From contig NZ_JAMFLY010000001.1 in the NCBI RefSeq assembly GCF_023502235.1, forward strand, positions 1,054,001-1,118,000: a stretch of 64,000 nt of DNA, given 5' to 3'. The DNA is from Flagellimonas myxillae (GTDB lineage: Bacteria; Bacteroidota; Bacteroidia; Flavobacteriales; Flavobacteriaceae). The notes below the pieces were generated by a model that saw only the letters and a list, made by a program, of their open reading frames with translations, searched no databases and was not told where the DNA came from. Made by a program: the position numbers and the translations under genes. Below, piece by piece: positions 1 to 64,000 of this stretch (positions are counted from its first letter, which is position 1; the number at the start of each line of letters is the position of its first letter).

Positions 1-241
1 TACCCCTTTTTTGCTCCACGGTTTTTATATGGACGATCTTCCCTATTACCTGAACATCGGCACCGCTGGATTGTAATTGGGCGATTTTGTAGTACTGGGT
101 TCTGTCCAGGTACCGGTTGGGAAACAAATGCAGTAAATCCTTATAAGTTTCAATGCCTAGCTCCGTTCTCAATGTTTCAGCCCTGTTGGGGCCAACACCT
201 TTGAGATATGGTATTGGAGTTTGGAGAAAATTGGGATTCAT
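1..241 (-). CDS. recG: ATP-dependent DNA helicase RecG, N-terminal part (cut by window edge)
   Basis: The minus strand reads from an ATG at 241 off the left edge: 80 residues beginning MNPNFLQTPIPYLKGVGPNR. The phrase GVGPNRAETLRTELGI and the following FPNRYLDRT are the helix-hairpin-helix-like N-terminus of the wedge region typical of RecG. RecG is a cytosolic superfamily 2 helicase that remodels stalled replication forks and Holliday junctions. The helicase motifs lie outside the window. It is divergent from the M1 aminopeptidase with only 46 bp between the starts, so the two genes must share promoter space. The identity rests on recognising the N-terminus; it looks like an ordinary intact start. 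Confidence 0.85.
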   Translation of the reverse strand, partial: MNPNFLQTPIPYLKGVGPNRAETLRTELGIETYKDLLHLFPNRYLDRTQYYKIAQLQSSGADVQVIGKIVHIKTVEQKRG

Positions 242-287
242 CAAACTAAAATATGTATTTTGGAAAGACTTTTGTGATACCCTTGCT

Positions 288-2375
288 ATGAAGTCCACAG
301 TTGTCCTTGTTTTTTTCTTTTTAGCTTTTTCCTGCCTGGGGGTAATGGGGCAATCCGGGATTGATTTCACAAGCTTGAGTGTGGAGATAATCCCCGTTCC
401 TGAACGCAATGAAATCCATGGCCAAGGGGTTTACACTTTTGACGTTCAGAAAAATGTGGATTCTGTTATTTTGGATGCCAAAAAAATGACCTTTTCCAAA
501 TTTACTTTGAATGGAAAAGGAATACCCTATAATAATTCCGGGAGCAAGGTGTCTTTTAAGGCACCCAAGAAGATGGGCGAATATAATCTAAGCTTTCATT
601 ATGTGGCCAATCCAGGTCAGACGGTCTACTTTTTGGGCTGGAAGGACAGTTTGGACGGAAACGAACAAATTTGGACACAAGGGCAAGGGAAATACACCAG
701 TCATTGGCTACCCAGTTTCGATGACATGACTGAAAAGGTGGAGTTTGACCTCAATTTTGTTTTTGATAAGGATTATGAGGTCATAGCCAACGGCAAATTG
801 GTTCAGAAATCAATTTTGTCCAATGGTCAAGCACATTGGTCCTTTGATATGCAAAATCCCATGAGCAGTTATTTGATTGGTTTTGCCATAGGAAAGTTCA
901 AGAAAGACGGATTTTATTCGAATTCCAATGTCCTAAACGAAAACTACTATCACTACAAAGACAGTCTCAAAGCAGAACCCACATATCGCTATTCAAAACA
1001 GATTTTCGACTTCTTGGAAGAGGAAATTGGAGTACCCTATCCCTGGCAAAATTACAAACAGATTCCGGTGCAGGACTTTCTGTATGCAGGCATGGAAAAT
1101 ACGGGAGCCACCATCTTTTCCAACACTTTTGTGGTAGATTCCATTGCTTTTGTAGACAGGAATTATGTAAATGTCAATGCCCATGAAATGGCTCATCAGT
1201 GGTTTGGGAATTTGGTTACCGAGCAAAGTGGGAAACACCATTGGTTGCACGAGGGCTTCGCCACCTACTACGCCTATCTGGCGGAAAAAGAAATTTTTGG
1301 AGAAGATTATTTTTATTGGCGCCTACTGGAAACGGCTAAAGCACTGGATAATTTTTCTGGGGATGGCAATGGTGAGGCGTTGACCAACGCAAGTGCAGGC
1401 AGCCTTACCTTTTATGAAAAGGGGGCATGGGCCTTGGTCATGTTACGGAATAGAGTGGGGGATGAAGCTTTTAAGGATGGAATCAAAAACTACCTGAACA
1501 AATTTGCATACCAAAATGTGACCATACCCGATTTTATGTGGGAAATGGAGAAGGTTTCGGGGATGAAGCTTTCAGGTTTTGAGGAGCAATGGTTGCAGGA
1601 ATCCGAATTCCCGTTTGAAGTGGTTAAAGGCTATTTAAGAGCAAAGAGTCCAAGCATCAAAACGTATTTTGAAATTAAGGATTTGATTGCAAAAGAGACT
1701 GTAGGAGTCCAGCAAGCTATTGAAAGTAAATGGGATACCTTATTATCCGAACGCTTGAAGCAGCAATTAATTCTTGATTATGGGGATAAATTATCCGCTG
1801 CTTTTTTGGGGAAATTGTTAAATGAAGAAAAGCTAAAAGTGCGACAAGCGGCGGCGCTTTCCATGAAGAGAATACCCGAAGAAATACAAAGCGATTTTGA
1901 ATCCTTGTTAGCGGACAAGAGTTACAAGACCATTGAAGCCGCATTATTTAGATTATGGACCGATTTCCCAGAAAATCAGAAAAAATATCTGGACCAAACC
2001 CGTACCATAATCGGCTTTCCCAATAAAAATGTGCGGATTCTTTGGTTGACCTTGGCCTTGGTAACCCCTGATTACGAAGCCGGGTCTAAGCGAGGGTTTT
2101 TCGAGGAGTTGAGTGGATACACGGGCACGGAGTATCATTTTGAAACTAGGATGCTAGCTTTCCAATTTCTAAAGAGCATTGGGGCATTCAACGATGCAAC
2201 GCTCAAGAACCTGATTCAGGCCTGTAACCATCATGTCTGGCACTTTAAAAAATCATCTCGAAAAATGCTCAAGGAATTTTTAAAAGGAGAGGGAAACAAC
2301 GCCCGGGTCAGGGCTTTATACCCGACCTTGAATGTGGAACAACAGCAATATTTGGATAAAACATTGGGCAAATGA
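288..2375 (+). CDS. Secreted M1-family (gluzincin) aminopeptidase
   Basis: A 695-residue zinc metallopeptidase. Residues 1-22 form a signal peptide (MKSTVVLVFFFLAF...), so the product is exported. The catalytic region holds the exopeptidase signature AGMEN, the zinc site HEMAH (H299, E300, H303) and the third ligand E322 in WLHEGF, with the usual 18-residue spacing, so the site looks intact. The C-terminal half is a helical HEAT-like region, as in other M1 enzymes. The frame is open upstream to 153, but the ATG at 288 is chosen because it gives the signal peptide and clears the recG start. It overlaps the patatin gene by 4 bp (ATGA), implying translational coupling. Function: removal of N-terminal residues from peptides in the periplasm or at the cell surface. 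Confidence 0.9.
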   Translation: MKSTVVLVFFFLAFSCLGVMGQSGIDFTSLSVEIIPVPERNEIHGQGVYTFDVQKNVDSVILDAKKMTFSKFTLNGKGIPYNNSGSKVSFKAPKKMGEYNLSFHYVANPGQTVYFLGWKDSLDGNEQIWTQGQGKYTSHWLPSFDDMTEKVEFDLNFVFDKDYEVIANGKLVQKSILSNGQAHWSFDMQNPMSSYLIGFAIGKFKKDGFYSNSNVLNENYYHYKDSLKAEPTYRYSKQIFDFLEEEIGVPYPWQNYKQIPVQDFLYAGMENTGATIFSNTFVVDSIAFVDRNYVNVNAHEMAHQWFGNLVTEQSGKHHWLHEGFATYYAYLAEKEIFGEDYFYWRLLETAKALDNFSGDGNGEALTNASAGSLTFYEKGAWALVMLRNRVGDEAFKDGIKNYLNKFAYQNVTIPDFMWEMEKVSGMKLSGFEEQWLQESEFPFEVVKGYLRAKSPSIKTYFEIKDLIAKETVGVQQAIESKWDTLLSERLKQQLILDYGDKLSAAFLGKLLNEEKLKVRQAAALSMKRIPEEIQSDFESLLADKSYKTIEAALFRLWTDFPENQKKYLDQTRTIIGFPNKNVRILWLTLALVTPDYEAGSKRGFFEELSGYTGTEYHFETRMLAFQFLKSIGAFNDATLKNLIQACNHHVWHFKKSSRKMLKEFLKGEGNNARVRALYPTLNVEQQQYLDKTLGK

Positions 2376-3286
2376 GAGCATTGGTGATTTCAGGTGGCGG
2401 TAGTAAGGGAGCCTTTGCAGGTGGGGTGGCCCAGTTTCTCATTGAGGAGGCCAATCATCGATACGACCTGTTTGTGGGGACTTCTACCGGGAGCCTGTTG
2501 ATTTCCCATCTGGCCTTGAACAAATTGGATAAAATCAAGACCATTTATTCCTCCGTGAACCAAGACAGTATCTTCAACAACTGTCCCTTCATTATAAAAA
2601 AAAAGCATGGGGTAGAGCTTATATCCATTAACCACTGGAACGTTCTCAAGAATTTTATCCGTGGAAAAAAAACCTTTGGGGAAAGTGAAAACTTACGGGA
2701 ACTTATTCGGGAGTCCATTACCCTAGAGGAGTTCGAGGAGTTAAAGCAAGGCAATACCGATGTAGTGGTAACCGTTTCCAACCTTTCGCTCAATCAAGTG
2801 GAGTACAAATCCATTAACGATTGCACCTACGAGGAATTCTGCGATTGGATTTGGATTTCATCCAACTACGCTCCCTTCATGAGCATTGCCCGGCGAAATG
2901 GATGTGAATATGCTGATGGAGGTTTGGGCTCCTTGGTCCCTATAGAGGCTGCCTTGAAACGGGGCGCCACTGAAGTAGACGTTGTGGTATTACATACCGA
3001 GGTCAACTATTTGAACCGTATGCCGGCCCGGAATCCCTTTGAACTGATTACCACCATCTTCAGTTTTATGTTGGACAGGATTGAAAACCAAAACATCCGA
3101 ATTGGAAAGCTCGTGGCCAATCAAAAGGATGCCATCATCAATTTTTATTACACACCAACTGTGCTCACTACAAACTCCTTGATTTTTAATAAGGAGCGAA
3201 TGACCCTTTGGTGGAAAAGAGGCTATTTATATGCCAAAAACAAAAACGAGGAAACCAGCCCTATAGATCCAGACCGCCAAGAGTAG
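2372..3286 (+). CDS. Patatin-like phospholipase
   Basis: A 304-residue patatin-family serine lipase. It has the oxyanion-hole motif GGGSKGAF at residues 8-15, the nucleophile elbow GTSTG with Ser38, and the dyad Asp182 in DGG. All catalytic elements are therefore present. No signal peptide or membrane segment is obvious, so the enzyme is probably cytosolic or peripheral to the inner membrane, hydrolysing acyl esters of phospholipids. Its ATG lies inside the stop of the upstream aminopeptidase gene (4-bp overlap), so the two are one transcription unit. The substrate cannot be told from sequence. It ends 1 bp before the convergent small gene at 3288. Confidence 0.88.
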   Translation: MRALVISGGGSKGAFAGGVAQFLIEEANHRYDLFVGTSTGSLLISHLALNKLDKIKTIYSSVNQDSIFNNCPFIIKKKHGVELISINHWNVLKNFIRGKKTFGESENLRELIRESITLEEFEELKQGNTDVVVTVSNLSLNQVEYKSINDCTYEEFCDWIWISSNYAPFMSIARRNGCEYADGGLGSLVPIEAALKRGATEVDVVVLHTEVNYLNRMPARNPFELITTIFSFMLDRIENQNIRIGKLVANQKDAIINFYYTPTVLTTNSLIFNKERMTLWWKRGYLYAKNKNEETSPIDPDRQE

Positions 3287-3287
3287 G

Positions 3288-3806
3288 CTACCAAAGATCG
3301 CTCACTTCATTTTTTATAAAGGCGAGTGCCGTTGCAGAAGGGGATTGTTTGTCCATGGTCTGGTTTAAAATGTCTTCCCGCAGCTTGTCAGGAGAATCCG
3401 TTTCGCTCATTCCTGCAGATCTAATAATCTGGATGGTAGCGTTTTTAGCTGCTTTAATAATGTTCCAACATTCATCCGACATATAAATTTGCTGGGACAG
3501 ATTGTGCTCAAATTCGGTCTCTATCTGCTTAATGAGTAGATTTTCGTAGTCACTCTTGTTTTTGCCCTTGGGTGCCACACGGACCACTAAGCTATTGATG
3601 GAAATGCGCTCCAAAAACAGCACCATGCGCTCATAAGCTTGAAGTCTAATGGGCAAGGTGTCCTTTTGGGAATCTTTATGAAGCAAAAAGCGCCTGCGTC
3701 CATCTTCATTGCGGGTATGCAAACGGAAAAAGTAGAAAGCCACGGCTCCTGTTACTACAGCAGGAAGCAAAAAGCCGAAAAGTTGAAAAATGTCGTCTCC
3801 AGTCAT
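3288..3806 (-). CDS. Membrane-anchored protein of unknown function
   Basis: A 172-residue protein with one N-terminal transmembrane segment (about residues 8-27, FQLFGFLLPAVVTGAVAFYF). It is followed by a basic stretch and a charged, mostly helical cytoplasmic domain rich in E, K and R. I recognise this only as a type of conserved small protein common in Flavobacteriia; no catalytic motif is visible. It is convergent with the patatin gene with 1 bp between the stop codons. The next gene upstream on the same strand is absent, so it is probably monocistronic. Confidence 0.75.
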   Translation of the reverse strand: MTGDDIFQLFGFLLPAVVTGAVAFYFFRLHTRNEDGRRRFLLHKDSQKDTLPIRLQAYERMVLFLERISINSLVVRVAPKGKNKSDYENLLIKQIETEFEHNLSQQIYMSDECWNIIKAAKNATIQIIRSAGMSETDSPDKLREDILNQTMDKQSPSATALAFIKNEVSDLW

Positions 3807-3883
3807 GAGATAGTTTGGTTTTGGATATTATGCTTTGGAAGATAACGCATTTAATTTCCAAAAAGTATGTTCGTCCAAACCAC

Positions 3884-6145
3884 TTATTTTTTTGGTTCAG
3901 GTCCCATCACAATCGACAATGTGCCCCCATTTTTGATATCGGAATGAGAGAAGAACAAGCTTGTGAGTTCCACATCGTTTAAGGTGGCAGATTGTACATA
4001 CTTGTTTTTAGGGCTATTGTTTTGGGTCACAATCGTGAAGATATTTCCATTTTCCAATGGAATTTTCACCTTGTCGAAAAGAGGCCTGCTTATCACATAT
4101 TTCGGATTTCCTGGGGCAACTTGATAAAAACCCATGGCATTGAGGACATACCAAGCAGACATTTGACCACAATCTTCGTTACCAATTATACCATCGGGTT
4201 GGGTGGTATAGAACTCCTTCAAAATTTTGTCCACCAATTCTTGTGTTTTCCAAGCTTGGTCCGCGTAGGTATACATGTGGGCGATGTGGTGACTTGGCTC
4301 GTTTCCGTGGGCATATTGGCCAATCAATCCAGTGATGTCGCCGCTAACGTTTTCCCCTTCAATTACAGAGGATGTTGTGAATAAACTATCCAGCTTTATC
4401 GCGAACTGTTTCTTCCCCCCGTAGAGTTGTGCAAAGCCATCGATATCGTGTGGCACAAACCAAGTCCACTGCCATGCATTGCCCTCCACATAATCGGAAT
4501 GATCATGATCTGAATGTCTTGGGCTAAAGGGTTCACGCCAGGTTCCATCGGCATTTTTTCCGCGCATAAAACCGGTTTGTGGGTCAAAATAGTGTTGATA
4601 GTTTAGCCCCCGTTGCTGGAATTCCCCTGCTACGGAATCCTTGCCGACTGCTTGGGCAATTTGAGCGACACACCAGTCGTAATAGGCATTTTCAAGCCCA
4701 TAGGAAACAGAATTGGCAATTTCATCAGAAGGAATATGCCGCCCTTCATTGATGTATTTGTTGTGTAATGACATGACTCGTTCTTTTCGAGGCTCATCCG
4801 TACTCTTGACCAGGTCGGGGCGGTACGATGCACTGGTGATGGCCGCTTGCAAAGCCAATTCTTGATCAATACCAGGAAGATTTTTTGATAGGGCATCGGC
4901 AATGTTGGCAACAGCTGGATATCCTACCATGGTGCCGGTGTAATTCGAGGCCAATGGCCATTTGGGCAGCAATCCGCCTTCCTCATACTTCAGTAATAAA
5001 TTGTTGACATAGTCAATGGATTTGGGTTCATCAATGATGGTCATTAATGGATGTAATGCCCTAAATGTATCCCATAAAGAGTAGACGGTATAGTTGGTCT
5101 CGCCATTTTTGGCTTGATGGATTTCCTTGTCCATGCCCCTATATCTTCCATCCACATCTTGATGTATGGCGGGAGCGATCATGCTGTGGTACAGGGAAGT
5201 ATAAAAAGTGGTGAGTACATTTTTATCGGCCGTTTGTACTTGGATTCGTTCCAACTCCCTTTTCCATCGATCCTTGGTTTTGGAAACCACGGCATCGAAA
5301 TCCCAATCAGACAATTCAGTTTCCAAATTGGTCTGGCCCCCGTGTGCATCAACCGCTGATATTCCCACCTTGATCATTAGCGGTTCATCATTGGCAAGTG
5401 CGGGAAACTCCAATATGGAATATATATTCTTTCCGTTGTAGCTCGTTGCGCTGTTCTCTGTGGTTTCTCCATCAATGATGACCTCATCAAGTGAAAAAGG
5501 ACTGGAGAATTTAGCGTAGAAATATACCTTGTGGTCGAAAGCCCAACCCTGGGAATGCTTTAGCCCTCGAATGGTGCTGTCGTTAACAATTTCCATGGTG
5601 TTGACAACATTGCTATGTCCCCAGGTTTCTTGGAGAATATGCCCAATATCAAGCAAAAGCCTCTTTTTTTGGTTTGCACCATAATGGTATTTGTGCAAGC
5701 CCGCGCGGTCCGTTACCGCTAAATGGGCCTCCACATCATAGTTGCTAAATTTGACGGAATAGGTACCAACCTCTGCCTGTTCATCCGACTTGTTGAAATA
5801 AGCCACGGGTTTTGCTGCTGTTTCCCCGGTAAAGGGAAGCATCAATACATCGCCCATATCACCAATGCCCGTACCGCTTAGGTGGGTGTGGGAGAATCCG
5901 TAAATGGTACTGTCCCCAAAGTGGTATCCACTGGAGGCATCCCATCCATTCAATTTTGTGTCTGGGCCTAGTTGCATCATTCCATGGGGGTTGACCGGAC
6001 CTGGAAAGGTATGCCCGTGAAATCCAGTGCCGATAAATGGATCTACATAGCTCAAAACATTGATTGCATTTTCGTCTTTCTGTTTTTGAACCGAATTGCA
6101 GCCATAAAGAATTGAAAACAGAATAAATAAAGAAATACGCTTCAT
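3884..6145 (-). CDS. GH92 family glycosidase (alpha-mannosidase type), lipoprotein
   Basis: A 753-residue glycoside hydrolase family 92 enzyme. The N-terminus is a lipoprotein signal with Cys16 in the lipobox (SILYGC), so it should be membrane-anchored after export. The family start is clear: YVDPFIGTGFHGHTFPG at about residues 31-47, then GPDTK, FSHTHLSGTG and GDVLMLPFTG. Later blocks include YSLWDTFRALHPL, GGLLPKWPLASNYTGTMVGYPA and GNEPSHHIAHMY, which carry family-conserved active-site residues. GH92 enzymes are calcium-dependent exo-alpha-mannosidases acting on N-glycan or yeast mannan type glycans. There is no SusCD pair or other glycan gene beside it, so it is not in a visible polysaccharide-utilisation locus. 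Confidence 0.92.
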   Translation of the reverse strand: MKRISLFILFSILYGCNSVQKQKDENAINVLSYVDPFIGTGFHGHTFPGPVNPHGMMQLGPDTKLNGWDASSGYHFGDSTIYGFSHTHLSGTGIGDMGDVLMLPFTGETAAKPVAYFNKSDEQAEVGTYSVKFSNYDVEAHLAVTDRAGLHKYHYGANQKKRLLLDIGHILQETWGHSNVVNTMEIVNDSTIRGLKHSQGWAFDHKVYFYAKFSSPFSLDEVIIDGETTENSATSYNGKNIYSILEFPALANDEPLMIKVGISAVDAHGGQTNLETELSDWDFDAVVSKTKDRWKRELERIQVQTADKNVLTTFYTSLYHSMIAPAIHQDVDGRYRGMDKEIHQAKNGETNYTVYSLWDTFRALHPLMTIIDEPKSIDYVNNLLLKYEEGGLLPKWPLASNYTGTMVGYPAVANIADALSKNLPGIDQELALQAAITSASYRPDLVKSTDEPRKERVMSLHNKYINEGRHIPSDEIANSVSYGLENAYYDWCVAQIAQAVGKDSVAGEFQQRGLNYQHYFDPQTGFMRGKNADGTWREPFSPRHSDHDHSDYVEGNAWQWTWFVPHDIDGFAQLYGGKKQFAIKLDSLFTTSSVIEGENVSGDITGLIGQYAHGNEPSHHIAHMYTYADQAWKTQELVDKILKEFYTTQPDGIIGNEDCGQMSAWYVLNAMGFYQVAPGNPKYVISRPLFDKVKIPLENGNIFTIVTQNNSPKNKYVQSATLNDVELTSLFFSHSDIKNGGTLSIVMGPEPKK

Positions 6146-6181
6146 GAAAGTGTAGTTTGACGGATAGGTAAAGTGATTAGG

Positions 6182-6196
6182 TCAAGATAATCTTGA
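6182..6196. promoter_or_regulatory. Perfect-arm palindrome upstream of the GH92 gene
   Basis: TCAAGA-TAA-TCTTGA lies 37 bp upstream of the GH92 start, in the 185-bp space before the next operon's last gene. Its size and position fit an operator for a transcription factor controlling the glycosidase. No protein is known to bind here; the arms are short and chance occurrence is possible. Nothing else coding is seen in 6146-6330. Confidence 0.3.
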
Positions 6197-6330
6197 TTTC
6201 CCGGAGTTTTCCATTTAAATCGACCAATGACGTATTAGAGCTAACCAGTACAGAGGTTGGATAGGTTTAAAAATGGGGTTCGAAAGCGATTATTGCGGTT
6301 TCCAACCCTTTTATCAATATGGAATTCGGG

Positions 6331-7059
6331 CTAATTTTTACTGTTTTGCAACAAGTCTAGGTCAATATCCTCGGAATAATTAAAGTATCCCATTAATGTT
6401 CCATCTGGACCTATAACCAGCGTTTTCGGGTACCTTAAAATTTTAAATTTACTGCCAAATCGATGGGCATTTGCGACAACCTTAAAATTGGAATTGGGAA
6501 CTGAGAATACTCGTTGGGCCCTGTCTTTATCCCAATAAAAAAGGGCAACAGCCTCTACCGCTTCTCCCTTGCTTTTAAAGGCATTGATTTTTTCATCCAA
6601 TTCCAGGAGTTCATGCTTTTTGAACATAAAATCCTCCGGGTATCCCTCAAAACGCAGGATTATCCATTTTCCTCTTAATTTTTCGGAAGCGATTTCCGTT
6701 CCTGTTGTCGTTTTGAAAACGAATTCTGGGAATATACCTCCTGTTGGGGTGCGTCCCATGGTGGTCGCTGGCCCCATATTTTTATTTGGATTGAACCAAA
6801 AACTCTCAAGCTTCCCATATTTGTCATATACGTGTTCTACATGTACATTGGGATTTGAGCGAATCAATTGGTTCAACTCTTCTTGACTCATCGGTTCCCC
6901 TGTCAAGATGTTAAATGAATTTTCTGAAGTCACCGGGTAATTTTCCCCATCTACCTTGATAAATCGAGTCTTGGAAAGCATTTTTTGCCCCAACATCGGG
7001 ACAACGGTCAAGCTAAAAACAACCAAGCAAATGACTAAGATAGTCGGTCCTCGATTCAT
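6331..7059 (-). CDS. Exported thioredoxin-like protein lacking all catalytic cysteines
   Basis: A 242-residue protein with an N-terminal signal or anchor (residues 7-24). The C-terminal half has a thioredoxin-like layout: GKWIILRFEGYPEDF at 130-144 sits where redox members have WCxxC, and RYPKTLVIGPDG at 209-220 holds the cis-proline and the following strand. The mature part contains no cysteine at all (the only Cys is residue 11, in the signal), so it cannot be a thiol oxidoreductase. Residues 25-100 are a separate N-terminal segment with no assignment. It is the last gene of a minus-strand operon, overlapping the preceding gene by 4 bp (ATGA). A binding or structural role is inferred; the fold assignment is by pattern only. 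Confidence 0.7.
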   Translation of the reverse strand: MNRGPTILVICLVVFSLTVVPMLGQKMLSKTRFIKVDGENYPVTSENSFNILTGEPMSQEELNQLIRSNPNVHVEHVYDKYGKLESFWFNPNKNMGPATTMGRTPTGGIFPEFVFKTTTGTEIASEKLRGKWIILRFEGYPEDFMFKKHELLELDEKINAFKSKGEAVEAVALFYWDKDRAQRVFSVPNSNFKVVANAHRFGSKFKILRYPKTLVIGPDGTLMGYFNYSEDIDLDLLQNSKN

Positions 7060-7829
7060 TGCATACTTTTCAGATCGGACTTTGCCTTGTCGTAAAACCC
7101 TTTGTAGTCAGGTTGAAGACTAAGGGAGATACCTTCCTTAAAATTGCCATCCTTGACAGAAATTGCCACCTTCTCCAGCGGGATACCATGGGTAGTGACC
7201 ATGTCTTTGGCAATAACTGTGGCTTGATCGTAGGTGATACCGAACTCCCCGGTAATATTCAGTCCTTCCACTTGGGCCGTTAGCCCGGGACTGGCTAAAA
7301 GTACCTTGGAAACCTGGGCGACCCAAGTTTTGCCTTCATCAGTCAATTCCAAACCAGTATCAGAGCCGAACAATTTGGACAAACTCATGGAAAGGATAAC
7401 AGCACCCTCCGATACATTGGCATTGGCATTTTCTCCCATGGTTTGCTTAATACGGGTCAGCAAAACAATGGAGGTAGAATCACTGGAGGCTATCATATCA
7501 GATATGTTGCTCAATTGCTTCTCCTTTCGCTCAAGGGCAGCCAGGGTTTTGTTTACGTTCTCGCTATTCTTTTTGGAAAGCTCGGAGAAACTGCTCAAGT
7601 TTTTGAGAAGGGTGGCATTGGCATCCCTAAGGCCAACGTTTTCAGTTTCCAAGGCTTCCGCTTTGGCATTCGTGGATGAAATATTCCTTTTGGCTTCCAG
7701 CAGTTGTTGCTGTACATCACCAAGTTGGGTCTCCAAATCGTCAATTTGTTCAAATAGCTCGCTCTTTTTTTGGGAAAACCCAGTGGCGGTAACAATCAAA
7801 CATAACAAAAGAAGTAATTGTTTCTTCAT
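7056..7829 (-). CDS. Exported coiled-coil protein with a degenerate OmpA-like C-terminus
   Basis: A 257-residue protein starting at ATG 7829, chosen because it gives a clean signal peptide (MKKQLLLLLCLIVTATGFSQ) and lies outside the upstream gene. Residues 25-125 are a long heptad-rich coiled coil. Residues 130-250 follow the order of the OmpA/MotB domain of the paralogue at 16233-17105 (a V..G..I/V..S.S strand, then LTDEGK, then an AQVEGLN strand), but the peptidoglycan-binding motif GHTDN is replaced by GLNITGE and the terminal NRR region is missing. It overlaps the thioredoxin-like gene by 4 bp and lies 37 bp after the glutamate-synthase-like gene. A periplasmic location is likely; peptidoglycan binding is doubtful. 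Confidence 0.7.
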   Translation of the reverse strand: MKKQLLLLLCLIVTATGFSQKKSELFEQIDDLETQLGDVQQQLLEAKRNISSTNAKAEALETENVGLRDANATLLKNLSSFSELSKKNSENVNKTLAALERKEKQLSNISDMIASSDSTSIVLLTRIKQTMGENANANVSEGAVILSMSLSKLFGSDTGLELTDEGKTWVAQVSKVLLASPGLTAQVEGLNITGEFGITYDQATVIAKDMVTTHGIPLEKVAISVKDGNFKEGISLSLQPDYKGFYDKAKSDLKSMQ

Positions 7830-7866
7830 AAGTAAGAGGTGTTGGTTAAATCTAATGGGGCCAAAA

Positions 7867-9441
7867 TTAGGATGTTTTTTCCAAAACTCCCTTACCTCCC
7901 AGATAAACACAGTCATAAAGTTCCTGCATATTGTTAAATGGAACCTCGGTTTTCTGATAGGAATATACGGCTTCAAGGTCGCTGCTGAGGTAGTCGTCGT
8001 CCACGTTTACTTGGATGTCGTTCATGGAAAATTGGCAAGGATGTTCGTAACCGGCGGCATGGGTAATTTCCAAAAACTCCTTACGGAAGGTTTTGAAATA
8101 CTGCGCCAATCTATCAGATTTCAAGGGGATATTGATACCGTTCTGCAGCCATTTGCTCTGTGTGGCCACCCCGGAGGGACAGCGATTGGTGTGGCAGATT
8201 TGGGCCTGAATACAACCGATGCTCATCATTGCCTCACGGGCCACATTTATGCAATCTACCCCCATGGCAAAGGCCATTGCGGCTTTTGCAGGAAACCCTA
8301 ATTTTCCACTACCGATGAAAACCACCCGTTCGGTGAGTCCGTGGTTTTTAAAAATCCTGTATACCGAAGAAAACCCATAAACCCAAGGCAGGGAAACATG
8401 ATCGGCAAAGCTGGGTGGGGCCGCTCCTGTTCCGCCCTCACCACCATCAATGGTTATAAAATCGGGTCCATTGCCCGTGTTTTTCATGAGTTTCGCCAGT
8501 TCTTCCCATTGGTCCAACTTGCCAATGGCCCCTTTTATGCCCACAGGAAGCCCGGTTTCTTCCGCGATGTTTTCAATAAGCTCAACCAGTTCCGAGATGT
8601 TGCTGAATGCTTTGTGTGTGGCAGGGGATAAGACATCTTTCCCTACTTCAACGCCTCTTATGTTTGCAATCTCCGGTGAGATTTTGGCCCCGGGAAGCAC
8701 ACCTCCTTTCCCTGGTTTCGCGCCTTGTGATAATTTTATTTCGATGGCTTTGATGCAAGGATTTTCATCGACTAAAATTTTCATTTTCTCCATGGAAAAG
8801 TTCCCTTCTCGGGAACGTACACCAAAATAACCGGTACCAAAATGAAACATTACATCCCCACCTGTCTTGTGATATGGGGATAAGCCACCTTCGCCAGTAT
8901 TGTGATAAGCCTGGGATTTTCCAACCCCATGATTAAGGGATTCCACCGCCCTTGCCGACAAGGAGCCAAAACTCATGGCCGAAACATTGATCACCGAAGC
9001 TGGGCGGTAGGGTTTCTTTCGTTTGTTGTAGGCTCCAATGACCTTGGCACAGGGCAAAAAGTTGGGGTTTTCGGCATTCGGATGCCCCTTTGGAGCTTGA
9101 TAACCGATCATTGCGTTCTTCACAAATATGTGCTGATGGGCATAAATATCCCGGTCGGTTCCAAACCCCTCATAATTGTTTTCCTTTTTGGCCGACGCAT
9201 AAATCCAACCCCGTTCTATTCGATTAAAAGGAAGTTCTTCGCGGTTGTTGGCCACAAAATACTGCCGCATTTCGGGGCCAATACTCTCCAACCAGTACCT
9301 TAGATGGCCTATCACGGGAAAGTTATGGCTTATGGTATGTGCCTTTTGGAAAAAGATATCCCTAAGGGCAACCAAGACTATAAAAAAGAGCACCCAGGCC
9401 CACCAGGGGATGCCTCCCAAAACGTTCAATACGGATTCCAT
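7867..9441 (-). CDS. Membrane-anchored FMN-binding glutamate synthase family protein
   Basis: A 524-residue protein with the FMN/central domain of glutamate synthase but no amidotransferase domain. Residues 8-29 are a transmembrane helix (WWAWVLFFIVLVALRDIFF), which places the enzyme at the inner membrane. The FMN barrel shows SFGSLSARAVESLN, KPGKGGVLPG, TIDGGEGGTGAAP and the Fe-S type cysteine motif CIQAQICHTNRCPSG. Enzymes of this stand-alone type have no firmly established reaction. ATG at 9441 is preferred over the in-frame TTG at 9450. Upstream comes the 109-residue gene, 5 bp away, and downstream the coiled-coil gene, so it sits in the middle of the operon. Confidence 0.88.
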   Translation of the reverse strand: MESVLNVLGGIPWWAWVLFFIVLVALRDIFFQKAHTISHNFPVIGHLRYWLESIGPEMRQYFVANNREELPFNRIERGWIYASAKKENNYEGFGTDRDIYAHQHIFVKNAMIGYQAPKGHPNAENPNFLPCAKVIGAYNKRKKPYRPASVINVSAMSFGSLSARAVESLNHGVGKSQAYHNTGEGGLSPYHKTGGDVMFHFGTGYFGVRSREGNFSMEKMKILVDENPCIKAIEIKLSQGAKPGKGGVLPGAKISPEIANIRGVEVGKDVLSPATHKAFSNISELVELIENIAEETGLPVGIKGAIGKLDQWEELAKLMKNTGNGPDFITIDGGEGGTGAAPPSFADHVSLPWVYGFSSVYRIFKNHGLTERVVFIGSGKLGFPAKAAMAFAMGVDCINVAREAMMSIGCIQAQICHTNRCPSGVATQSKWLQNGINIPLKSDRLAQYFKTFRKEFLEITHAAGYEHPCQFSMNDIQVNVDDDYLSSDLEAVYSYQKTEVPFNNMQELYDCVYLGGKGVLEKTS

Positions 9442-9446
9442 AGCAT

Positions 9447-9776
9447 TCAAAAATTTAAATCATTTATCAAGCCAATCGCCTTATAAATTACATAAACAAG
9501 GATTAGGGTCAAGGAGATATAAGCCAGTATTTTCCGAATAGGATGCAGATGCTTTAGCTCCGTTTGGACATTTTGCTTATCGATTTTCTCCTTGATTTCA
9601 AAAGCTCTTTTATAATCTGAATTTTGGATAAAAAAAACGTGCCATTGTACCCCTGCTTCGACAGCGGTCCTAGGAAATTGCTTAAACCGGATTCCTTCGG
9701 AGGTCAATTCTTGTTCAAAAAGTTTTGATGGAAAAGGATATTCAAATTCTGCAATTTGCACGTTGAACCCATCCAT
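9447..9776 (-). CDS. Small C-terminally anchored membrane protein, function unknown
   Basis: A 109-residue protein with a soluble N-terminal domain (residues 1-75) and one C-terminal transmembrane helix (about 84-103, ILAYISLTLILVYVIYKAIG). The soluble part (ELTSEGIRFKQF, then VFFIQNSDYKRAFEIKEKI) resembles in outline the small ferredoxin-like DUF2007 signalling proteins, but this is a weak resemblance. Its start lies 1 bp after the amidohydrolase stop, and its stop is 5 bp before the next start. Tight spacing with a membrane-anchored FMN enzyme suggests a shared membrane complex; that is inference. Confidence 0.7.
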   Translation of the reverse strand: MDGFNVQIAEFEYPFPSKLFEQELTSEGIRFKQFPRTAVEAGVQWHVFFIQNSDYKRAFEIKEKIDKQNVQTELKHLHPIRKILAYISLTLILVYVIYKAIGLINDLNF

Positions 9777-9777
9777 G

Positions 9778-11052
9778 CTACATATTCAGATAATCCAAGG
9801 CCAATTGGGTCATACTCTTTACTCCGAGAAGCAATCCACTGTCATCAATTTTAAAATCAGGGGTATGGTGCGGAAAGGACTCCGTAGTTCCTGGTGTCAT
9901 TCCCCCTAGAAAGAAATAGAACCCAGGTACTTTTTCCTGAAAATAACTAAAGTCTTCGGCACCCGTAATTGCCTTATGAATGCTGACGTTCTCTTTGCCG
10001 GCAACTTTTTCCAAGGTCGGGGCCATTTTGGCTGTTAAATCAAGATCATTGAAGGTAATGGACGTAGTGGTCTCAATGGTGCAGGTGGCTTCCCCTCCAT
10101 ACGCTTTGGCGATGGCCGGAACCATTTCCTCCATCCGCTTGTTAATGAACTTTTGCATGTCATAATCGAGAGTCCTGATAGTTCCTATCATTTCTGCACT
10201 TTCCGGGATGATATTGAAACGAACCCCACTGGTTATTTTCCCCACTGAGATGACTGCCGCCTCGTTGGTGAGTTCCGATTCCCGACTAATGATCGTCTGG
10301 AGCCCATCAACAATTTTCGCACTGATCAAAATGGGGTCGATTCCCCCCCATGGTTGGGAACCGTGGGTTTGTTTTCCCTTTACATTGATCACAAATCGCT
10401 GTGCCGCAGCCATGGCGCCACCAGGCTTGTATTTAACTGTCCCTGTTGGAGTTTGGGAATTTATGTGCAAGCCAAAAATGGCATCCACTTTGGGATTCTC
10501 CAAAACCCCTTCCTTCACCATTAAAAGGGCTCCCCCTTCTTCCCCAGGAGGTGCACCTTCCTCTGCAGGCTGAAAAATAAACTTGACAGTGCCTTTAATT
10601 TTATCCTTGTTTTTGGCCAGCACTTCGGCAACACCCATTAAAATGGCCGTATGCGTATCGTGACCACAAGCATGCATCACTCCGACCTTTTTTCCTAAAA
10701 ATTCTGACGTGACCGTGGATTTAAAAGGGAGGTCGTTTCGTTCCGTAACGGGCAAGGCATCAATATCAGCTCGTAAAGCCACTACCTTTCCAGGTTGGTC
10801 ACCCTTTAAAATTCCCACGACTCCAGATATGGCTACTCCGGTTTGCACTTCAATCCCAAGGGATTTTAGATGTTTTGCAATTTTTTCGGCGGTTTTAAAC
10901 TCGCGATTGCTTAGCTCTGGATTTTGATGGATGTCCCTTCGCCATTCGATTACTTTGTCTTCAACATCCGCAAAGTCTTTTTCCAGATTTGGACCTTGTG
11001 CCCAAAGGGAAACAGTGGCCAATAGCAATAGTAGTGTGTTCAATTTTCGCAT
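9778..11052 (-). CDS. Exported M20D-family amidohydrolase
   Basis: A 424-residue metal-dependent amidohydrolase of the M20D type (hippurate, N-acetyl-amino acid or IAA-amino acid hydrolases). A signal peptide covers residues 1-19 (MRKLNTLLLLLATVSLWAQG). The family blocks are all present: WRRDIHQNPELSNREF, LRADIDALPVTE, MHACGHDTHTAILMG with metal ligands, and FIFQPAEEGAPPGEEGG with the catalytic Glu. It presumably releases an amino acid from an N-acyl or peptide substrate in the periplasm. It is second in the operon, 10 bp after the DsrE-like gene and 1 bp before the small membrane protein gene. Confidence 0.92.
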   Translation of the reverse strand: MRKLNTLLLLLATVSLWAQGPNLEKDFADVEDKVIEWRRDIHQNPELSNREFKTAEKIAKHLKSLGIEVQTGVAISGVVGILKGDQPGKVVALRADIDALPVTERNDLPFKSTVTSEFLGKKVGVMHACGHDTHTAILMGVAEVLAKNKDKIKGTVKFIFQPAEEGAPPGEEGGALLMVKEGVLENPKVDAIFGLHINSQTPTGTVKYKPGGAMAAAQRFVINVKGKQTHGSQPWGGIDPILISAKIVDGLQTIISRESELTNEAAVISVGKITSGVRFNIIPESAEMIGTIRTLDYDMQKFINKRMEEMVPAIAKAYGGEATCTIETTTSITFNDLDLTAKMAPTLEKVAGKENVSIHKAITGAEDFSYFQEKVPGFYFFLGGMTPGTTESFPHHTPDFKIDDSGLLLGVKSMTQLALDYLNM

Positions 11053-11062
11053 ATAGTCAGTT

Positions 11063-11602
11063 TTAGAATTTTATGAGATGATATCCTTGATTTTGTAATT
11101 GAAGCAATGCCGTCATTGCCGAAAGTGCGATTTGCGCATCGGGTATAAGGTCTTCCTTGGGAATGTTCCTGGAATAGGAGGATTGTCCGCAGAGAATTAC
11201 TTGTGCCCCGGAATCCAATAGGGACTTGACCAGGTCGAAATTTGGATTTTTTACACCATATCTTTTTAAATAGGCCTGTTGGTCAATAATATCTTTCGAA
11301 GCCTTATGGTGCACCACAAGTGCAACATGCAACTGGGAAACAGGAACCCCGCTCTGGGCGTGCATATTGTAAAATCGCGCTGCTGTCTCAATGGTTTTGT
11401 TCAATGTTGTATGGGACTCCGGCGTATCAGCAATCTCAAAGACCACCTTGAACTCGGCTTTTGTATCCGTCTCAAAACCAGGATTTTCAACAGCCCATAC
11501 CGGGCCAAATTCTTCAATGACCGGGCCGGCTTTTTTTTCTTGGGAATTCATGTAGATACAGGTAAAACAGAATATCAGGACAGCAAGGGGGTTGTACTTC
11601 AT
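11063..11602 (-). CDS. Exported DsrE-family protein
   Basis: A 179-residue protein with a signal peptide (about residues 1-20, MKYNPLAVLIFCFTCIYMNS) followed by a DsrE/DsrF/YchN-like alpha/beta domain. The domain shows the expected first strand (FKVVFEIADTP), ARFYNMHAQSGVP, a LHVALVVHH strand and GAQVILCGQSSYSR with a single conserved-position cysteine. Family members form small oligomers and some carry sulfur on this cysteine, but exported versions in Bacteroidota have no assigned role. It is the first gene of the six-gene operon ending at 6331. Confidence 0.8.
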   Translation of the reverse strand: MKYNPLAVLIFCFTCIYMNSQEKKAGPVIEEFGPVWAVENPGFETDTKAEFKVVFEIADTPESHTTLNKTIETAARFYNMHAQSGVPVSQLHVALVVHHKASKDIIDQQAYLKRYGVKNPNFDLVKSLLDSGAQVILCGQSSYSRNIPKEDLIPDAQIALSAMTALLQLQNQGYHLIKF

Positions 11603-11737
11603 TAGAAGGAGCTATTAATCCCTAAATATATCAAATTAGAACCAAAAAAAATGCTGTTTATAAGTATTGACAGGATGATTTTAGCATGAGGGCATTATTG
11701 GCTATTTTCACCTTTACTTTTAAAACTGCTTTTGGGT

Positions 11738-14062
11738 TTGGAGAATTTTTTGGAGGAATTGAATGATGCGCAACGTGCACCCGTATTACACAAGGATGGC
11801 CCGTTAATGGTGATTGCCGGTGCCGGTTCCGGAAAAACCAGGGTGTTGACGTATAGGATCGCCCATTTGATGGAGCAGGGGGTGGACTCGTTCAATATTC
11901 TTGCCTTGACCTTTACCAACAAAGCGGCCCGTGAGATGAAAAAACGGATTGCGACGATTGTTGGAAATTCCGAGGCCAAAAACCTCTGGATGGGAACCTT
12001 CCACTCGGTTTTTGCCAAACTTCTCCGCTTTGATGGCGACAAATTGGGCTACCCTAGCAACTTTACCATTTACGATACCCAAGATTCCCAAAGATTGATT
12101 GCCTCCATTATCAAGGAAATGGGGCTGGACAAGGATATCTACAAATACAAACAGATCCAGAACCGGATATCATCTTATAAGAACAGTTTAATTACGGTCA
12201 AGGCCTATTTTCAAAACCCTGAGTTGGTTGAAGCTGATGCTATGGCGAAAAGACCAAGATTGGGGGAGATCTACCAAAACTATGTGGACCGTTGCTTTAA
12301 GGCAGGGGCCATGGATTTTGATGACCTTTTGCTCAGGACCAATGAATTGCTGACCCGCTTTCCGGAAGTATTGATGAAATACCAGGACCGCTTCCGGTAT
12401 ATTTTGGTGGATGAGTACCAAGATACCAACCACTCCCAGTACTTGATCGTGAAGGCCTTGTCGGATCGTTATCAAAATATCTGTGTCGTGGGCGACGATG
12501 CCCAGAGTATCTACTCCTTTAGGGGGGCGAATATCAGTAATATCCTGAACTTTCAAAAAGATTACGACGATGTGGCGGTATACCGACTGGAGCAGAACTA
12601 CCGTTCGACCAAGAACATTGTCAATGCGGCCAATTCCATCATAGCCAAGAACAAAAACCAATTGGAAAAGGTGGTTTGGACTTCCAATGATGAGGGGAAC
12701 AAGATAAAAGTGCACCGAAGTGTAACCGATGCGGAAGAAGGCCGGTATGTAGCAGGTTCCATTTTTGAGAACAAGATGCAAAACCAGCTTCAAAATGGCG
12801 AGTTTGCTGTCCTGTATCGCACCAACTCCCAATCTAGGGCCATTGAGGATGCGCTTAGAAAACGGGATATTCCATATCGGATTTATGGCGGACTTTCGTT
12901 TTACCAGCGCAAAGAAATCAAGGATGTTCTGGCCTATTTGAGGCTCATAATCAATCCTAAGGATGAAGAAGCGCTGAAAAGGGTCATTAATTTTCCGGCC
13001 AGGGGTATCGGGCAGACCACGGTGGACAAGCTTACCGTTGCGGCCAACCACTATGGGCGCTCCATTTTTGAAGTGATGGACAATTTGTCCAAACTGGAGT
13101 TGAAAATCAATGCGGGAACGCAGCGAAAGCTCGAGGATTTTGTGACCATGATCAAGAGTTTTCAAATCATGAATGCAGGTTCTGATGCGTTTACCTTGGC
13201 CGAACATGTATCTAAGAAAACTGGATTGCTTCTGGAGTTCAAAAAGGATGGAACACCGGAAGGGATTGCCCGCATGGAGAATATCGAAGAGTTGTTGAAT
13301 GGAATCAAGGATTTTGTTGAGGGTCAAAAGGAACTTGCGGATTCCACAGGTAGCCTAACTGAATTTTTGGAGGATGTGGCCCTTGCGACGGACATGGACA
13401 AGGATACAGGCGATGATGACCGGGTGGCCCTAATGACCATCCACCTGGCCAAGGGTCTCGAGTTCCCATATGTGTACATTGTAGGGATGGAGGAGGACCT
13501 GTTCCCTTCCGCGATGAGCATGAATACTCGAAGCGAATTGGAAGAGGAACGAAGACTTTTCTATGTGGCCCTAACACGAGCAGAGAAGCAGGCCTATCTG
13601 ACCTATACCCAAAACAGGTACCGCTGGGGAAAACTCATTGATGCCGAACCGAGTCGATTTTTGGAGGAAATAGAGGAGGAGTACGTGGAAAACCTAACCC
13701 CTGTGAACGACGGGTATCGGTACAAATCCATGATCAATGCCGATATTTTTGGAGAAGTGGACAAGAGCAAATTACGTCAAGTAAAACCTAAAAATGGGAA
13801 TCCGCCAAGTGTTCAGCGTCCCAATGAAAACCAACTCAGAAAATTACGAAAGCTCAAGCCACAGTTGTCCACACCCGATGCCAGTCCAATGGATCCCAAC
13901 CTTATTGAAGGTTGTACGGTTAACCATACCCGGTTTGGAAGGGGCAAAGTGCTAAAAATTGAAGGTGTTGGCAACGACAAAAAGGCAGAAATCCGGTTTG
14001 AACGCGGAGATATTAAAAAGCTACTACTTCGATTTGCTAAATTGGAAGTATTGGACAAATGA
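11738..14062 (+). CDS. UvrD/PcrA-type DNA helicase, TTG start
   Basis: A 774-residue superfamily 1A helicase. Walker A is GAGSGKT near residue 29, motif II is DEYQDTN near 219, and QSIYSFRGA, EQNYRST and LMTIHLAKGLEFP are also clear. It unwinds DNA 3' to 5' in mismatch and nucleotide excision repair. The last 55 residues (VNHTRFGRGKVLKIEG ... IRFERGDIKKLLLRFAKLEVL) are the Tudor-like tail that in PcrA contacts RNA polymerase. No ATG is available: the frame closes upstream at 11687, and TTG at 11738 gives the usual start MENFLEELNDAQ, so TTG is chosen (TTG 11732 is the alternative). It is divergent from the DsrE operon. Confidence 0.93.
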   Translation: MENFLEELNDAQRAPVLHKDGPLMVIAGAGSGKTRVLTYRIAHLMEQGVDSFNILALTFTNKAAREMKKRIATIVGNSEAKNLWMGTFHSVFAKLLRFDGDKLGYPSNFTIYDTQDSQRLIASIIKEMGLDKDIYKYKQIQNRISSYKNSLITVKAYFQNPELVEADAMAKRPRLGEIYQNYVDRCFKAGAMDFDDLLLRTNELLTRFPEVLMKYQDRFRYILVDEYQDTNHSQYLIVKALSDRYQNICVVGDDAQSIYSFRGANISNILNFQKDYDDVAVYRLEQNYRSTKNIVNAANSIIAKNKNQLEKVVWTSNDEGNKIKVHRSVTDAEEGRYVAGSIFENKMQNQLQNGEFAVLYRTNSQSRAIEDALRKRDIPYRIYGGLSFYQRKEIKDVLAYLRLIINPKDEEALKRVINFPARGIGQTTVDKLTVAANHYGRSIFEVMDNLSKLELKINAGTQRKLEDFVTMIKSFQIMNAGSDAFTLAEHVSKKTGLLLEFKKDGTPEGIARMENIEELLNGIKDFVEGQKELADSTGSLTEFLEDVALATDMDKDTGDDDRVALMTIHLAKGLEFPYVYIVGMEEDLFPSAMSMNTRSELEEERRLFYVALTRAEKQAYLTYTQNRYRWGKLIDAEPSRFLEEIEEEYVENLTPVNDGYRYKSMINADIFGEVDKSKLRQVKPKNGNPPSVQRPNENQLRKLRKLKPQLSTPDASPMDPNLIEGCTVNHTRFGRGKVLKIEGVGNDKKAEIRFERGDIKKLLLRFAKLEVLDK

Positions 14063-14084
14063 CCTGCTGCACAAGATTGAAAAA

Positions 14085-15404
14085 TTACAGTTTGGCTAAG
14101 CGGCTATATTTGGTACTTCCACAAAAAATCTGATTGGTATATTCCACAATAGGAGTTGGCTCCCTATACTTTACGGCATACACTTTATAATACGTTTTGT
14201 TTATTCCTAACCCAGAATCACATTCAATTTTACGGTTGTGGGGTAGATAATAAGGTTCAATACTTTCTGTAAAGACCACCGAGTCTTCCGTGAGAAATGC
14301 TTGGGGCATTGGGTATGTCCAGCGTATTTCCCTTTTGTCGATATCGTAAAGGTGCAAATTGTCCTGTTTGCCATCTTTTGCATTGGAAAAAAACAGGTAA
14401 TTACCCATTTTACCGACTAGGGATGCTTCTCCCCTGAAGGGAAGTTGAATCTTATCATTTTGTGGCGTACTTAGCATGGCCAATGAACTGTCCTTTGTAG
14501 CATCATAAGTGAGATTTACTATTAGTTGGTCGTCAAACACAAAGGTATTTTTTGAGAAATTTTGATGATTCGTTGGTAGTTCCGAGCCATTGAGAAAATT
14601 CCAAGAATTGGTAATTTTAAACTGCTGAGGGCCAATCATGTTGTCCAATTTGGTTAATGCTTCAACGAAGTCACTCTTTTCATGATTTGTGGAAAGTTCC
14701 AAAGGGCGATATGCTGTATGTGAACCCCATTTTTCCGCCTTTAGGATAAAGGAAGCGTCCATCTCTACATCAAAATCCAGAGCAGATGTAAGAGAGCTAT
14801 TTCGATTTGGAAATACAGCCAACTGTTCCAATCCATTGTTATTGATGGTATAAGCATCTATTCTAAAACTTTGCTTTTGATTTGATTCAGTGCTTCCGTG
14901 GAATAGATACAATGGCTTATTATCAATTTCAACTGTATGAATTTGATAAAGGTTTAGGGGATTCCCATATAAGGAGGTCGGCACAACCTTATTATCTTCT
15001 GAGGCATACAGGGCAATGTTTCTTATCCTCAGGGTCGACTCCTCCATTCTTGAATGCCATGTAAAGGCTGCAACTTTACCATCCTCTGAGAGTGTGAATA
15101 GATATTCATGTTTAGCAAGGGAATAGGATTTATTCACTTCCTTAAGGAGCTCTAAGGAATTTATGCCTTCTATAGTCTTTCGGATTCGAACGTTGATATC
15201 GGTTACGGTTTTTATATAATCAGCCGTATTTTTTTCTAGGTTATCCAACATCGAAAAACAATGGTCTAAATAGGTGATTACTTCCTGACCTTTTTTAAAT
15301 TTTTGGGGAATAGGAATTTTATTCGAATAATTGTGATTGCCACAACGGGTCAATGCGAACAAAACAGTACAAAGCAGCGGAATTGCAATTCTTTTTATCT
15401 CCAT
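14085..15404 (-). CDS. Putative lipoprotein of unknown function, beta-rich
   Basis: A 439-residue protein from ATG 15404; the open frame extends further but this start gives a signal sequence (MEIKRIAIPLLCTVLFALTRC). The Cys at residue 21 is placed like a lipobox cysteine, but Arg precedes it, which is unusual for signal peptidase II. Residues 40-100 are helical; the rest is a run of beta-strand segments with WD/YD-like turns (LHLYDIDKREIRWTYP), suggesting a propeller-like fold. I recognise no family. It is convergent with uvrD (22 bp apart) and divergent from the threonylcarbamoyl-AMP synthase gene. Confidence 0.75.
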   Translation of the reverse strand: MEIKRIAIPLLCTVLFALTRCGNHNYSNKIPIPQKFKKGQEVITYLDHCFSMLDNLEKNTADYIKTVTDINVRIRKTIEGINSLELLKEVNKSYSLAKHEYLFTLSEDGKVAAFTWHSRMEESTLRIRNIALYASEDNKVVPTSLYGNPLNLYQIHTVEIDNKPLYLFHGSTESNQKQSFRIDAYTINNNGLEQLAVFPNRNSSLTSALDFDVEMDASFILKAEKWGSHTAYRPLELSTNHEKSDFVEALTKLDNMIGPQQFKITNSWNFLNGSELPTNHQNFSKNTFVFDDQLIVNLTYDATKDSSLAMLSTPQNDKIQLPFRGEASLVGKMGNYLFFSNAKDGKQDNLHLYDIDKREIRWTYPMPQAFLTEDSVVFTESIEPYYLPHNRKIECDSGLGINKTYYKVYAVKYREPTPIVEYTNQIFCGSTKYSRLAKL

Positions 15405-15420
15405 GATTTCCAAAGTGTAT

Positions 15421-15434
15421 GGGTTGAACAACCC
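15421..15434. promoter_or_regulatory. Palindrome upstream of the 15404 lipoprotein gene
   Basis: GGGTTG-AA-CAACCC, 16 bp upstream of the start at 15404. The arms are perfect. It could be an operator or a short structure in the leader of this gene. No regulator can be named. Confidence 0.3.
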
Positions 15435-15493
15435 TAAATTTGAGAGTTTCACGGGTGATTTGGACACCTTAATTGATGAATGCCCCGTATGAA

Positions 15494-15524
15494 TTGACGG
15501 ATGAGGCATTTGGAGCTATCTTTG
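15494..15524 (+). promoter_or_regulatory. Bacteroidota-type promoter for the tsaC-like gene
   Basis: TTG at 15494-15496, 20-nt spacer, then TATCTTTG at 15517-15524, an exact match to the TAnnTTTG -7 element used by the primary sigma factor of Bacteroidota. The ATG follows at 15558, giving a leader of roughly 25 nt. Confidence 0.65.
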
Positions 15525-15557
15525 TTGTTCTGAAAGACGAATTGCTAGGATATTATC

Positions 15558-16178
15558 ATGGCCGAACTTATTAAACTTTTTGAAGAAAACCCTAACCCAA
15601 GGCAAGTGGAAAAAATTGGGAATGTGCTACGCAAGGGTGGGTTGGTCATTTATCCAACGGATACCGTCTACGGTCTTGGCTGTGACATCACCAATTCCAA
15701 AGCATTGCAGCGTATAGCCCGTATTAAAGGCATAAAATTGGAGAAGGCCAACTGGTCCTTTGTCTGTGCAGACCTCAGCAATCTATCCGATTTTGTTCGG
15801 CAGATAGACACCTCCACTTTTAAACTGCTGAAAAGGGCGTTGCCTGGTCCCTATACCTTTATTCTACCTGGAAACAATAATCTTCCCAAGGACTTTAAAA
15901 AGAAGAAAACTGTGGGAATCCGGGTGCCGGACAATGAGATTGCCAAAGCACTTGTTCGGGAATTGGGGAACCCCATCGTCTCAACTTCCATTTACGATGA
16001 AGATGATATATTGGAATATACCACAGACCCAGAGTTGATTCATGAGAAATGGTTTGACCTCGTGGATATTGTAATCGATGGGGGCTATGGAGGGAACGTG
16101 GCCTCTACCGTGGTAGACCTTTCCACAGGATACCCCGAAGTAGTTCGGGAGGGAAAAGGAGATTTGGATATTCTATAA
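15558..16178 (+). CDS. L-threonylcarbamoyladenylate synthase (Sua5/YciO/YrdC family)
   Basis: A 206-residue YrdC-fold protein. The signature YPTDTVYGLGCD at residues 33-44 and the block LKRALPGPYTFILPG are typical, as is the closing VSTSIYD plus STVVDLS, which contributes to the nucleotide and threonine site. It makes threonylcarbamoyl-AMP from threonine, bicarbonate and ATP for the t6A modification of ANN-decoding tRNAs. The variant with KGI-type (IKGIKLEKANWSFVCADL) rather than KxR spacing resembles YciO-branch members, so a different but related substrate is possible. It ends at a bidirectional terminator. Confidence 0.88.
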   Translation: MAELIKLFEENPNPRQVEKIGNVLRKGGLVIYPTDTVYGLGCDITNSKALQRIARIKGIKLEKANWSFVCADLSNLSDFVRQIDTSTFKLLKRALPGPYTFILPGNNNLPKDFKKKKTVGIRVPDNEIAKALVRELGNPIVSTSIYDEDDILEYTTDPELIHEKWFDLVDIVIDGGYGGNVASTVVDLSTGYPEVVREGKGDLDIL

Positions 16179-16188
16179 ATAAAAAAAA

Positions 16189-16206
16189 GCGACCCGTTAG
16201 GGTCGC
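16189..16206. terminator. Bidirectional intrinsic terminator
   Basis: A 7-bp GC-rich stem GCGACCC/GGGTCGC with loop GTTA, preceded by a run of A and followed by a T-rich stretch. It lies between the convergent tsaC-like gene (ends 16178) and ompA-like gene (ends 16233) and should stop transcription from both sides. Confidence 0.9.
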
Positions 16207-16232
16207 CTTTTCTGGTTTTTTTATCGTAAGGC

Positions 16233-17105
16233 TTAGTTGCCAGAACCTCCAATGGCAGGATCTTTCATTCCTTCTTCGATCATGCTATAGAACTGATCAA
16301 TTTTTGGAAGTACAACAATTCGAGTCCTTCTATTTTTGGCGCGATCTCCAGCTGAATCATTGGAAGCCACTGGTACGTAGTAGCTTCTTCCAGCAGCGGT
16401 CATACGCTTGGGATCTACACTAAAGTCGTTTTGTAGGGTTCTAACGATGGTAGTTGCACGCTTGGCACTCAAATCCCAGTTGTCAACTAGAACTCCGCTA
16501 GAGTAGGATCTGTTGTCGGTATGTCCTTCAACCATAAATTCGAAATCTGGTTTGTTGTTCACCACTTTGGCTACTTTCCCCAAAACCTCTCTGGCCGCAT
16601 TGGTAATGTTGTAGCTACCGCTTCTGAACAACAATTTGTCAGAAATAGAAACGAATACTACACCTTTTTCAACGCTAACCTCAATATCTTCATCGTCAAG
16701 GTTCCCCAAAACACCTTTAAGGCTCTGAACCAAGGCAAGGTTTACAGAATCCCTACGAGTAACGGCATCTTGTAATTTTCTAATGGTCAAATCTTTTTCG
16801 CGTAGACTTTCCAAAGACTTTTCAAGGTTCTCGGCACCTTTGGTTGTAAGGGTAGTAAGATTACCCATGTTGTTGATCAACTCTTGGTTGTTGGCCTTTA
16901 GGAAGGCATTTTGATCTTCAAGAGTCTTCAATCGTGAGGAAGTGGTGGCACTTTCTTCGAGGCAATCGTTAAGTTTTACGGTTGCTGAGTTCAATAGATC
17001 TTGGGTCTCTTTGTGCTTGGCCTCAAGATCGGCATACTTTTTTTGTGATACACAAGATGACAATAGAATTGCCATGGACAAGGTTCCTAGGAAAACTTTT
17101 TTCAT
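16233..17105 (-). CDS. OmpA-family peptidoglycan-associated lipoprotein
   Basis: A 290-residue outer-membrane lipoprotein. The signal ends at the lipobox LSSC with Cys18. Residues 20-135 form a long coiled coil, and residues 150-280 form an OmpA/MotB domain with FMVEGHTDNRSY, LSAKRATTIVRTL and RAKNRRTRIVVLP, which includes the Asp and Arg that bind diaminopimelate of peptidoglycan. It tethers the outer membrane to the cell wall. The protein at 7056-7829 is a degenerate relative with the same coiled-coil plus OmpA plan. It is followed by a shared terminator and preceded by a TAATTTTG -7 element. Confidence 0.92.
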   Translation of the reverse strand: MKKVFLGTLSMAILLSSCVSQKKYADLEAKHKETQDLLNSATVKLNDCLEESATTSSRLKTLEDQNAFLKANNQELINNMGNLTTLTTKGAENLEKSLESLREKDLTIRKLQDAVTRRDSVNLALVQSLKGVLGNLDDEDIEVSVEKGVVFVSISDKLLFRSGSYNITNAAREVLGKVAKVVNNKPDFEFMVEGHTDNRSYSSGVLVDNWDLSAKRATTIVRTLQNDFSVDPKRMTAAGRSYYVPVASNDSAGDRAKNRRTRIVVLPKIDQFYSMIEEGMKDPAIGGSGN

Positions 17106-17159
17106 AGTACTGGGTATAAATTAAGAATTGTTAGATATTTCACTGCTTAAACTGTCCGC

Positions 17160-17167
17160 CAAAATTA
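17160..17167 (-). promoter_or_regulatory. -7 promoter element for the OmpA lipoprotein gene
   Basis: Reading on the minus strand this is TAATTTTG, an exact TAnnTTTG match, 54 bp before the start codon at 17105. No TTG is found 20 nt upstream, so only the -7 element is supported. Confidence 0.45.
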
Positions 17168-17200
17168 GAGAAAATGCATAGTTGCCCCTTTTTGGCATCG

Positions 17201-18202
17201 TTAATCTTTTACTAAAATGTTAAATCTTTTCACTTGATGTACGAAATGAGACCAAACTATGGATGTTGCTGAATAATATTTTAATAAAAAATTGGCTTTT
17301 TCCCTCTTTTTGTAAAGTTTTCTAAAGTTACTATAAAAACTGAGATGGGCACGGATTATGGCTAGACAATGGCCAAATTTAAATAGGAGTATAAATCGTG
17401 CTCCTGCAATTCCATCCAACAGTAATCTGAAAAAGATAATGGTAAAAGCAACTTTACCTGGCAGGTTTTTAGTAATCGAATACAGGGAATTCCTAAAATT
17501 GAGGAAGGTTTTTTTGGGGTTCATGTTTTTTAGGGTGGACCCTCCAAGGTGGAATACATGGCTGTGACCCACGTACAAAACACCATACCCTTTGTTCTTC
17601 GCACGCCAACAAAGATCTATTTCTTCTTGATGGGCAAAGTAGTCCTCATCAAATCCGCCCAATTCCTGATACACCCCACTTTTGATGAACATACAGGCCC
17701 CGGTGGCCCAGAATACTTCCTTAATATCGTTGTATTGTCCGATGTCTTTTTCCAATGCCTGGAAAATTCTTCCCCTACAAAATGGATAACCGAGACGATC
17801 TATAAAACCTCCCGCGGCACCGGCATACTCAAAGTATTCCCTTCGCTTTATATCCAAAATTTTTGGTTGAATAATGGCGGCCTCTGGGTGATTTTCAAAT
17901 GCATCCAACACTGGTCCCAACCAATTGGGAGTGACTTCCACATCTGAATTCAACAGACAAAAAATATCGGCGTCTATTTGCTTAAGCCCATCGTTATAGC
18001 CTTTGGCAAAACCACCATTGGAAGCATTAACGATAACATTGACATGGGGATAGGTATTTTTTAGGAATTCGACCGAGTCGTCCTCGCTGGCATTATCAAC
18101 CACATGAATACTTGCGCCTTCGGAATGGGCAACAACAGCGGGGAGAAACTTCTCGAGCAAGGTTTTTCCATTCCAATTCAGTATGACGACCGCGACTTTC
18201 AA
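17201..18202 (-). CDS. Family 2 glycosyltransferase, TTG start
   Basis: A 333-residue GT2 enzyme of the GT-A fold. It opens with VAVVILNWNGKTLLEKFLP, then VVDNASEDDSVEFL, a nucleotide-sugar/metal region FCLLNSDVEV, and the acceptor-side block WATGACMFI with GGFDEDYFAHQEEIDLCWR. It transfers a sugar to a surface polysaccharide or lipid acceptor that cannot be named. A hydrophobic C-terminal part (VAFTIIFFRLLLDGIAGARFILLF) suggests membrane association. The start must be TTG at 18202: no ATG exists before the in-frame stop at 18215. It lies 12 bp after the HSDR_N gene and is probably co-transcribed with it. Confidence 0.88.
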   Translation of the reverse strand: MKVAVVILNWNGKTLLEKFLPAVVAHSEGASIHVVDNASEDDSVEFLKNTYPHVNVIVNASNGGFAKGYNDGLKQIDADIFCLLNSDVEVTPNWLGPVLDAFENHPEAAIIQPKILDIKRREYFEYAGAAGGFIDRLGYPFCRGRIFQALEKDIGQYNDIKEVFWATGACMFIKSGVYQELGGFDEDYFAHQEEIDLCWRAKNKGYGVLYVGHSHVFHLGGSTLKNMNPKKTFLNFRNSLYSITKNLPGKVAFTIIFFRLLLDGIAGARFILLFKFGHCLAIIRAHLSFYSNFRKLYKKREKANFLLKYYSATSIVWSHFVHQVKRFNILVKD

Positions 18203-18214
18203 AACGGCAGCAAA

Positions 18215-18661
18215 TTAACGGCTAAAATCAGGAATTTCCTTCAAAAACTTATATTTTTCGTTCGCGGGGTCCATTTCGCAATAGTAATGGTGGAGTCCGT
18301 TGGTAACCATCAGGTAGTCCGATTTCAGCAGTAGGTTGTATCGGGCAATTTGGTCAAAGGTCTCTTGGCTTATCTGTATTTCAGGGGCTTTGCATTCCAC
18401 CAATAATGCAATGGTGCCGTCAGATTTGTACACCACCACGTCATATCTTTTTTTCAGATTGTTTACCACCAATTGCTTCTCCACATTGATTAGGCTTTTT
18501 GGGTATTTTTTTGAGTTTATTAAAAAATGGACCACATGCTGGCGGACCCATTCCTCGGGTTGGAGCAACACAAATTTTTTGCGAATGATATCGAAGATTT
18601 GGAGTCCTTTTTCGCTACTTTTGAGACGGAACGGGTATGGTGGAAAGTCCAAGGCCTGCAT
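18215..18661 (-). CDS. Orphan HSDR_N (type I restriction N-terminal nuclease-like) domain protein
   Basis: A 148-residue protein from ATG 18661. It matches the stand-alone HSDR_N_2 type: EEWVRQHVVHFLI, then a PD-(D/E)XK-like core with RYDVVVYKSDGTIALLVECKAPE (Asp, Glu, Lys-like order) and ARYNLLLKSDYLMVTNG. There is no HsdS, HsdM or helicase domain nearby, so this is not a restriction system in itself. Such single-domain proteins are common in Bacteroidota, typically next to holA as here, and have no established job. It is divergent from holA with 26 bp between the starts. Confidence 0.82.
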   Translation of the reverse strand: MQALDFPPYPFRLKSSEKGLQIFDIIRKKFVLLQPEEWVRQHVVHFLINSKKYPKSLINVEKQLVVNNLKKRYDVVVYKSDGTIALLVECKAPEIQISQETFDQIARYNLLLKSDYLMVTNGLHHYYCEMDPANEKYKFLKEIPDFSR

Positions 18662-18687
18662 GGAACAAAATTGATGATTTTTTCTTA

Positions 18688-19689
18688 ATGGAAAGGGTAA
18701 AGGAAATAGTTTCTGACATAAAACAAGGGAATCCCAAGCCCATTTATTTTTTGATGGGGGAGGAGCCCTACTACATCGACCGGATTTCACAATACATCGC
18801 GGACAATGTACTTACCGAGGATGAAAAAGGATTCAATCAGATGGTGTTGTATGGCAGGGATACCAGCGTGGAGGATGTTGTTGCCAATGCCAAACGCTTT
18901 CCCATGATGGCACAGCACCAGGTGGTGATCGTAAAAGAGGCCCAGCATCTCTCCAGGAACATAGAAAAATTCACGGCCTACGCCGAAAACCCCCAGCCCA
19001 CCACCATTTTGGTGATTTGTTACAAGTACAAAAAGTTGGACAAGCGAAAAAAGTTGTACAAATCCATCAAGCAAATTGGGGAACTTTTTGAGAGCAAAAA
19101 GCTATATGAAAACCAAGTAGCGGAATGGGTACGGCGAACTTTGGCGGGTAAGAAATACAAAATTTCCCCGAAAGCTTGTATTATGTTGGTGGAATTCTTG
19201 GGAACGGACTTGAGTAAAATCAGCAACGAACTGGATAAACTCATGTTGATTGTTCCTGCCGATGTGGAGATTATTCCCGAATTGGTGGAACAGCATATTG
19301 GAATCAGTAAGGACTTCAACAATTTTGAGCTAAAGAAAGCGATTGGGGAACGCAATGTGCGCAAGGCAGCGCGAATCGTGGATTACTTTGCCCAAAACCC
19401 CAAAGACAATCCTTTTGTGGTCACCATAACACTCCTGAATACATTTTTTACCCAGCTGCTGCAATACCATGGCTTAAAGGACCATTCGCCAGGAAATGTG
19501 GCCAAGGTATTGGGGGTTAATCCCTATTTTGTGAACGAGTTTGCCATTGCTGCAAAAAACTATCCTATGAAACGTGTGAGCTCCATTATTTCCAAACTGC
19601 GCCAACTCGATTTAAAAGGAAAAGGAGTAGGAGCAAGCAACATGGCCCAAGGCGATCTTCTGAAGGAAATGCTTGCGGCGGTCGTTTAG
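18688..19689 (+). CDS. holA: DNA polymerase III subunit delta
   Basis: A 333-residue clamp-loader subunit starting at ATG 18688. The frame is open from 18637, but that start would overlap the HSDR_N gene, and MERVKEIVSDIKQG is the usual beginning. Family features are PIYFLMGEEPYYIDRI near residues 18-33, KRFPMMAQHQVVIVKEAQ, the lid region LVEFLGTDLSKISNELDKL and VFVTITLLN-like helical collar segments at the C-terminus. The delta subunit opens the beta sliding clamp during loading at the replication fork. Confidence 0.92.
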   Translation: MERVKEIVSDIKQGNPKPIYFLMGEEPYYIDRISQYIADNVLTEDEKGFNQMVLYGRDTSVEDVVANAKRFPMMAQHQVVIVKEAQHLSRNIEKFTAYAENPQPTTILVICYKYKKLDKRKKLYKSIKQIGELFESKKLYENQVAEWVRRTLAGKKYKISPKACIMLVEFLGTDLSKISNELDKLMLIVPADVEIIPELVEQHIGISKDFNNFELKKAIGERNVRKAARIVDYFAQNPKDNPFVVTITLLNTFFTQLLQYHGLKDHSPGNVAKVLGVNPYFVNEFAIAAKNYPMKRVSSIISKLRQLDLKGKGVGASNMAQGDLLKEMLAAVV

Positions 19690-19690
19690 G

Positions 19691-20068
19691 CTATTTTTTG
19701 TCCAAACTATATTTCCCAGGCCCTAAAAGAAATACCACGATAAATATTACGGCGAAGAGCAATGCCTTTTCTTTGGTTCCAAAGGGGTCGGCTGCATGAA
19801 CACGAATTGCCGCTACCAACATTACAATGGTTGTTGGAATGGCCGCCCAGCGGGTTTTAAGACCAATAATCATCAATATGGGGCAAATAAATTCCCCAAG
19901 CACGGCCAAAAACAAGGAGGGGCCTTGACCAATTCCAATGGGATTGGCAAACTCCATATTACCGCTGATCAATTTCTGAAACTTGGGATACCCGTGGGTA
20001 AGCATGAAAGCAGATGGAACTACCCTTAATATAGCCAGTCCCAAATGGATCAATAGATTATTTTTCAT
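19691..20068 (-). CDS. DoxX-family membrane protein
   Basis: A 125-residue protein with four predicted transmembrane helices and the DoxX features LRVVPSAFMLTHGYPKFQKL near the start and LGEFICPILMIIGLKTRW in the middle. DoxX proteins are inner-membrane proteins linked in some organisms to thiol or oxidative-stress redox partners; the exact role here is unknown. It is convergent with holA, with 1 bp between stops. Confidence 0.88.
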   Translation of the reverse strand: MKNNLLIHLGLAILRVVPSAFMLTHGYPKFQKLISGNMEFANPIGIGQGPSLFLAVLGEFICPILMIIGLKTRWAAIPTTIVMLVAAIRVHAADPFGTKEKALLFAVIFIVVFLLGPGKYSLDKK

Positions 20069-20255
20069 TGGTGGGGGATTTAGTTTTGGTGAAAGTATAA
20101 ATTATGTTTCAACAAAAGAAGCATAGCTGGTCAAATTTCAGGTTGCAGTCGAACGAAACGGGAAAAACAGCAGGGATGCCGTAGTAAGGGGTGCCAAAAA
20201 TTTAGTACCTTGTGCAGTACAGTTAACATCAATCACATAACGAAATTTTATTGTC

Positions 20256-23036
20256 ATGAAGAGACTATTTAGCTTGCTTGTCATGGTTCTGTTTTGTGTG
20301 CAATCACAAATGGGACAAAACTTCCAGTTTAAGGCGGATCAAATTGAAATACCCCACCATCGGTACGAATTACCGAATGGACTTACGCTTTTGGTCCATG
20401 AAGATCATAAGGCTCCCATAGTAGCCGTAAACGTCTGGTACCACGTGGGTTCCAAAAATGAAAAACCCGGTAAAAGTGGGTTCGCACATTTATTTGAACA
20501 TTTAATGTTCAACGGGAGTGAGAACTACAACAAGGACTATTTCCAAGCCCTGGAAAGTATCGGGGCCACGGACCTCAATGGAACCACCAATACCGATAGG
20601 ACCAATTATTTCCAAAATGTTCCTGTATCAGCTTTGGATCAAGTACTTTTTCTCGAGTCCGATAGAATGGGCCATCTATTGGGTGCTATTGATCAGGAAA
20701 GATTGGATGAACAACGAGGCGTTGTTCAAAATGAAAAGAGACAGGGTGAAAATCAACCCTATGGGAAGCAATGGAATTATTTGACGAAGTCGATGTATCC
20801 CAAAGGCCATCCGTACTCTTGGACCGTTATTGGGGAAATGGAGGATTTGAACGCCGCTTCTCTTGAAGATGTACAGGAGTGGTTCAAATCGTACTATGGT
20901 GCTGCAAATGCCGTGGTAGCCGTGGCTGGGGATATAGACCCCGATGATGTCCACAAACGTGTTTTGAAATATTTCGGGGATATTCCTGCAGGCCCCACCA
21001 TTGAACGACAGGAAGTGAACATCCCTGAGCGTAATTACGATACCTATCAAGTATATGAAGACCGGGTTCCCGAAACCAGGGTGCTATTTGCTTGGCATTC
21101 TCCCCAATTTGGAGCCAAAGAGGACCTTCATTTCGATTTAATTTCAGCTATCCTTACTAGTGGCAAGAATTCAAGGCTGTTCAAAAAATTTGTGTATGAG
21201 GACCAAACGGCTAGCCAGGCAGTTTCCTTTCAAGCCTCCAGCGAATTGTCGAGCAGATTCATCACCTGGCTCAATGTAAAACCGGGTCAGGATGGGGACA
21301 AACTCAAAATGCAATTGGAGGATGAAATTCAAAAGTTTCTGACGGAAGGACCTACTGAGGCAGAACTGCAGCGGGTGAAAGCAGCGTATTTTGCCAACTT
21401 CATCAAAGGTTTGGAAAGAATCGGTGGTTTCGGAGGGGTTTCTGATATTTTGGCCTCCAATGAAACTTATTTTGGTGATGCCTCTTATTACAAAGCCATG
21501 CTAAAATTTGTTGAGGATGCGACAGTTGAAGACATCAAGAAAACAGCAAACAAATGGTTGAGCAAAGGAAAGCATGTTCTTGTTTGCAATCCTTTTCCAG
21601 AGTACAGTGTGGAACAATCCACGGTGGACCGTTCCAAACTTCCAGCGCTGACTGCGCAAAAAAGTTCGAAGTTTCCAAATATGGAAAAAACCACCCTTTC
21701 CAATGGGCTAAATGTTGTTCTTGCGAAAAGAACTGGGGTGCCTACCGTTGTCGTCAATCTTGTTATGGACGCGGGCTACAAAACGGATTATTTGTCAAGT
21801 CCTGGCACTGCACAATTGGCCATGAATCTTATGGATGAGGGAACCAAGAACATGAACGCCTTGGAGATCAATGAAAAATCTCAATTATTGGGAGCTAGTC
21901 TCAATACTTTTTCCAATCAGGATCAATCCAATGTTTACATGACGACCCTTAAGCAAAGTTTTGATGCCAGTATGGATCTATTCTCGGATGTTGTACTGAA
22001 TCCGATGTTCCCACAAGCCGAGTTCGACCGTCTTAAGAATGAGCAGATAAACAACATCAAAAATGAGAAATCCCAGCCCATAACCATGGCGCTAAGGGTA
22101 ATGAACAAGTATATGTACGGAGAAGGACATCCGTATAGCAATCCATATACTGGAACGGGATATGAGGACACCGTTGGGAAACTTACCCGGGACGATGTGG
22201 TCAAGTTTTACGACACTTGGGTAAAACCCAACAATGCCACCATCATCGTTACTGGCGACATCGAAATGTCTGATTTAAAGTCCAAGTTGGAAAAATCATT
22301 GGGAAAATGGAAAAAAGGGGAGGTGCCCACCGTGGTCTTTAACGAACCCCAGGTTAATTCCAAGAATACCCTGTATTTGATGAACAGGCCGGAATCGCAA
22401 CAATCTGTTATTATAGCCGGGCATTTGACCGAAAAGTATGGAGACCTTCCTGAAATCGCCTTGGAGCAAATGGTAAGTATTTTGGGTGGCGACTTCACTT
22501 CCAGAATCAATATGAACCTTAGGGAAGACAAACACTGGTCCTATGGTGCCGGAGGATTTGTCTTAGGCTCCAAGGAAAAACGCCCTTTCATTGTTTATGC
22601 CCCGGTCCAAACGGACAAGACGTCGGAATCCGTGACCGAATTGCGCAAGGAAATTTCAGAATTCGTTTCGACCCGACCCGCGACCCAAGAGGAATTGGAT
22701 AAGGTGAAAACCAACCAGGTTTTGAAACTACCCGGACAATGGGAGACCAATGCCTCGGTAAATGCATCCATCCGAAATTTAATCCGATATGATTTGCCGG
22801 ACAACTATTACCAAACGTACGATCAGAATGTACGCAACTTGGCTTTGGACGATTTGCATGCGGTAAGCAAGCAGGTGGTAAAACCTGAAGCTGTCAACTG
22901 GTTTATGGTAGGGGACAGGGCAAAAATTGCCAGCAAACTGGACGAATTGGGCTTCGATAACATCATTGAAATAGATGCCGATGGTAATCCTTTGGTGCCG
23001 GCCTTACAGCAACCGGAAACAGAATTGAAGAATTAA
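20256..23036 (+). CDS. Exported M16-family (pitrilysin/insulinase) metallopeptidase
   Basis: A 926-residue two-lobe M16 peptidase with a signal peptide (MKRLFSLLVMVLFCVQSQMGQ). The N-terminal lobe has the inverted zinc motif HLFEH (H78, E81, H82) and the third-ligand region EQRGVVQNEKRQ. The second half, starting near residue 475, repeats the fold without a zinc motif (MDAGYKTDYLSSPGTAQLAMNLMDEG), as in two-domain M16B/C proteins. It should be active in the periplasm on peptides or small unfolded proteins. Transcription ends in a strong terminator shared with the convergent E1 gene. Confidence 0.93.
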   Translation: MKRLFSLLVMVLFCVQSQMGQNFQFKADQIEIPHHRYELPNGLTLLVHEDHKAPIVAVNVWYHVGSKNEKPGKSGFAHLFEHLMFNGSENYNKDYFQALESIGATDLNGTTNTDRTNYFQNVPVSALDQVLFLESDRMGHLLGAIDQERLDEQRGVVQNEKRQGENQPYGKQWNYLTKSMYPKGHPYSWTVIGEMEDLNAASLEDVQEWFKSYYGAANAVVAVAGDIDPDDVHKRVLKYFGDIPAGPTIERQEVNIPERNYDTYQVYEDRVPETRVLFAWHSPQFGAKEDLHFDLISAILTSGKNSRLFKKFVYEDQTASQAVSFQASSELSSRFITWLNVKPGQDGDKLKMQLEDEIQKFLTEGPTEAELQRVKAAYFANFIKGLERIGGFGGVSDILASNETYFGDASYYKAMLKFVEDATVEDIKKTANKWLSKGKHVLVCNPFPEYSVEQSTVDRSKLPALTAQKSSKFPNMEKTTLSNGLNVVLAKRTGVPTVVVNLVMDAGYKTDYLSSPGTAQLAMNLMDEGTKNMNALEINEKSQLLGASLNTFSNQDQSNVYMTTLKQSFDASMDLFSDVVLNPMFPQAEFDRLKNEQINNIKNEKSQPITMALRVMNKYMYGEGHPYSNPYTGTGYEDTVGKLTRDDVVKFYDTWVKPNNATIIVTGDIEMSDLKSKLEKSLGKWKKGEVPTVVFNEPQVNSKNTLYLMNRPESQQSVIIAGHLTEKYGDLPEIALEQMVSILGGDFTSRINMNLREDKHWSYGAGGFVLGSKEKRPFIVYAPVQTDKTSESVTELRKEISEFVSTRPATQEELDKVKTNQVLKLPGQWETNASVNASIRNLIRYDLPDNYYQTYDQNVRNLALDDLHAVSKQVVKPEAVNWFMVGDRAKIASKLDELGFDNIIEIDADGNPLVPALQQPETELKN

Positions 23037-23042
23037 AAAAAA

Positions 23043-23062
23043 AGCCCCTGAAATCAGGGGCT
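23043..23062. terminator. Bidirectional intrinsic terminator
   Basis: An 8-bp stem AGCCCCTG/CAGGGGCT with loop AAAT, flanked by a run of A on the left and T on the right. It serves the convergent M16 peptidase and dehydrogenase E1 genes. Confidence 0.92.
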
Positions 23063-23066
23063 TTTT

Positions 23067-25478
23067 TTATCGAAGTTTTGGAAAGGACACTGGGTCCGTT
23101 TCGTGCATGATACTGTAGACTTTTTCGAAAATGTCTTCGGCATTGGGTTTGGAAAAATAATCCCCATCCGAAGCATAGGCCGGTCTGTGCGCCTTGGCCG
23201 TTAGGGTTTGTGGTGCGCTGTCCAAATATTTGTAACCCTCTTGGTTTTCTAGGATTTCCTGCAACAAGTAGGCAGAACATCCACCGGGAACATCTTCATC
23301 GATGACCAAGAGTCGGTTGGTCTTCTGTAAACTTTTCACCACGTCGTGCTCCAAATCGAATGGAAGCAAGGATTGCGCATCTATTACTTCGGCATCAATA
23401 CCCACTTCCAGCAACTCCGTGGCCACTTGTTGTACGATTCTCAAAGTGGAGCCGTAAGAGAGTAAGGTAATGTCCTCACCCTTCTTTAAAGTCTCCACTT
23501 TGCCTATAGGAGTGCAGAACTCCCCCAAGTTCGCAGGTTTCTTTTCTTTAAGCCTGTAACCGTTCAAACTTTCAATAACAATGGCGGGCTCATCACTCTT
23601 CATCAACGTATTGTAAAAACCGGCTGCTTGGGTCATGTTTCTAGGAACAAGGATGTACATCCCCCTAAGCAAATGGATCAACCCACCCATGGGAGAGCCC
23701 GAATGCCATATTCCTTCAAGTCTATGCCCCCGGGTTCTAACAATTAGCGGAGCCTTTTGTTTTCCAACAGTACGATACATTAGACTGGCAAGGTCATCGC
23801 TAAGAGTTTGGATACCATACAGGATATAGTCCAGATATTGGATCTCCGCGATGGGTCGCAACCCGCGTAGTGCCAGGCCAATTCCTTGACCAATTATGGT
23901 AGTTTCCCTAATCCCGGTATCCGCAATGCGTAAAGGGCCATATTTTTTCTGAAGGCCTTCCAGTCCCTGGTTAACGTCACCGATATTACCTGTGTCCTCA
24001 CCGAAGACCAAAGCTTCAGGGTATTTGGAGAAAAGCGCATCAAAATTGTCACGGATGATTATTCTTCCGTCCACTTCTTCTGAATTCTTGTCGTACTCAG
24101 GATCCAGTGAAGAAATGTCTGTGGCCTTGTTGTCCAGTTCGTTGTACAAGTGCGAACTGTATTTGGGTTGGCTAGTGGCAAGGAAGTTTTCAATCCACTG
24201 TTGAAGCGCCGACCGCTCTGGGTTGTTTTCGCCAAGAAGATAGCGCAGGGCCCTTCGTGCCTTGGATGCCAAATCTTTTTTGATGGGCTCCTCTATGGCG
24301 ATCAGGTCGTTCTTTACTTTATTGATAAAACTGCGGTTAGGACTTTTGGCCGCCGCATTTTCCAGAAGCTGTACCAGTTGTTTTTTCGCTTGGAGATGGG
24401 GCTGGAGGAACTCGGCCCATGCCTCTTTTTTAGCCGCACGCACTTTGAGTTTTATTTCCCTCTCCAGAAGTTTCAGTTCCTCTTCGGTTTTGATGCCGTT
24501 TTCCAAGATCCACTCACGAAATCTCTTATTGCAGTCGTTTTTACGCTCCCATTCCAATCGTTCCGTGGATTTGTAGCGCTCATGTGAACCAGAGGTGGAA
24601 TGTCCTTGGGGTTGTGTCAATTCGGTTACATGGATCATCACTGGGACATGGTTGTCCCTTGCGATATCCGATGCATTTTCAAAGGCGTGTATCAAAGCGG
24701 TGTAGTCCCAACCTTTAACCTTTAGAATTTCGTATCCAGCATGCTCCTCATCCCTTTGTAGACCAGATAGTGCCTCAGAAATATCTCCTTTTGTGGTATG
24801 GAATTCGGCAGGCACGGAGATGCCGTAGTGGTCATCCCAAATACAAATAACCATAGGTACTTGCATTACACCCGCTGCATTGATGGTCTCAAAGAAATGT
24901 CCTTCACTGGTACTAGCATTTCCAATGGTTCCCCATGCCACTTCATTTCCGTTATTGGAAAAGTTGCTTTGATTAATATCATTGAGGTTCCTATACAATT
25001 TGGAAGCTTGGGCCAGACCCAATAGACGCGGCATCTGTCCTGCAGTGCACGAAATATCCGCACTGCTGTTCTTTTGTTTGGTCAAATCTTTCCAGGTACC
25101 ATCCTCGTTAAGGCTGTGGGTAACAAAATGCCCTCCCATTTGCCTTCCGGCACTCATGGGTTCCTTTACAATATCGGTAGTGGCGTATAATCCGTGAAAG
25201 AATTCCTTGGGATTTAGATAGTTTAAAGCCATCATAAAGGTCTGGTCCCTATAATATCCGCTTCTAAAATCCCCATCTTGAAAAGCGCGGGCCATGGCGA
25301 GCTGTGGAAGCTCCTTTCCATCCCCGAAAATTCCAAATTTGGCTTTTCCGGAAAGCACCTCCCTTCTTCCCAACAAGCTACATTCCCGACTTGTGACCGC
25401 AACTTCATAATCCTTAAGGATTTGGCTTTGGAAGTCATCAAAAGAAATGTCGTTACTTGTCTTGGAATGGGGTTTCAT
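23067..25478 (-). CDS. 2-oxoacid dehydrogenase E1 component, fused alpha and beta subunits
   Basis: An 803-residue ThDP-dependent E1 in which alpha (about 1-440) and beta (about 475-803) subunits form one chain. The alpha part has GRQMGGHF and GNASTSEGHFFETINAAG followed by WDDHYGISVP, which occupies the ThDP/Mg position; the classical GDG and NN residues read GNA and DD. The beta part has VFGEDTG, RIADTGIRETTIIGQGIGLA, the GRLLVIDED-like block and VPGGCSAYLLQEI. It decarboxylates branched-chain 2-oxoacids (or pyruvate) and passes the acyl group to an E2 lipoyl protein. No E2 or E3 gene is nearby. A consensus promoter precedes it. Confidence 0.9.
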   Translation of the reverse strand: MKPHSKTSNDISFDDFQSQILKDYEVAVTSRECSLLGRREVLSGKAKFGIFGDGKELPQLAMARAFQDGDFRSGYYRDQTFMMALNYLNPKEFFHGLYATTDIVKEPMSAGRQMGGHFVTHSLNEDGTWKDLTKQKNSSADISCTAGQMPRLLGLAQASKLYRNLNDINQSNFSNNGNEVAWGTIGNASTSEGHFFETINAAGVMQVPMVICIWDDHYGISVPAEFHTTKGDISEALSGLQRDEEHAGYEILKVKGWDYTALIHAFENASDIARDNHVPVMIHVTELTQPQGHSTSGSHERYKSTERLEWERKNDCNKRFREWILENGIKTEEELKLLEREIKLKVRAAKKEAWAEFLQPHLQAKKQLVQLLENAAAKSPNRSFINKVKNDLIAIEEPIKKDLASKARRALRYLLGENNPERSALQQWIENFLATSQPKYSSHLYNELDNKATDISSLDPEYDKNSEEVDGRIIIRDNFDALFSKYPEALVFGEDTGNIGDVNQGLEGLQKKYGPLRIADTGIRETTIIGQGIGLALRGLRPIAEIQYLDYILYGIQTLSDDLASLMYRTVGKQKAPLIVRTRGHRLEGIWHSGSPMGGLIHLLRGMYILVPRNMTQAAGFYNTLMKSDEPAIVIESLNGYRLKEKKPANLGEFCTPIGKVETLKKGEDITLLSYGSTLRIVQQVATELLEVGIDAEVIDAQSLLPFDLEHDVVKSLQKTNRLLVIDEDVPGGCSAYLLQEILENQEGYKYLDSAPQTLTAKAHRPAYASDGDYFSKPNAEDIFEKVYSIMHETDPVSFPKLR

Positions 25479-25497
25479 TGGCTAAGCAGAATTTCCG

Positions 25498-25528
25498 CAA
25501 AAATACTAAATAACAGGGAATTTGACAA
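25498..25528 (-). promoter_or_regulatory. Bacteroidota-type promoter for the E1 gene
   Basis: On the minus strand TTG (25528-25526), a 20-nt spacer and TATTTTTG (25505-25498) match the -33/-7 consensus exactly. The start codon at 25478 follows after 19 nt. Confidence 0.65.
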
Positions 25529-25636
25529 CCGATATTCTTGTTAAAAAAGTGATAATCTGTTATGAAAATATCAATTTACAAGAAAAAAATTCAATTAATG
25601 AAGAAATAGGAGCGCCTTTTTTGAGAATAAAGCAAT

Positions 25637-28477
25637 TTAAAACCACTTGCGTGTAAAGAGCCCAATCAGTGTTTTAGGGCTTATGGTCACCACAAAACGA
25701 ATACGTTCATTATAGTTCCTTTCGGCAATTTCCCAGCCTCGGTTGGAATAAACAGGGAAGTACAGCTCAAAATAATCCGTGACCAAATTCAGTCGAATTC
25801 CGGAGTCATATACAAAGCGCGCATTTTCGCCCTTACTGCGGATATATCCCAAATCTCCGTAGGCTTCAATCCATCTCCAGATATTGGTACTTGCATTGGT
25901 GGTTACGATCCAATCGTTGGCAAAGGGGTTTTCGAGTTTAGACTTAAAACCTCCCTCTGCGATTATGATTTGCTGACTGTAGATACCGGAATCTTCAGAA
26001 CGTCCCAAATAATTAAGGTCAAACATATAGTCCGTGGGTCTATCCAATGCAAAGCTGAAGAAATCGGAATCCGTATTGTTTCGCAAAAACTTACCAGCAT
26101 ACAGCCTAAAATTTAACTGTCTGTTGCTTTCAAACAATTTTCGATATTCCAGTTCAAAGGCCAGTTTGGTGAAATCACTGGAATGTTGGGCATCCAGGAA
26201 CCAAGAAGTATAATTGAGAATATTATTGTCCACATCCAAAAAACGAAGGTTGAGCACCCCGTAATCTGGTTCTGTGTCCAGTTCGTCAACCAAACTCTCG
26301 TCGATTTTTCTAAAGACGCTTCTATATCGCAGCAACAGGGATTGTCTCCGGTTTGAAATAAGGTTGTCCGGCCTCCACCCAAACGAAACCGCTGGGGTAA
26401 GGGTTGTATACCGCGAGTTCTCTTGAAAGTGGGATGTGGAACCGGAGAAGGCGTAGTTGGACACAAAAAGTCCGCTTTTGCCGTGGTATTTTCGATACCT
26501 AAAACTTGCTTTTCCAACAACGGTCCGCTCCAAGAAAGAATAGGTCGGTGCAATATCGTATTGAAATGGACGCTCCAAGAACGTCTTGTTATAAATGCGC
26601 AGCCCAGGGGTTATTCCATCATAAACGTTGAAGTTGGCAATCGGGACATAAAATACCTGATGGTAATAAGGGTCCTCGGTATCCTTAAAAAATTGAAACT
26701 TAAGTTTTTTGTTACTGGCAAAAAAGCCGTTCAAGGTCTTCCAGTTATCCCGTTGATTGAATTCCGGAATCTTTTTATCATAGTTGAGTACCAAGCGGTC
26801 CTCCCCATTTCTTGGAATGGTATAGGTTCTTGAAGTGTCAATACCATGAAACCAATACTGTGATACCACAGAATCTTTTTGAAGCCCAAAGAGCGAAATT
26901 GGAACTTTGGTGCCACGTTTATTTTTGATCACAAAAGTGAGGGAGTCGTCAGATTTCTCAACCTTTTTGATTTTGAAATCAATTTTCTTTCTGGTGGATA
27001 TGTATTCCTTAAAAAACCAATCGATGTCCTTATCGGCATACTGCTCCACGGTTTTTTGGAAATCCAAAGCCTTTGCTGATGGATTTAGGCTATGCGTCTT
27101 GTAAAATGCCAAGATACTGCTGTCCACCTTTTGCCCTCCAAGATATTCGGAAAGGTAGGACATGCCCAACCCGGCTTTGTAACCATTGGCAATTTTCTGG
27201 TTAAACTTGATTAGGGAATCATTTGGGGTGTCCAGAGCTTGATCAATATTTTTTCGGGCAGATAGCATGCTCAGTAGGGCGTATTGCTCGTTAAAGTCCA
27301 TTTTTGCCAAACGGAATCCTCGAAATCCCCAGATTCTGGATAGTTTTCCTGCCAATTTTTGATTGGGGTAATGCTTCTCCACATATTTGATCATCAAATA
27401 GTTCCCTAAAACGTCGAGAACCCATCGTTCCGAACGCGGATCTAGATATATGGTTTCCTTTAGGTACTCATGAATAGCCGTTTTGAGAAATTTCATCTCA
27501 AACTGGAATTGCTCTTCATAGGGCCTGATAAAGGAAGGAAGCTGATTGATACCGTACAGCGGATTTTTATTGTAAGCCAGCTCGCTAACCAAGAGGTTGG
27601 GGTGGGGGTACTGCCCTAGATTTTCGTTAAGGAATTGGGCCACCTTACTAATAGAGATTCCCTGGGAAGCTTTATCGTATCGGTTGGATTCCAAATCGGT
27701 GGTAACCGTCAACGAACGCGTAACATGCTTGGTAAACTTTCTGATTCTATCCAGCACAATCTGACAGTTCTTCCTATTGTTTCCCTGAAGATGGATATGT
27801 TGTCCTCCAGGAAAACTTGTGCTCCCGGAATCACTAAAATTGGTGGATAAAAATAGATTTTCTGGATATGTGAAATTGATGGACGTATTGGCTGGATCCG
27901 TAAAATTATCGTCCAGATCCATGTTGTCGTACAATTTCCAATCCTGATCATACACTGCAGGGGTTAGGTACCAGTCTTTAAGGTAATACCTCCCATTGGA
28001 GCCAAAACCATAGGTGGTAAACTTGGCATTTGGGAGTTTGATCGTATAGGTGAAAAACAATTGGACCGAAGCACCTGGCTCCAAAACTTGATTCAGTTGC
28101 ACCCGAATGATGTCCCTATTCCCAACCCGGTCCCAATCAAGTCCAGAATAGTCGTCCCCAACTATACTGACCATGTTTGTGTATCCACGTTCCCTATCTT
28201 TGGCCAAATGCAGACTACGTTTAAATTCTTCTGCAAATCGCTTGGCCAAAGCTGTGTTTTTATTGGAATAAGCATGGTTCCAGTCATTAAAATATAATGC
28301 AGAAAGTCCATCCTCGGAGGTATTTACATATGTAAATTTTTGACGAATTTCTATTTCCTTGGTCTCATCGTCCAGGGTAGCGGTAATCTCATTGGTATGC
28401 TGCCCCAGCATCTTGAATCCAAGAAGAAGCAAAAGTATGGGTAGGTATTTCTGGGGGCATTGGATCACCGGCTGCAA
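25637..28477 (-). CDS. M1-like pseudo-peptidase fused to an outer-membrane beta-barrel
   Basis: A 946-residue exported protein (signal core LPILLLLLGF, residues 12-21). Residues 30-500 follow the M1 gluzincin plan, but the zinc motif reads HEYLK (H336, E337, K340) rather than HExxH, and the WxxE position is W352..D355. Zinc binding should therefore be lost. From about residue 600 the sequence alternates in beta-strands typical of an outer-membrane barrel and ends in aromatic KWF. The start is non-ATG: TTG 28477 or GTG 28468, both preserving the signal. It is third in the uvrA-LOG operon, 5 bp after the LOG gene. A surface or transport role is inferred. Confidence 0.75.
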   Translation of the reverse strand: MQPVIQCPQKYLPILLLLLGFKMLGQHTNEITATLDDETKEIEIRQKFTYVNTSEDGLSALYFNDWNHAYSNKNTALAKRFAEEFKRSLHLAKDRERGYTNMVSIVGDDYSGLDWDRVGNRDIIRVQLNQVLEPGASVQLFFTYTIKLPNAKFTTYGFGSNGRYYLKDWYLTPAVYDQDWKLYDNMDLDDNFTDPANTSINFTYPENLFLSTNFSDSGSTSFPGGQHIHLQGNNRKNCQIVLDRIRKFTKHVTRSLTVTTDLESNRYDKASQGISISKVAQFLNENLGQYPHPNLLVSELAYNKNPLYGINQLPSFIRPYEEQFQFEMKFLKTAIHEYLKETIYLDPRSERWVLDVLGNYLMIKYVEKHYPNQKLAGKLSRIWGFRGFRLAKMDFNEQYALLSMLSARKNIDQALDTPNDSLIKFNQKIANGYKAGLGMSYLSEYLGGQKVDSSILAFYKTHSLNPSAKALDFQKTVEQYADKDIDWFFKEYISTRKKIDFKIKKVEKSDDSLTFVIKNKRGTKVPISLFGLQKDSVVSQYWFHGIDTSRTYTIPRNGEDRLVLNYDKKIPEFNQRDNWKTLNGFFASNKKLKFQFFKDTEDPYYHQVFYVPIANFNVYDGITPGLRIYNKTFLERPFQYDIAPTYSFLERTVVGKASFRYRKYHGKSGLFVSNYAFSGSTSHFQENSRYTTLTPAVSFGWRPDNLISNRRQSLLLRYRSVFRKIDESLVDELDTEPDYGVLNLRFLDVDNNILNYTSWFLDAQHSSDFTKLAFELEYRKLFESNRQLNFRLYAGKFLRNNTDSDFFSFALDRPTDYMFDLNYLGRSEDSGIYSQQIIIAEGGFKSKLENPFANDWIVTTNASTNIWRWIEAYGDLGYIRSKGENARFVYDSGIRLNLVTDYFELYFPVYSNRGWEIAERNYNERIRFVVTISPKTLIGLFTRKWF

Positions 28478-28482
28478 AGGGT

Positions 28483-29169
28483 TTAAAAGTTGGGGCTAAG
28501 GTTGCGGCCTTTGTAAAATGCATCAATGATGTCGACTACTTCTTCGGGGGAATCCACAATTTGAATCAAATCCAAATCCTTGGGACTTATTTTGCCTGTT
28601 CCCAACATGGTCTCCCTAACCCAATGCATAAGTCCCTCCCAGAACTCTGTTCCCACCAGCACTATCGGGAAGGTATGTATTTTATTTGTCTGTATCAGGG
28701 TAATGGCCTCGAATAACTCATCCAATGTTCCAAAACCTCCGGGCATGACCACAAAGCCTTGTGAATACTTAACAAACATGACCTTTCTTACAAAAAAGTA
28801 ATCAAAATCTAGATTCTTGTCCGCATCTATAAATGGATTATCATGCTGTTCAAACGGTAGGTCAATATTAAGTCCTACCGAGGTGCCCCCCGCAAGATTG
28901 GCCCCTTTGTTTCCGGCTTCCATAATTCCTGGGCCACCTCCTGTAATGATTCCGTAACCTGCCTCAGCAACCTGTTTCGATACTTTCACCGCCAACTCGT
29001 AATAGGGGTCACCGGGTTTATTTCTTGCAGACCCGAATATCGAGACACAGGGTCCTATTTCGCTCATTTTCTCAAAACCGTTGACAAATTCGCCCATAAT
29101 TTTAAATATGGCCCAAGAGTCGTTGGTCTTTATTTCATTCCATCCTTTATGGTGCTGTTCTTTTCGCAT
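28483..29169 (-). CDS. LOG-family protein (TIGR00730 type)
   Basis: A 228-residue Rossmann-like protein with both LOG signatures: GGGPGIMEAGNKGA near residue 77 and the catalytic PGGFGTLDE near 144. Family members remove ribose 5-phosphate from nucleoside 5'-monophosphates (AMP or cytokinin nucleotides) in the cytosol. It is 15 bp after uvrA and 5 bp before the pseudo-M1 gene, so it is probably co-transcribed with both. No cytokinin pathway gene is seen; a nucleotide-salvage or house-cleaning role is more likely. Confidence 0.9.
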   Translation of the reverse strand: MRKEQHHKGWNEIKTNDSWAIFKIMGEFVNGFEKMSEIGPCVSIFGSARNKPGDPYYELAVKVSKQVAEAGYGIITGGGPGIMEAGNKGANLAGGTSVGLNIDLPFEQHDNPFIDADKNLDFDYFFVRKVMFVKYSQGFVVMPGGFGTLDELFEAITLIQTNKIHTFPIVLVGTEFWEGLMHWVRETMLGTGKISPKDLDLIQIVDSPEEVVDIIDAFYKGRNLSPNF

Positions 29170-29184
29170 GTGTATAATTGTGTG

Positions 29185-32046
29185 TTAGACAGCTGGGGCA
29201 ATCTTTCGTTTGGATTGCTCTAGCTCCTTCTTTAAAAACCGGGCTGTGTAGCTTTTATTGTCTTTGGCGACTTCTTCCGGGGTGCCTTGGGCTACAATCA
29301 TGCCCCCACCACGGCCGCCCTCGTAGCCGATATCAATGATATGGTCCATCATTTTTATGACGTCCATATTGTGCTCTATCACTAAAATGGTATTTCCTTT
29401 GTCCACCAATTTGTTCAAAACTTCCATAAGCACTCTTATATCTTCAAAATGAAGGCCTGTGGTAGGTTCGTCAAGAATATAGAAGGTATTTCCTGTATCC
29501 CGTTTGGAAAGTTCGGTGGCCAATTTTACCCGTTGCGCCTCTCCTCCTGAAAGTGTTGTGGATTGTTGCCCCAAAGAAATATAACCAAGCCCCACATCTT
29601 GTATAGTCTTTAACTTTCTATGGATTTTGGGGATGTTTTCAAAAAACTCCACGGCCTCATTAATGGTCATCTCCAAAACATCGGCAATGGATTTACCTTT
29701 GTAGCGGATTTCCAAAGTCTCACGATTAAAGCGTTTACCATTGCAGGTTTCGCATTCCACGTAAACATCGGGCAAAAAGTTCATTTCAATCACCTTAAGC
29801 CCGCCTCCTTGACAAGTCTCGCAGCGACCACCCGCAACATTAAAGCTGAACCGACCGGGTTTATATCCACGAATGGTGGCCTCCGTGGTTTTCGAGAATA
29901 GGGTTCTAATTTCGCTAAAAGTCCCTGTATAGGTTGCAGGATTAGACCTAGGGGTTCTTCCAATAGGGGATTGGTTGATGTCAATGACTTTGTCCACATA
30001 CTCCAAACCTGTTATTTTCTTGTAGGGCATGGGCTTTTTTACGCCATTAAAATAATGGGCGTTCATGATGGGATAAAGCGTTTCGTTGACCAAGCTGGAT
30101 TTGCCACTTCCGGAAACTCCTGTAACCCCGATAAGCTTGCCCAAAGGAAAAGTCGCGGTCACATTTTTGAGATTGTTGCCCGTACATCCCGAAAGAACAA
30201 TCTTTTTGCCCGTCCCTTTTCGCCGATTGGAAGGAACCGGAATTTCCCTTTCCCCGGTGATGTATTCCGCGGTGAGGGTTTGATGTTGTTTAAGCTCCTC
30301 CGGTTTCCCTTCGGAAATGATTTCACCGCCATGTCTTCCTGCTTTTGGGCCAATGTCGATGACATGGTCTGCATGTTCGATCATATCCCTATCGTGCTCA
30401 ACCACGATTACAGAATTTCCAATATCCCGAAGGGATTCCAAGGAATTGATCAAGCGTTCATTGTCCCTTTGGTGCAAACCAATGCTAGGTTCATCCAGAA
30501 TATAGAGTACCCCTACCAATTGTGACCCAATCTGGGTAGCCAACCGAATCCGTTGGGCTTCCCCGCCAGAAAGCGATTTGGAACTTCGGTTCAACGATAG
30601 GTAATCCAACCCAACATCCAGCAAAAATTGGACACGCGTTTTAATTTCCTTAATGATTTCCTCGGCGATTTTTTTCTGGTTGCCTTCCAAGTTGCCTTCC
30701 AGTTGCTCAAAGAAAATTGCGAGTTCCGCAATATCCAACCGAGCTAGTTCTGCAATGTTCTTTTCTCCTACTTTAAAGTAAAGGGACTCTTTTCGCAAAC
30801 GTGCCCCTACACAATTAGGGCATTGGACTTTGTCCATATAATCTTTCGCCCATCTGCGGATTGAAGTGGAATTGGCCTCGTCGAATTGTGTTTTGATAAA
30901 ATTGGCAATTCCTTCATAATCAATTTTATACTGCCTTTTTACTCCTAGCGTTTTGGAGTCCACCTCAAAACTATCGTTGCCTCCATTTAGAATAACATCC
31001 ATGGCTTCGATGGGGATTTTCTCCAAAGCGTCGGTCAATTCAAAGTTGTATCGTTGGGCGATGGTCTCCAACTGTTTAAAGGCCCAGGATTTTTTGTATT
31101 CACCCAAGGGGGCAATACCGCCCGCCTTTATAGAGAGCTTCTTATTCGGAAATATCTTTTGTTCGTTTACTTCGTATACATGTCCCAGACCATTACAATC
31201 GGGACACATGCCTTTGGGGGAATTGAAAGAAAACGTATTGGGCTCTGGAGTGGGGTAGGAGATGCCCGTACTTGGACACATGAGGTCACGGCTAAAATAG
31301 CGCGGCACCGAATCTCCCTCTTCCAAGACCATTAACACATTGTTACCACTATACATGGCGGTATTGATGCTTTCTCCCAGGCGTTTATGAAAATCCTCGC
31401 TTTCGACAACCTTTAGGCGATCTATTACAATTTCAATGTCATGGGTTTTGTAGCGGTCCACCTTCATGCCCTTTACAATGTCCAATATTTCGCCATCTAC
31501 CCGCACTTTGACAAAACCTTGTTTGGCGATTTGCTCAAAAAGTTCACGATAATGACCCTTTCTGGACTTAACAACCGGCGCAAGGACATTGATTTTCTTA
31601 TCCTGATAGGATGCTATGATCAGGTTTTTGATTTGCTCATCACTATAACTGACCATTTTCTCGCCGGTATTGTAGCTATAGGCATCCCCGGCCCTAGCGA
31701 AAAGTAATCGAAGAAAATCGTACACCTCAGTAATGGTGCCAACGGTAGATCGCGGAGATTTTGAGGTTGTTTTTTGCTCAATGGCAATAACAGGTGATAG
31801 TCCATCGATTTTATCGACATCAGGTCGTTCCAAGCCACCCAAAAATTGGCGGGCATAGGCAGAAAATGTTTCTATATAACGGCGTTGGCCTTCAGCATAT
31901 ATGGTGTCGAATGCCAAGGATGATTTTCCACTTCCGGAGAGGCCGGTGATGACCACCAGTTTTTCGCGGGGAATGGTCACATCAATGTTTTTAAGGTTGT
32001 GGACCCTGGCGCCGCGAACTTCAATATTTTCTTCGTAGTTAATCAT
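29185..32046 (-). CDS. uvrA: Excinuclease ABC subunit A
   Basis: A 953-residue UvrA. It has two ABC ATPase modules: Walker [15 protein letters not shown] near residue 35 and [14 protein letters not shown] near 650, each paired with an ABC signature ([26 protein letters not shown]). It also has zinc-finger cysteines ([16 protein letters not shown] ... CETCNGKRF). UvrA dimers scan DNA for bulky lesions and load UvrB. The length is normal and no lesion in the frame is seen. It is the first gene of a three-gene operon and is divergent from the Tudor/KOW-like gene at 32151. Confidence 0.97.
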
Positions 32047-32122
32047 AGCACAAGATGCTAAAGTACGGTTTTGATACTTAAAAAGGAAGTCTGTTACAGT
32101 TTCGTTTTTTTAATCGATAGTG

Positions 32123-32130
32123 TATTTTTG
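32123..32130 (+). promoter_or_regulatory. -7 promoter element upstream of the 32151 gene
   Basis: TATTTTTG is an exact TAnnTTTG match, 20 bp before the ATG at 32151. The -33 region (TTTCG near 32100) is poor. Confidence 0.5.
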
Positions 32131-32150
32131 GGTTGATTAAAACAACGCAA

Positions 32151-32675
32151 ATGAAACTACTGGGCATAGGCTCTCGTATTAACCATCCTGAATATGGCAA
32201 AGGGGTGGTCACCAACGTATCTTCCCAATATTATTGGGTCACTTTTTTGGAAAACGGTTTGGAAACCATCGATTTGGATTCGGATTTTGAAGTTATCGAA
32301 GGAGTCACCGACGATGTGGACACCGTTAGTTATTTTGACGTGGAACGCTCCATGGTCTCTATTTTGAAACGATGGAGCGACGCTACGGAAAAGGTTGCCA
32401 TCGCGGATAAATGGAAGGGTGGAAAACTGATTCTTGAACCTGGCGAGGATTTGGCCCCCAAGGAAATTCCAATCGACACCTTTTTTCATAAGATTGTTAT
32501 GGTCCGGGACCGAATTCGTGTAATGGAGCAGAAAATCAACAGCAGCAAAAACTTGGATGACCTGGAAAAAGTGGACCTTCAACAATACATTACCCGGATT
32601 TATGGTAGCTTGACCACTTTTAATGTGCTTTTTAAAAACAAGAGCGACCATTTTGTGGGAGAGCGTAGCAAATAA
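32151..32675 (+). CDS. Small protein with N-terminal Tudor/KOW-like domain, function unknown
   Basis: A 174-residue protein from ATG 32151 (a TTG at 32133 is possible but would sit on the predicted start of transcription). Residues 5-48 (GSRINHPEYGKGVVTNV...YWVTFLENGLETIDLDSDFEVI) look like a small beta-barrel and echo the UvrD tail in this window (VNHTRFGRGKVLKIEG). The remainder is helical: SILKRWSDATEKVAIADKWKGG, a loop, then a long amphipathic helical pair ending near 170. No enzyme motif is visible. It is divergent from uvrA and convergent with the AlkD-like gene. An RNA-polymerase or nucleic-acid contact is inferred only from the barrel. Confidence 0.7.
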   Translation: MKLLGIGSRINHPEYGKGVVTNVSSQYYWVTFLENGLETIDLDSDFEVIEGVTDDVDTVSYFDVERSMVSILKRWSDATEKVAIADKWKGGKLILEPGEDLAPKEIPIDTFFHKIVMVRDRIRVMEQKINSSKNLDDLEKVDLQQYITRIYGSLTTFNVLFKNKSDHFVGERSK

Positions 32676-32677
32676 CA

Positions 32678-33460
32678 TCAGCTAAAGTTTGCAAGCGTAT
32701 CCAATGCCCAAGGGTCATTGGCTTTAAGAAGGTTTCGAAGCGCATGTTTCACAATCCATTTACGCTCTTTGGATATTTTACCGGTTGTCCACGAGGACAG
32801 CCAGGCTTTTCCAATTTCAGGATTGTCTTTCAAGACATCATTGATGCAATTGGCCACTGACTTTTGAACATATTTACTGGGGTCATCCTTTAAGCTGTCC
32901 AAAATGGGAAAAAGGGGAGTGGGGTCCCCAATAAAACTATCCAACTTGGTGGCCCAAGGCAATCTGGGACGAACTCCTTCACTGCTCAAACGACGTACAT
33001 GCTTGTTCTTGTCTTTGGACCAAGCAAGCATGACCTGCAATGTCTTCTCGGGAAACTCCTCCAAATAGGGGCGTATGGTGTATTCACCTGTATTTCTTTG
33101 GGTGATTTCAAGGATGGCATCCATAGAAGAATCAAAGTGGTCCAAACCGTATTTTTCCACATATTTGGCGATGGGCATCACCCAGAAGAATTCCTTGAAC
33201 ATTCCTGTTTCTTTTTCATTTTTCGGACCAAGAATACCCACCAGTTGGGAGAGGGCGGTACAATAATCATCCGATAAATGGGTGTGGAGTGCATCTGCCA
33301 TCAGTTCCACCCGATCCTTAAGTTCCAAATAGTACAATTTCTCCCCTACAGCATGGACAAAGGAGTTTTTATCGAATGTGACACCTGTTGCAAGCAGCTT
33401 ATCCGCCAAAAGCTCGGCCAAATCGGCATCGAACCATAGTTTGAGTTGTTTATAGGCCAT
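32678..33460 (-). CDS. DNA alkylation repair protein (AlkD/HEAT-repeat type)
   Basis: A 260-residue all-helical protein of the DNA alkylation repair family. It starts AYKQLKLWFDADLAELLADKL and contains HEAT-like helical pairs, including the family block WSKDKNKHVRRLSSEGVRPRLPWA near residue 160 and the downstream DDPSKYVQKSVANCINDVLKD. AlkD-type glycosylases remove N3- and N7-alkyl purines without base flipping. ATG 33460 is chosen over TTG 33469. It lies 25 bp after the TIGR03915-like gene on the same strand, so the two are probably co-expressed, and it ends 2 bp from the convergent gene at 32675. Confidence 0.88.
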   Translation of the reverse strand: MAYKQLKLWFDADLAELLADKLLATGVTFDKNSFVHAVGEKLYYLELKDRVELMADALHTHLSDDYCTALSQLVGILGPKNEKETGMFKEFFWVMPIAKYVEKYGLDHFDSSMDAILEITQRNTGEYTIRPYLEEFPEKTLQVMLAWSKDKNKHVRRLSSEGVRPRLPWATKLDSFIGDPTPLFPILDSLKDDPSKYVQKSVANCINDVLKDNPEIGKAWLSSWTTGKISKERKWIVKHALRNLLKANDPWALDTLANFS

Positions 33461-33485
33461 GAGGTCCAAAGATAAAAGGTAAGGC

Positions 33486-34088
33486 CTATACGGCGGCTAG
33501 AACTTCGGTTTTGTTGGACGTCAGTTCCAAGCCCACAGCACTATACCGGACCCCATATTTGCGCTTGTCATCAAAAATTTCCCATTCCTTTCCTTTATTG
33601 GATTGCCTTAGGTATTTGGAAAGAAGCGGCAAGACATTGTATTTGGGTTTTATATGGGCCACTTCCCCGCTAGCCTTGGTCAACTGAAACTGGGCAAAGG
33701 CTTCCATTCTTCTTTTTTCTTTTTCAACTTTTTGGGCAATGGGATTTAAAAAATCCATGACCTCGATAATATTCACTTCAGGGTCGACTTTTCCCATTAA
33801 GTAACATATATAATGGTAAAGGTTTAACTCCACATGTTCACGTTCGCTCAAAAATGCATAGTAGATTCGCTTGATGGCCGTATGGTTTCTCTGATTGATG
33901 CCGTGCCAGACCTTTTTGGCCAGGGCAACATCAGTCTTTATATAAGCGATGTTGGTAAAAAGCTCATTGCTCCCATAACCTTGCTTTTGAATATCGGTTA
34001 TGAACCACCTATGGTCAAATGCTTTAAAAATTAAGGTCAAAAACCCGTTGAAACTGCCGTCGTAAATAATTGTTTTGCTGGAACCCAT
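33486..34088 (-). CDS. TIGR03915/DUF4130-like DNA repair or modification protein
   Basis: A 200-residue protein with the pattern of the DUF4130 family: IIYDGSFNGFLTLIFKAFD near residues 7-24, YAFLSEREHVELNLYHYICYLM in the middle, RMEAFAQFQLTKASGEVAHIKPKYNVLPLLSKYL and a final IFDDKRKYGVRY. In other bacteria this family is paired with a radical SAM protein and is thought to act in DNA repair; no such partner is in the window. It is the first gene of a pair with the AlkD-like gene and faces the S24 repressor gene across a palindrome-rich 103-bp region, suggesting control by that repressor. Confidence 0.8.
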   Translation of the reverse strand: MGSSKTIIYDGSFNGFLTLIFKAFDHRWFITDIQKQGYGSNELFTNIAYIKTDVALAKKVWHGINQRNHTAIKRIYYAFLSEREHVELNLYHYICYLMGKVDPEVNIIEVMDFLNPIAQKVEKEKRRMEAFAQFQLTKASGEVAHIKPKYNVLPLLSKYLRQSNKGKEWEIFDDKRKYGVRYSAVGLELTSNKTEVLAAV

Positions 34089-34108
34089 GTCACTGTTCTT
34101 GTAATTTG

Positions 34109-34188
34109 TCCAAAAATATGGAATAAATCCTAATTATGGAAATATTCCAAATATTTTTTTGGAAATAATCCAAATTCAATATATTTGG
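34109..34188. promoter_or_regulatory. Repeated palindromic operator with overlapping divergent promoters
   Basis: This divergent region holds three copies of GGA-N5-TCC: 34120-34130, 34138-34148 and 34161-34171; the third is extended to TTGGA-N5-TCCAA (34159-34173). A further palindrome CCAAAT-N7-ATTTGG spans 34170-34188, and TCC-N8-GGA spans 34109-34122. The rightward -33 TTG (34159-34161) and -7 TATATTTG (34180-34187) lie inside these repeats. A leftward -7 (TATTTTTG, 34118-34111) also overlaps. The layout is what a self-regulating repressor of both genes would need. The binding protein is inferred to be the adjacent XRE/S24 product. Confidence 0.6.
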
Positions 34189-34191
34189 GAT

Positions 34192-34956
34192 ATGGAAAAC
34201 GAGTTGACACTAAAGCGATTTATTGAAATTAGAAGGGATTTGGGGCATACCCAGGCCGAATTTGCCAAACTGTTGGGAGTTTCCAACACTACGGCAGACA
34301 TCGAACGGGGGAGAACCAAGTTGTCCGGGAAGGTGGTCGCTGAACTTTTACGTCAATTCAACATTAATCCTTTGTGGCTGTTTGGGGAAAGTGAGGAAAA
34401 ACACTTGGAGACTTCCCGAACCAGTGTGATTCCTAAAGTGGTCACCGTAGATAGTGCGGATCAGGAAAACATGGTGCTGGTAAACGCCAAAGCAGCAGCA
34501 GGCTATCCACAAAATATTGCCGATACAAGTTGGTACCGACAATTACCGGCTTTTGATTTACCCATTCCTGAATTTCGAAATGCCACATACCGCGGTTTTC
34601 AGGTGGAAGGAGACAGTATGTTGCCGAATTTAAGACCAGACGATTGGGTGTTGGCCAGGGCCATAGAGCACATTGATCATGTTAGTGCCAACAAAATTTA
34701 TGTCGTGGTGCTCCAAGATGCGGTGTTGGTCAAAAAGATTGAAAAACGCCCTAATTCCAACAACATTACTTTAGTTTCCCTTAACGAAACGTATCCTCCT
34801 TACGAAATCAAGCCGTTCCAAATACAGGAAATTTGGGAGGTAAGTAGCAAGCTTACCTTTAATTTGGAGGCCTCTACAGAAACTGGACTACTACGCCAGT
34901 TGCAACAATCCATGGAGGAATTGAAGCAACAAGTAGGGCAATCCAAGCCGAACTAG
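34192..34956 (+). CDS. XRE/S24 LexA-like transcriptional repressor
   Basis: A 254-residue repressor. Residues 5-58 form a helix-turn-helix of the XRE type (LGHTQAEFAKLLGVSNTTADIERGRTKL). Residues 100-225 form an S24 self-cleaving peptidase domain with the scissile Ala103-Gly104, nucleophile Ser142 in GDSM and catalytic Lys181 in VLVKK. A short Gln-rich coiled tail follows. All cleavage residues are present, so RecA-triggered or damage-triggered autoproteolysis is plausible. ATG 34192 is chosen because the HTH is complete from here; the -7 element ends 4 nt before it, so the mRNA may be leaderless. It faces the repair pair and probably represses it and itself. Confidence 0.88.
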   Translation: MENELTLKRFIEIRRDLGHTQAEFAKLLGVSNTTADIERGRTKLSGKVVAELLRQFNINPLWLFGESEEKHLETSRTSVIPKVVTVDSADQENMVLVNAKAAAGYPQNIADTSWYRQLPAFDLPIPEFRNATYRGFQVEGDSMLPNLRPDDWVLARAIEHIDHVSANKIYVVVLQDAVLVKKIEKRPNSNNITLVSLNETYPPYEIKPFQIQEIWEVSSKLTFNLEASTETGLLRQLQQSMEELKQQVGQSKPN

Positions 34957-35861
34957 TTCTTTTGGGTCTGTTCGGTATAGGTACTTTCAAAGATTTTGTC
35001 CGCGTTGGCCGCTTCAAAGCCATCCCTTCGATGTTTCCGGGAAAGCTGTTCCTTTGGAATGTTGTGGAATTCAGGCAAAGTAAGACGTTCTGCGAACTCC
35101 ACATAGCTTCCGGCAATATTCGTTTTTTCCCCTTTCGCAAATTCCGCTTGCACCATTTGGGCCACCGAACTACTTTGTTTTAATAGCCCATCCTGACTTA
35201 CCTTTACTTTACCTCCAGCAGAATTCAGTACTACCCCGATGGATTCCAAGAAGACATTGAAATTTTCCAAGGAGGAATAATCTCCGGGTAGTTCATGGAC
35301 ACTGATGGTGTAATGGTTTAGGTAATACCTATTGTAAATCACCCAGGCTGCATATTCGCTTTCTTCCAAAAGGAGATTGTAATCCTGCAAGCTTGGAAGA
35401 GACCACAATGGCTTGTGGAAAAATTTGCCTACAGCTTCAAGGTTGGCAAGGTCCAGTTCATCCACAGGGTCTACAAGTACTTGATCCGTGTATTTCTTTA
35501 TGATATCCTGGGCTTGGGTGGACAAGTCCTGAACCCGAAGTTCACTGATAAATATTCTAGGGAGTCTTTCAACTGGAGGTGCGTACCAGTAGGCATTTAA
35601 TTTCTTTTCCGGAAAATGGTAGGGTGCCATCCTTTTGTATCCATAATGGAGAAAGATTTTTTCAAACGAGGCAATGCCCAAATTGGGTACGCCCAAGGTT
35701 CTAAATGCAATATGGTCGTTAACGATACTGTCCTCGTTGGCTATAAGCTTGTTTTGGATCATTGCTGAAACAATCCTGTCCACATCGGCCACCCGATTTT
35801 TGTAGGGTGTAAAAAGCGCATCCATTATTGTGTCCAAGGGCGTTTGCTCGGTAGTAGTCAT
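34953..35861 (-). CDS. DUF1338 family 2-oxoadipate dioxygenase/decarboxylase-like protein
   Basis: A 302-residue member of the DUF1338 family (HglS/YdcJ type, VOC-like fold). Probable iron ligands are the His in NDHIAFRTLG (residue about 45), the His in LNHYTISVHELPG (about 191) and the Glu in YVEFAER (about 260). In Pseudomonas the family member HglS converts 2-oxoadipate to D-2-hydroxyglutarate in lysine breakdown; this chain is shorter than HglS, as usual in Bacteroidota, so substrate identity is inferred. It has its own consensus promoter, is divergent from a LysR gene and overlaps the end of the repressor gene by 4 bp. Confidence 0.85.
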   Translation of the reverse strand: MTTTEQTPLDTIMDALFTPYKNRVADVDRIVSAMIQNKLIANEDSIVNDHIAFRTLGVPNLGIASFEKIFLHYGYKRMAPYHFPEKKLNAYWYAPPVERLPRIFISELRVQDLSTQAQDIIKKYTDQVLVDPVDELDLANLEAVGKFFHKPLWSLPSLQDYNLLLEESEYAAWVIYNRYYLNHYTISVHELPGDYSSLENFNVFLESIGVVLNSAGGKVKVSQDGLLKQSSSVAQMVQAEFAKGEKTNIAGSYVEFAERLTLPEFHNIPKEQLSRKHRRDGFEAANADKIFESTYTEQTQKN

Positions 35862-35889
35862 AAAATGTGGTATTAAACGATTTTCAAGG

Positions 35890-35920
35890 CAAAATTAATT
35901 GTACATTTAATCGTTTACAA
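35890..35920 (-). promoter_or_regulatory. Bacteroidota-type promoter for the DUF1338 gene
   Basis: On the minus strand TTG (35920-35918), a 20-nt spacer and TAATTTTG (35897-35890). Both elements and spacing match the consensus. It lies in the 85-bp space shared with the LysR gene, where the LysR protein could act. Confidence 0.65.
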
Positions 35921-35946
35921 TAATAATTTTATCATAAATAATAAGA

Positions 35947-36831
35947 TTGACTAATCAAATTGAATTTCGTCATTTGGAATATTTCTTGGCCTTGTCCGAG
36001 GAACTCCACTTTGGAAGAGCTGCTGAACGACTGTACATCTCCCAATCTGCCCTGAGTCAACAGATACAGCGATTGGAACATCTGGTGGGACGTCCGCTAT
36101 TTGACCGAACGAATAGAAGGGTGGAACTGAATAGGGCGGGGGAGTTGTTTAAAAAAGCGGCCCAACAGGTGACACATCAATTGAGTGATTCCCTAGAAAA
36201 CTGGAAACTGGCCTTGGAAGAAATCGAGGGGGTTATCCGAATAGGTTTTGTGGGTTCTGCCATGCGGGAATTTCTACCCCCCTTGATCAAAGAGTTTAGC
36301 GAAAAGCACCCACAAACTCAATTTTCCTTGGATGAAATGAACAATCAATCCCAATTGCAAGCCTTGGAAGCCGAGCAGTTGGATGTTGGTTTTGTACGTT
36401 CCAATCAAGCCCCTCAAGGAATGAACTGTAAACCAGTGTATACTGAAAACCTTTGTATGGTGCTCCCTGAAAATCACACAATTTCTGCACAGAATTTTAA
36501 GGATATTGGTCAATTTTCGGAAGAAAAGTTTATTCTTTTCCCCAACCAACAAAGTCAGATGTACTACCAGCAGATTATCAAGTTGTGTCAACATTTTGGC
36601 TTTACACCCAGCATTTCCCATCGTTCCATTCATGGCCCTACCATTTTTAAATTGGTGGAAAGTGGTATGGGAATTTCCATTGTGCCCAAATCCTTGATGG
36701 ATGATAAAAACTATAAAATCCGCTTTATTGAATTGGATAATGTCCCTTTTACAACTTCCCTTTTTGCTGTTTGGAATCCGGAGAATGCCAAAAGTGGCCT
36801 AAAGCACTTCTTGGATTTACTTTTTGGTTAA
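35947..36831 (+). CDS. LysR-family transcriptional regulator, TTG start
   Basis: A 294-residue LysR regulator. Residues 5-65 are the winged helix-turn-helix (FRHLEYFLALSEELHFGRAAERL, then SQSALSQQIQRLE), and residues 90-290 are the periplasmic-binding-protein-like effector domain (GVIRIGFVGSAMREFLPPLI). The TTG at 35947 is the only usable start: an in-frame stop lies at 35935 and no ATG precedes the HTH. It is divergent from the DUF1338 gene with 85 bp between, the usual arrangement for a LysR regulator and its target. Confidence 0.93.
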   Translation: MTNQIEFRHLEYFLALSEELHFGRAAERLYISQSALSQQIQRLEHLVGRPLFDRTNRRVELNRAGELFKKAAQQVTHQLSDSLENWKLALEEIEGVIRIGFVGSAMREFLPPLIKEFSEKHPQTQFSLDEMNNQSQLQALEAEQLDVGFVRSNQAPQGMNCKPVYTENLCMVLPENHTISAQNFKDIGQFSEEKFILFPNQQSQMYYQQIIKLCQHFGFTPSISHRSIHGPTIFKLVESGMGISIVPKSLMDDKNYKIRFIELDNVPFTTSLFAVWNPENAKSGLKHFLDLLFG

Positions 36832-36838
36832 AGCGATT

Positions 36839-37753
36839 TCAAAAAAGAGTGTCCTTGATATTTTTAGCGAGTACAGCAGCGGCCTCAGGATGACGTCGAA
36901 ACCAAAGCTCGGGTTCAAAAATTTCGAGCTCTGCCAAGGCCAGTTGATTTTCGTTGTCCCTGAAAATATCCACACGGGCATACATGGGAAGTTCTGGAGC
37001 AGCTTGGACGGTCTTTAGCGCAAATTGGATTTCTTCCTCACTGGGTTCATAAGCCTTAACACTTCCCCCAAAATCATCCTGAACCCTAAAATCCCCTGGT
37101 TTGGCCACTTTCAAAACAGCATGGGTGTAATGACCGTTGAACACCATTAGCGAAACTTCACCTTTTTGAACAATGTTCTCCTGAAACTCTTGGAGCATTA
37201 GGGCTTCGTTCTGAATCAAGGATGCAAAAATTTCTTCATAATCCTCCATTTGATTCGATGCGATTTTATAGGTATGTCTAGCTCCACCGGAAATGCAGGG
37301 CTTTAGGACGAGGTTTGAGGAGTGGAATCCAAAAGACTCCTTTGCCAATTTGCAAACCTCCGCCAAAGAAGAGCTCGAACCCTTTTCTATAAATCGAGTC
37401 TTTGGAATATGGACCCCGGCCTTGTTCAAATCCTGAAGGTAGTGTTTGTCCATGTTCCAGTCTATCAATTTTTTGGAGTTGATAAACTGGGTTTGCAATG
37501 CAGTTCTTTCCATCCAAGAAGTAAATTCATTTACCCGGTGAATGTAGTCCCAGGTAGATCGGAACATGGCGAATTGAGTGGAGGACCAGTCAAAATTGGG
37601 ATCATCCCAAGATATTCGTGTGACTCTTAACCCCTGTTGGACAAGAGCCTCAACTACCAGTTGGTCTTCCCATACTACATTGTCCAATAATTGGGATTCC
37701 CCGTTGGAAACAAAATATCCGGGCGCAGAAATAATTACAACATCAAACTCCAT
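36839..37753 (-). CDS. ATP-grasp ligase-like protein
   Basis: A 304-residue protein of the ATP-grasp type related in outline to glutathione-synthetase-like and RimK-like enzymes. Visible parts are the N-terminal alpha/beta segment with FRSTWDYIHRVNEF, the ATP-binding lysine strand NLVLKPCISGGARHT (near 148-162), LMLQEFQENIV, and the metal-binding end ARVDIFRDNE...LAELEIFEPELWF. Such enzymes join a carboxylate to an amine through an acyl phosphate. The substrate is unknown. It lies 7 bp after the gamma-glutamyltransferase gene, hinting at gamma-glutamyl or small-peptide chemistry. Confidence 0.82.
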   Translation of the reverse strand: MEFDVVIISAPGYFVSNGESQLLDNVVWEDQLVVEALVQQGLRVTRISWDDPNFDWSSTQFAMFRSTWDYIHRVNEFTSWMERTALQTQFINSKKLIDWNMDKHYLQDLNKAGVHIPKTRFIEKGSSSSLAEVCKLAKESFGFHSSNLVLKPCISGGARHTYKIASNQMEDYEEIFASLIQNEALMLQEFQENIVQKGEVSLMVFNGHYTHAVLKVAKPGDFRVQDDFGGSVKAYEPSEEEIQFALKTVQAAPELPMYARVDIFRDNENQLALAELEIFEPELWFRRHPEAAAVLAKNIKDTLF

Positions 37754-37760
37754 AGTTTAC

Positions 37761-39443
37761 TTAGAATCCCACTGCAGTATCATCACCTCGTCTATCGGCA
37801 CCACCTTCCAATTTTCCATCGGGAAGCACCCGGATGGCATCTACTTTTCCCATAATGGGAGTTCTTTCTTCGTTGATTTTGTACCCTTTGGATTTAAGTT
37901 CCTCAATGAGTTCTTTTGAAAATCCGTCCGGCTCAAAAACCACATAATCTGGAAGCCATTGATGATGGAATCGCGGAGCGTTAACTGCCTCTTGCATACT
38001 TAAATTAAACTCATGGACATTTAAAATGGTTTGGGCGACGGCTGTAATTATGGTAGATCCTCCTGGTGTGCCCACAACGAGGTATAAATGGCCATCCTTT
38101 TCCACAATTGTCGGGGTCATGCTGCTCAACATTCGTTTTTCAGGGGCGATGCTATTAGCCTCGGCACCAATCAATCCAAACATATTGGGAACCCCTGGTT
38201 TGGAGCTAAAATCGTCCATTTCATTGTTAAGAAAGAAGCCCAATTCCTCTGAATAGAGCTTAGAACCGAATCCCCCATTTAAGGTGGTCGTTGCCGAAAT
38301 GGCATTGCCTTGTGCATCCACGATGGAGTAATGGGTGGTTTCCGAACTCTCAACGATTTCAACCTCCCCATGGCCAACGGCTGAGGAGAGCGTAGCATTA
38401 TCAAAAGAAAAATCCTTCATCCGGTTTTGTAGATAGGTATCGTCCAAAAGCACACCCAACGGAATGTCAACGAAGTCGGGATCACCTAAAAAGTAATTTC
38501 GGTCGGCATACGCCCTTCGGGCGGCTTCGGTAAACAGCTGTATGGGTCTTGCGGTGTTATGATCATATTTTCCGATGTTATGGGGTTCGATCATCTTAAA
38601 TATCTGATTGATGGTCACCCCGCCACTACTAGGAGGGCTCATGGAAATCATGCGCAAGTCCTTGTAGTTGAACACCACGGGATCTCTCCATTTGGCTTCA
38701 TAGCGTTCAAGGTCTTCCACAGTAACAAAGCCACCCTGTTCCTGGATGAAACTTGCCAACTTTTCAGCGACCTCTCCTTTATAAAAACCATCTTTCCCTT
38801 TTTCCTTAATTGCGGTCAAGGTCTTGGCCAACATCGGGTATTTTATGGTATCCCCAGCTTTAAAGGCTTGGGCAAACTTGGTACTGTCCCCGTTCACTTC
38901 AACAAAACGATCATGGTAACTTTCAATGCGTTTCGCCTGCTTTTCCGTAACCACGACTCCCCGCTCTGCTAGAGCAATTACAGGCTCTATCAATTCAGAA
39001 AAGGGCAGTGATCCAAACTTTTCATGTACCTCAAAAACACCGGCTACGGTTCCTGGAACACCTACTGCTGTTGCACCTACAGTGCTCATGTTTGGGATTA
39101 CGTTACCAAGGGAATCCAAGTACATATCCTTATGTGCGGCCAAAGGCGCTTTTTCACGATAGTCCAAGCCGCCAATTTCTCCATTGTTTTTTCGATAGAC
39201 GATAAATCCGCCTCCCCCAATGTTTCCGGCAAACGGATATGCTACGGCCAATGCGAGTTCTGTGGCCACCATGGCATCGAAGGCGTTACCACCTTTTCGC
39301 ATAACCTCGGAACCAATTTTGGAAGCTTCTTCCCGAGCGGAGACCACCATGGCTTTTTCGGTTACCAATCCGGTTGGAGCAGCAGGTTGTTGTTTGCATT
39401 GAATAAAAAGTAAGAGCGGGATAGCAAGTATCAGTCTTCGCAT
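37761..39443 (-). CDS. ggt: Gamma-glutamyltransferase, lipoprotein form
   Basis: A 560-residue N-terminal-nucleophile hydrolase. The signal ends in a lipobox-like LLFIQC with Cys16. The large subunit shows GGNAFDAMVA, GGGGFIVYR and LDYREKAP. The autoproteolysis point lies before Thr369 in SETTHYSIVD, which becomes the catalytic residue, and the lid/small-subunit blocks NEMDDFS and MLSSMTPTI follow. It hydrolyses or transfers the gamma-glutamyl group of glutathione and similar peptides in the periplasm. It overlaps acpH by 13 bp and is followed 7 bp later by an ATP-grasp gene. Confidence 0.93.
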   Translation of the reverse strand: MRRLILAIPLLLFIQCKQQPAAPTGLVTEKAMVVSAREEASKIGSEVMRKGGNAFDAMVATELALAVAYPFAGNIGGGGFIVYRKNNGEIGGLDYREKAPLAAHKDMYLDSLGNVIPNMSTVGATAVGVPGTVAGVFEVHEKFGSLPFSELIEPVIALAERGVVVTEKQAKRIESYHDRFVEVNGDSTKFAQAFKAGDTIKYPMLAKTLTAIKEKGKDGFYKGEVAEKLASFIQEQGGFVTVEDLERYEAKWRDPVVFNYKDLRMISMSPPSSGGVTINQIFKMIEPHNIGKYDHNTARPIQLFTEAARRAYADRNYFLGDPDFVDIPLGVLLDDTYLQNRMKDFSFDNATLSSAVGHGEVEIVESSETTHYSIVDAQGNAISATTTLNGGFGSKLYSEELGFFLNNEMDDFSSKPGVPNMFGLIGAEANSIAPEKRMLSSMTPTIVEKDGHLYLVVGTPGGSTIITAVAQTILNVHEFNLSMQEAVNAPRFHHQWLPDYVVFEPDGFSKELIEELKSKGYKINEERTPIMGKVDAIRVLPDGKLEGGADRRGDDTAVGF

Positions 39444-40024
39444 AGGGTTTTAAATTTATGTCGGGAAAAGGTAATCAATTCTTCAAAAAACTGAGTAAAC
39501 TCATTTTCAAAGGCCCCGTAATGTACCTCCAGGTCCAAAATGGCAAAATTCATCCGCGATTTGTTATTGGTCCTGCGGTTCATCCCGTCCAAAACTTGGG
39601 AAATACCCTTCAGGTCAGCATAGCTGAGCAGCCAATTGTTTGTGACCATATACGGCATCATTCGTTGTGTTGCCAAGGGAAGTAGTGCATAGTTTTCCTC
39701 CAATAGGTCATAGAAGTTATCCACATAGTCTTCCAAGGGCACATCCGAATAGGTAGCCCAATTTTTAGCCAAAAAATGATCGTAGAAGATATCCACGATC
39801 ACCCTGCTGTAATGGCTGTAGTTTTTATGCAGTCTTTTACTGCTTTGCTTTGCAATGGGATGGGCATCCGTAAAGGTGTCTATTTCTCGGTGCAATACAA
39901 TTCCTTTTTGAATGCGCTCCGGGAAATGCTTGAACTTATTCCCACGAATGTGATCGGCAAAGAAGTTTCCCAAGGTTATCTGGGGATCATCGAACGATAG
40001 ATATATATGGGCCAAAAAGTTCAC
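39431..40024 (-). CDS. Acyl carrier protein phosphodiesterase (AcpH type), GTG start
   Basis: A 197-residue HD-like protein of the AcpH family: it opens MNFLAHIYLS, then GNFFADHIRG, GIVLHREIDTFTDAHP and VDIFYDHFLAKNW, which supply the metal-binding His and Asp residues. AcpH removes the phosphopantetheine arm from acyl carrier protein, regenerating apo-ACP. The start is GTG at 40024, which gives the standard family beginning. It overlaps the gamma-glutamyltransferase gene by 13 bp and is divergent from glmM. Confidence 0.85.
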   Translation of the reverse strand: MNFLAHIYLSFDDPQITLGNFFADHIRGNKFKHFPERIQKGIVLHREIDTFTDAHPIAKQSSKRLHKNYSHYSRVIVDIFYDHFLAKNWATYSDVPLEDYVDNFYDLLEENYALLPLATQRMMPYMVTNNWLLSYADLKGISQVLDGMNRRTNNKSRMNFAILDLEVHYGAFENEFTQFFEELITFSRHKFKTLCED

Positions 40025-40069
40025 GAACGAAATTTACAAATTCGAAACACGGAATCTGGGATAGCCGTT

Positions 40070-40077
40070 TATATTTG
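40070..40077 (+). promoter_or_regulatory. -7 promoter element for glmM
   Basis: TATATTTG, an exact TAnnTTTG match, 19 bp before the ATG at 40097. It fixes the start of glmM downstream of the open frame that begins at 40007. The -33 region is not clear. Confidence 0.5.
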
Positions 40078-40096
40078 CAAAAACTTTTTTAACAAT

Positions 40097-41488
40097 ATGA
40101 CGCTCATCAAATCAATTTCAGGAATACGAGGAACCATAGGAGGATCTACGAACGATAATTTAACCCCAATCGATGCGGTCAAGTTCGCAGCAGCATACGG
40201 GACCTGGTTAAAGTCCTATTCTGGAAAGGAGCAGTTAACGGTCGTGATAGGTAGGGACGCACGTTTATCTGGGGATATGATCCAGAATTTAGTGGTTTCC
40301 ACCCTTGTGGGACTTGGAATTGATGTCACCGATTTAGGTTTATCCACGACACCTACAGTGGAAATCGCGGTACCTCTTGAAAAGGCCGATGGTGGAATTA
40401 TCCTTACCGCAAGTCACAACCCGAAACAGTGGAATGCCTTGAAGCTGTTGAACGAAAGGGGCGAATTCTTGGATGCCAAGCAAGGTGCCATAATTTTGGA
40501 ATTGGCGGAAAAAGAAGATTTTGATTTTGCACAAGTGGATGATTTGGGAACCGTTACCAAAAATGATTCGTACATCGATATTCATATCGATGAGGTCCTA
40601 AACCTGTCCTTGGTGGATAAAGAGGTCATAAAAAAAGGTGGCTTTAAAGTAGTTGTAGACGGGGTGAACTCCACAGGTGGTATTGCCATTCCAATATTAC
40701 TTGAAGAGTTGGGCGTTGAAGTCATAAAATTATACTGTGATCCCACGGGCCATTTTCCACATAACCCCGAGCCTTTAAAAGAGCATTTGGGAGATATCTG
40801 CGACCTCGTGGTCAAGGAGAAAGCCGATTTTGGTATCGTGGTGGACCCAGATGTGGACCGCTTGGCCTTTATTAGCAATGATGGGGAGATGTTTGGGGAG
40901 GAATATACCTTGGTAGCCTGTGCCGATTATGTACTTGGAAAGACCAAAGGCAACACAGTTTCCAACTTATCCTCTACGAGAGCACTTCGAGACATTACCG
41001 AAAAACATGGTGGCACTTATGAAGCTGCAGCAGTGGGGGAGGTAAACGTGGTTACCAAAATGAAGGCCAACAATGCCATTATTGGCGGAGAAGGCAACGG
41101 GGGAATTATTTATCCTGAAAGTCATTTTGGCAGGGATGCCCTTGTGGGTACAGCCTTGTTCTTGATGCTAATGTCCGAGCGAGGTGGTACGGTAGCAGAA
41201 TTGCGAGCTAGCTATCCCAGCTATTTCATGAGCAAAAAGAAGATCCAATTGACACCAGAACTTGATGTTGATGCCTTATTAACCGCCATGCACGACAAGT
41301 ACAAAGACGAGGAAGTCTCCACTGTGGATGGTGTTAAAATCGACTTTGCAGAGAATTGGGTACACCTGCGAAAGTCCAATACGGAACCTATTATCCGAAT
41401 CTATACGGAGGCCAAGTCCCAAGCCGATGCCGATGGCCTGGCGGATAGGATTATTGCGGAAATTAAAGAAGTTGCTGGGTTGGCCTAA
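40097..41488 (+). CDS. glmM: Phosphoglucosamine mutase (GlmM type)
   Basis: A 463-residue alpha-D-phosphohexomutase. It starts MTLIKSISGIRGTIGG; the phosphoserine is Ser106 in TASHNP, the metal loop is DPDVDRLAF, the sugar-binding loop GEGNGG and the phosphate-binding end RKSNTEPIIRIYTEA. It interconverts glucosamine 6- and 1-phosphate for UDP-GlcNAc, hence for peptidoglycan and lipid A. The start at 40097 is preferred over the upstream frame extension, which would overlap acpH and the promoter. Substrate preference for glucosamine rather than mannose phosphate is by family resemblance. Confidence 0.88.
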   Translation: MTLIKSISGIRGTIGGSTNDNLTPIDAVKFAAAYGTWLKSYSGKEQLTVVIGRDARLSGDMIQNLVVSTLVGLGIDVTDLGLSTTPTVEIAVPLEKADGGIILTASHNPKQWNALKLLNERGEFLDAKQGAIILELAEKEDFDFAQVDDLGTVTKNDSYIDIHIDEVLNLSLVDKEVIKKGGFKVVVDGVNSTGGIAIPILLEELGVEVIKLYCDPTGHFPHNPEPLKEHLGDICDLVVKEKADFGIVVDPDVDRLAFISNDGEMFGEEYTLVACADYVLGKTKGNTVSNLSSTRALRDITEKHGGTYEAAAVGEVNVVTKMKANNAIIGGEGNGGIIYPESHFGRDALVGTALFLMLMSERGGTVAELRASYPSYFMSKKKIQLTPELDVDALLTAMHDKYKDEEVSTVDGVKIDFAENWVHLRKSNTEPIIRIYTEAKSQADADGLADRIIAEIKEVAGLA

Positions 41489-42024
41489 GAAGGCCCATCC
41501 AGCTCGTACAAGACTTTATGTTTGCTGAAATCGGAGTCGGAGATGTCGGCCTTTTTGTCGGAGTCCAACCAAATTCTCCAACCATCGTTCTCTAATTTCA
41601 AGCCAACGTTGAAGTATCCATATCCGCGCACTACCATTTCCTCACCATCCTTACCAAGGGAGCTAAAACGATAATATCCGGTTTGGTAGGCCATTTCCTC
41701 GCTTTCATCAATTGCGGTGGATTCAATGGCAAAGGCGATGGCTACTTTACCGCCGCGGTCTTTTACAATTTCCAGGAATTGGCCAAAATACTCCAGATAG
41801 CTTTCTCCCGATTTAATTTCATTTTCATCAATCGTGACCCGAACAATTTCTTGGGAATGAACAGATTTTAGCTTGTTGGGATTTAGTTCAATATATGATT
41901 CCATAAAAGGAACCCAGACATCTTTCTTTATGGCGGCGATGACTTCATCGGAAACCGCGATCTTTTTTTGCCCAAATGAAAAGGTAACACAGAGCAATAA
42001 TAGGGTAGGGATTAACTGTTTCAT
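41485..42024 (-). CDS. Exported protein of unknown function, NTF2/SnoaL-like pattern
   Basis: A 179-residue protein with a signal peptide (MKQLIPTLLLLCVTFSFGQ). The mature part begins with a helix-rich segment (IAAIKKDVWVPFMESYIELN, then LKSVHSQEIVRV), followed by curved-sheet-like strands ending in NDGWRIWLDSDK; this order resembles the SnoaL/NTF2-like fold. No catalytic residue can be assigned. Its stop codon overlaps that of glmM (convergent, 4 bp). Confidence 0.75.
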   Translation of the reverse strand: MKQLIPTLLLLCVTFSFGQKKIAVSDEVIAAIKKDVWVPFMESYIELNPNKLKSVHSQEIVRVTIDENEIKSGESYLEYFGQFLEIVKDRGGKVAIAFAIESTAIDESEEMAYQTGYYRFSSLGKDGEEMVVRGYGYFNVGLKLENDGWRIWLDSDKKADISDSDFSKHKVLYELDGPS

Positions 42025-42098
42025 TTTTTGGTTTTTGAATTAGGTTCAATTTAGCAAACAAAACAGGGACCTTCCAAACTTTAGGAAAATTTTAAACC

Positions 42099-43082
42099 CT
42101 AGGTTTTTTCGAGATAGGCATTCCGAACTACCTTGGCGGTTTTGTGTTCTCCTGTATGGCTCCAACCAGGTGGCATGACCAAGTACAGGAATTTGTTGGC
42201 CAAGCCAGGTGCCTTAGCGACATCTTTTGCAAGGGCAACGATTTCACCAAAATATACATCTATAAAACTGCCCGAATCCATTTCGCGGGTGATTCCATAC
42301 TCTATCGCGACACTTTTTTGCTCCTCTTGATAGGTGCCAAAGACCCTATCCCAAATATTGAGAAGGTTACAAAAATTGGTGTCCATATACAGCGGATTTC
42401 GGGCATGATGTACTCTATGGTGGGAAGGAGTGAGCATCAATTTGTTCAGAAAACCGAATCGGGCGTCCTTGATTATGTTTTCCCCAATATGGATAAATGC
42501 ACCGTAAGTGCCATCAATAAACATCACGGTAAACAACATTTCGGGCTGCACCCCGAGAAGGATACACACAGTGGTTCGTATGGTATCTGCATAAGGTGCT
42601 TCCAGGAAAAAATGGGCATGGGTTACACTTAGGTTCATTTCCTCCGGAGCATGATGGGTAGAGTGCAAACACCAAAAGAGCCGTACTTTATGTCCAAGGT
42701 AATGATAGATAAAATGACCAAATTCCCACACGATATAGGCGTACACAAACCAATACCAAGTGTTTCCGGCCTTAAATGGGGCATATTGGCTGAATAGACC
42801 AATGCAAAAGGCAACCATGGCAATCGAAATAAATCTCCCTACGAACCGATTAAAGATATAAATGAGGAAATTTACTTTATACACCTTGATCTGCGGCTTT
42901 TTATAGATTAAGCCCACGACCAATTCCAACAATAACAGCAATGGAATTATGGGGTAAATCAAGGATGCAATGCCGTCATAGGTCCTAAATGCACTATAAT
43001 CCCCGGTTTTCAGAATTTCCAGAACCTGGGTAATTCCCAGAAAACCAAGAACCTCTTCGAATAGTATTGATAAAATTTCCAT
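42099..43082 (-). CDS. Sterol desaturase/fatty acid hydroxylase family protein
   Basis: A 327-residue integral membrane di-iron enzyme. Histidine boxes are HFIYH (H123, H127), HSTHH (H140, H143, H144) and HHRVHH (H221, H222, H225, H226), with transmembrane helices before and between them (about 38-60 and 80-100). Members hydroxylate or desaturate membrane lipids, carotenoids or ether lipids; the substrate here is unknown. It lies on the same strand as the acyltransferase gene, with a 105-bp gap that holds nothing recognisable. Confidence 0.9.
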   Translation of the reverse strand: MEILSILFEEVLGFLGITQVLEILKTGDYSAFRTYDGIASLIYPIIPLLLLLELVVGLIYKKPQIKVYKVNFLIYIFNRFVGRFISIAMVAFCIGLFSQYAPFKAGNTWYWFVYAYIVWEFGHFIYHYLGHKVRLFWCLHSTHHAPEEMNLSVTHAHFFLEAPYADTIRTTVCILLGVQPEMLFTVMFIDGTYGAFIHIGENIIKDARFGFLNKLMLTPSHHRVHHARNPLYMDTNFCNLLNIWDRVFGTYQEEQKSVAIEYGITREMDSGSFIDVYFGEIVALAKDVAKAPGLANKFLYLVMPPGWSHTGEHKTAKVVRNAYLEKT

Positions 43083-43187
43083 ATCCGAAGTATATGGATT
43101 TAGAGTCGTATCCCCATGAAATTTAGACCAATAACTTTTGGGGACTTATCAATGAATGGTTTACTCCATTCGACCCTAGACGGGTTC

Positions 43188-44084
43188 CTATGTATTTTGG
43201 AATACAGCTGGGACCTTATTCCTGTGCTTCCACCTTTTGTGGGTCCAGAAATAATATTCTGGGGCTTCATGGATGGAGGCCTCCACTTCAGCGAGGAAGG
43301 CTTTTGTTAAGCTAAACTCTTCCAGCGCTCCTGGATGCTCTGAAAGCAGCTTAAAAGAGCCTTGGTAATGCCCTCTTTTTAGCTTTTTAACCTGGAGATA
43401 AACAGCAGGGAGTTCCAATTTTTTACAAAGGAGCTCGGCTCCTGTATGCGCGGGTACGGTGATTCCCATAAAAGGTGTCCAGAGATGTGTTTTTTTAACC
43501 ATTGGGGACTGGTCACTAAGGATTCCGTACATACTCAACTGGCCCATTTTCTTGTTTTTGGCCACAATTTCCTTGGTAGCCTTGGTGGAAATGAGGGTGG
43601 TACCGAATTTTTGTCGAATGTCCCGAATTAACTTGTCGAAATACTTGTTTCCAATTTTTTGATAGATGGCATACCCCTTGGAGGCAATATGTTTGTCCAG
43701 GGCAATCACCCATTCCCAGCTGGCGTAATGGGGGAACATGAGCATTACGCTTTTGTTTTTTTCCTCCAGTTGGTGTAGTACCTCAATATTGGTAAATACA
43801 AACCGTTTCTGAAGTTCCGCATTGGAAATGCCCATGGTTTTGATCATCTCCAAAAACATATCGCAAAGGTGCCGATAGAATTTCTTTTCAATCTGTTTTC
43901 GCTCTTGTACTGACTTATCTGGAAATACCAGTTCCAGGTTGCTTCGCACCACTTTTTTTCGATATCCAATGAGACGGTACAATACTAGGTACACCCCGTC
44001 GGAAATGAGATAAAGCAATGTAAAGGGAAGTCTGGAAACCAGCCAGAGCAGGGGGTAAACAAGTATAAAAACAACCAGCTGCAT
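43188..44084 (-). CDS. Lipid A biosynthesis acyltransferase-like protein (LpxL/HtrB family)
   Basis: A 298-residue membrane-anchored acyltransferase. An N-terminal hydrophobic segment covers residues 2-36. The catalytic dyad HYASWE (His119, Glu124) matches HxxxxE of LpxL/LpxM. LSDQSP and an H/W-rich end (EYYFWTHKRWKHR) are also typical. It adds a secondary acyl chain to lipid A at the inner membrane. It begins a minus-strand group with the hydroxylase gene, which raises the possibility that the hydroxylase acts on a membrane lipid. Confidence 0.9.
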   Translation of the reverse strand: MQLVVFILVYPLLWLVSRLPFTLLYLISDGVYLVLYRLIGYRKKVVRSNLELVFPDKSVQERKQIEKKFYRHLCDMFLEMIKTMGISNAELQKRFVFTNIEVLHQLEEKNKSVMLMFPHYASWEWVIALDKHIASKGYAIYQKIGNKYFDKLIRDIRQKFGTTLISTKATKEIVAKNKKMGQLSMYGILSDQSPMVKKTHLWTPFMGITVPAHTGAELLCKKLELPAVYLQVKKLKRGHYQGSFKLLSEHPGALEEFSLTKAFLAEVEASIHEAPEYYFWTHKRWKHRNKVPAVFQNT

Positions 44085-44100
44085 ACGTAATTCTTGTGGG

Positions 44101-44120
44101 CAAATTTATAACTATATTTG
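44101..44120. promoter_or_regulatory. Back-to-back promoters of the acyltransferase and rhomboid genes
   Basis: A leftward -7 (TAAATTTG, 44108-44101) and a rightward -7 (TATATTTG, 44113-44120) lie 4 bp apart. Each has a TTG 16 nt upstream (leftward at 44127-44125, rightward at 44094-44096), so the arrangement is nearly symmetric. Only one polymerase could bind at a time. Confidence 0.45.
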
Positions 44121-44138
44121 AATCCAAACCTTTTGTCC

Positions 44139-44789
44139 ATGCACAATTTACATGCTGTGACCATTGCTATAATGGCAGCAAATGTTTTGGTATCCCTGAA
44201 GGGGTTTAACGACAACGCCTTTTTTGACCGTTATAAGTTTAGCATAGGTAGTATTAAAGCCGGTCAAAAAGATAGGGCCATTACCTCCGGATTTCTTCAT
44301 GTGGACATGACCCATTTGTTTTTTAACATGTTCACGCTCTATTTTTTTGCCAATGTGGTCATCAATTGGTTCGGTCCTGGAAAATTCTTGATCATTTATT
44401 TTATAAGCTTGTTGGGAGGAAGCCTACTGGCACTTTTTTTTCACAAAGACGAACCTTTTTATAGTGCCGTGGGTGCAAGTGGAGCGGTTACCGGAATCTT
44501 GTATGCAGCTATTCTGTTGAATCCAGATATGCCACTTCAATTTGTATTTATTCCTGTTTCATTTCCAGCCTATGCATTAGGAATCGGTTATATGGTGTAT
44601 TCCATTTATGGGATGAAAAGCAGATTGGGCAATATTGGACATTCTGCCCACTTTGGAGGAGCAATCGGAGGTTATACAACCACCTTGCTCTTTAAACCGG
44701 ACCTCTTGGTTACGGAGACCTTTATCGTGGTCTTATTGGCTATTCCCATTGTTATTCTGTTTGCATTGGAAAAAATGGGCAAGATTTAG
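44139..44789 (+). CDS. Rhomboid family intramembrane serine protease
   Basis: A 216-residue membrane protein with six hydrophobic segments. The catalytic dyad is Ser114 in GASGAVTG and His171 in GHSAHFGGAIGG. HVDMTHLFFNMFTLYFFA (near residues 54-71) is the conserved second helix with the supporting Asn. It cuts substrate proteins within the membrane. ATG 44139 is chosen; the TTG at 44118 overlaps the -7 element. Followed by a strong terminator. Confidence 0.93.
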   Translation: MHNLHAVTIAIMAANVLVSLKGFNDNAFFDRYKFSIGSIKAGQKDRAITSGFLHVDMTHLFFNMFTLYFFANVVINWFGPGKFLIIYFISLLGGSLLALFFHKDEPFYSAVGASGAVTGILYAAILLNPDMPLQFVFIPVSFPAYALGIGYMVYSIYGMKSRLGNIGHSAHFGGAIGGYTTTLLFKPDLLVTETFIVVLLAIPIVILFALEKMGKI

Positions 44790-44810
44790 AGAGTCTTTGG
44801 ATACAAAAAA

Positions 44811-44832
44811 AACCGAAGCGCTAACTTCGGTT
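44811..44832. terminator. Bidirectional intrinsic terminator
   Basis: An 8-bp stem AACCGAAG/CTTCGGTT with loop CGCTAA, preceded by A-run and followed by T-run, between the convergent rhomboid gene and TlpA-like gene. Confidence 0.88.
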
Positions 44833-44853
44833 TTCCAATATTGTTGAGGTCGT

Positions 44854-45963
44854 TTAATTTAAAAGCTCGGCCACCTTTTTCTCCAAGGCCTCTCCTCGTA
44901 AATTCTTGGCAACGATCACGCCATTTTCGTCTAAAAGAAAAGCCGCTGGTATAGCATTGATGTTATACAACCTTGCCACTGGATCTTGAAAGCGCTTTAA
45001 GTTGGAAATATGGTTCCAAGCCAGACCGTCTGCCTCTATGGCTTTGGTCCAATCTTCGGCACGGGCGTCCAAAGAAACCCCGATAATGTTCAATCCTTTT
45101 TCGTGGTATTTGTTATATACATTTACGATGTTGGGATTTTCGGCCCTACAAGGTCTACACCAAGCAGCCCAAAAATCTATAAGGGTAAGTTTCCCCTTTA
45201 CATCACTTAAAGCCAATAAATCACCATCTGGGGTCGGTGCCGAAAAATCGGGGGCTATACCACCAATTTCGGTGCTTTTGGCATTATCCAACTGCTCCTT
45301 GAGTTTTAGACCTTGATCGGAAGCTTTCATCTCTGGGCTCAATCCCTCGAAAAGCGCTTCCACCTCATTCTGGGGGATTACTTTTCCCATCATAAGGTTG
45401 TTGATGATCAAAACAGAAATCAGCGCATTTGGATTTTGCTTGGCAAAATCGATATTGAAGTTTTTTACATCGTCCTGAAACTCTATGTACTCCTCGCGTA
45501 GGGCGGTAACAGTGGCAGTATCCCGTTGTTGGGCCGCATTGCGCATATCGTTCTGCATAGATCGGGCACGATCTGATAGTTTCCGGGATTCCCCCATAAA
45601 CTTCATGAACAAATCATTTTGAGGTGTTCCCTTGACCCTAGCATGGCTTAGGCTGTCCTTCTGGAACTTTAGATCAATGTCCCCATTTTCCAATATCAAA
45701 GGAATATTGCCCATGGCAGATTCCACCATAACATAGTGCAGTTTAGGATTATTCTGAACCCCAACAAACTCGAATGCTCCATTTTCTACAACGGCGGTAT
45801 CAACAGCAATTAATTGGTTTAGGGAATCGGTTGTTCTCAAGAAGATTCTTGTACCGTTATCCAATTCACCGGTTATAGTACCGCTCAGGGTATAACCGTC
45901 CTTCTTGGAATTACATGAAACCATGAGTGCAAGACCTAAACCGATGGTCAATATTTTTTTCAT
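44854..45963 (-). CDS. TlpA-like thiol-disulfide oxidoreductase lipoprotein with DUF4369 domain
   Basis: A 369-residue lipoprotein with Cys17 in LMVSC. Residues 22-110 are the beta-rich DUF4369 domain (YTLSGTITGELDNGTRIFL). A helical linker follows, and residues 235-369 form a thioredoxin domain with the active site WCRPC (Cys269, Cys272) and cis-Pro region NAIPAAFLLDENG. It acts on disulfides in the periplasm or on the outer-membrane face. Unlike the cysteine-less protein at 6331, its redox site is intact. It is a separate unit from the upstream barrel gene, which ends in its own terminator. Confidence 0.93.
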   Translation of the reverse strand: MKKILTIGLGLALMVSCNSKKDGYTLSGTITGELDNGTRIFLRTTDSLNQLIAVDTAVVENGAFEFVGVQNNPKLHYVMVESAMGNIPLILENGDIDLKFQKDSLSHARVKGTPQNDLFMKFMGESRKLSDRARSMQNDMRNAAQQRDTATVTALREEYIEFQDDVKNFNIDFAKQNPNALISVLIINNLMMGKVIPQNEVEALFEGLSPEMKASDQGLKLKEQLDNAKSTEIGGIAPDFSAPTPDGDLLALSDVKGKLTLIDFWAAWCRPCRAENPNIVNVYNKYHEKGLNIIGVSLDARAEDWTKAIEADGLAWNHISNLKRFQDPVARLYNINAIPAAFLLDENGVIVAKNLRGEALEKKVAELLN

Positions 45964-46012
45964 TCTAAATAATTTAAGCCGCTAAGGTATTCAATCCTTG
46001 TGGTATATAAAA

Positions 46013-46043
46013 GGCCCTTAACTTTTAATAAAAGTAAAGGGCC
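46013..46043 (-). terminator. Terminator of the small barrel gene
   Basis: A long hairpin: GGCCCTTAACTTTTA pairs with TAAAAGTAAAGGGCC with one mismatch. On the minus strand it is followed by TTTTATATA. It lies 20 bp after the stop of the barrel gene at 46063. Confidence 0.75.
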
Positions 46044-46062
46044 CAATACGATTGGCTCAAGA

Positions 46063-46557
46063 TTAGAACTGATACCTAATACCCAAGGCGATGTCGAAAT
46101 CGAATCCGTTGTCAAAACCGTCATAGCCCAAGATGCCCAATTCCGGTCTAAAATCCAGCGAAAGCAGTAGTGGGATATCAAAATTGTATTCTATTCCAAT
46201 ATCACCGGCAGCAAATACGAACAGTCCATCATTGTCGGCGCCATTGGGTATGGGTTCAAAATCCACACTTCCAAGTCCGCCCCCAACACCGTAGTACCAA
46301 TTGAAGTTTCCGTCCAATTGATGCACCCACTGGTAAAGCCCGGAGAGTTTAAAGGCATCGAAGGCGCGGCTGTCCCTCCAACCTAGGTTGAACTCGGCGC
46401 GGTTATATCTTCCGATGGACTTTTGATACGAAATTTCAGCTCCGAAACCGTCGCTGTCGCCCAAACGCAATCCCAAGGCATGCTCAGAAATTTCCTGTGC
46501 ACTTACCATAGTGGTTGCAAAAACAAAAAGTCCGATAAATAATGTGGTAATCCTCAT
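46063..46557 (-). CDS. Small outer-membrane beta-barrel protein
   Basis: A 164-residue exported protein: signal peptide MRITTLFIGLFVFATTMVSAQ, then about eight amphipathic beta-strands with Gly and aromatic girdles, ending in IRYQF with C-terminal Phe. This is the plan of an eight-strand OmpA/OmpW-type barrel. Function is unknown; such proteins are abundant in Flavobacteriia envelopes. It is divergent from the YdiJ-like gene and followed by its own terminator. Confidence 0.82.
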   Translation of the reverse strand: MRITTLFIGLFVFATTMVSAQEISEHALGLRLGDSDGFGAEISYQKSIGRYNRAEFNLGWRDSRAFDAFKLSGLYQWVHQLDGNFNWYYGVGGGLGSVDFEPIPNGADNDGLFVFAAGDIGIEYNFDIPLLLSLDFRPELGILGYDGFDNGFDFDIALGIRYQF

Positions 46558-46586
46558 AAGTTTCTCGTTTAGTTAAAAATTAAAGA

Positions 46587-46594
46587 TAGCTTTG
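46587..46594 (+). promoter_or_regulatory. -7 promoter element of the YdiJ-like gene
   Basis: TAGCTTTG, exact TAnnTTTG match, 50 bp before the TTG start at 46645. No clear -33 partner. Confidence 0.4.
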
Positions 46595-46644
46595 TACTTC
46601 TTTTTGACATTAAAACTGAGTAGGAGACCAAAAATTGTTCCAGA

Positions 46645-49557
46645 TTGGAAAAATCTTTATTCAAAACCCTAGCCCAACAATTGGAGGGAGAATTGAAAAC
46701 AGATGGGCTAAGTAAGGCCCTATATGCCACCGATGCCTCTGTTTACCGAAAGTTACCTCTAGCTGTGGCCTATCCTAAAACCACAGGGGATATCCAGATT
46801 TTGATAACTTTTGCCAATACCCATAAACTTGGATTGATTCCAAGAACCGCGGGAACTTCCCTTGCGGGACAATGTGTGGGAGAAGGAATTGTTGTGGATG
46901 TGTCCAAACATTTCACCAAGATTTTGGCTTTGGATGAACAAAAAAAGCAGGTTCGGGTACAGCCCGGTGTGGTAAGGGACGAGCTCAATCTGCATTTGAA
47001 ACCATTTGGTTTGTTTTTTGGCCCGAACACCTCCACCTCCAACCGATGTATGATAGGGGGAATGGTAGGGAACAACTCCTCGGGAACCACTTCCATACAA
47101 TATGGAGTGACCCGGGATAAGGTAGTGGACATGCAGTGTGTTTTGTCCGATGCATCCCTTGTGGAGATATCAGCATTGGGCAAGTTTGAATTTCAGCAAA
47201 AGAAGCAGGAACAAACCAAAGAAGGCGAGATTTATAGCTTTTTGGATTCGGAATTAGGCAATCCCGAAAATCAACAAAATATAAAAGACGAGTTTCCCCA
47301 TCCCAGCATACATAGAAGGAATACTGGTTATGCAGTGGATGAACTCTTGAACAACACTATTTTTGGGTCAGGTTCGGAGGATTTCAATTTGGCCAAACTA
47401 CTCTCCGGCAGCGAAGGAACCTTGGCGATTACCACCGAAGTGACCTTGCAACTGGACGATCTTCCGCCACCATTGTCGGCCATGGTGGCCACACATTACC
47501 ACACCTTGGAAGATTGTTTGTCCGATGTGACACCTGTTATGCAACATAGTCTGCATTTATGCGAGATGATGGACAAGGTAATCTTGGATTGTACCAAGAA
47601 CAACCGCGCCCAATTGGCCAATCGTTTTTTCGTGGATGGCGACCCTGCAGGAATTTTAATGTTGGAAGTCAAGGCCGATACCGAAGCGGAGCTGCAAACC
47701 CAGCTAGATAATCTATTGAAGACAATTGAAAAGTCCGGATTGAGCTATGCCAACCCGATTTTGCGAGGTGATGACATCGCAAAGGCCATCGAGCTTAGAA
47801 AAGCCGGATTGGGACTTTTGGGCAATATGGTGGGCGACCGAAAGGCTGTGGCCTGTATTGAAGATACTGCGGTGGCATTGGACGACCTCAAGGATTTTAT
47901 CGGAGAGTTTACTGAAATTATGAAGGGGTATGGGCAGGAAGCTGTTTACTATGCACATGCCGGTGCCGGGGAACTGCACCTTCGTCCGATATTGAACTTA
48001 AAAAAATCGGAGGACGTGGAGTTGTTTCGCTCCATTACCACCGATGTGGCCAAGCTTACCAAAAAATACAAAGGTAGTTTTAGTGGAGAGCATGGCGATG
48101 GCATCGTTAGGGCGGAGTTTATCCCCTTAATGATTGGAGAAGCCAACTACGAACTTTTAAAACGACTGAAAAGGGTTTTTGATCCCAACAATATCTTCAA
48201 TCCTGGGAAGATAGTGGATGCGTTCCCCATGGACGAATCTCTCCGTTACGAAGTGGACCGTGATGAACCCGAAGTAAAGACCCTTATGGATTTCTCCGAT
48301 AGCGAAGGAATCCTAAAAGCTGCCGAAAAATGCAACGGGAGTGGTGACTGTCGTAAAAGTCATCAGATGAAGGGAGGCATGTGTCCCAGTTACCATGCCA
48401 CCAAAAATGAGAAGGACACAACACGCGGTAGGGCCAATACCCTCCGGGAGTTTTTGACCAATTCCGAAAAACCCAACAAGTTCAATCATTCGGAACTTAA
48501 GGAAGTCTTTGACCTTTGCTTGAGCTGCAAGGCCTGTGCCAGTGAATGCCCAAGTAATGTGGATGTGGCGGCATTGAAAGCTGAGTTTTTATATCAATAT
48601 CAAGAAAACAATGGTTATCCGCTAAGAAGCAAACTATTTGCCCATAATACCAGATTGAACGCCTTGGGAAGTAAAATCCCAGGGTTGACAAACGCTGTGT
48701 ATAAATCAAAAGTTTTTGGGGGACTAATAAAGTCCGTTAGTGGGGTAGCTCCAGAGCGAAACTTACCTTCAGTACATCGATTTAACTTTGCTGCCCATTT
48801 AAAGAAATTCGAAAATGGCGATTTGTCCAACGGAAAAAAAGTGGTTCTATATATTGACGAATTCACGCAATATCTTGACGTTGGAATCGGGAAGGATGCC
48901 ATAGAACTATTGGGGAGACTGGGTTACGATGTGGAGTTGATCTTTGGTGAAAGCGGAAGAACATACCTTTCCAAAGGATTCCTGAAGCAGGCTAAAAAAA
49001 TTGCACAGGTAAACATGGCCCGATTGGAGACCATCTTGGAACAAAACACCCCCATAGTTGGTTTGGAACCCTCTGCTGTTCTTTCCTTTCGCGACGAATA
49101 CAAACGGCTTTGCCCAGATAATGATTATGTGAAGAACTTGGCTTCCAATGCGTATTTGATTGAAGAGTTTTTGGCTCTGGAAATTGAAAAGGGAATCATT
49201 GCCGAAGAACACTTTACGCAGGAAGAAAAGCAAATCAAGATTCATAACCACTGTCATCAAAAAGCGCTGTCCAATCAAAAAGTCACCTTTGATATCCTTA
49301 ACCTTCCCAAAAATTTTAAGGTGACCATCATAGCTTCAGGTTGTTGTGGTATGGCGGGCTCCTTTGGGTACGAAAGGGAGCATTACAAAACCAGTATGCA
49401 AATTGGAGAGCTAAAGTTGTTTCCTGCCGTCAGGAAGAGCGGGGTGGGTACCTTGATATCGGCTAATGGCACAAGCTGTAGGCACCAGATTAAAGATGGT
49501 ACCGGAAAAGATGCCGAACACCCGGTTTCAATCTTGCGGAAGGCTTTGGTTGTATAG
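46645..49557 (+). CDS. FAD/Fe-S D-2-hydroxyacid dehydrogenase (YdiJ-like), TTG start
   Basis: A 970-residue fusion. Residues 1-290 are a FAD_binding_4 domain (IPRTAGTSLAGQCVGEGIVVDVS, GNNSSGTTSIQYGVTRD). Residues 290-520 are the FAD-oxidase C-terminal domain (YAHAGAGELHLRP, GEHGDGIVRAE, FDPNNIFNPGKI). Then come Fe-S cysteines (C563, C569, C580; C625, C628, C631, C635) and a CCG-type domain (HNHCHQKAL, GCCGMAGSFGYE). Homologues oxidise D-lactate or D-2-hydroxyglutarate and pass electrons to the respiratory chain. The frame is closed at 46621 and has no ATG before the fold begins, so TTG 46645 is used. Confidence 0.9.
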   Translation: MEKSLFKTLAQQLEGELKTDGLSKALYATDASVYRKLPLAVAYPKTTGDIQILITFANTHKLGLIPRTAGTSLAGQCVGEGIVVDVSKHFTKILALDEQKKQVRVQPGVVRDELNLHLKPFGLFFGPNTSTSNRCMIGGMVGNNSSGTTSIQYGVTRDKVVDMQCVLSDASLVEISALGKFEFQQKKQEQTKEGEIYSFLDSELGNPENQQNIKDEFPHPSIHRRNTGYAVDELLNNTIFGSGSEDFNLAKLLSGSEGTLAITTEVTLQLDDLPPPLSAMVATHYHTLEDCLSDVTPVMQHSLHLCEMMDKVILDCTKNNRAQLANRFFVDGDPAGILMLEVKADTEAELQTQLDNLLKTIEKSGLSYANPILRGDDIAKAIELRKAGLGLLGNMVGDRKAVACIEDTAVALDDLKDFIGEFTEIMKGYGQEAVYYAHAGAGELHLRPILNLKKSEDVELFRSITTDVAKLTKKYKGSFSGEHGDGIVRAEFIPLMIGEANYELLKRLKRVFDPNNIFNPGKIVDAFPMDESLRYEVDRDEPEVKTLMDFSDSEGILKAAEKCNGSGDCRKSHQMKGGMCPSYHATKNEKDTTRGRANTLREFLTNSEKPNKFNHSELKEVFDLCLSCKACASECPSNVDVAALKAEFLYQYQENNGYPLRSKLFAHNTRLNALGSKIPGLTNAVYKSKVFGGLIKSVSGVAPERNLPSVHRFNFAAHLKKFENGDLSNGKKVVLYIDEFTQYLDVGIGKDAIELLGRLGYDVELIFGESGRTYLSKGFLKQAKKIAQVNMARLETILEQNTPIVGLEPSAVLSFRDEYKRLCPDNDYVKNLASNAYLIEEFLALEIEKGIIAEEHFTQEEKQIKIHNHCHQKALSNQKVTFDILNLPKNFKVTIIASGCCGMAGSFGYEREHYKTSMQIGELKLFPAVRKSGVGTLISANGTSCRHQIKDGTGKDAEHPVSILRKALVV

Positions 49558-49703
49558 AATGTAGGTGTTTTCAGTATAAAAGATCTCTTAAAGGTCTCCA
49601 AAAGATTCAATATAGCTTCTTACATGGATTTGCGGATGGGCCATTATTAAAGTTTTACTAAATTTTTAAATTGTTTTATACTGACTATCAATTATTTATA
49701 TAA

Positions 49704-49711
49704 TATTTTTG
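49704..49711 (+). promoter_or_regulatory. -7 promoter element in the pre-aroC region
   Basis: TATTTTTG, an exact TAnnTTTG match with CTG rather than TTG 20 nt upstream. An ATG follows at 49726. It would drive the short interrupted frame rather than aroC. Confidence 0.35.
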
Positions 49712-49725
49712 GTTTGATTTCCTCG

Positions 49726-49887
49726 ATGTCTATTGGTCCGAAATACAAAATTGGTGATCTCAAAGAACTGTAAGTCAACGTCAACTTTGCTGATTGGATT
49801 TATTATTTGGGAAAGGCAACCGATGACGTATACAATCAGTTCTTCGGATTCTCGTTAAAAAATCATGAATTGTACAACAATCCGTAA
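49726..49887 (+). pseudogene. Short reading frame interrupted by one TAA, possible gene relic
   Basis: From ATG 49726 the frame reads MSIGPKYKIGDLKEL, then TAA at 49771, then stays open for 37 further codons (VNVNFADWIYYLGKATDDVY and on) to TAA at 49887. The continuation has protein-like composition with Trp, Tyr and Phe. It may be a decayed small gene, the end of a longer lost gene, or chance. I recognise no family. Confidence 0.25.
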
Positions 49888-49897
49888 CATACAAGTG

Positions 49898-49918
49898 CAA
49901 CTCCTTAGGTTGTTTTTT
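49898..49918 (+). terminator. Weak terminator-like hairpin before aroC
   Basis: CAAC-N7-GTTG followed by six T. The stem is only 4 bp (5 with a wobble pair), so efficiency would be low. It could end the short unit starting at 49704. Confidence 0.3.
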
Positions 49919-49936
49919 AATGACCGGAATAACAGC

Positions 49937-49944
49937 TACCTTTG
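49937..49944 (+). promoter_or_regulatory. -7 promoter element for aroC
   Basis: TACCTTTG, exact TAnnTTTG match, 23 bp before the aroC ATG, after the weak terminator-like hairpin. It gives aroC a promoter of its own. Confidence 0.45.
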
Positions 49945-49967
49945 GAGCTTTTAGAATTTTCGAGTAG

Positions 49968-51032
49968 ATGGCGGGAAATACGTTTGGACAACTTTTTAGG
50001 CTTACAACATTTGGTGAATCACATGGAAAAGCGCTTGGCGGGGTAATTGATGGTTGTCCGGCAGGAATATCCTTGGATTTGGAGCAGATCCAACAGGAGC
50101 TAGACCGAAGAAAACCAGGACAATCCGCCATAGTCACCCAGCGCAAGGAGCCGGATACCGTCGAGATTTATTCTGGTGTTTTTGAAGGAAAGACCACGGG
50201 AACACCCATTGGATTTGCCATCCACAACACCAATCAGAAGTCCAAGGACTACTCACATATCAAAGATTCTTACCGACCATCGCACGCGGACTATGTTTAT
50301 GATAAAAAATATGGATTTCGTGATTATCGTGGTGGGGGACGAAGTTCTGCCCGCGAAACAGCCAGTAGGGTTGTGGCCGGGGCAATTGCCAAACAATTCT
50401 TGGAGGGCATAAGCATTAACGCCTACGTATCCCAAGTTGGTGAGATGAAGCTGGACAAAAGCCATCAGGAACTGGATTTCACGAAAATTGAATCCAACCC
50501 GGTCCGTTGTCCGGATATGGAAATGGCCCAAAAAATGGAGGACTACATCAAGGCCATTAAAAAAGAAGGGGATACCATTGGCGGAGTTGTTACCTGCGTG
50601 GTCCAAAATGTACCTATCGGTTTGGGAGAGCCCGTTTTTGACAAATTGCACGCCACCTTTGGCGCTGCTATGCTCTCCATTAATGCAGTAAAAGGTTTTG
50701 AATACGGAAGCGGATTTGAAGGCGTGAAAATGAAGGGAAGTCAACACAACGACGCCTTTAATACGGATGGTACAACCGTAACCAATAGAAGTGGAGGTAT
50801 TCAAGGGGGCATTAGCAACGGAATGGATATTTACTTTAACGTGGCCTTTAAACCGGTTGCCACAGTGCTCCAAGCCTATGAGACCATCAATAAAGAAGGG
50901 GAAAAGGTGACCGCTCAAGGTAAAGGTAGGCACGACCCTTGTGTTGTGCCCAGGGCAGTGCCTATAGTTGAAGCCATGGCTGCCCTTGTTTTGGCGGATT
51001 ACACCCTTTTGGCGCGCACCAACAAAATCTAA
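49968..51032 (+). CDS. aroC: Chorismate synthase
   Basis: A 354-residue enzyme with all three family signatures: [18 protein letters not shown] at residues 14-31, the block [22 protein letters not shown], and [19 protein letters not shown] near the C-terminus. It converts 5-enolpyruvylshikimate 3-phosphate to chorismate using reduced FMN, the last common step to aromatic amino acids. It stands apart from other shikimate genes; the symporter gene begins 57 bp downstream on the same strand. Confidence 0.97.
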
Positions 51033-51089
51033 TTTTGGGGTTAGGGGGTTTCCCACCAAAATAGTATCTTACTTTCCTAAAACTTATGT

Positions 51090-52418
51090 ATGCGTAAACT
51101 AGAACTGCATTGGCAGATCCTAATTGGAATGCTATTGGGTATCGTTTTTGGATTTGCCATGACCGGGTTGGACTGGGGCAAAGATTTTGTAACCGACTGG
51201 ATTCAACCCTTCGGAACCATTTTCGTTAAATTTCTAAAATTGATTGCGATTCCGTTGATCTTGGCCTCCTTGATCAAGGGAATTTCCGATTTAAAGGATA
51301 TTTCCAAATTCAAGAATATTGGTTTGCGTACCATTGCGATTTACATTGGAACCACCATTGTGGCGATTAGCATTGGGTTGATATTGGTGAACATATTACA
51401 ACCTGGGGATGGCATATCTGAAGAAACTGTTGCCAAATTGGAGCGTACCTATGCCACCGATCAGGGCGTCACCTCTAAATTGGCCCAAGCCACCCAGCAA
51501 AAAGAAAGTGGACCTTTAAAATTTTTGGAAGATATGGTGCCGGATAACGCCTTTAGCGCACTTTCAGATAATGGTAAAATGCTTCAGGTTATTGTCTTCA
51601 CCATCATGTTCGCAATTTCCATGCTATTGATAGGCGAAGAGAGGGCCAAACCCTTAAAGAACTTTTTTGATGCCCTAAACGATGTGGTGCTTAAGATGGT
51701 GGACCTAATTATGTTGATCGCTCCCTACGCAGTTTTCGCTCTTTTGGCAAGTGTGGTGGTTAGTTCAAATGACCCCGACTTATTATTGGCCCTATTAAAG
51801 TACGCCGGCGTAGTGGTTTTGGGGCTCCTGTTGATGATAGCATTTTACGTTGTTATAGTGTCCATCTATACCAAGAAAAATCCCATATGGTTTTTGAAGG
51901 AAATAAGCCCAGCCCAATTATTGGCTTTTTCCACCAGTTCCAGTGCTGCTACCCTTCCAGTTACCATGGAAAGGGTGGAGGAACATATTGGTGTTGACAA
52001 GGAGGTATCCAGTTTTGTATTACCCGTTGGAGCGACCATCAATATGGATGGAACCAGCTTGTATCAAGGCGTGGCAGCAGTATTTATAATGCAAGTCCTG
52101 TGGCCGGAAGGACTGGTTTTCTCCAACCAGTTGGCCATAATTCTAACAGCCTTGTTGGCATCCATCGGTTCGGCGGCCGTGCCAGGCGCAGGCATGGTAA
52201 TGTTGGTCATCGTTTTGGAGTCGATTGGATTTCCTGCGGATTTATATCCGGTGGCCCTCGCCCTCATTTTTGCAGTAGATAGGCCCTTGGATATGTGCAG
52301 GACCACGGTAAACGTTACCGGGGATGCAACGGTGTCCATGGTAGTGGCCAAATCAGTTGGAAAATTGGGTAAACCGGACGTCAAGGAATGGGATGACCAT
52401 TTGGATGAAGTAAAATAA
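51090..52418 (+). CDS. Dicarboxylate/amino acid:cation symporter (DAACS family)
   Basis: A 442-residue transporter of the GltP/GltPh type with eight transmembrane segments and two re-entrant loops. The first loop carries the serine-rich AFSTSSSAATLP, helix 7 has the cation-binding GATINMDGTSLYQGVAAVF, and the last region has RPLDMCRTTVNVTGDA, with the Arg/Asp pair that selects acidic amino acids. It imports glutamate, aspartate or C4-dicarboxylates with Na+ or H+. The next gene, a GshB-like ligase, starts 19 bp downstream, so co-transcription is likely. Confidence 0.93.
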   Translation: MRKLELHWQILIGMLLGIVFGFAMTGLDWGKDFVTDWIQPFGTIFVKFLKLIAIPLILASLIKGISDLKDISKFKNIGLRTIAIYIGTTIVAISIGLILVNILQPGDGISEETVAKLERTYATDQGVTSKLAQATQQKESGPLKFLEDMVPDNAFSALSDNGKMLQVIVFTIMFAISMLLIGEERAKPLKNFFDALNDVVLKMVDLIMLIAPYAVFALLASVVVSSNDPDLLLALLKYAGVVVLGLLLMIAFYVVIVSIYTKKNPIWFLKEISPAQLLAFSTSSSAATLPVTMERVEEHIGVDKEVSSFVLPVGATINMDGTSLYQGVAAVFIMQVLWPEGLVFSNQLAIILTALLASIGSAAVPGAGMVMLVIVLESIGFPADLYPVALALIFAVDRPLDMCRTTVNVTGDATVSMVVAKSVGKLGKPDVKEWDDHLDEVK

Positions 52419-52437
52419 ACCATCAAAATACAGCCCT

Positions 52438-53469
52438 ATGAATATCTGTTTTTTAATGTATCCCTGGGATGAGATAGATCCTGAGAACGATACCAGTTTG
52501 GCTTTGATTCATGAATGTGTAAAACGTAAACATGGGGTGGCGCTGTGCACCCCCGCAAATCTCACTATTAGGAATAGCGTTACCAGTGCTTTTTGCACGG
52601 TAATCAACCGGATGGATAAAGTGTCCAGTAATCTAAAAACATTTTATAAGCAGGCCTCAATCCGGGAAGAAATGCTTCCCCTGGCTGGTTTTGATGTCAT
52701 ATTTATGCGGGCCAATCCGCCTTTGGACCCCCTAATGTTGAACTTTTTGGATTCGGTGAAGGACGACGTCTTTATTGTCAATTCCCTTCAAGGTCTTCGC
52801 GAGGCCAACAACAAATTGTACACTGCGGCCTTTGGAGATAGCCACAGCAATATTATTCCCGCTACCCACGTGTCCAAAAACAAGAGATACTTGGTACAAC
52901 AGATAAAAGAGTCTCCCGCGGACAAGATGATTTTAAAACCACTGAACGGATTTGGTGGTTCGGGGGTAATCCTCATTGAGAAATCGGCAATGTCCAATAT
53001 AAAATCCCTGTTGGATTTTTATGTGACCAATTCCGATGGCACTTCCAACTATGTAATCCTTCAGGAATACATCGAAGGTGCAGATCAGGGCGATGTCCGG
53101 ATTTTGATCCTGAACGGGGAACCTATTGGCGCCATGCGGCGAATCCCTGGATCGGACGACCACCGATCTAATGTTTCCGCTGGCGGATCCGTCTCCAAAC
53201 ATACCTTGAGCAAAGAAGAAAAGGCCCTTTGCAAACAAATTGGACCCAAGCTTGTAAACGATGGACTTTACTTTGTAGGCATTGATGTGATTGGTGGAAA
53301 ATTGGTGGAGGTCAATGTGATGTCCCCAGGTGGTATAACCTATATGAACAAGGTGTACAAAACCAAGATCCAATGCAAGGTCATAGATTTTGTGGAAAGC
53401 AAGGTAGTGGACAAACTCAAGGCTTTTGACAGAAGGTCGAGATTGAGAAGTGAGGTCGAGAATGCATAA
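52438..53469 (+). CDS. Glutathione synthetase-like ATP-grasp ligase
   Basis: A 343-residue ATP-grasp enzyme with the order of GshB: FLMYPWDEIDPENDTSLALI, then FMRANPPLDPLML, NSLQGLREANNKLY, the ATP lysine strand KPLNGFGGSGV (near residue 163), DVRILILNGEPIGAMRRIP, and GGSVSKH followed by VGIDVIGGKLVEVNVMSPGG with metal-binding Glu and Asn. It joins an amino acid or amine to a carboxylate, glycine to gamma-glutamylcysteine in true GshB. No gshA is in the window. It overlaps the amidohydrolase gene by 8 bp, so the substrate may belong to a different pathway. Confidence 0.87.
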   Translation: MNICFLMYPWDEIDPENDTSLALIHECVKRKHGVALCTPANLTIRNSVTSAFCTVINRMDKVSSNLKTFYKQASIREEMLPLAGFDVIFMRANPPLDPLMLNFLDSVKDDVFIVNSLQGLREANNKLYTAAFGDSHSNIIPATHVSKNKRYLVQQIKESPADKMILKPLNGFGGSGVILIEKSAMSNIKSLLDFYVTNSDGTSNYVILQEYIEGADQGDVRILILNGEPIGAMRRIPGSDDHRSNVSAGGSVSKHTLSKEEKALCKQIGPKLVNDGLYFVGIDVIGGKLVEVNVMSPGGITYMNKVYKTKIQCKVIDFVESKVVDKLKAFDRRSRLRSEVENA

Positions 53470-54289
53470 GAGGTCCCTTGATGATATTATAGATTTGATT
53501 GGTAGCGGAAAACGATTTGAGGCCGTTTCCGATGACTATTCCTTTACCCTAAAGATTGATAAATATGTACCCTTTGTATGTGGGGCCGTACACGATGGGC
53601 ATCAATTCCGTAAGGAACTTTGGAACAATTGCCTGCACACGGAATACGAAAGATGGTACGAGGAAGACCCTTGCACCAAACAGATGGTACAAAGCTTTCC
53701 CATTGTGCTAGCGGGCTGTGATAGCCGATTTGAATACGATCTGAATCGGGACCCCGAAACCGCCATTTTTGATACGGCCTGGGGAAAGCAGCTCTGGAAA
53801 AAGCCTTTAAGCGAAACGGAAAAAAGCCTCAGTCTTTCCAAACATTCCAATTTCTACAAAGTGGTTCATGCCCTAATTGCCAAATTGGAGGCTGACTTCA
53901 CGGATGTAGTGGTCTTTGATATGCACAGTTATAACTGGAAACGTTGGGATAGGGAAGTTCCGGTTTGGAATCTGGGTACGAGCAATCTCGATATGGACCG
54001 CTATGGTAACCTTGTGGAAAGTTGGAGGGCAAAACTGGAATCCATTCAATTGCCCAATGGAATACAGACAACTTCCAAAATCAACGATACTTTCTATGGT
54101 AAAGGATATTTTTTAAAGTATATCACGGAAAACTTTGGAAATACCTTAGTTTTGGCGACCGAAATCTCCAAAATCTACTGTGATGAGCTTACGGGGATAA
54201 TTTTTCCCGAAGTGGTGAAGTCGGTAGAGGATCAACTTAAACTGTTGATTCCAGCTATGGTTAAGGAATTTGAAAATGCATCTGTATGA
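53462..54289 (+). CDS. N-formylglutamate amidohydrolase family protein
   Basis: A 275-residue zinc hydrolase from ATG 53462 (GTG 53450 is less likely). Family features are VPFVCGAVHDGHQF near residue 40, RFEYDLNR, and VVFDMHSYNWKRW near 155, which supply metal and catalytic residues, followed by GTSNLD. In histidine degradation HutG-like enzymes release glutamate from N-formylglutamate; no hut gene is nearby. It overlaps the GshB-like gene by 8 bp and the QEGLA gene by 4 bp, a tightly coupled trio. Confidence 0.86.
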   Translation: MHKRSLDDIIDLIGSGKRFEAVSDDYSFTLKIDKYVPFVCGAVHDGHQFRKELWNNCLHTEYERWYEEDPCTKQMVQSFPIVLAGCDSRFEYDLNRDPETAIFDTAWGKQLWKKPLSETEKSLSLSKHSNFYKVVHALIAKLEADFTDVVVFDMHSYNWKRWDREVPVWNLGTSNLDMDRYGNLVESWRAKLESIQLPNGIQTTSKINDTFYGKGYFLKYITENFGNTLVLATEISKIYCDELTGIIFPEVVKSVEDQLKLLIPAMVKEFENASV

Positions 54290-55458
54290 TTGGGACGAAA
54301 GAGATAACGAAGTTGGAAAAGGAGTACAGCAACCTTTTTGAAATCGATGCCAACTTGGATAGATTGGTCCGGCGTATTGAACTACTGAGTTATATCAATC
54401 CACTGAACATAGAAAAGGAAAAACACCGCTTTTTTGCCTCTAAGTTTACTGCTGAGCCCAATTTGAAATATCCCAAACTTAAGTTTGACCCCTATAAGCT
54501 GCACCGCTTGTTTTTTTCCCAACGTTTGGAACGCATTAAGGACGAACGGATCAGGCAGTTGTACCAGGAGGTAATCTATCATTATTCCAACATGATCCAG
54601 TGTATTGAGACCATTGGAAAAAGTAGAAAGTTCTATTACAATTCCCTGAGGGTCTATGGCACCCCGACCGAGCGTGATGTGCAAAACGCTCGGTATATTC
54701 TTCATTTTGAGGATGAACCGTCATCTTCGGATATGGATAAAGTGTATTCCGCTGAAGAAGCGCGGGCGTATTTTGAGGAGTTTTCCAAGCGGTACGATTT
54801 TCCGTTGAATATCAAGTATTCTACCCATATAGCGGCAGAAGCGATGGTCAGCAATAGCTCCCAGTCGCTATTGATTCGCAAGAATATAAAATTTAGCAAA
54901 AACCAACTACTCACCTTATCCAATCACGAAATTGGGGTGCATTTGGTGACGACTTTTAATGGGCTCCTGCAACCCTTGAAGATTTTTTCGAACGGGCTAC
55001 CCAAAAATGTGGAAACCCAGGAAGGATTGGCCGTATTCAGCGAATACATGGGCGGCGCCCTTACCTTAAAACGTTTAAAGGAACTTGCCTATAGAGTGTT
55101 GGCAGCCGATAGTTTGATCAAAGGATATTCCTTTGCCGACACTTTTGACCTGATCCACGGACAATACAAACTCAACCGTGATGAAGCTTTTGGAATCACG
55201 CTAAGAGCGCATAGGGGAGGAGGGTTCACCAAGGATCGCTTATATCTTAGTGGACTGCGTAAAATCTACAAACGCTACCAAAAGGAGGAAAGCTTGGATG
55301 TGCTGCTTTCGGGCAAAGTGGCCCTGGAAGATGAGAACATGATCCGATACCTTGGGAATTTGGGACTTGCACAGCCAATTTCACATAAATGTTTGTCCTT
55401 TCAACAAAAGTTGAATACCAATCCCATTTTGGATTTTATCCTGAATAATTTGAAGTAA
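54286..55458 (+). CDS. QEGLA-motif metallopeptidase-like protein (DUF1704/TIGR02421)
   Basis: A 390-residue protein of the family misleadingly called flavohemoglobin expression-modulating QEGLA proteins. It has a gluzincin-like site HEIGVH (H214, E215, H218) and the QEGLA motif with Glu246 as probable third zinc ligand. Eukaryotic relatives in the same superfamily (MATCAP) are tyrosine carboxypeptidases of tubulin, so a carboxypeptidase activity is plausible. No signal peptide; cytosolic. The start overlaps the preceding stop by 4 bp (ATGA). It ends the symporter/ligase/amidohydrolase operon. Confidence 0.87.
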   Translation: MIGTKEITKLEKEYSNLFEIDANLDRLVRRIELLSYINPLNIEKEKHRFFASKFTAEPNLKYPKLKFDPYKLHRLFFSQRLERIKDERIRQLYQEVIYHYSNMIQCIETIGKSRKFYYNSLRVYGTPTERDVQNARYILHFEDEPSSSDMDKVYSAEEARAYFEEFSKRYDFPLNIKYSTHIAAEAMVSNSSQSLLIRKNIKFSKNQLLTLSNHEIGVHLVTTFNGLLQPLKIFSNGLPKNVETQEGLAVFSEYMGGALTLKRLKELAYRVLAADSLIKGYSFADTFDLIHGQYKLNRDEAFGITLRAHRGGGFTKDRLYLSGLRKIYKRYQKEESLDVLLSGKVALEDENMIRYLGNLGLAQPISHKCLSFQQKLNTNPILDFILNNLK

Positions 55459-55554
55459 CAAAATCGGAGCTCAAACAGAATGGTTTGAAAATTATGGTTT
55501 TTGGTTTGGTCGAGTTTGTGTTACTTTGGCAAACCGATCTAAACTGACCATAAC

Positions 55555-57396
55555 ATGCCACCAAAAATCACCCTTCTTTTTTTCTTCTTCTTTTGCTATT
55601 TATCAAATTCCCAAAATGCTCCAAATTTTGGGGACTTGGAAAGTCACAAATACTATGTGGGTCAACTGGAAAATTCCAAAGACCAAGACTTTCAGAGAAT
55701 CATAGGACTATACGACAACCATATTAGAAACCATCCTAGTGAAGTAACCGCTATGGTAGAGCGTTGTAGGTTTATTGGTAATTCATACTACGACGAGTAC
55801 GAGGGATACAATTTAAAGTTTGAGGAAACCCAAGATTGCATCGAGCAATTGTATGGGAAGTTTCCAATGCACCCCCAGGTTTTAATCTATAGGGCAGAGA
55901 ACCTATATGGAGAAGAAAAACTGGATGCCCTTCAAGAATCTTTGCGGTCAATGTCCAATGGCAAATGGAACTGGGTGAACATTGAAAAGGGTCTGATTTA
56001 TGAAATGCTTGGGGATTACTTTCGGTATACGGACCAAAAAGAATCCTTGAGATATTACCTCCAAGCACAAGATTTGAATAAAGATTTGGATGTATCCATT
56101 CCGTTGGCCGAATCCTATATGGAAACGGGCAACGATGAGCTGGCGAAAAATACAATTTTATCCCATTTAAATGGGGACACGATCACTTGGAGTTTAAATA
56201 CTAAAGCAGAAATGCTGTTGGAGCTTGGAGAAACAAGTAAGGCTCTTAAACTTTTTGACGAAGTCCGCCAGAAGGATTCAACCTTTATTGATAATTCTGA
56301 AATGGCCAAAGCTATGGTCAAACTTGAAAAGTATGGTTTGGCACGAGAATTTTTGGTTAAGGATACATCTGTAACATGGAACCGCTTGGTAAAATTGCAG
56401 GCATTGTTCAACCATGACCTGAAATACTCGGATTCTGGGATTACAATCCATACCTATAGGAACTTGCAAGAGGAAAATAGTTATGACGATTTTTTTGCCA
56501 TCAAACGATTACGGATTTTCTTAAAAGACCCATTTCTATCGTGGAATTTTACTGAATTGTTGCATCTATTCTTTTTGGCTGTATGTATTGCCATACTTTT
56601 TATTTTACCATATATCTGGATTTTACCCGTCTATAACGTCGGGCTTTATCTTAAAAAGAAATCAAGAATTGTTGTTCCCAAATTGAACTTTAATTGGGGT
56701 TTAAAACACTTCTGGATTTTAAGTTTCATTTACCTTCTTGCCCAATTCCTGCTTATGGTCTTCTTCTACTATGAGGAAAACATCAATGCGTTTTTTGAAG
56801 TAACCATGTCCTTTGAGGAGCTGGAAGAAGATGATGCTTCCTTGGCAAAGAGCATGCTCGCTTTCGTGTTTCTGATGACCTTGGGCACCTTGGCGGTCAT
56901 CAAAAAAAATGTATTAGGTCATCTTTACAAGACTAAAATAGGTCTCTGGGAATCCATAAAGTTAGGTGTCGCCTTTGTGATTTTTAATGTCATTTTTTTG
57001 AAGGTGTTACGAAGTTTTATTCCCTTGGATCCTACTGAGATTTCCCAGTTATTGTTTAACGCTACTCCGGAGATAATGGCGATACTCAAAACCTATGGAT
57101 TCGGAATTGCCGTTTTTGCAGTTGCGGTATTGGGCCCTATTTACGAAGAAGTGATTTTTAGAGGAGTCATCCTAGGTTCTGTTGAAAAGCATTTAGGCTT
57201 TATCACGGCGAATATTCTGCAGGCTTCCATGTTCGCCATAATTCATTTTAACCTTAGCCTTTTCCTGTACTATTTGGTTTTTGGGTTGATAACAGGATAT
57301 TACGTAAAGCGAACTGGTGGGCTAATAACCGGTATCGTTTTGCACGCCATTAATAATTTCTTTGTGTTGGTGCTGCTCAGTTTTCTAGTGAGATAA
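55555..57396 (+). CDS. CPBP intramembrane protease with exported TPR-like N-terminal domain
   Basis: A 613-residue fusion. Residues 1-19 are a signal peptide. Residues 35-310 are helical repeats with TPR-like periodicity (GLIYEMLGDYFRYTDQKESLRYYLQA), presumably periplasmic. From residue 335 there are about eight transmembrane helices ending in a CPBP (Abi, Rce1-like) domain with EEVIFRG (E531, E532, R536), His564 in AIIHFN and His597 in HAINNFF. Catalytic residues are intact. Rce1-type enzymes cut prenylated or other membrane substrates. The repeat domain may recognise the substrate. The 3' end overlaps the convergent lipoprotein gene by 20 bp. Confidence 0.85.
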   Translation: MPPKITLLFFFFFCYLSNSQNAPNFGDLESHKYYVGQLENSKDQDFQRIIGLYDNHIRNHPSEVTAMVERCRFIGNSYYDEYEGYNLKFEETQDCIEQLYGKFPMHPQVLIYRAENLYGEEKLDALQESLRSMSNGKWNWVNIEKGLIYEMLGDYFRYTDQKESLRYYLQAQDLNKDLDVSIPLAESYMETGNDELAKNTILSHLNGDTITWSLNTKAEMLLELGETSKALKLFDEVRQKDSTFIDNSEMAKAMVKLEKYGLAREFLVKDTSVTWNRLVKLQALFNHDLKYSDSGITIHTYRNLQEENSYDDFFAIKRLRIFLKDPFLSWNFTELLHLFFLAVCIAILFILPYIWILPVYNVGLYLKKKSRIVVPKLNFNWGLKHFWILSFIYLLAQFLLMVFFYYEENINAFFEVTMSFEELEEDDASLAKSMLAFVFLMTLGTLAVIKKNVLGHLYKTKIGLWESIKLGVAFVIFNVIFLKVLRSFIPLDPTEISQLLFNATPEIMAILKTYGFGIAVFAVAVLGPIYEEVIFRGVILGSVEKHLGFITANILQASMFAIIHFNLSLFLYYLVFGLITGYYVKRTGGLITGIVLHAINNFFVLVLLSFLVR

Positions 57397-57802
57397 AACG
57401 TAAAACAAACCCATCAGCTCCAGAACCGGAGGTCGTCTGATTCTGGTCAAGTACCAATGCCACATTGGTACGATTGATTCCGGCAAATTCTTGTCCATCG
57501 ATTTCCAAAAATTGTTTTCCTTCATTGATAAGGAGGGAATAGGGGTAAGAGCCCGAAGATAATCCATCATAAAGAATGCCATCTTGGGTGTTATTGTTGG
57601 TAACCAGAACTTGTGAAGTTGTCGCGTTAAAACTCCAGACAATAGTACTGGGTTCATAATCATCATTGATGCCGGCAAACCCTCCACTAATGTTGGTTAT
57701 TTGCCAAGCCCCACTAAGTATATCGGTTTTTTCACCTGTTTGGGAGTTTGAACATCCGAAGAGCACTATCCCAAACAAAACAACGAAAAGCAAATGTTTC
57801 AT
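57377..57802 (-). CDS. Small lipocalin-like lipoprotein
   Basis: A 141-residue lipoprotein with Cys17 in VLFGC. The mature part starts LSGAWQITNISGGFAGINDDY, like the first strand of a lipocalin-like barrel, and continues with beta-strands of alternating pattern to a final FVLRFISL strand. Function is unknown; lipocalin-like lipoproteins of this size are frequent in Flavobacteriia. It is convergent with the CPBP gene, overlapping it by 20 bp. Confidence 0.78.
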   Translation of the reverse strand: MKHLLFVVLFGIVLFGCSNSQTGEKTDILSGAWQITNISGGFAGINDDYEPSTIVWSFNATTSQVLVTNNNTQDGILYDGLSSGSYPYSLLINEGKQFLEIDGQEFAGINRTNVALVLDQNQTTSGSGADGFVLRFISLEN

Positions 57803-57997
57803 TTTACCGCTTTTTATCTAGATTGATTTGGGACTGTTAGGTTGCTTGTCATTAGATATACCAGATATGCACCAACTGAATAATAAATCCGCATAATTCG
57901 TATTTTTTTGTTAAAATATTAACTTCCTAATAGAAGGTGGGCAATTTAAGTATCGAAAAGTGCAAATTTTTAGGTAAAATCCTGATGAATGATGAAC

Positions 57998-58005
57998 TAA
58001 TTTTG
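57998..58005 (+). promoter_or_regulatory. -7 promoter element for the PSD/cytochrome gene
   Basis: TAATTTTG, an exact TAnnTTTG match, 68 bp before the ATG at 58074. The same intergenic region holds an 11-bp direct repeat GTTAAAATATT at 57910-57920 and 58037-58047, the first copy part of GTTAA-N4-TTAAC, which may be a regulator site. Nothing coding is seen in 57803-58073. Confidence 0.45.
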
Positions 58006-58073
58006 TGAATATGCGTTTCCACAATAGGGAACAGCGGTTAAAATATTGCACAAACCTCTAAGCTAGCGAATAC

Positions 58074-61000
58074 ATGAAAGGCAATAATTTGGTCTTTAAG
58101 GCTGTATTATTATCTATAATTCTTATTTCAATTCCAATATTACCGATTAATGGTGGGGCACATTGGGTGCTGGACTTTTTTGGAAAATTTCACCCTTTGG
58201 TAGTACATCTACCCATAGGTGCATTGTTATGCCTGTTTATACTGGAAATAATAGTTTCCAAGACGCACATGGTCCACATTCGGGGTGCAGTGCTCAAGTT
58301 TATTGTGGTAACGGCCATCCCTGCTGTATTGGCAGGTACATTGTTGGCTAGCTCCGGAAGTTACGGAAGTGATGTTTTCAACCTTCACAAATGGTTCGGA
58401 GTGGCAACGGCATTGTTGAGTATTTGGTTGTACGTAATCCATAAGAAAGACCTTTCAAAAAAACTTGGACGATTTTCTACCTATCAATGGACACTCTTTG
58501 TGAATGTGATATTACTCAGTATTGCCGGGCATTACGGAGGTTCCTTGACACATGGCTCAGATTATCTTACCAAAAACCTTCCGCAAGAGGTGCGTTCCTT
58601 TTTTGGGGATGACCCTTATGCCTTAAAGGGCTTGGTGGCGATGAATAGTTCCAAGGTGGATAAAACCCTTGAGGCTTACAACTTTGAACAAGATATTCGA
58701 CCCGTGGTAGATAACTATTGCGTGCAATGCCATGGTCCAGAGGAGCAGAAGGCCGGATTGCGCTTGGATAGCATTAACGCCGATTTGGTGAAAGGACCAG
58801 ATGCCGCTACCTGGAGGGGAATGCTGGATATGATCAATAGTGGAGAGATGCCACCGGAAGAGGAGGAGCAATTAACGGATGAGGAACGTCGCATGCTAGT
58901 GGACTGGATAACTGCATCCGTGCAGCATGCCATCAAAATAAAAAAGTCTAGCCAAGCAGCAGTTATTCGAAGACTTACCAAAAAACAGTATACCAATTCC
59001 CTAAACAATTTGTTGGGTGTTTCCGTAGACTTTGGTGATGTATTGCCCGACGATGAAAAATCGGAAATGGGATTCAGCAACAATGGGCACGAGTTGCAGA
59101 CGTCGCCCTTGCACATCGAGTATTATAAACAAATTGCCAGAGAGGCTTTGGATAAGGCCATTGTTGCAGAGGATAAACCAAAATCGACCCATTACAAAAT
59201 CAGGTTTGGTAAGGGCATAGGAGAGGAGCTACCCGCAGCTATGATAGGTGGGTATCAAAGTGCTCCCATAAACTCCGATGATTTCATTGTGGACATTTTG
59301 GATGAAAATGGAATGCCGATACAGCCCAAGGACAGTGTTGAGGAGGCTTATTATACCGAGGTCAAAAAGAATGTTGGGGTTGGAATGCGGGGTTCCCATG
59401 CCGATCGCTACGAAGTAGTGGAAGATGGTGTTATCCTGTATTCAGCATTACCACATAAGGAAGTTAGTCCAAAGTCTTGGCAGGGTCCATCCCCTAATCT
59501 TAAACTCTTGGTCAAGGATTATTTTCCGATGGATGGAGATTTTGAATTTCGGGTGAAGGCTTCCAAAGGATATCAGGAGCACGTGAAAAAAGAAGGATTG
59601 ATCAGCCTTCGTAGACCCATCCCGGCAGAAGCCATGGAATCTACTATTGCCTTGGCGGGCCGTAGGTTTGAAAACAAGAAAAACCTGGTACAGAAAGGCA
59701 TGTACCTTATCTCCGAGGATTTGACGAACTACAGCTATGCCAAAACCAGCTTTGTGGCACCTAAAACGGGATACTATCAATTGGATTTCACCCACCCATA
59801 TGCCGCTCAAGATGGAATGCCCTCCATAAATATCCGTTTGGACCAGTTCCGCTTGCAAGAGCGCCTACATTTAGAAAAACCTGAGGATGGAGGCTTGGAT
59901 ATGGTTACACCCCTTACCTTGGCTTATTTGGAAGAAGGCAAACACAACCTTGAAATTGGCGGACGCTTTTTTGTAGGTTTCGGGGAGGTTATTGTCACTC
60001 CATTCCCGGACGACCATCCGGTAGCGATTCAGTTGGACAGCGAGGAGGAAGAAAGCAAACGCAAATATGATTTGGCATCACCCATTATGCGGGTATTTGC
60101 TGGAACCCGTACGGATGACGGCATTGATTACAAGAATTTTGATGATTTCCGCAACGTTATTAATTCAGACCAACCCAGACAATATATTTTTTCCGGCAGA
60201 CTTGAGGATTTGCCAATTCCTGTGATCGATACCTTGGAAACCGAGATTTTGGCCAACATAATGGGAATGGGGGTTTGGAACGATTATCTGGTCAAGGATA
60301 ATAGGGATTCCGGGCCGCCGCTATTGGTTCACGAAATTGAGTTTGAGGCACCCTATCATCCCGTATGGCCACCCCAAAGTCACACTGAAATCTTTTTTGA
60401 TTCCCCAGATATAGCAGATAAGGAAAAGTATACCTCCCAGGTGCTGGCCAACTTTATGGAAAAAGCCTTCCGGAGACCTTTGGAAAAGGAAGAAGTGGAA
60501 ACCTATATGTCATTTTGGAGAGCAATTAAGGACGATTACGGCCGCTATGAAGATGGAGTTAAGGAGGTGCTGGTTGCCATACTTTGTTCCCCCAACTTCA
60601 TCTATTTGGCGGAACCCGAAAAAGGCACATCGGACGATGAGAGGGAATTCTTCCTGGCCTCCCGCTTGTCCTATTTTCTATGGGATTCCCCACCAGACCA
60701 GGAACTATTGGCCTTGGCGGACAGGGGTAAATTGCATCGAAAGAAAGAATTGAAAAAGCAGGTGCAGCGCATGCTTCAAGATGATAAGATTTGGGAAATG
60801 GTCCGCAATTTTTCAAAGGAATGGCTACGGTTGGACCGTCATGAAAGCATGAGCACCAATGTTAACGAATATGAAGATTACAGCCGATTCGTAAAACGTG
60901 ATATGGCAGAAGAAACCTATCATTTTGTCCATCATGTGCTTAATTGCAATATGTATCTCGGGAATCTGATAGAATCCGATTTTGCCATGTTGAACCAGAA

Positions 61001-61655
61001 TTTGGCTGAATTTTATGGGATTGATGGAGTGAAGGGCAACCATTTTAGACCCGTTGCCTTAGGTCCCGATTCCAAGAGGGGCGGATTACTGTCCCAAGGC
61101 TCTTTTTTAAGTGGTCATTCAGATGGGACCCAGGCACACGCCATCAAACGAGCGGTTTGGCTTCGTTCCCGTATTTTGGGGGACAGACCACCAGACCCGC
61201 CACCAAACGTTCCGGAATTGGACCCAGAGACTCCGGGTTTCGAAAAGTTGACGCTGAAAGAACAGTTGTTCTTACATAGAAACAAAGTGTCCTGTATGGA
61301 CTGTCATGCAAAAATTGACCCGTATGGTATCGTGTTTGAAAACTATAATGCGGTGGGACTTTTTCAGACCGTGGCAAACAATGGAAATCCTATTGATGTA
61401 AAGGCGGAACTTCCTGATGGTAAGGTAGTTGATGGAATTGACGAAATAAAAGCGTATATTTTAAATGAAAAAATAGACGACTTTACCCGATCCTTGGTTA
61501 AACATCTGTTTTCTTATGCAGTTGGTCGGGATGTAACCTTTGTGGATGAACCAGAAATTGAATCTATTGTGAGCAATATCCGTGAAGATGGATATCGTTT
61601 TCAATCGGTGTTTGAACATATTATTACAAGTAAATCGTTTATTGGTGATTTTTAA
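58074..61655 (+). CDS. Membrane-anchored PSCyt1/PSD-type cytochrome c protein (DUF2231, DUF1587, DUF1592, DUF1588, DUF1585)
   Basis: A 1193-residue multi-domain protein. Residues 5-165 carry about four transmembrane helices resembling DUF2231 (HPLVVHLPIGALL). A planctomycete-type cytochrome c domain follows with CVQCH (C216, C219, H220). Then DUF1587-like (RRLTKKQYTNSLNNLLGV, near 305), a beta-rich middle (about 400-680), DUF1595/1592-like (SRLSYFLWDSPPDQELL), DUF1588-like with a second heme-type motif CMDCH (C1074, C1077, H1078) and C-terminal DUF1585-like. These PSD proteins have no proven reaction. It is followed 10 bp later by its usual partner, a DUF1552 protein. Confidence 0.88.
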   Translation: MKGNNLVFKAVLLSIILISIPILPINGGAHWVLDFFGKFHPLVVHLPIGALLCLFILEIIVSKTHMVHIRGAVLKFIVVTAIPAVLAGTLLASSGSYGSDVFNLHKWFGVATALLSIWLYVIHKKDLSKKLGRFSTYQWTLFVNVILLSIAGHYGGSLTHGSDYLTKNLPQEVRSFFGDDPYALKGLVAMNSSKVDKTLEAYNFEQDIRPVVDNYCVQCHGPEEQKAGLRLDSINADLVKGPDAATWRGMLDMINSGEMPPEEEEQLTDEERRMLVDWITASVQHAIKIKKSSQAAVIRRLTKKQYTNSLNNLLGVSVDFGDVLPDDEKSEMGFSNNGHELQTSPLHIEYYKQIAREALDKAIVAEDKPKSTHYKIRFGKGIGEELPAAMIGGYQSAPINSDDFIVDILDENGMPIQPKDSVEEAYYTEVKKNVGVGMRGSHADRYEVVEDGVILYSALPHKEVSPKSWQGPSPNLKLLVKDYFPMDGDFEFRVKASKGYQEHVKKEGLISLRRPIPAEAMESTIALAGRRFENKKNLVQKGMYLISEDLTNYSYAKTSFVAPKTGYYQLDFTHPYAAQDGMPSINIRLDQFRLQERLHLEKPEDGGLDMVTPLTLAYLEEGKHNLEIGGRFFVGFGEVIVTPFPDDHPVAIQLDSEEEESKRKYDLASPIMRVFAGTRTDDGIDYKNFDDFRNVINSDQPRQYIFSGRLEDLPIPVIDTLETEILANIMGMGVWNDYLVKDNRDSGPPLLVHEIEFEAPYHPVWPPQSHTEIFFDSPDIADKEKYTSQVLANFMEKAFRRPLEKEEVETYMSFWRAIKDDYGRYEDGVKEVLVAILCSPNFIYLAEPEKGTSDDEREFFLASRLSYFLWDSPPDQELLALADRGKLHRKKELKKQVQRMLQDDKIWEMVRNFSKEWLRLDRHESMSTNVNEYEDYSRFVKRDMAEETYHFVHHVLNCNMYLGNLIESDFAMLNQNLAEFYGIDGVKGNHFRPVALGPDSKRGGLLSQGSFLSGHSDGTQAHAIKRAVWLRSRILGDRPPDPPPNVPELDPETPGFEKLTLKEQLFLHRNKVSCMDCHAKIDPYGIVFENYNAVGLFQTVANNGNPIDVKAELPDGKVVDGIDEIKAYILNEKIDDFTRSLVKHLFSYAVGRDVTFVDEPEIESIVSNIREDGYRFQSVFEHIITSKSFIGDF

Positions 61656-61665
61656 AGACTAGATT

Positions 61666-63018
61666 ATGGCTCGAAAATCTTGGCATTTAGATCGAAGAAC
61701 ATTTCTTAAAGGATTGGGTGTGACTTGTGCAATTCCCTACATGGAAGCCATGGGAATGGGAAGCATGATGAAAACCACAAATACCACCAGCGAAGCAATG
61801 AAAAGGCTTTGTTTTGTGTATTTCCCTAACGGAGTGGGATTACCACCTGTGGAAAGCTCCTTTCATAAAAAATGGAGTTGGTTCCCTATGGGGGAGGGTA
61901 AGGACTATCAATTTACAAATTCCTTAAGTCCATTGTCCCCGCATCGAGAGGACATGTCCATTATCGGCGGTTTGAGCCATCCGCGAAGTAGGGCATTGTT
62001 GGGGCACTTGGCAGGTGATACCTGGTTGACCGGGGGAGATGTTCGTGGGAGCGAATACATGAACAGTATTTCCATAGATCAAGTGGTGGCCCAACGATTC
62101 AGTAAGCACACCCGCTATCCATATTTAGCTTTATCCACCGATGGTGGAATTGGCTATAAGTCAAGAGTTTCCACCCTGTCATTTGATTTGTCGGGTAAAC
62201 CTATCCCATCGGAGCATAGGCACCGTGAAATCTTTGAGCGCTATTTCGCACCTGGTGGGGGGGCAACTACCCAAGCTCGCAGAAAAAGTATCCAGCAGGA
62301 TAAGAAGATTGTGGATTTGATTCTGGAGGACAGTAAACGATTGCACAGACGTTTGGGCAAGCACGACCAAACTAAGATGGATGAATACATGCATTCCTTG
62401 AATTCCGTGGAAGAGCAAGTAAAACGAAACGAGCAGTGGTTGGATATTCCGATGAAGGACTTTGACCCCAGCCATCTTAATTTTAATGCCGATGTAAAGG
62501 TTGACCCGGAAGCCTATATCAAAACCACTTTCGACCTTATGGTTTTGGGTATGGAGGTTGATTTGACCAGGGTAATGACCTATATGATGGCCCGCGAAGA
62601 CGGACTTGGCCTAGGAGAAAACTTTCCAAAACTCGCACTTGGATTGACCAAGGGGCACCACACCATTAGTCACGACTTAACTACAGGACATTGGGAAGAG
62701 TGGGGTAGATACGACCAATGGTTGTCCAAGCAATTTGCGTACTTCCTGGATCGTATGAAAAATACTTACGACGAACATGGTTCCCTATTGGATAATACGA
62801 TGGTTCTTTACGGTAGTGCCTGTAGTACCACGCACAATGCGGTTAACTATCCACTGGTGTTGGCTGGAGGAGCCAATATGGGCTTAAAACACGGTACTTA
62901 CCAAAAGTTTGAAGAAGAACCAATGTCCAATCTCTTTGTTAGCATGCTGAACACCTTAGGGATGGAAACCGAAAGTTTCTCTGATAGCACCGGGGAATTA
63001 CATTCCAGTATTTGGTAA
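61666..63018 (+). CDS. DUF1552 family protein with twin-arginine signal
   Basis: A 450-residue protein. The N-terminus has a Tat signal with RRTFLKGLG (Arg10, Arg11), so it is exported folded, which suggests a cofactor or metal inside. Conserved blocks include FVYFPNGVG, SIIGGLSHP, a central helical region (EYMHSLNSVEEQVKRNEQWL) and NTMVLYGSACSTTHNAVNYPLVLAGG near the end; the layout is similar to alkaline-phosphatase-superfamily DUF1501 proteins. It pairs with the PSD/cytochrome gene (10-bp gap), the standard neighbour in other phyla. No reaction is known. Confidence 0.87.
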   Translation: MARKSWHLDRRTFLKGLGVTCAIPYMEAMGMGSMMKTTNTTSEAMKRLCFVYFPNGVGLPPVESSFHKKWSWFPMGEGKDYQFTNSLSPLSPHREDMSIIGGLSHPRSRALLGHLAGDTWLTGGDVRGSEYMNSISIDQVVAQRFSKHTRYPYLALSTDGGIGYKSRVSTLSFDLSGKPIPSEHRHREIFERYFAPGGGATTQARRKSIQQDKKIVDLILEDSKRLHRRLGKHDQTKMDEYMHSLNSVEEQVKRNEQWLDIPMKDFDPSHLNFNADVKVDPEAYIKTTFDLMVLGMEVDLTRVMTYMMAREDGLGLGENFPKLALGLTKGHHTISHDLTTGHWEEWGRYDQWLSKQFAYFLDRMKNTYDEHGSLLDNTMVLYGSACSTTHNAVNYPLVLAGGANMGLKHGTYQKFEEEPMSNLFVSMLNTLGMETESFSDSTGELHSSIW

Positions 63019-63022
63019 TTCG

Positions 63023-63053
63023 TCACTTCGAGTGATTCCGGCAAAGTCGGAAT
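63023..63053. repeat. Tandem stem-loops, possible dispersed palindromic repeat
   Basis: TCACT-TCG-AGTGA (63023-63035) is followed at once by ATTCCG-N7-CGGAAT (63035-63053), between the convergent DUF1552 and DCC genes. There is no T-run, so it is not a typical terminator. Its shape is like short intergenic palindromic repeats seen in flavobacterial genomes; only one copy is in this window. Confidence 0.4.
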
Positions 63054-63068
63054 GGATTGAGAAGTCGG

Positions 63069-63476
63069 CTAGCCCAAAAATTTCGCTTGTAATTCGGGAG
63101 TTGGTATCATGCAGGCATCCTTTCTGCCAAACCATCGATACCGGTTTTTGGCAATAAGGTCATATACCGCATCCCTGATGACCCTAGGTACCCAGGTAAA
63201 CAGCGCCAGGCCTTTCCAAAGGCCGCCAAAGTCCTGTCCAATTCGAAGTGCAGCATCCGATTTTACAAAATAGGCAACCCCAGGTTCAATAAGAATGATG
63301 GAGTCCACTTTGGAGGTGTCAATACCGCGTTCGGAAATTAAGTTTTGTCCAATTTCACTTTGAAGGGCAGCATACCGAAACAGGTCTTTTTTATCTCGTT
63401 TTAAGATATACTGCACGGCACCATTGCAGAGATTACAGACGCCATCGAAAAGGATAAGTTTTTTGTTCTCTTCCAC
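63069..63476 (-). CDS. DCC-family thiol-disulfide oxidoreductase-like protein (DUF393), GTG start
   Basis: A 135-residue protein with the name-giving motif at residues 9-18: LFDGVCNLCNG, a CxxC within a thioredoxin-like start, followed by RYAALQSEIGQNLI and the C-terminal YDLIAKNRYRWFG. Function in the cell is not established. The start is GTG at 63476. A -7-like element (TATCTTTG, 63488-63481) lies only 4 bp upstream, so the mRNA may be leaderless or the element may be chance. Confidence 0.88.
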   Translation of the reverse strand: MEENKKLILFDGVCNLCNGAVQYILKRDKKDLFRYAALQSEIGQNLISERGIDTSKVDSIILIEPGVAYFVKSDAALRIGQDFGGLWKGLALFTWVPRVIRDAVYDLIAKNRYRWFGRKDACMIPTPELQAKFLG

Positions 63477-63508
63477 CCTGCAAAGATAAAGTACAAAAAA
63501 TACATAGA

Positions 63509-64000
63509 CTACCCATTATTACCTAGGAAGGTCCTTCTATAATTATTCAAGTCCAATTTCATGATGTAAAAGTTCAATGAGCCATTATCGCTCGATGTCG
63601 CAATCGACTTAAACTCCCCATAATTTTTGACGGCTTTCTCCTTGACCCCCTCAGTTAATCTACCCGTGGTAAAAATAAGGTAGTTGCCATCTGGTGTCAC
63701 GTAAGGGCTTCCATCAATCAGGTCACTGTTGACTTCTGCGCCCATGTTTATAGGGTCGGACCAAATATTTTCCCCTTTCCTAAAACTGATGTATAGATCG
63801 CTGTTGCCAAATCCATCCGACTCATCAATGCGAACGAAAATAATATATGACTCATCTGGAGAGACAAAGGCATCGGCTTCTGTACGTACTGAATTTAAAT
63901 TATCTGGAAGCCGAACCGGTTCTTGATAAGTGCCATTGGCATATCTGGAAAAATAGATATCGGAATTACCGCTCTTATCTGAATTAAAATAGATGGTCCG
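63509..64000 (-). CDS. PD40/TolB-like beta-propeller protein, C-terminal part (cut by window edge)
   Basis: The minus strand is open from 64000 to the stop at 63509: 163 residues are visible, with no start in the window. It contains three repeats of the PD40/WD40-like type: RTIYFNSDKSGNSDIYFS, AFVSPDESYIIFVRIDES...NSDLYIS and SPYVTPDGNYLIFTTGR...NFYIMKL. This gives a propeller as in TolB or the N-terminal half of OmpA-PD40 fusions. The gene ends after the propeller, so it is not the OmpA-fused kind. Probably exported. Confidence 0.82.
   Translation of the reverse strand, partial: RTIYFNSDKSGNSDIYFSRYANGTYQEPVRLPDNLNSVRTEADAFVSPDESYIIFVRIDESDGFGNSDLYISFRKGENIWSDPINMGAEVNSDLIDGSPYVTPDGNYLIFTTGRLTEGVKEKAVKNYGEFKSIATSSDNGSLNFYIMKLDLNNYRRTFLGNNG

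Follow-up and report, generated by a model that had tools for sequence, protein, structure and literature searches.

Closest Described Systems

The human MATCAP relatives of the peptidase described here, MATCAP1/TMCP1 and TMCP2 (KIAA0895L and KIAA0895; PF08014), remove C-terminal tyrosine and glutamate residues (PMC10499314). Foldseek matches the bacterial peptidase to their fold (E 9.6e-9; TM 0.61, normalized by query length), and both its HExxxH motif and the glutamate of its third-ligand EG segment align with those of the human enzymes, although identity in the structural alignment is ~19%. Its gene stands beside those of a ligase, a deacylase, and a symporter, and the host is not known to have tubulin.

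In the brain, the N-acetylaspartylglutamate (NAAG) cycle involves the RIMKL ligase, glutamate carboxypeptidase II, aspartoacylase, and EAAT, whose family is that of the SDF symporters. The set analysed here resembles this cycle, by analogy only, in its four matching activity classes, and an AstE/AspA-type deacylase replaces the FGase in three loci, but the ligase is of the GshB type rather than the RimK type, and the peptidase is a MATCAP rather than an M28 enzyme. Iyer et al. reportedly catalogued, in 2009, amidoligase–peptidase gene clusters in which an ATP-grasp ligase is encoded with peptidases.

Organization of the Locus

The window (the whole 64,000-nucleotide stretch of DNA analysed) comes from the marine bacterium Flagellimonas myxillae, and contains a set of four genes on the + strand. 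These genes encode an SDF-family symporter of 442 aa, likely to take up acidic amino acids (51090..52418; PF00375, 1.4e-123), a GshB-like ATP-grasp ligase of the PRK12458 subfamily, with 343 aa (52438..53469; PF02955, 7.1e-54; PF02951, 1e-24), an FGase-fold metal amidohydrolase of 275 aa, counted from the ATG at 53462 (53462..54289; PF05013, 1.7e-13), and a MATCAP/DUF1704 (TIGR02421 “QEGLA”) metallopeptidase of 390 aa (54286..55458; PF08014, 7e-107). The reading frames are intact and the successive spacings are +19, -8, and -4, as the initial annotation had reported, which leaves no room for the gene of a target protein inside the operon. The mechanical reading frame of the FGase runs from a GTG at 53450 to 54289, although the ATG at 53462 is the likelier start, given that 58 of 59 homologous loci show the same -8 overlap of the ligase and FGase genes that this start gives. 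The earlier statement that no gshA, hut, or flavohemoglobin gene lies nearby agrees with the scan of nine genes between 46645 and 61655, which found no gshA, hut, or globin gene.

The symporter matches PF00375 with 413 bits, which places it in the SDF domain family, while its best NCBIfam model is GltP, at 248 bits, under the cut-off of 638. The TM8 signature of the acidic amino acid carriers of this family, VDRPLDMCRTTVN, begins at residue 396 (52275..52313, + strand), and its pattern, D..RT..N, presumably has the meaning assigned to these residues in GltPh. An SDF match is present in 78 of the 79 related Flavobacteriaceae loci, and a VDRPLDMCRTTVN-type pattern in 76 of these 78, the exceptions being a fragment at a contig end (L095) and a gene with an internal stop (L099). 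The adjoining acidic amino acid transporter noted at the outset is thus, to judge from this signature, a likely carrier of acidic amino acids.

The Ligase and the Glutathione Label

The ligase passes the NF009110/PRK12458 model (469.6 bits; cut-off 408) and the PRK05246 glutathione synthase model (283.7 against 272), while it falls below the cut-off of TIGR01380 (236.8 against 299.05). Of the other type-A ligases, L150 and L131 were also scored against PRK05246, and both pass. It has both of the GSH-S domains of GshB, and 25 residues are invariant between it and four GshBs taken as canonical (two annotated as GshB and two unannotated). It differs from GshB in its PRK12458 membership, in its failure to reach TIGR01380, and in a segment near the C-terminus, where the alignment places SPGG (53323..53334, + strand) in the position of the canonical SPT(C/G)IRE, so that the window protein reads SPGGITYM. 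The IRE is missing from all 20 of the aligned PRK12458 sequences and present in the four GshBs.

One reading of the locus is that the ligase extends gamma-Glu-Cys, or an analogue made elsewhere or imported, by glycine or a different amino acid to form glutathione or a similar thiol tripeptide, which the FGase and the MATCAP would then degrade. The PRK05246 match and the invariant residues are consistent with this proposal, as is the presence of PF04107, a gshA family, in five of the 18 Bacteroidota genomes that bear a PRK12458 ligase. The genes of 3-mercaptopyruvate-sulfurtransferase-like rhodaneses, found between the ligase and the FGase in four loci (L096, L131, L141, and L142), also speak for it, in that they could point to thiol chemistry rather than to the acidic amino acid conjugate preferred below. 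The authors of a study of Photobacterium damselae also interpret their gene as a glutathione synthetase (PMC10308900). The absence of the IRE argues against this, however, as do the 13 genomes, out of the 18, in which searches with working controls gave no match to PF04107 or PF04262, and the occurrence of BshC, of the bacillithiol pathway, in all 18. The proposal is considered unlikely.

The initial annotation had named a gshA gene elsewhere, together with a ligase proven to make only glutathione, as evidence against its own reading. Neither PF04107 nor PF04262 has a match in the window genome, and ordinary glutathione synthesis is judged unlikely in this organism because of this absence, which covers these two gshA families only, given that the model of the third, PF08886, matched no control genome. 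The four-gene set thus probably makes something other than glutathione, despite the label of the ligase. The argument that the standard names do not explain the set is upheld, with the glutathione label in doubt and the HutG model unmatched by the FGase.

Two Probable Enzymes of Amide Cleavage

The FGase matches PF05013 with 51.7 bits (cut-off 28.9), and no NCBIfam model matches it at E 0.001, including the HutG equivalog TIGR02017. Identity with HutG was rejected on the basis of this equivalog; the type-B relative in L132 scored 22.2 against the same model, where the cut-off is 278.75. The structure model (pLDDT 90.9) has its best PDB match in 2q7s (E 9.6e-12), and shares with the HutG structures (2q7s and 2odf, its two best matches) the fold and PF05013 membership, but its identity to the solved structures is 17–18% and its gene lies outside a histidine operon. 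Three motifs are conserved across 29 sequences, that is, HDGH (53591..53602, with H44, G46, and H47 invariant), DSRFEYDLNR (53720..53749, invariant), and DMHSYN (53918..53935, with D153 and H155–N158 invariant, and M154 nearly so), all on the + strand. The second and third are each found in 16/16 FGases and in 0/12 degenerate domains. Family membership suggests that the enzyme may hydrolyse N-acyl-glutamate.

The peptidase matches PF08014 with 358 bits (cut-off 27), and TIGR02421 with 313.1 bits, which is below the cut-off of 338.65, though nearly the whole model is covered. The relationship to MATCAP proposed for the DUF1704 product was borne out by the structure comparison, in which the model (pLDDT 92.8) adopts the MATCAP fold, with human MATCAP as its best PDB match (E 9.6e-9) and MATCAP chains as its top five. 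The metal-binding motif HEIGVH (54925..54942, + strand; H214, E215, G217, and H219) and the QEGLA motif (55018..55032, + strand; Q245, E246, and G247) were described as intact and are so, with the residues listed being invariant in 42 sequences. E246 is the likely third metal ligand, and in human MATCAP the segment aligned with QEGLA reads TEEGLA. By analogy with the human relatives (PMC10499314), the window enzyme is a putative carboxypeptidase. The FGase and the MATCAP are thus probably two metal enzymes that cut amide bonds.

The set might alternatively edit protein tails, with the ligase placing an amino acid, such as glutamate, on a protein C-terminus and the MATCAP stripping it off, in the manner of TTL/TTLL and MATCAP on tubulin, while the FGase handles the released product. 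The RimK-group ATP-grasp ligases modify the tail of a ribosomal protein, and the RimK family PF08443 does match the window ligase (1.5e-20). The nearest solved relatives of the peptidase also act on protein tails (PMC10499314). The ligase is nevertheless closest to GshB, which has a dipeptide substrate, and not to RimK (283.7 bits for PRK05246 against 92.3 for the RimK model), the operon has no space for a target gene, and neither the FGase nor AstE/AspA is given a clear part. Tail editing consequently appears improbable.

Conservation and Joint Loss in the Flavobacteriaceae

The neighbourhood is conserved well outside this strain, contrary to the outcome that would have told against the initial annotation. 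The ligase and the FGase are both present in 59 of the 79 Flavobacteriaceae loci and both absent from 20, with neither ever being found alone, and none of the 59 had a ligase, FGase, or MATCAP gene flagged as broken. Their joint loss represents about seven changes of state on the tree, and neither ortholog was found elsewhere in any of the 15 “absent” genomes searched, while both were recovered in all five controls.

In all 20 of the loci that lack the pair, the MATCAP gene remains next to the symporter and still encodes a complete metal motif. In these loci it is under purifying selection, with dN/dS values of 0.018–0.064 (8/9 pairs computable), which are rough, given that many of the synonymous distances exceed 1. 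This retention implies that the MATCAP has a job independent of this ligase; RimK-like ligases are a conceivable partner for it there. The protein also diverges faster where the pair has been lost, by 6.0 identity points under the aroC prediction (SE 1.0, uncorrected for kinship), which, together with its retention alongside the symporter, indicates that the genes are linked but separable. The Flavobacteriaceae thus keep or lose the ligase and the FGase as one core, while the MATCAP has a further role that does not depend on them. Of the earlier scheme of a writer, a trimmer, and an eraser, the grouping of the three enzymes as a conserved set holds, while the peptidase as the eraser is weakened by its persistence without the ligase.

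Distribution in Other Bacteria

The PRK12458 ligase is present in 18 of 395 Bacteroidota genomes, a count that leaves out weak, RimK-like matches to NF009110 (G045 and others). Unlike GshB, it is tied to the MATCAP family, given that all 18 genomes have a TIGR02421 peptidase, adjacent in each case, while only two others of the 395 have one (Fisher p 3e-29, uncorrected for kinship). A TIGR02421 match in one genome (G035) is doubtful, with 19.7 bits, no tblastn match, and an empty Pfam scan of the largest nearby reading frame.

The trio also turns up in the Alphaproteobacteria and in Photobacterium, in rearranged or fused form. Of 19 loci other than that of the window, 17 have all three members, and the gene order varies among them. 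An AstE/AspA-type deacylase adjoins the set in the three loci that lack the FGase; the two families have equivalent chemistry on N-acyl acidic amino acids. The FGase and the MATCAP are fused in L130 and in Vibrio sp. HDW18. The N-terminal part of the long MATCAP forms is a degenerate FGase domain (96.3% and E 1.5e-9 by hhalign), and not a novel domain. Among the viral contigs, 12 stretches fit a search pattern, with zero relatives among them.

These arrangements bear on the possibility that two unrelated functions share one transcript, that is, that the symporter and the MATCAP, on the one hand, and the ligase and the FGase, on the other, are united by gene order only. The joint persistence of the symporter and the MATCAP in the 20 loci without the pair, with the MATCAP under purifying selection, would fit this account. 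It is nevertheless very unlikely, as the ligase, the FGase (or AspA), and the MATCAP cluster outside the Flavobacteriaceae in other orders and without the symporter, and the divergence of the MATCAP accelerates once the pair is lost.

A Possible Module for an Acidic Amino Acid Conjugate

The preferred reading, which is held tentatively, at a little less than an even chance, is that the ligase, the FGase, and the MATCAP work as one module, dedicated to the synthesis and cleavage of a small conjugate in which an acidic amino acid is held by an amide bond, and not engaged in glutathione synthesis here. The conjugate would be an N-acyl- or peptidyl-glutamate or -aspartate. As regards the substrates, order, direction, and role that we infer, the symporter would import glutamate or aspartate, and the PRK12458 ligase would couple an amino acid, with ATP, to a carboxylate group on a small acceptor. 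The terminal residue would subsequently be taken off by the MATCAP-family enzyme, a metal carboxypeptidase, and the FGase would cleave the N-acyl bond of the leftover acyl-amino acid.

This reading is favoured by the joint loss of the ligase and the FGase, their -8 overlap, the adjacency of PRK12458 and TIGR02421, the fusions, and the AstE/AspA substitution, while its non-glutathione part is favoured by the genomes that match neither gshA family and by the presence of BshC in all 18. It is weakened by the PRK05246 match, by PF04107 in five genomes, and by the persistence of the MATCAP without the pair. Other observations that count against it are the restriction of the symporter linkage to the Flavobacteriaceae and its interruption by a stop in L099, the MATCAP found alone in L147, and the Vibrio sp. 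HDW18 fusion, for which no ligase was found within the 17 kb seen.

A further and rather unlikely elaboration is a “charge and release” cycle of amides, in which an N-acyl oligopeptide built by the GshB-type ligase would serve as a store of glutamate or aspartate, to be freed by the MATCAP together with the FGase or an aspartoacylase-type deacylase. This would be a counterpart of the NAAG cycle, and possibly the ancestral context of MATCAP as a tubulin-tail peptidase.

If the module reading is right, the “glutathione synthetase” annotation of PRK12458 proteins is misleading in bacteria that seemingly have no glutathione route, and the QEGLA family, named for flavohemoglobin regulation, would be peptidases whose metabolic partners are defined. 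The short set lends itself to assays, and could expose a new metabolite and a pre-tubulin role of the MATCAP-type enzymes.

The Families in the Literature

In the open-access literature searched, nothing was found that pairs DUF1704 or N-formylglutamate amidohydrolase with an ATP-grasp enzyme, which does not prove that the trio is unpublished, nor anything that joins N-formylglutamate amidohydrolase with glutathione synthetase. For DUF1704, only a malaria paper came up, and the many mentions of PF08014 in the malaria literature look like Plasmodium gene names. The only match for QEGLA or “flavohemoglobin expression-modulating” was the Photobacterium damselae study, in which adjacent genes named GshB and QEGLA are up 38- and 27.5-fold, respectively, at 1% versus 3% NaCl (PMC10308900). 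Two Vibrio vulnificus genes with consecutive tags, one of COG3930 and the other for a glutathione synthetase, are both listed as specific to clade 2 (PMC3091676).

The Four-Gene Locus and Its Conservation

The four-gene set is real and conserved, and is probably mislabelled by its annotation. Open reading frames and family matches bear out the positions first proposed for the four plus-strand genes, that is, an SDF symporter (51090-52418), a GshB-like ligase (PRK12458/NF009110; 52438-53469), an FGase (PF05013), which runs from an ATG at 53462 to 54289, and a MATCAP/DUF1704 metallopeptidase (54286-55458). The latter is the only TIGR02421 match in the genome, and is 93% identical to the F. algicola peptidase. 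The set is preceded by genes for an FAD/Fe-S oxidase and chorismate synthase (aroC), and is followed by those of a CPBP-type membrane protease, a small family-less protein, and a DUF1592-type cytochrome protein. The CPBP (Rce1-like) intramembrane protease domain forms the C-terminal part of a 613-aa protein (55555-57396), and the 1193-aa protein at 58074-61655 combines DUF1592/1588/1587/1585/1595 (PSD/PSCyt) and cytochrome domains, some of whose family names are planctomycete-derived, the genome here being that of a member of the Flavobacteriaceae.

The FGase model (pLDDT 90.9) is best matched by N-formylglutamate amidohydrolase structures (2q7s, 2odf), with lesser matches to M14 carboxypeptidases (weak) and succinylglutamate desuccinylase (E 0.3). 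The best match of the peptidase model (pLDDT 92.8) is human MATCAP, followed weakly by a Shewanella lipoprotein (3u24) and M32 carboxypeptidases, and its metal-site residues are the same in all 42 sequences compared. One study reports that both TMCPs are able to trim the tails of tubulin and to shorten chains of glutamate, and that the E281A mutant of human TMCP1 is inactive (PMC10499314).

Searched with the peptidase, genome contigs yielded 84 relatives, from which 79 distinct loci were retained, and all 79 were examined. The symporter is matched in 78 of these loci, at most 325 bp from the set in 77 and 3.3 kb away in L095; the contig of L033 starts within the ligase. In Arenibacter troitsensis (L099:6671-7945), a stop within the symporter match may reflect either gene disruption or an error in sequencing. 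Ligase and FGase are present together in 59 loci and absent together from 20, and none of the 79 carries one alone. They overlap by 8 bp in 58 of the 59 loci, with the sole exception of L096, where a rhodanese gene intervenes, and a 4-bp overlap joins FGase to peptidase in 50. Whole-genome searches of 15 of the 20 genomes without the pair recovered no FGase and no close ligase match (best identity at most 33%), and both genes were found in all five pair-bearing control genomes. The state of the pair has changed at least seven times on a tree of 80 peptidases, which was built by a quick method and has several long branches.

The Peptidase without Its Partners

The initial annotation cast ligase, FGase, and peptidase as a possible writer, trimmer, and eraser of a terminal amino acid. 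This scheme is partly supported, but the peptidase outlasts the pair in 20 loci, which counts against a simple writer-eraser system, given that an eraser without another job would be expected to be lost too. The metal motif is intact in all 20 of these peptidases, and their dN/dS is low (0.018-0.064 in the eight of nine comparisons that were computable), so the peptidase has a second role, independent of this ligase. The pair-less peptidases are also 6.0 identity points (SE 1.0) more divergent than aroC predicts (76 loci, 20 of them pair-less, by a statistic that ignores kinship), which indicates that the loss of the pair alters the constraints on the peptidase.

Distribution beyond the Family

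Among 395 Bacteroidota genomes, 20 match TIGR02421, including that of the window, and 17 exceed the NF009110/PRK12458 cut-off, with G002 slightly below it (396.5 vs. 408 bits); all 18 of these ligase-bearing genomes belong to the 20. Ligase, peptidase, and a deacylase occur together in 17 of the 19 loci surveyed outside the window. Seven of the 19 have ligase, FGase, and short peptidase, with an FGase-peptidase fusion in L130, and five have FGase, long peptidase, and a ligase of a second type, while three lack FGase and pair the long peptidase and ligase with an AstE/AspA-type deacylase instead, recognized by Pfam in L139 and L145 and by tblastn in L137, there on the opposite strand. Two hybrid loci (L131, L133) combine both ligases with only one FGase and one long peptidase, which raises the possibility that the ligases act on different substrates. 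The other two, L147 and L148, have no partners, and the L148 peptidase match is doubtful. The MATCAP gene of L147 (8934-10205; 424 aa) has no ligase, FGase, or symporter beside it in the 19 kb examined.

Two plasmid searches matched 127 records each, of which seven were examined. FGase, long peptidase, and ligase are found on plasmids of two Sinorhizobium meliloti strains, Aminobacter, and Mesorhizobium. Two Photobacterium strains carry the ligase and a fused FGase-peptidase, with a DUF413 gene 5' of the ligase and a divergent LysR regulator gene (L150:4649-6008, L151:4634-6005), and a plasmid of Vibrio sp. HDW18 has the fusion without the ligase. In the annotated HDW18 record, DUF413 and LysR genes likewise precede the fusion.

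None of the long peptidases scanned has a Pfam match in its N-terminal part, but the profile of this part aligns with FGase, with the catalytic stretch missing (hhalign 96.3%, E 1.5e-9). Two catalytic motif patterns that all 16 FGases share are absent from all 12 such domains. FGase and peptidase have thus repeatedly become one chain, the FGase half having decayed in the long forms.

The Ligase and Its Possible Product

The claim that the standard names fail to account for the set is supported. The ligase is unlikely to make glutathione. The score of the window ligase against the PRK05246 glutathione-synthase model (283.7) does clear the cut-off of 272, which the type-A ligases of L150 and L131 also exceed, and 25 residues are invariant in all 24 aligned proteins (20 PRK12458 and four GshB), but all 20 PRK12458 proteins lack the IRE of SPT(C/G)IRE, a segment of GshB, whereas this IRE is present in the four sequences treated as canonical GshBs (E. 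coli and Shewanella, so annotated; Shinella and Sinorhizobium, unannotated). The window ligase does not reach the cut-off of TIGR01380, nor do the four type-B ligases that were tested reach that of PRK05246. Synthesis of glutathione is also disfavored by gene content, as the gshA family PF04107 is found in five and PF04262 in none of the 18 ligase-bearing genomes, leaving 13, including that of the window, with neither, an argument whose scope is the Bacteroidota, the other carriers being Alphaproteobacteria and Vibrionaceae. The control genomes themselves gave no match in the search for a third family, PF08886. The bacillithiol enzyme BshC is present in all 18. The dN/dS of the ligase (0.005-0.016) is the lowest among the operon genes in seven of the eight computable comparisons (of 10); that of aroC is 0.018-0.053 (nine of 10).

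By family, the ligase would form an ATP-driven amide bond between an amino acid and a small carboxylate acceptor, and the FGase, or the AstE/AspA enzyme that replaces it, would hydrolyse an N-acyl acidic amino acid, as the replacement also suggests. The fold, motifs, and human relatives of the MATCAP protein suggest removal of a C-terminal residue, and the symporter may take up acidic amino acids, given that it has the TM8 signature of such carriers. In four loci (L096:6321-7118, L131:12331-13119, L141:6802-7638, L142:6770-7606), ligase and FGase are separated by a gene for a two-domain rhodanese similar to 3-mercaptopyruvate sulfurtransferase, which could hint at thiol chemistry.

One lead toward an osmotic role comes from the salt response of P. 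damselae, where GshB (RS17020) and QEGLA (RS17025), which have adjacent tags, are up 38.4-fold and 27.5-fold, respectively, at 1% vs. 3% NaCl (PMC10308900). Its authors interpret this GshB as glutathione synthetase (PMC10308900); by analogy with two other Photobacterium strains, it is presumably of the PRK12458 type.
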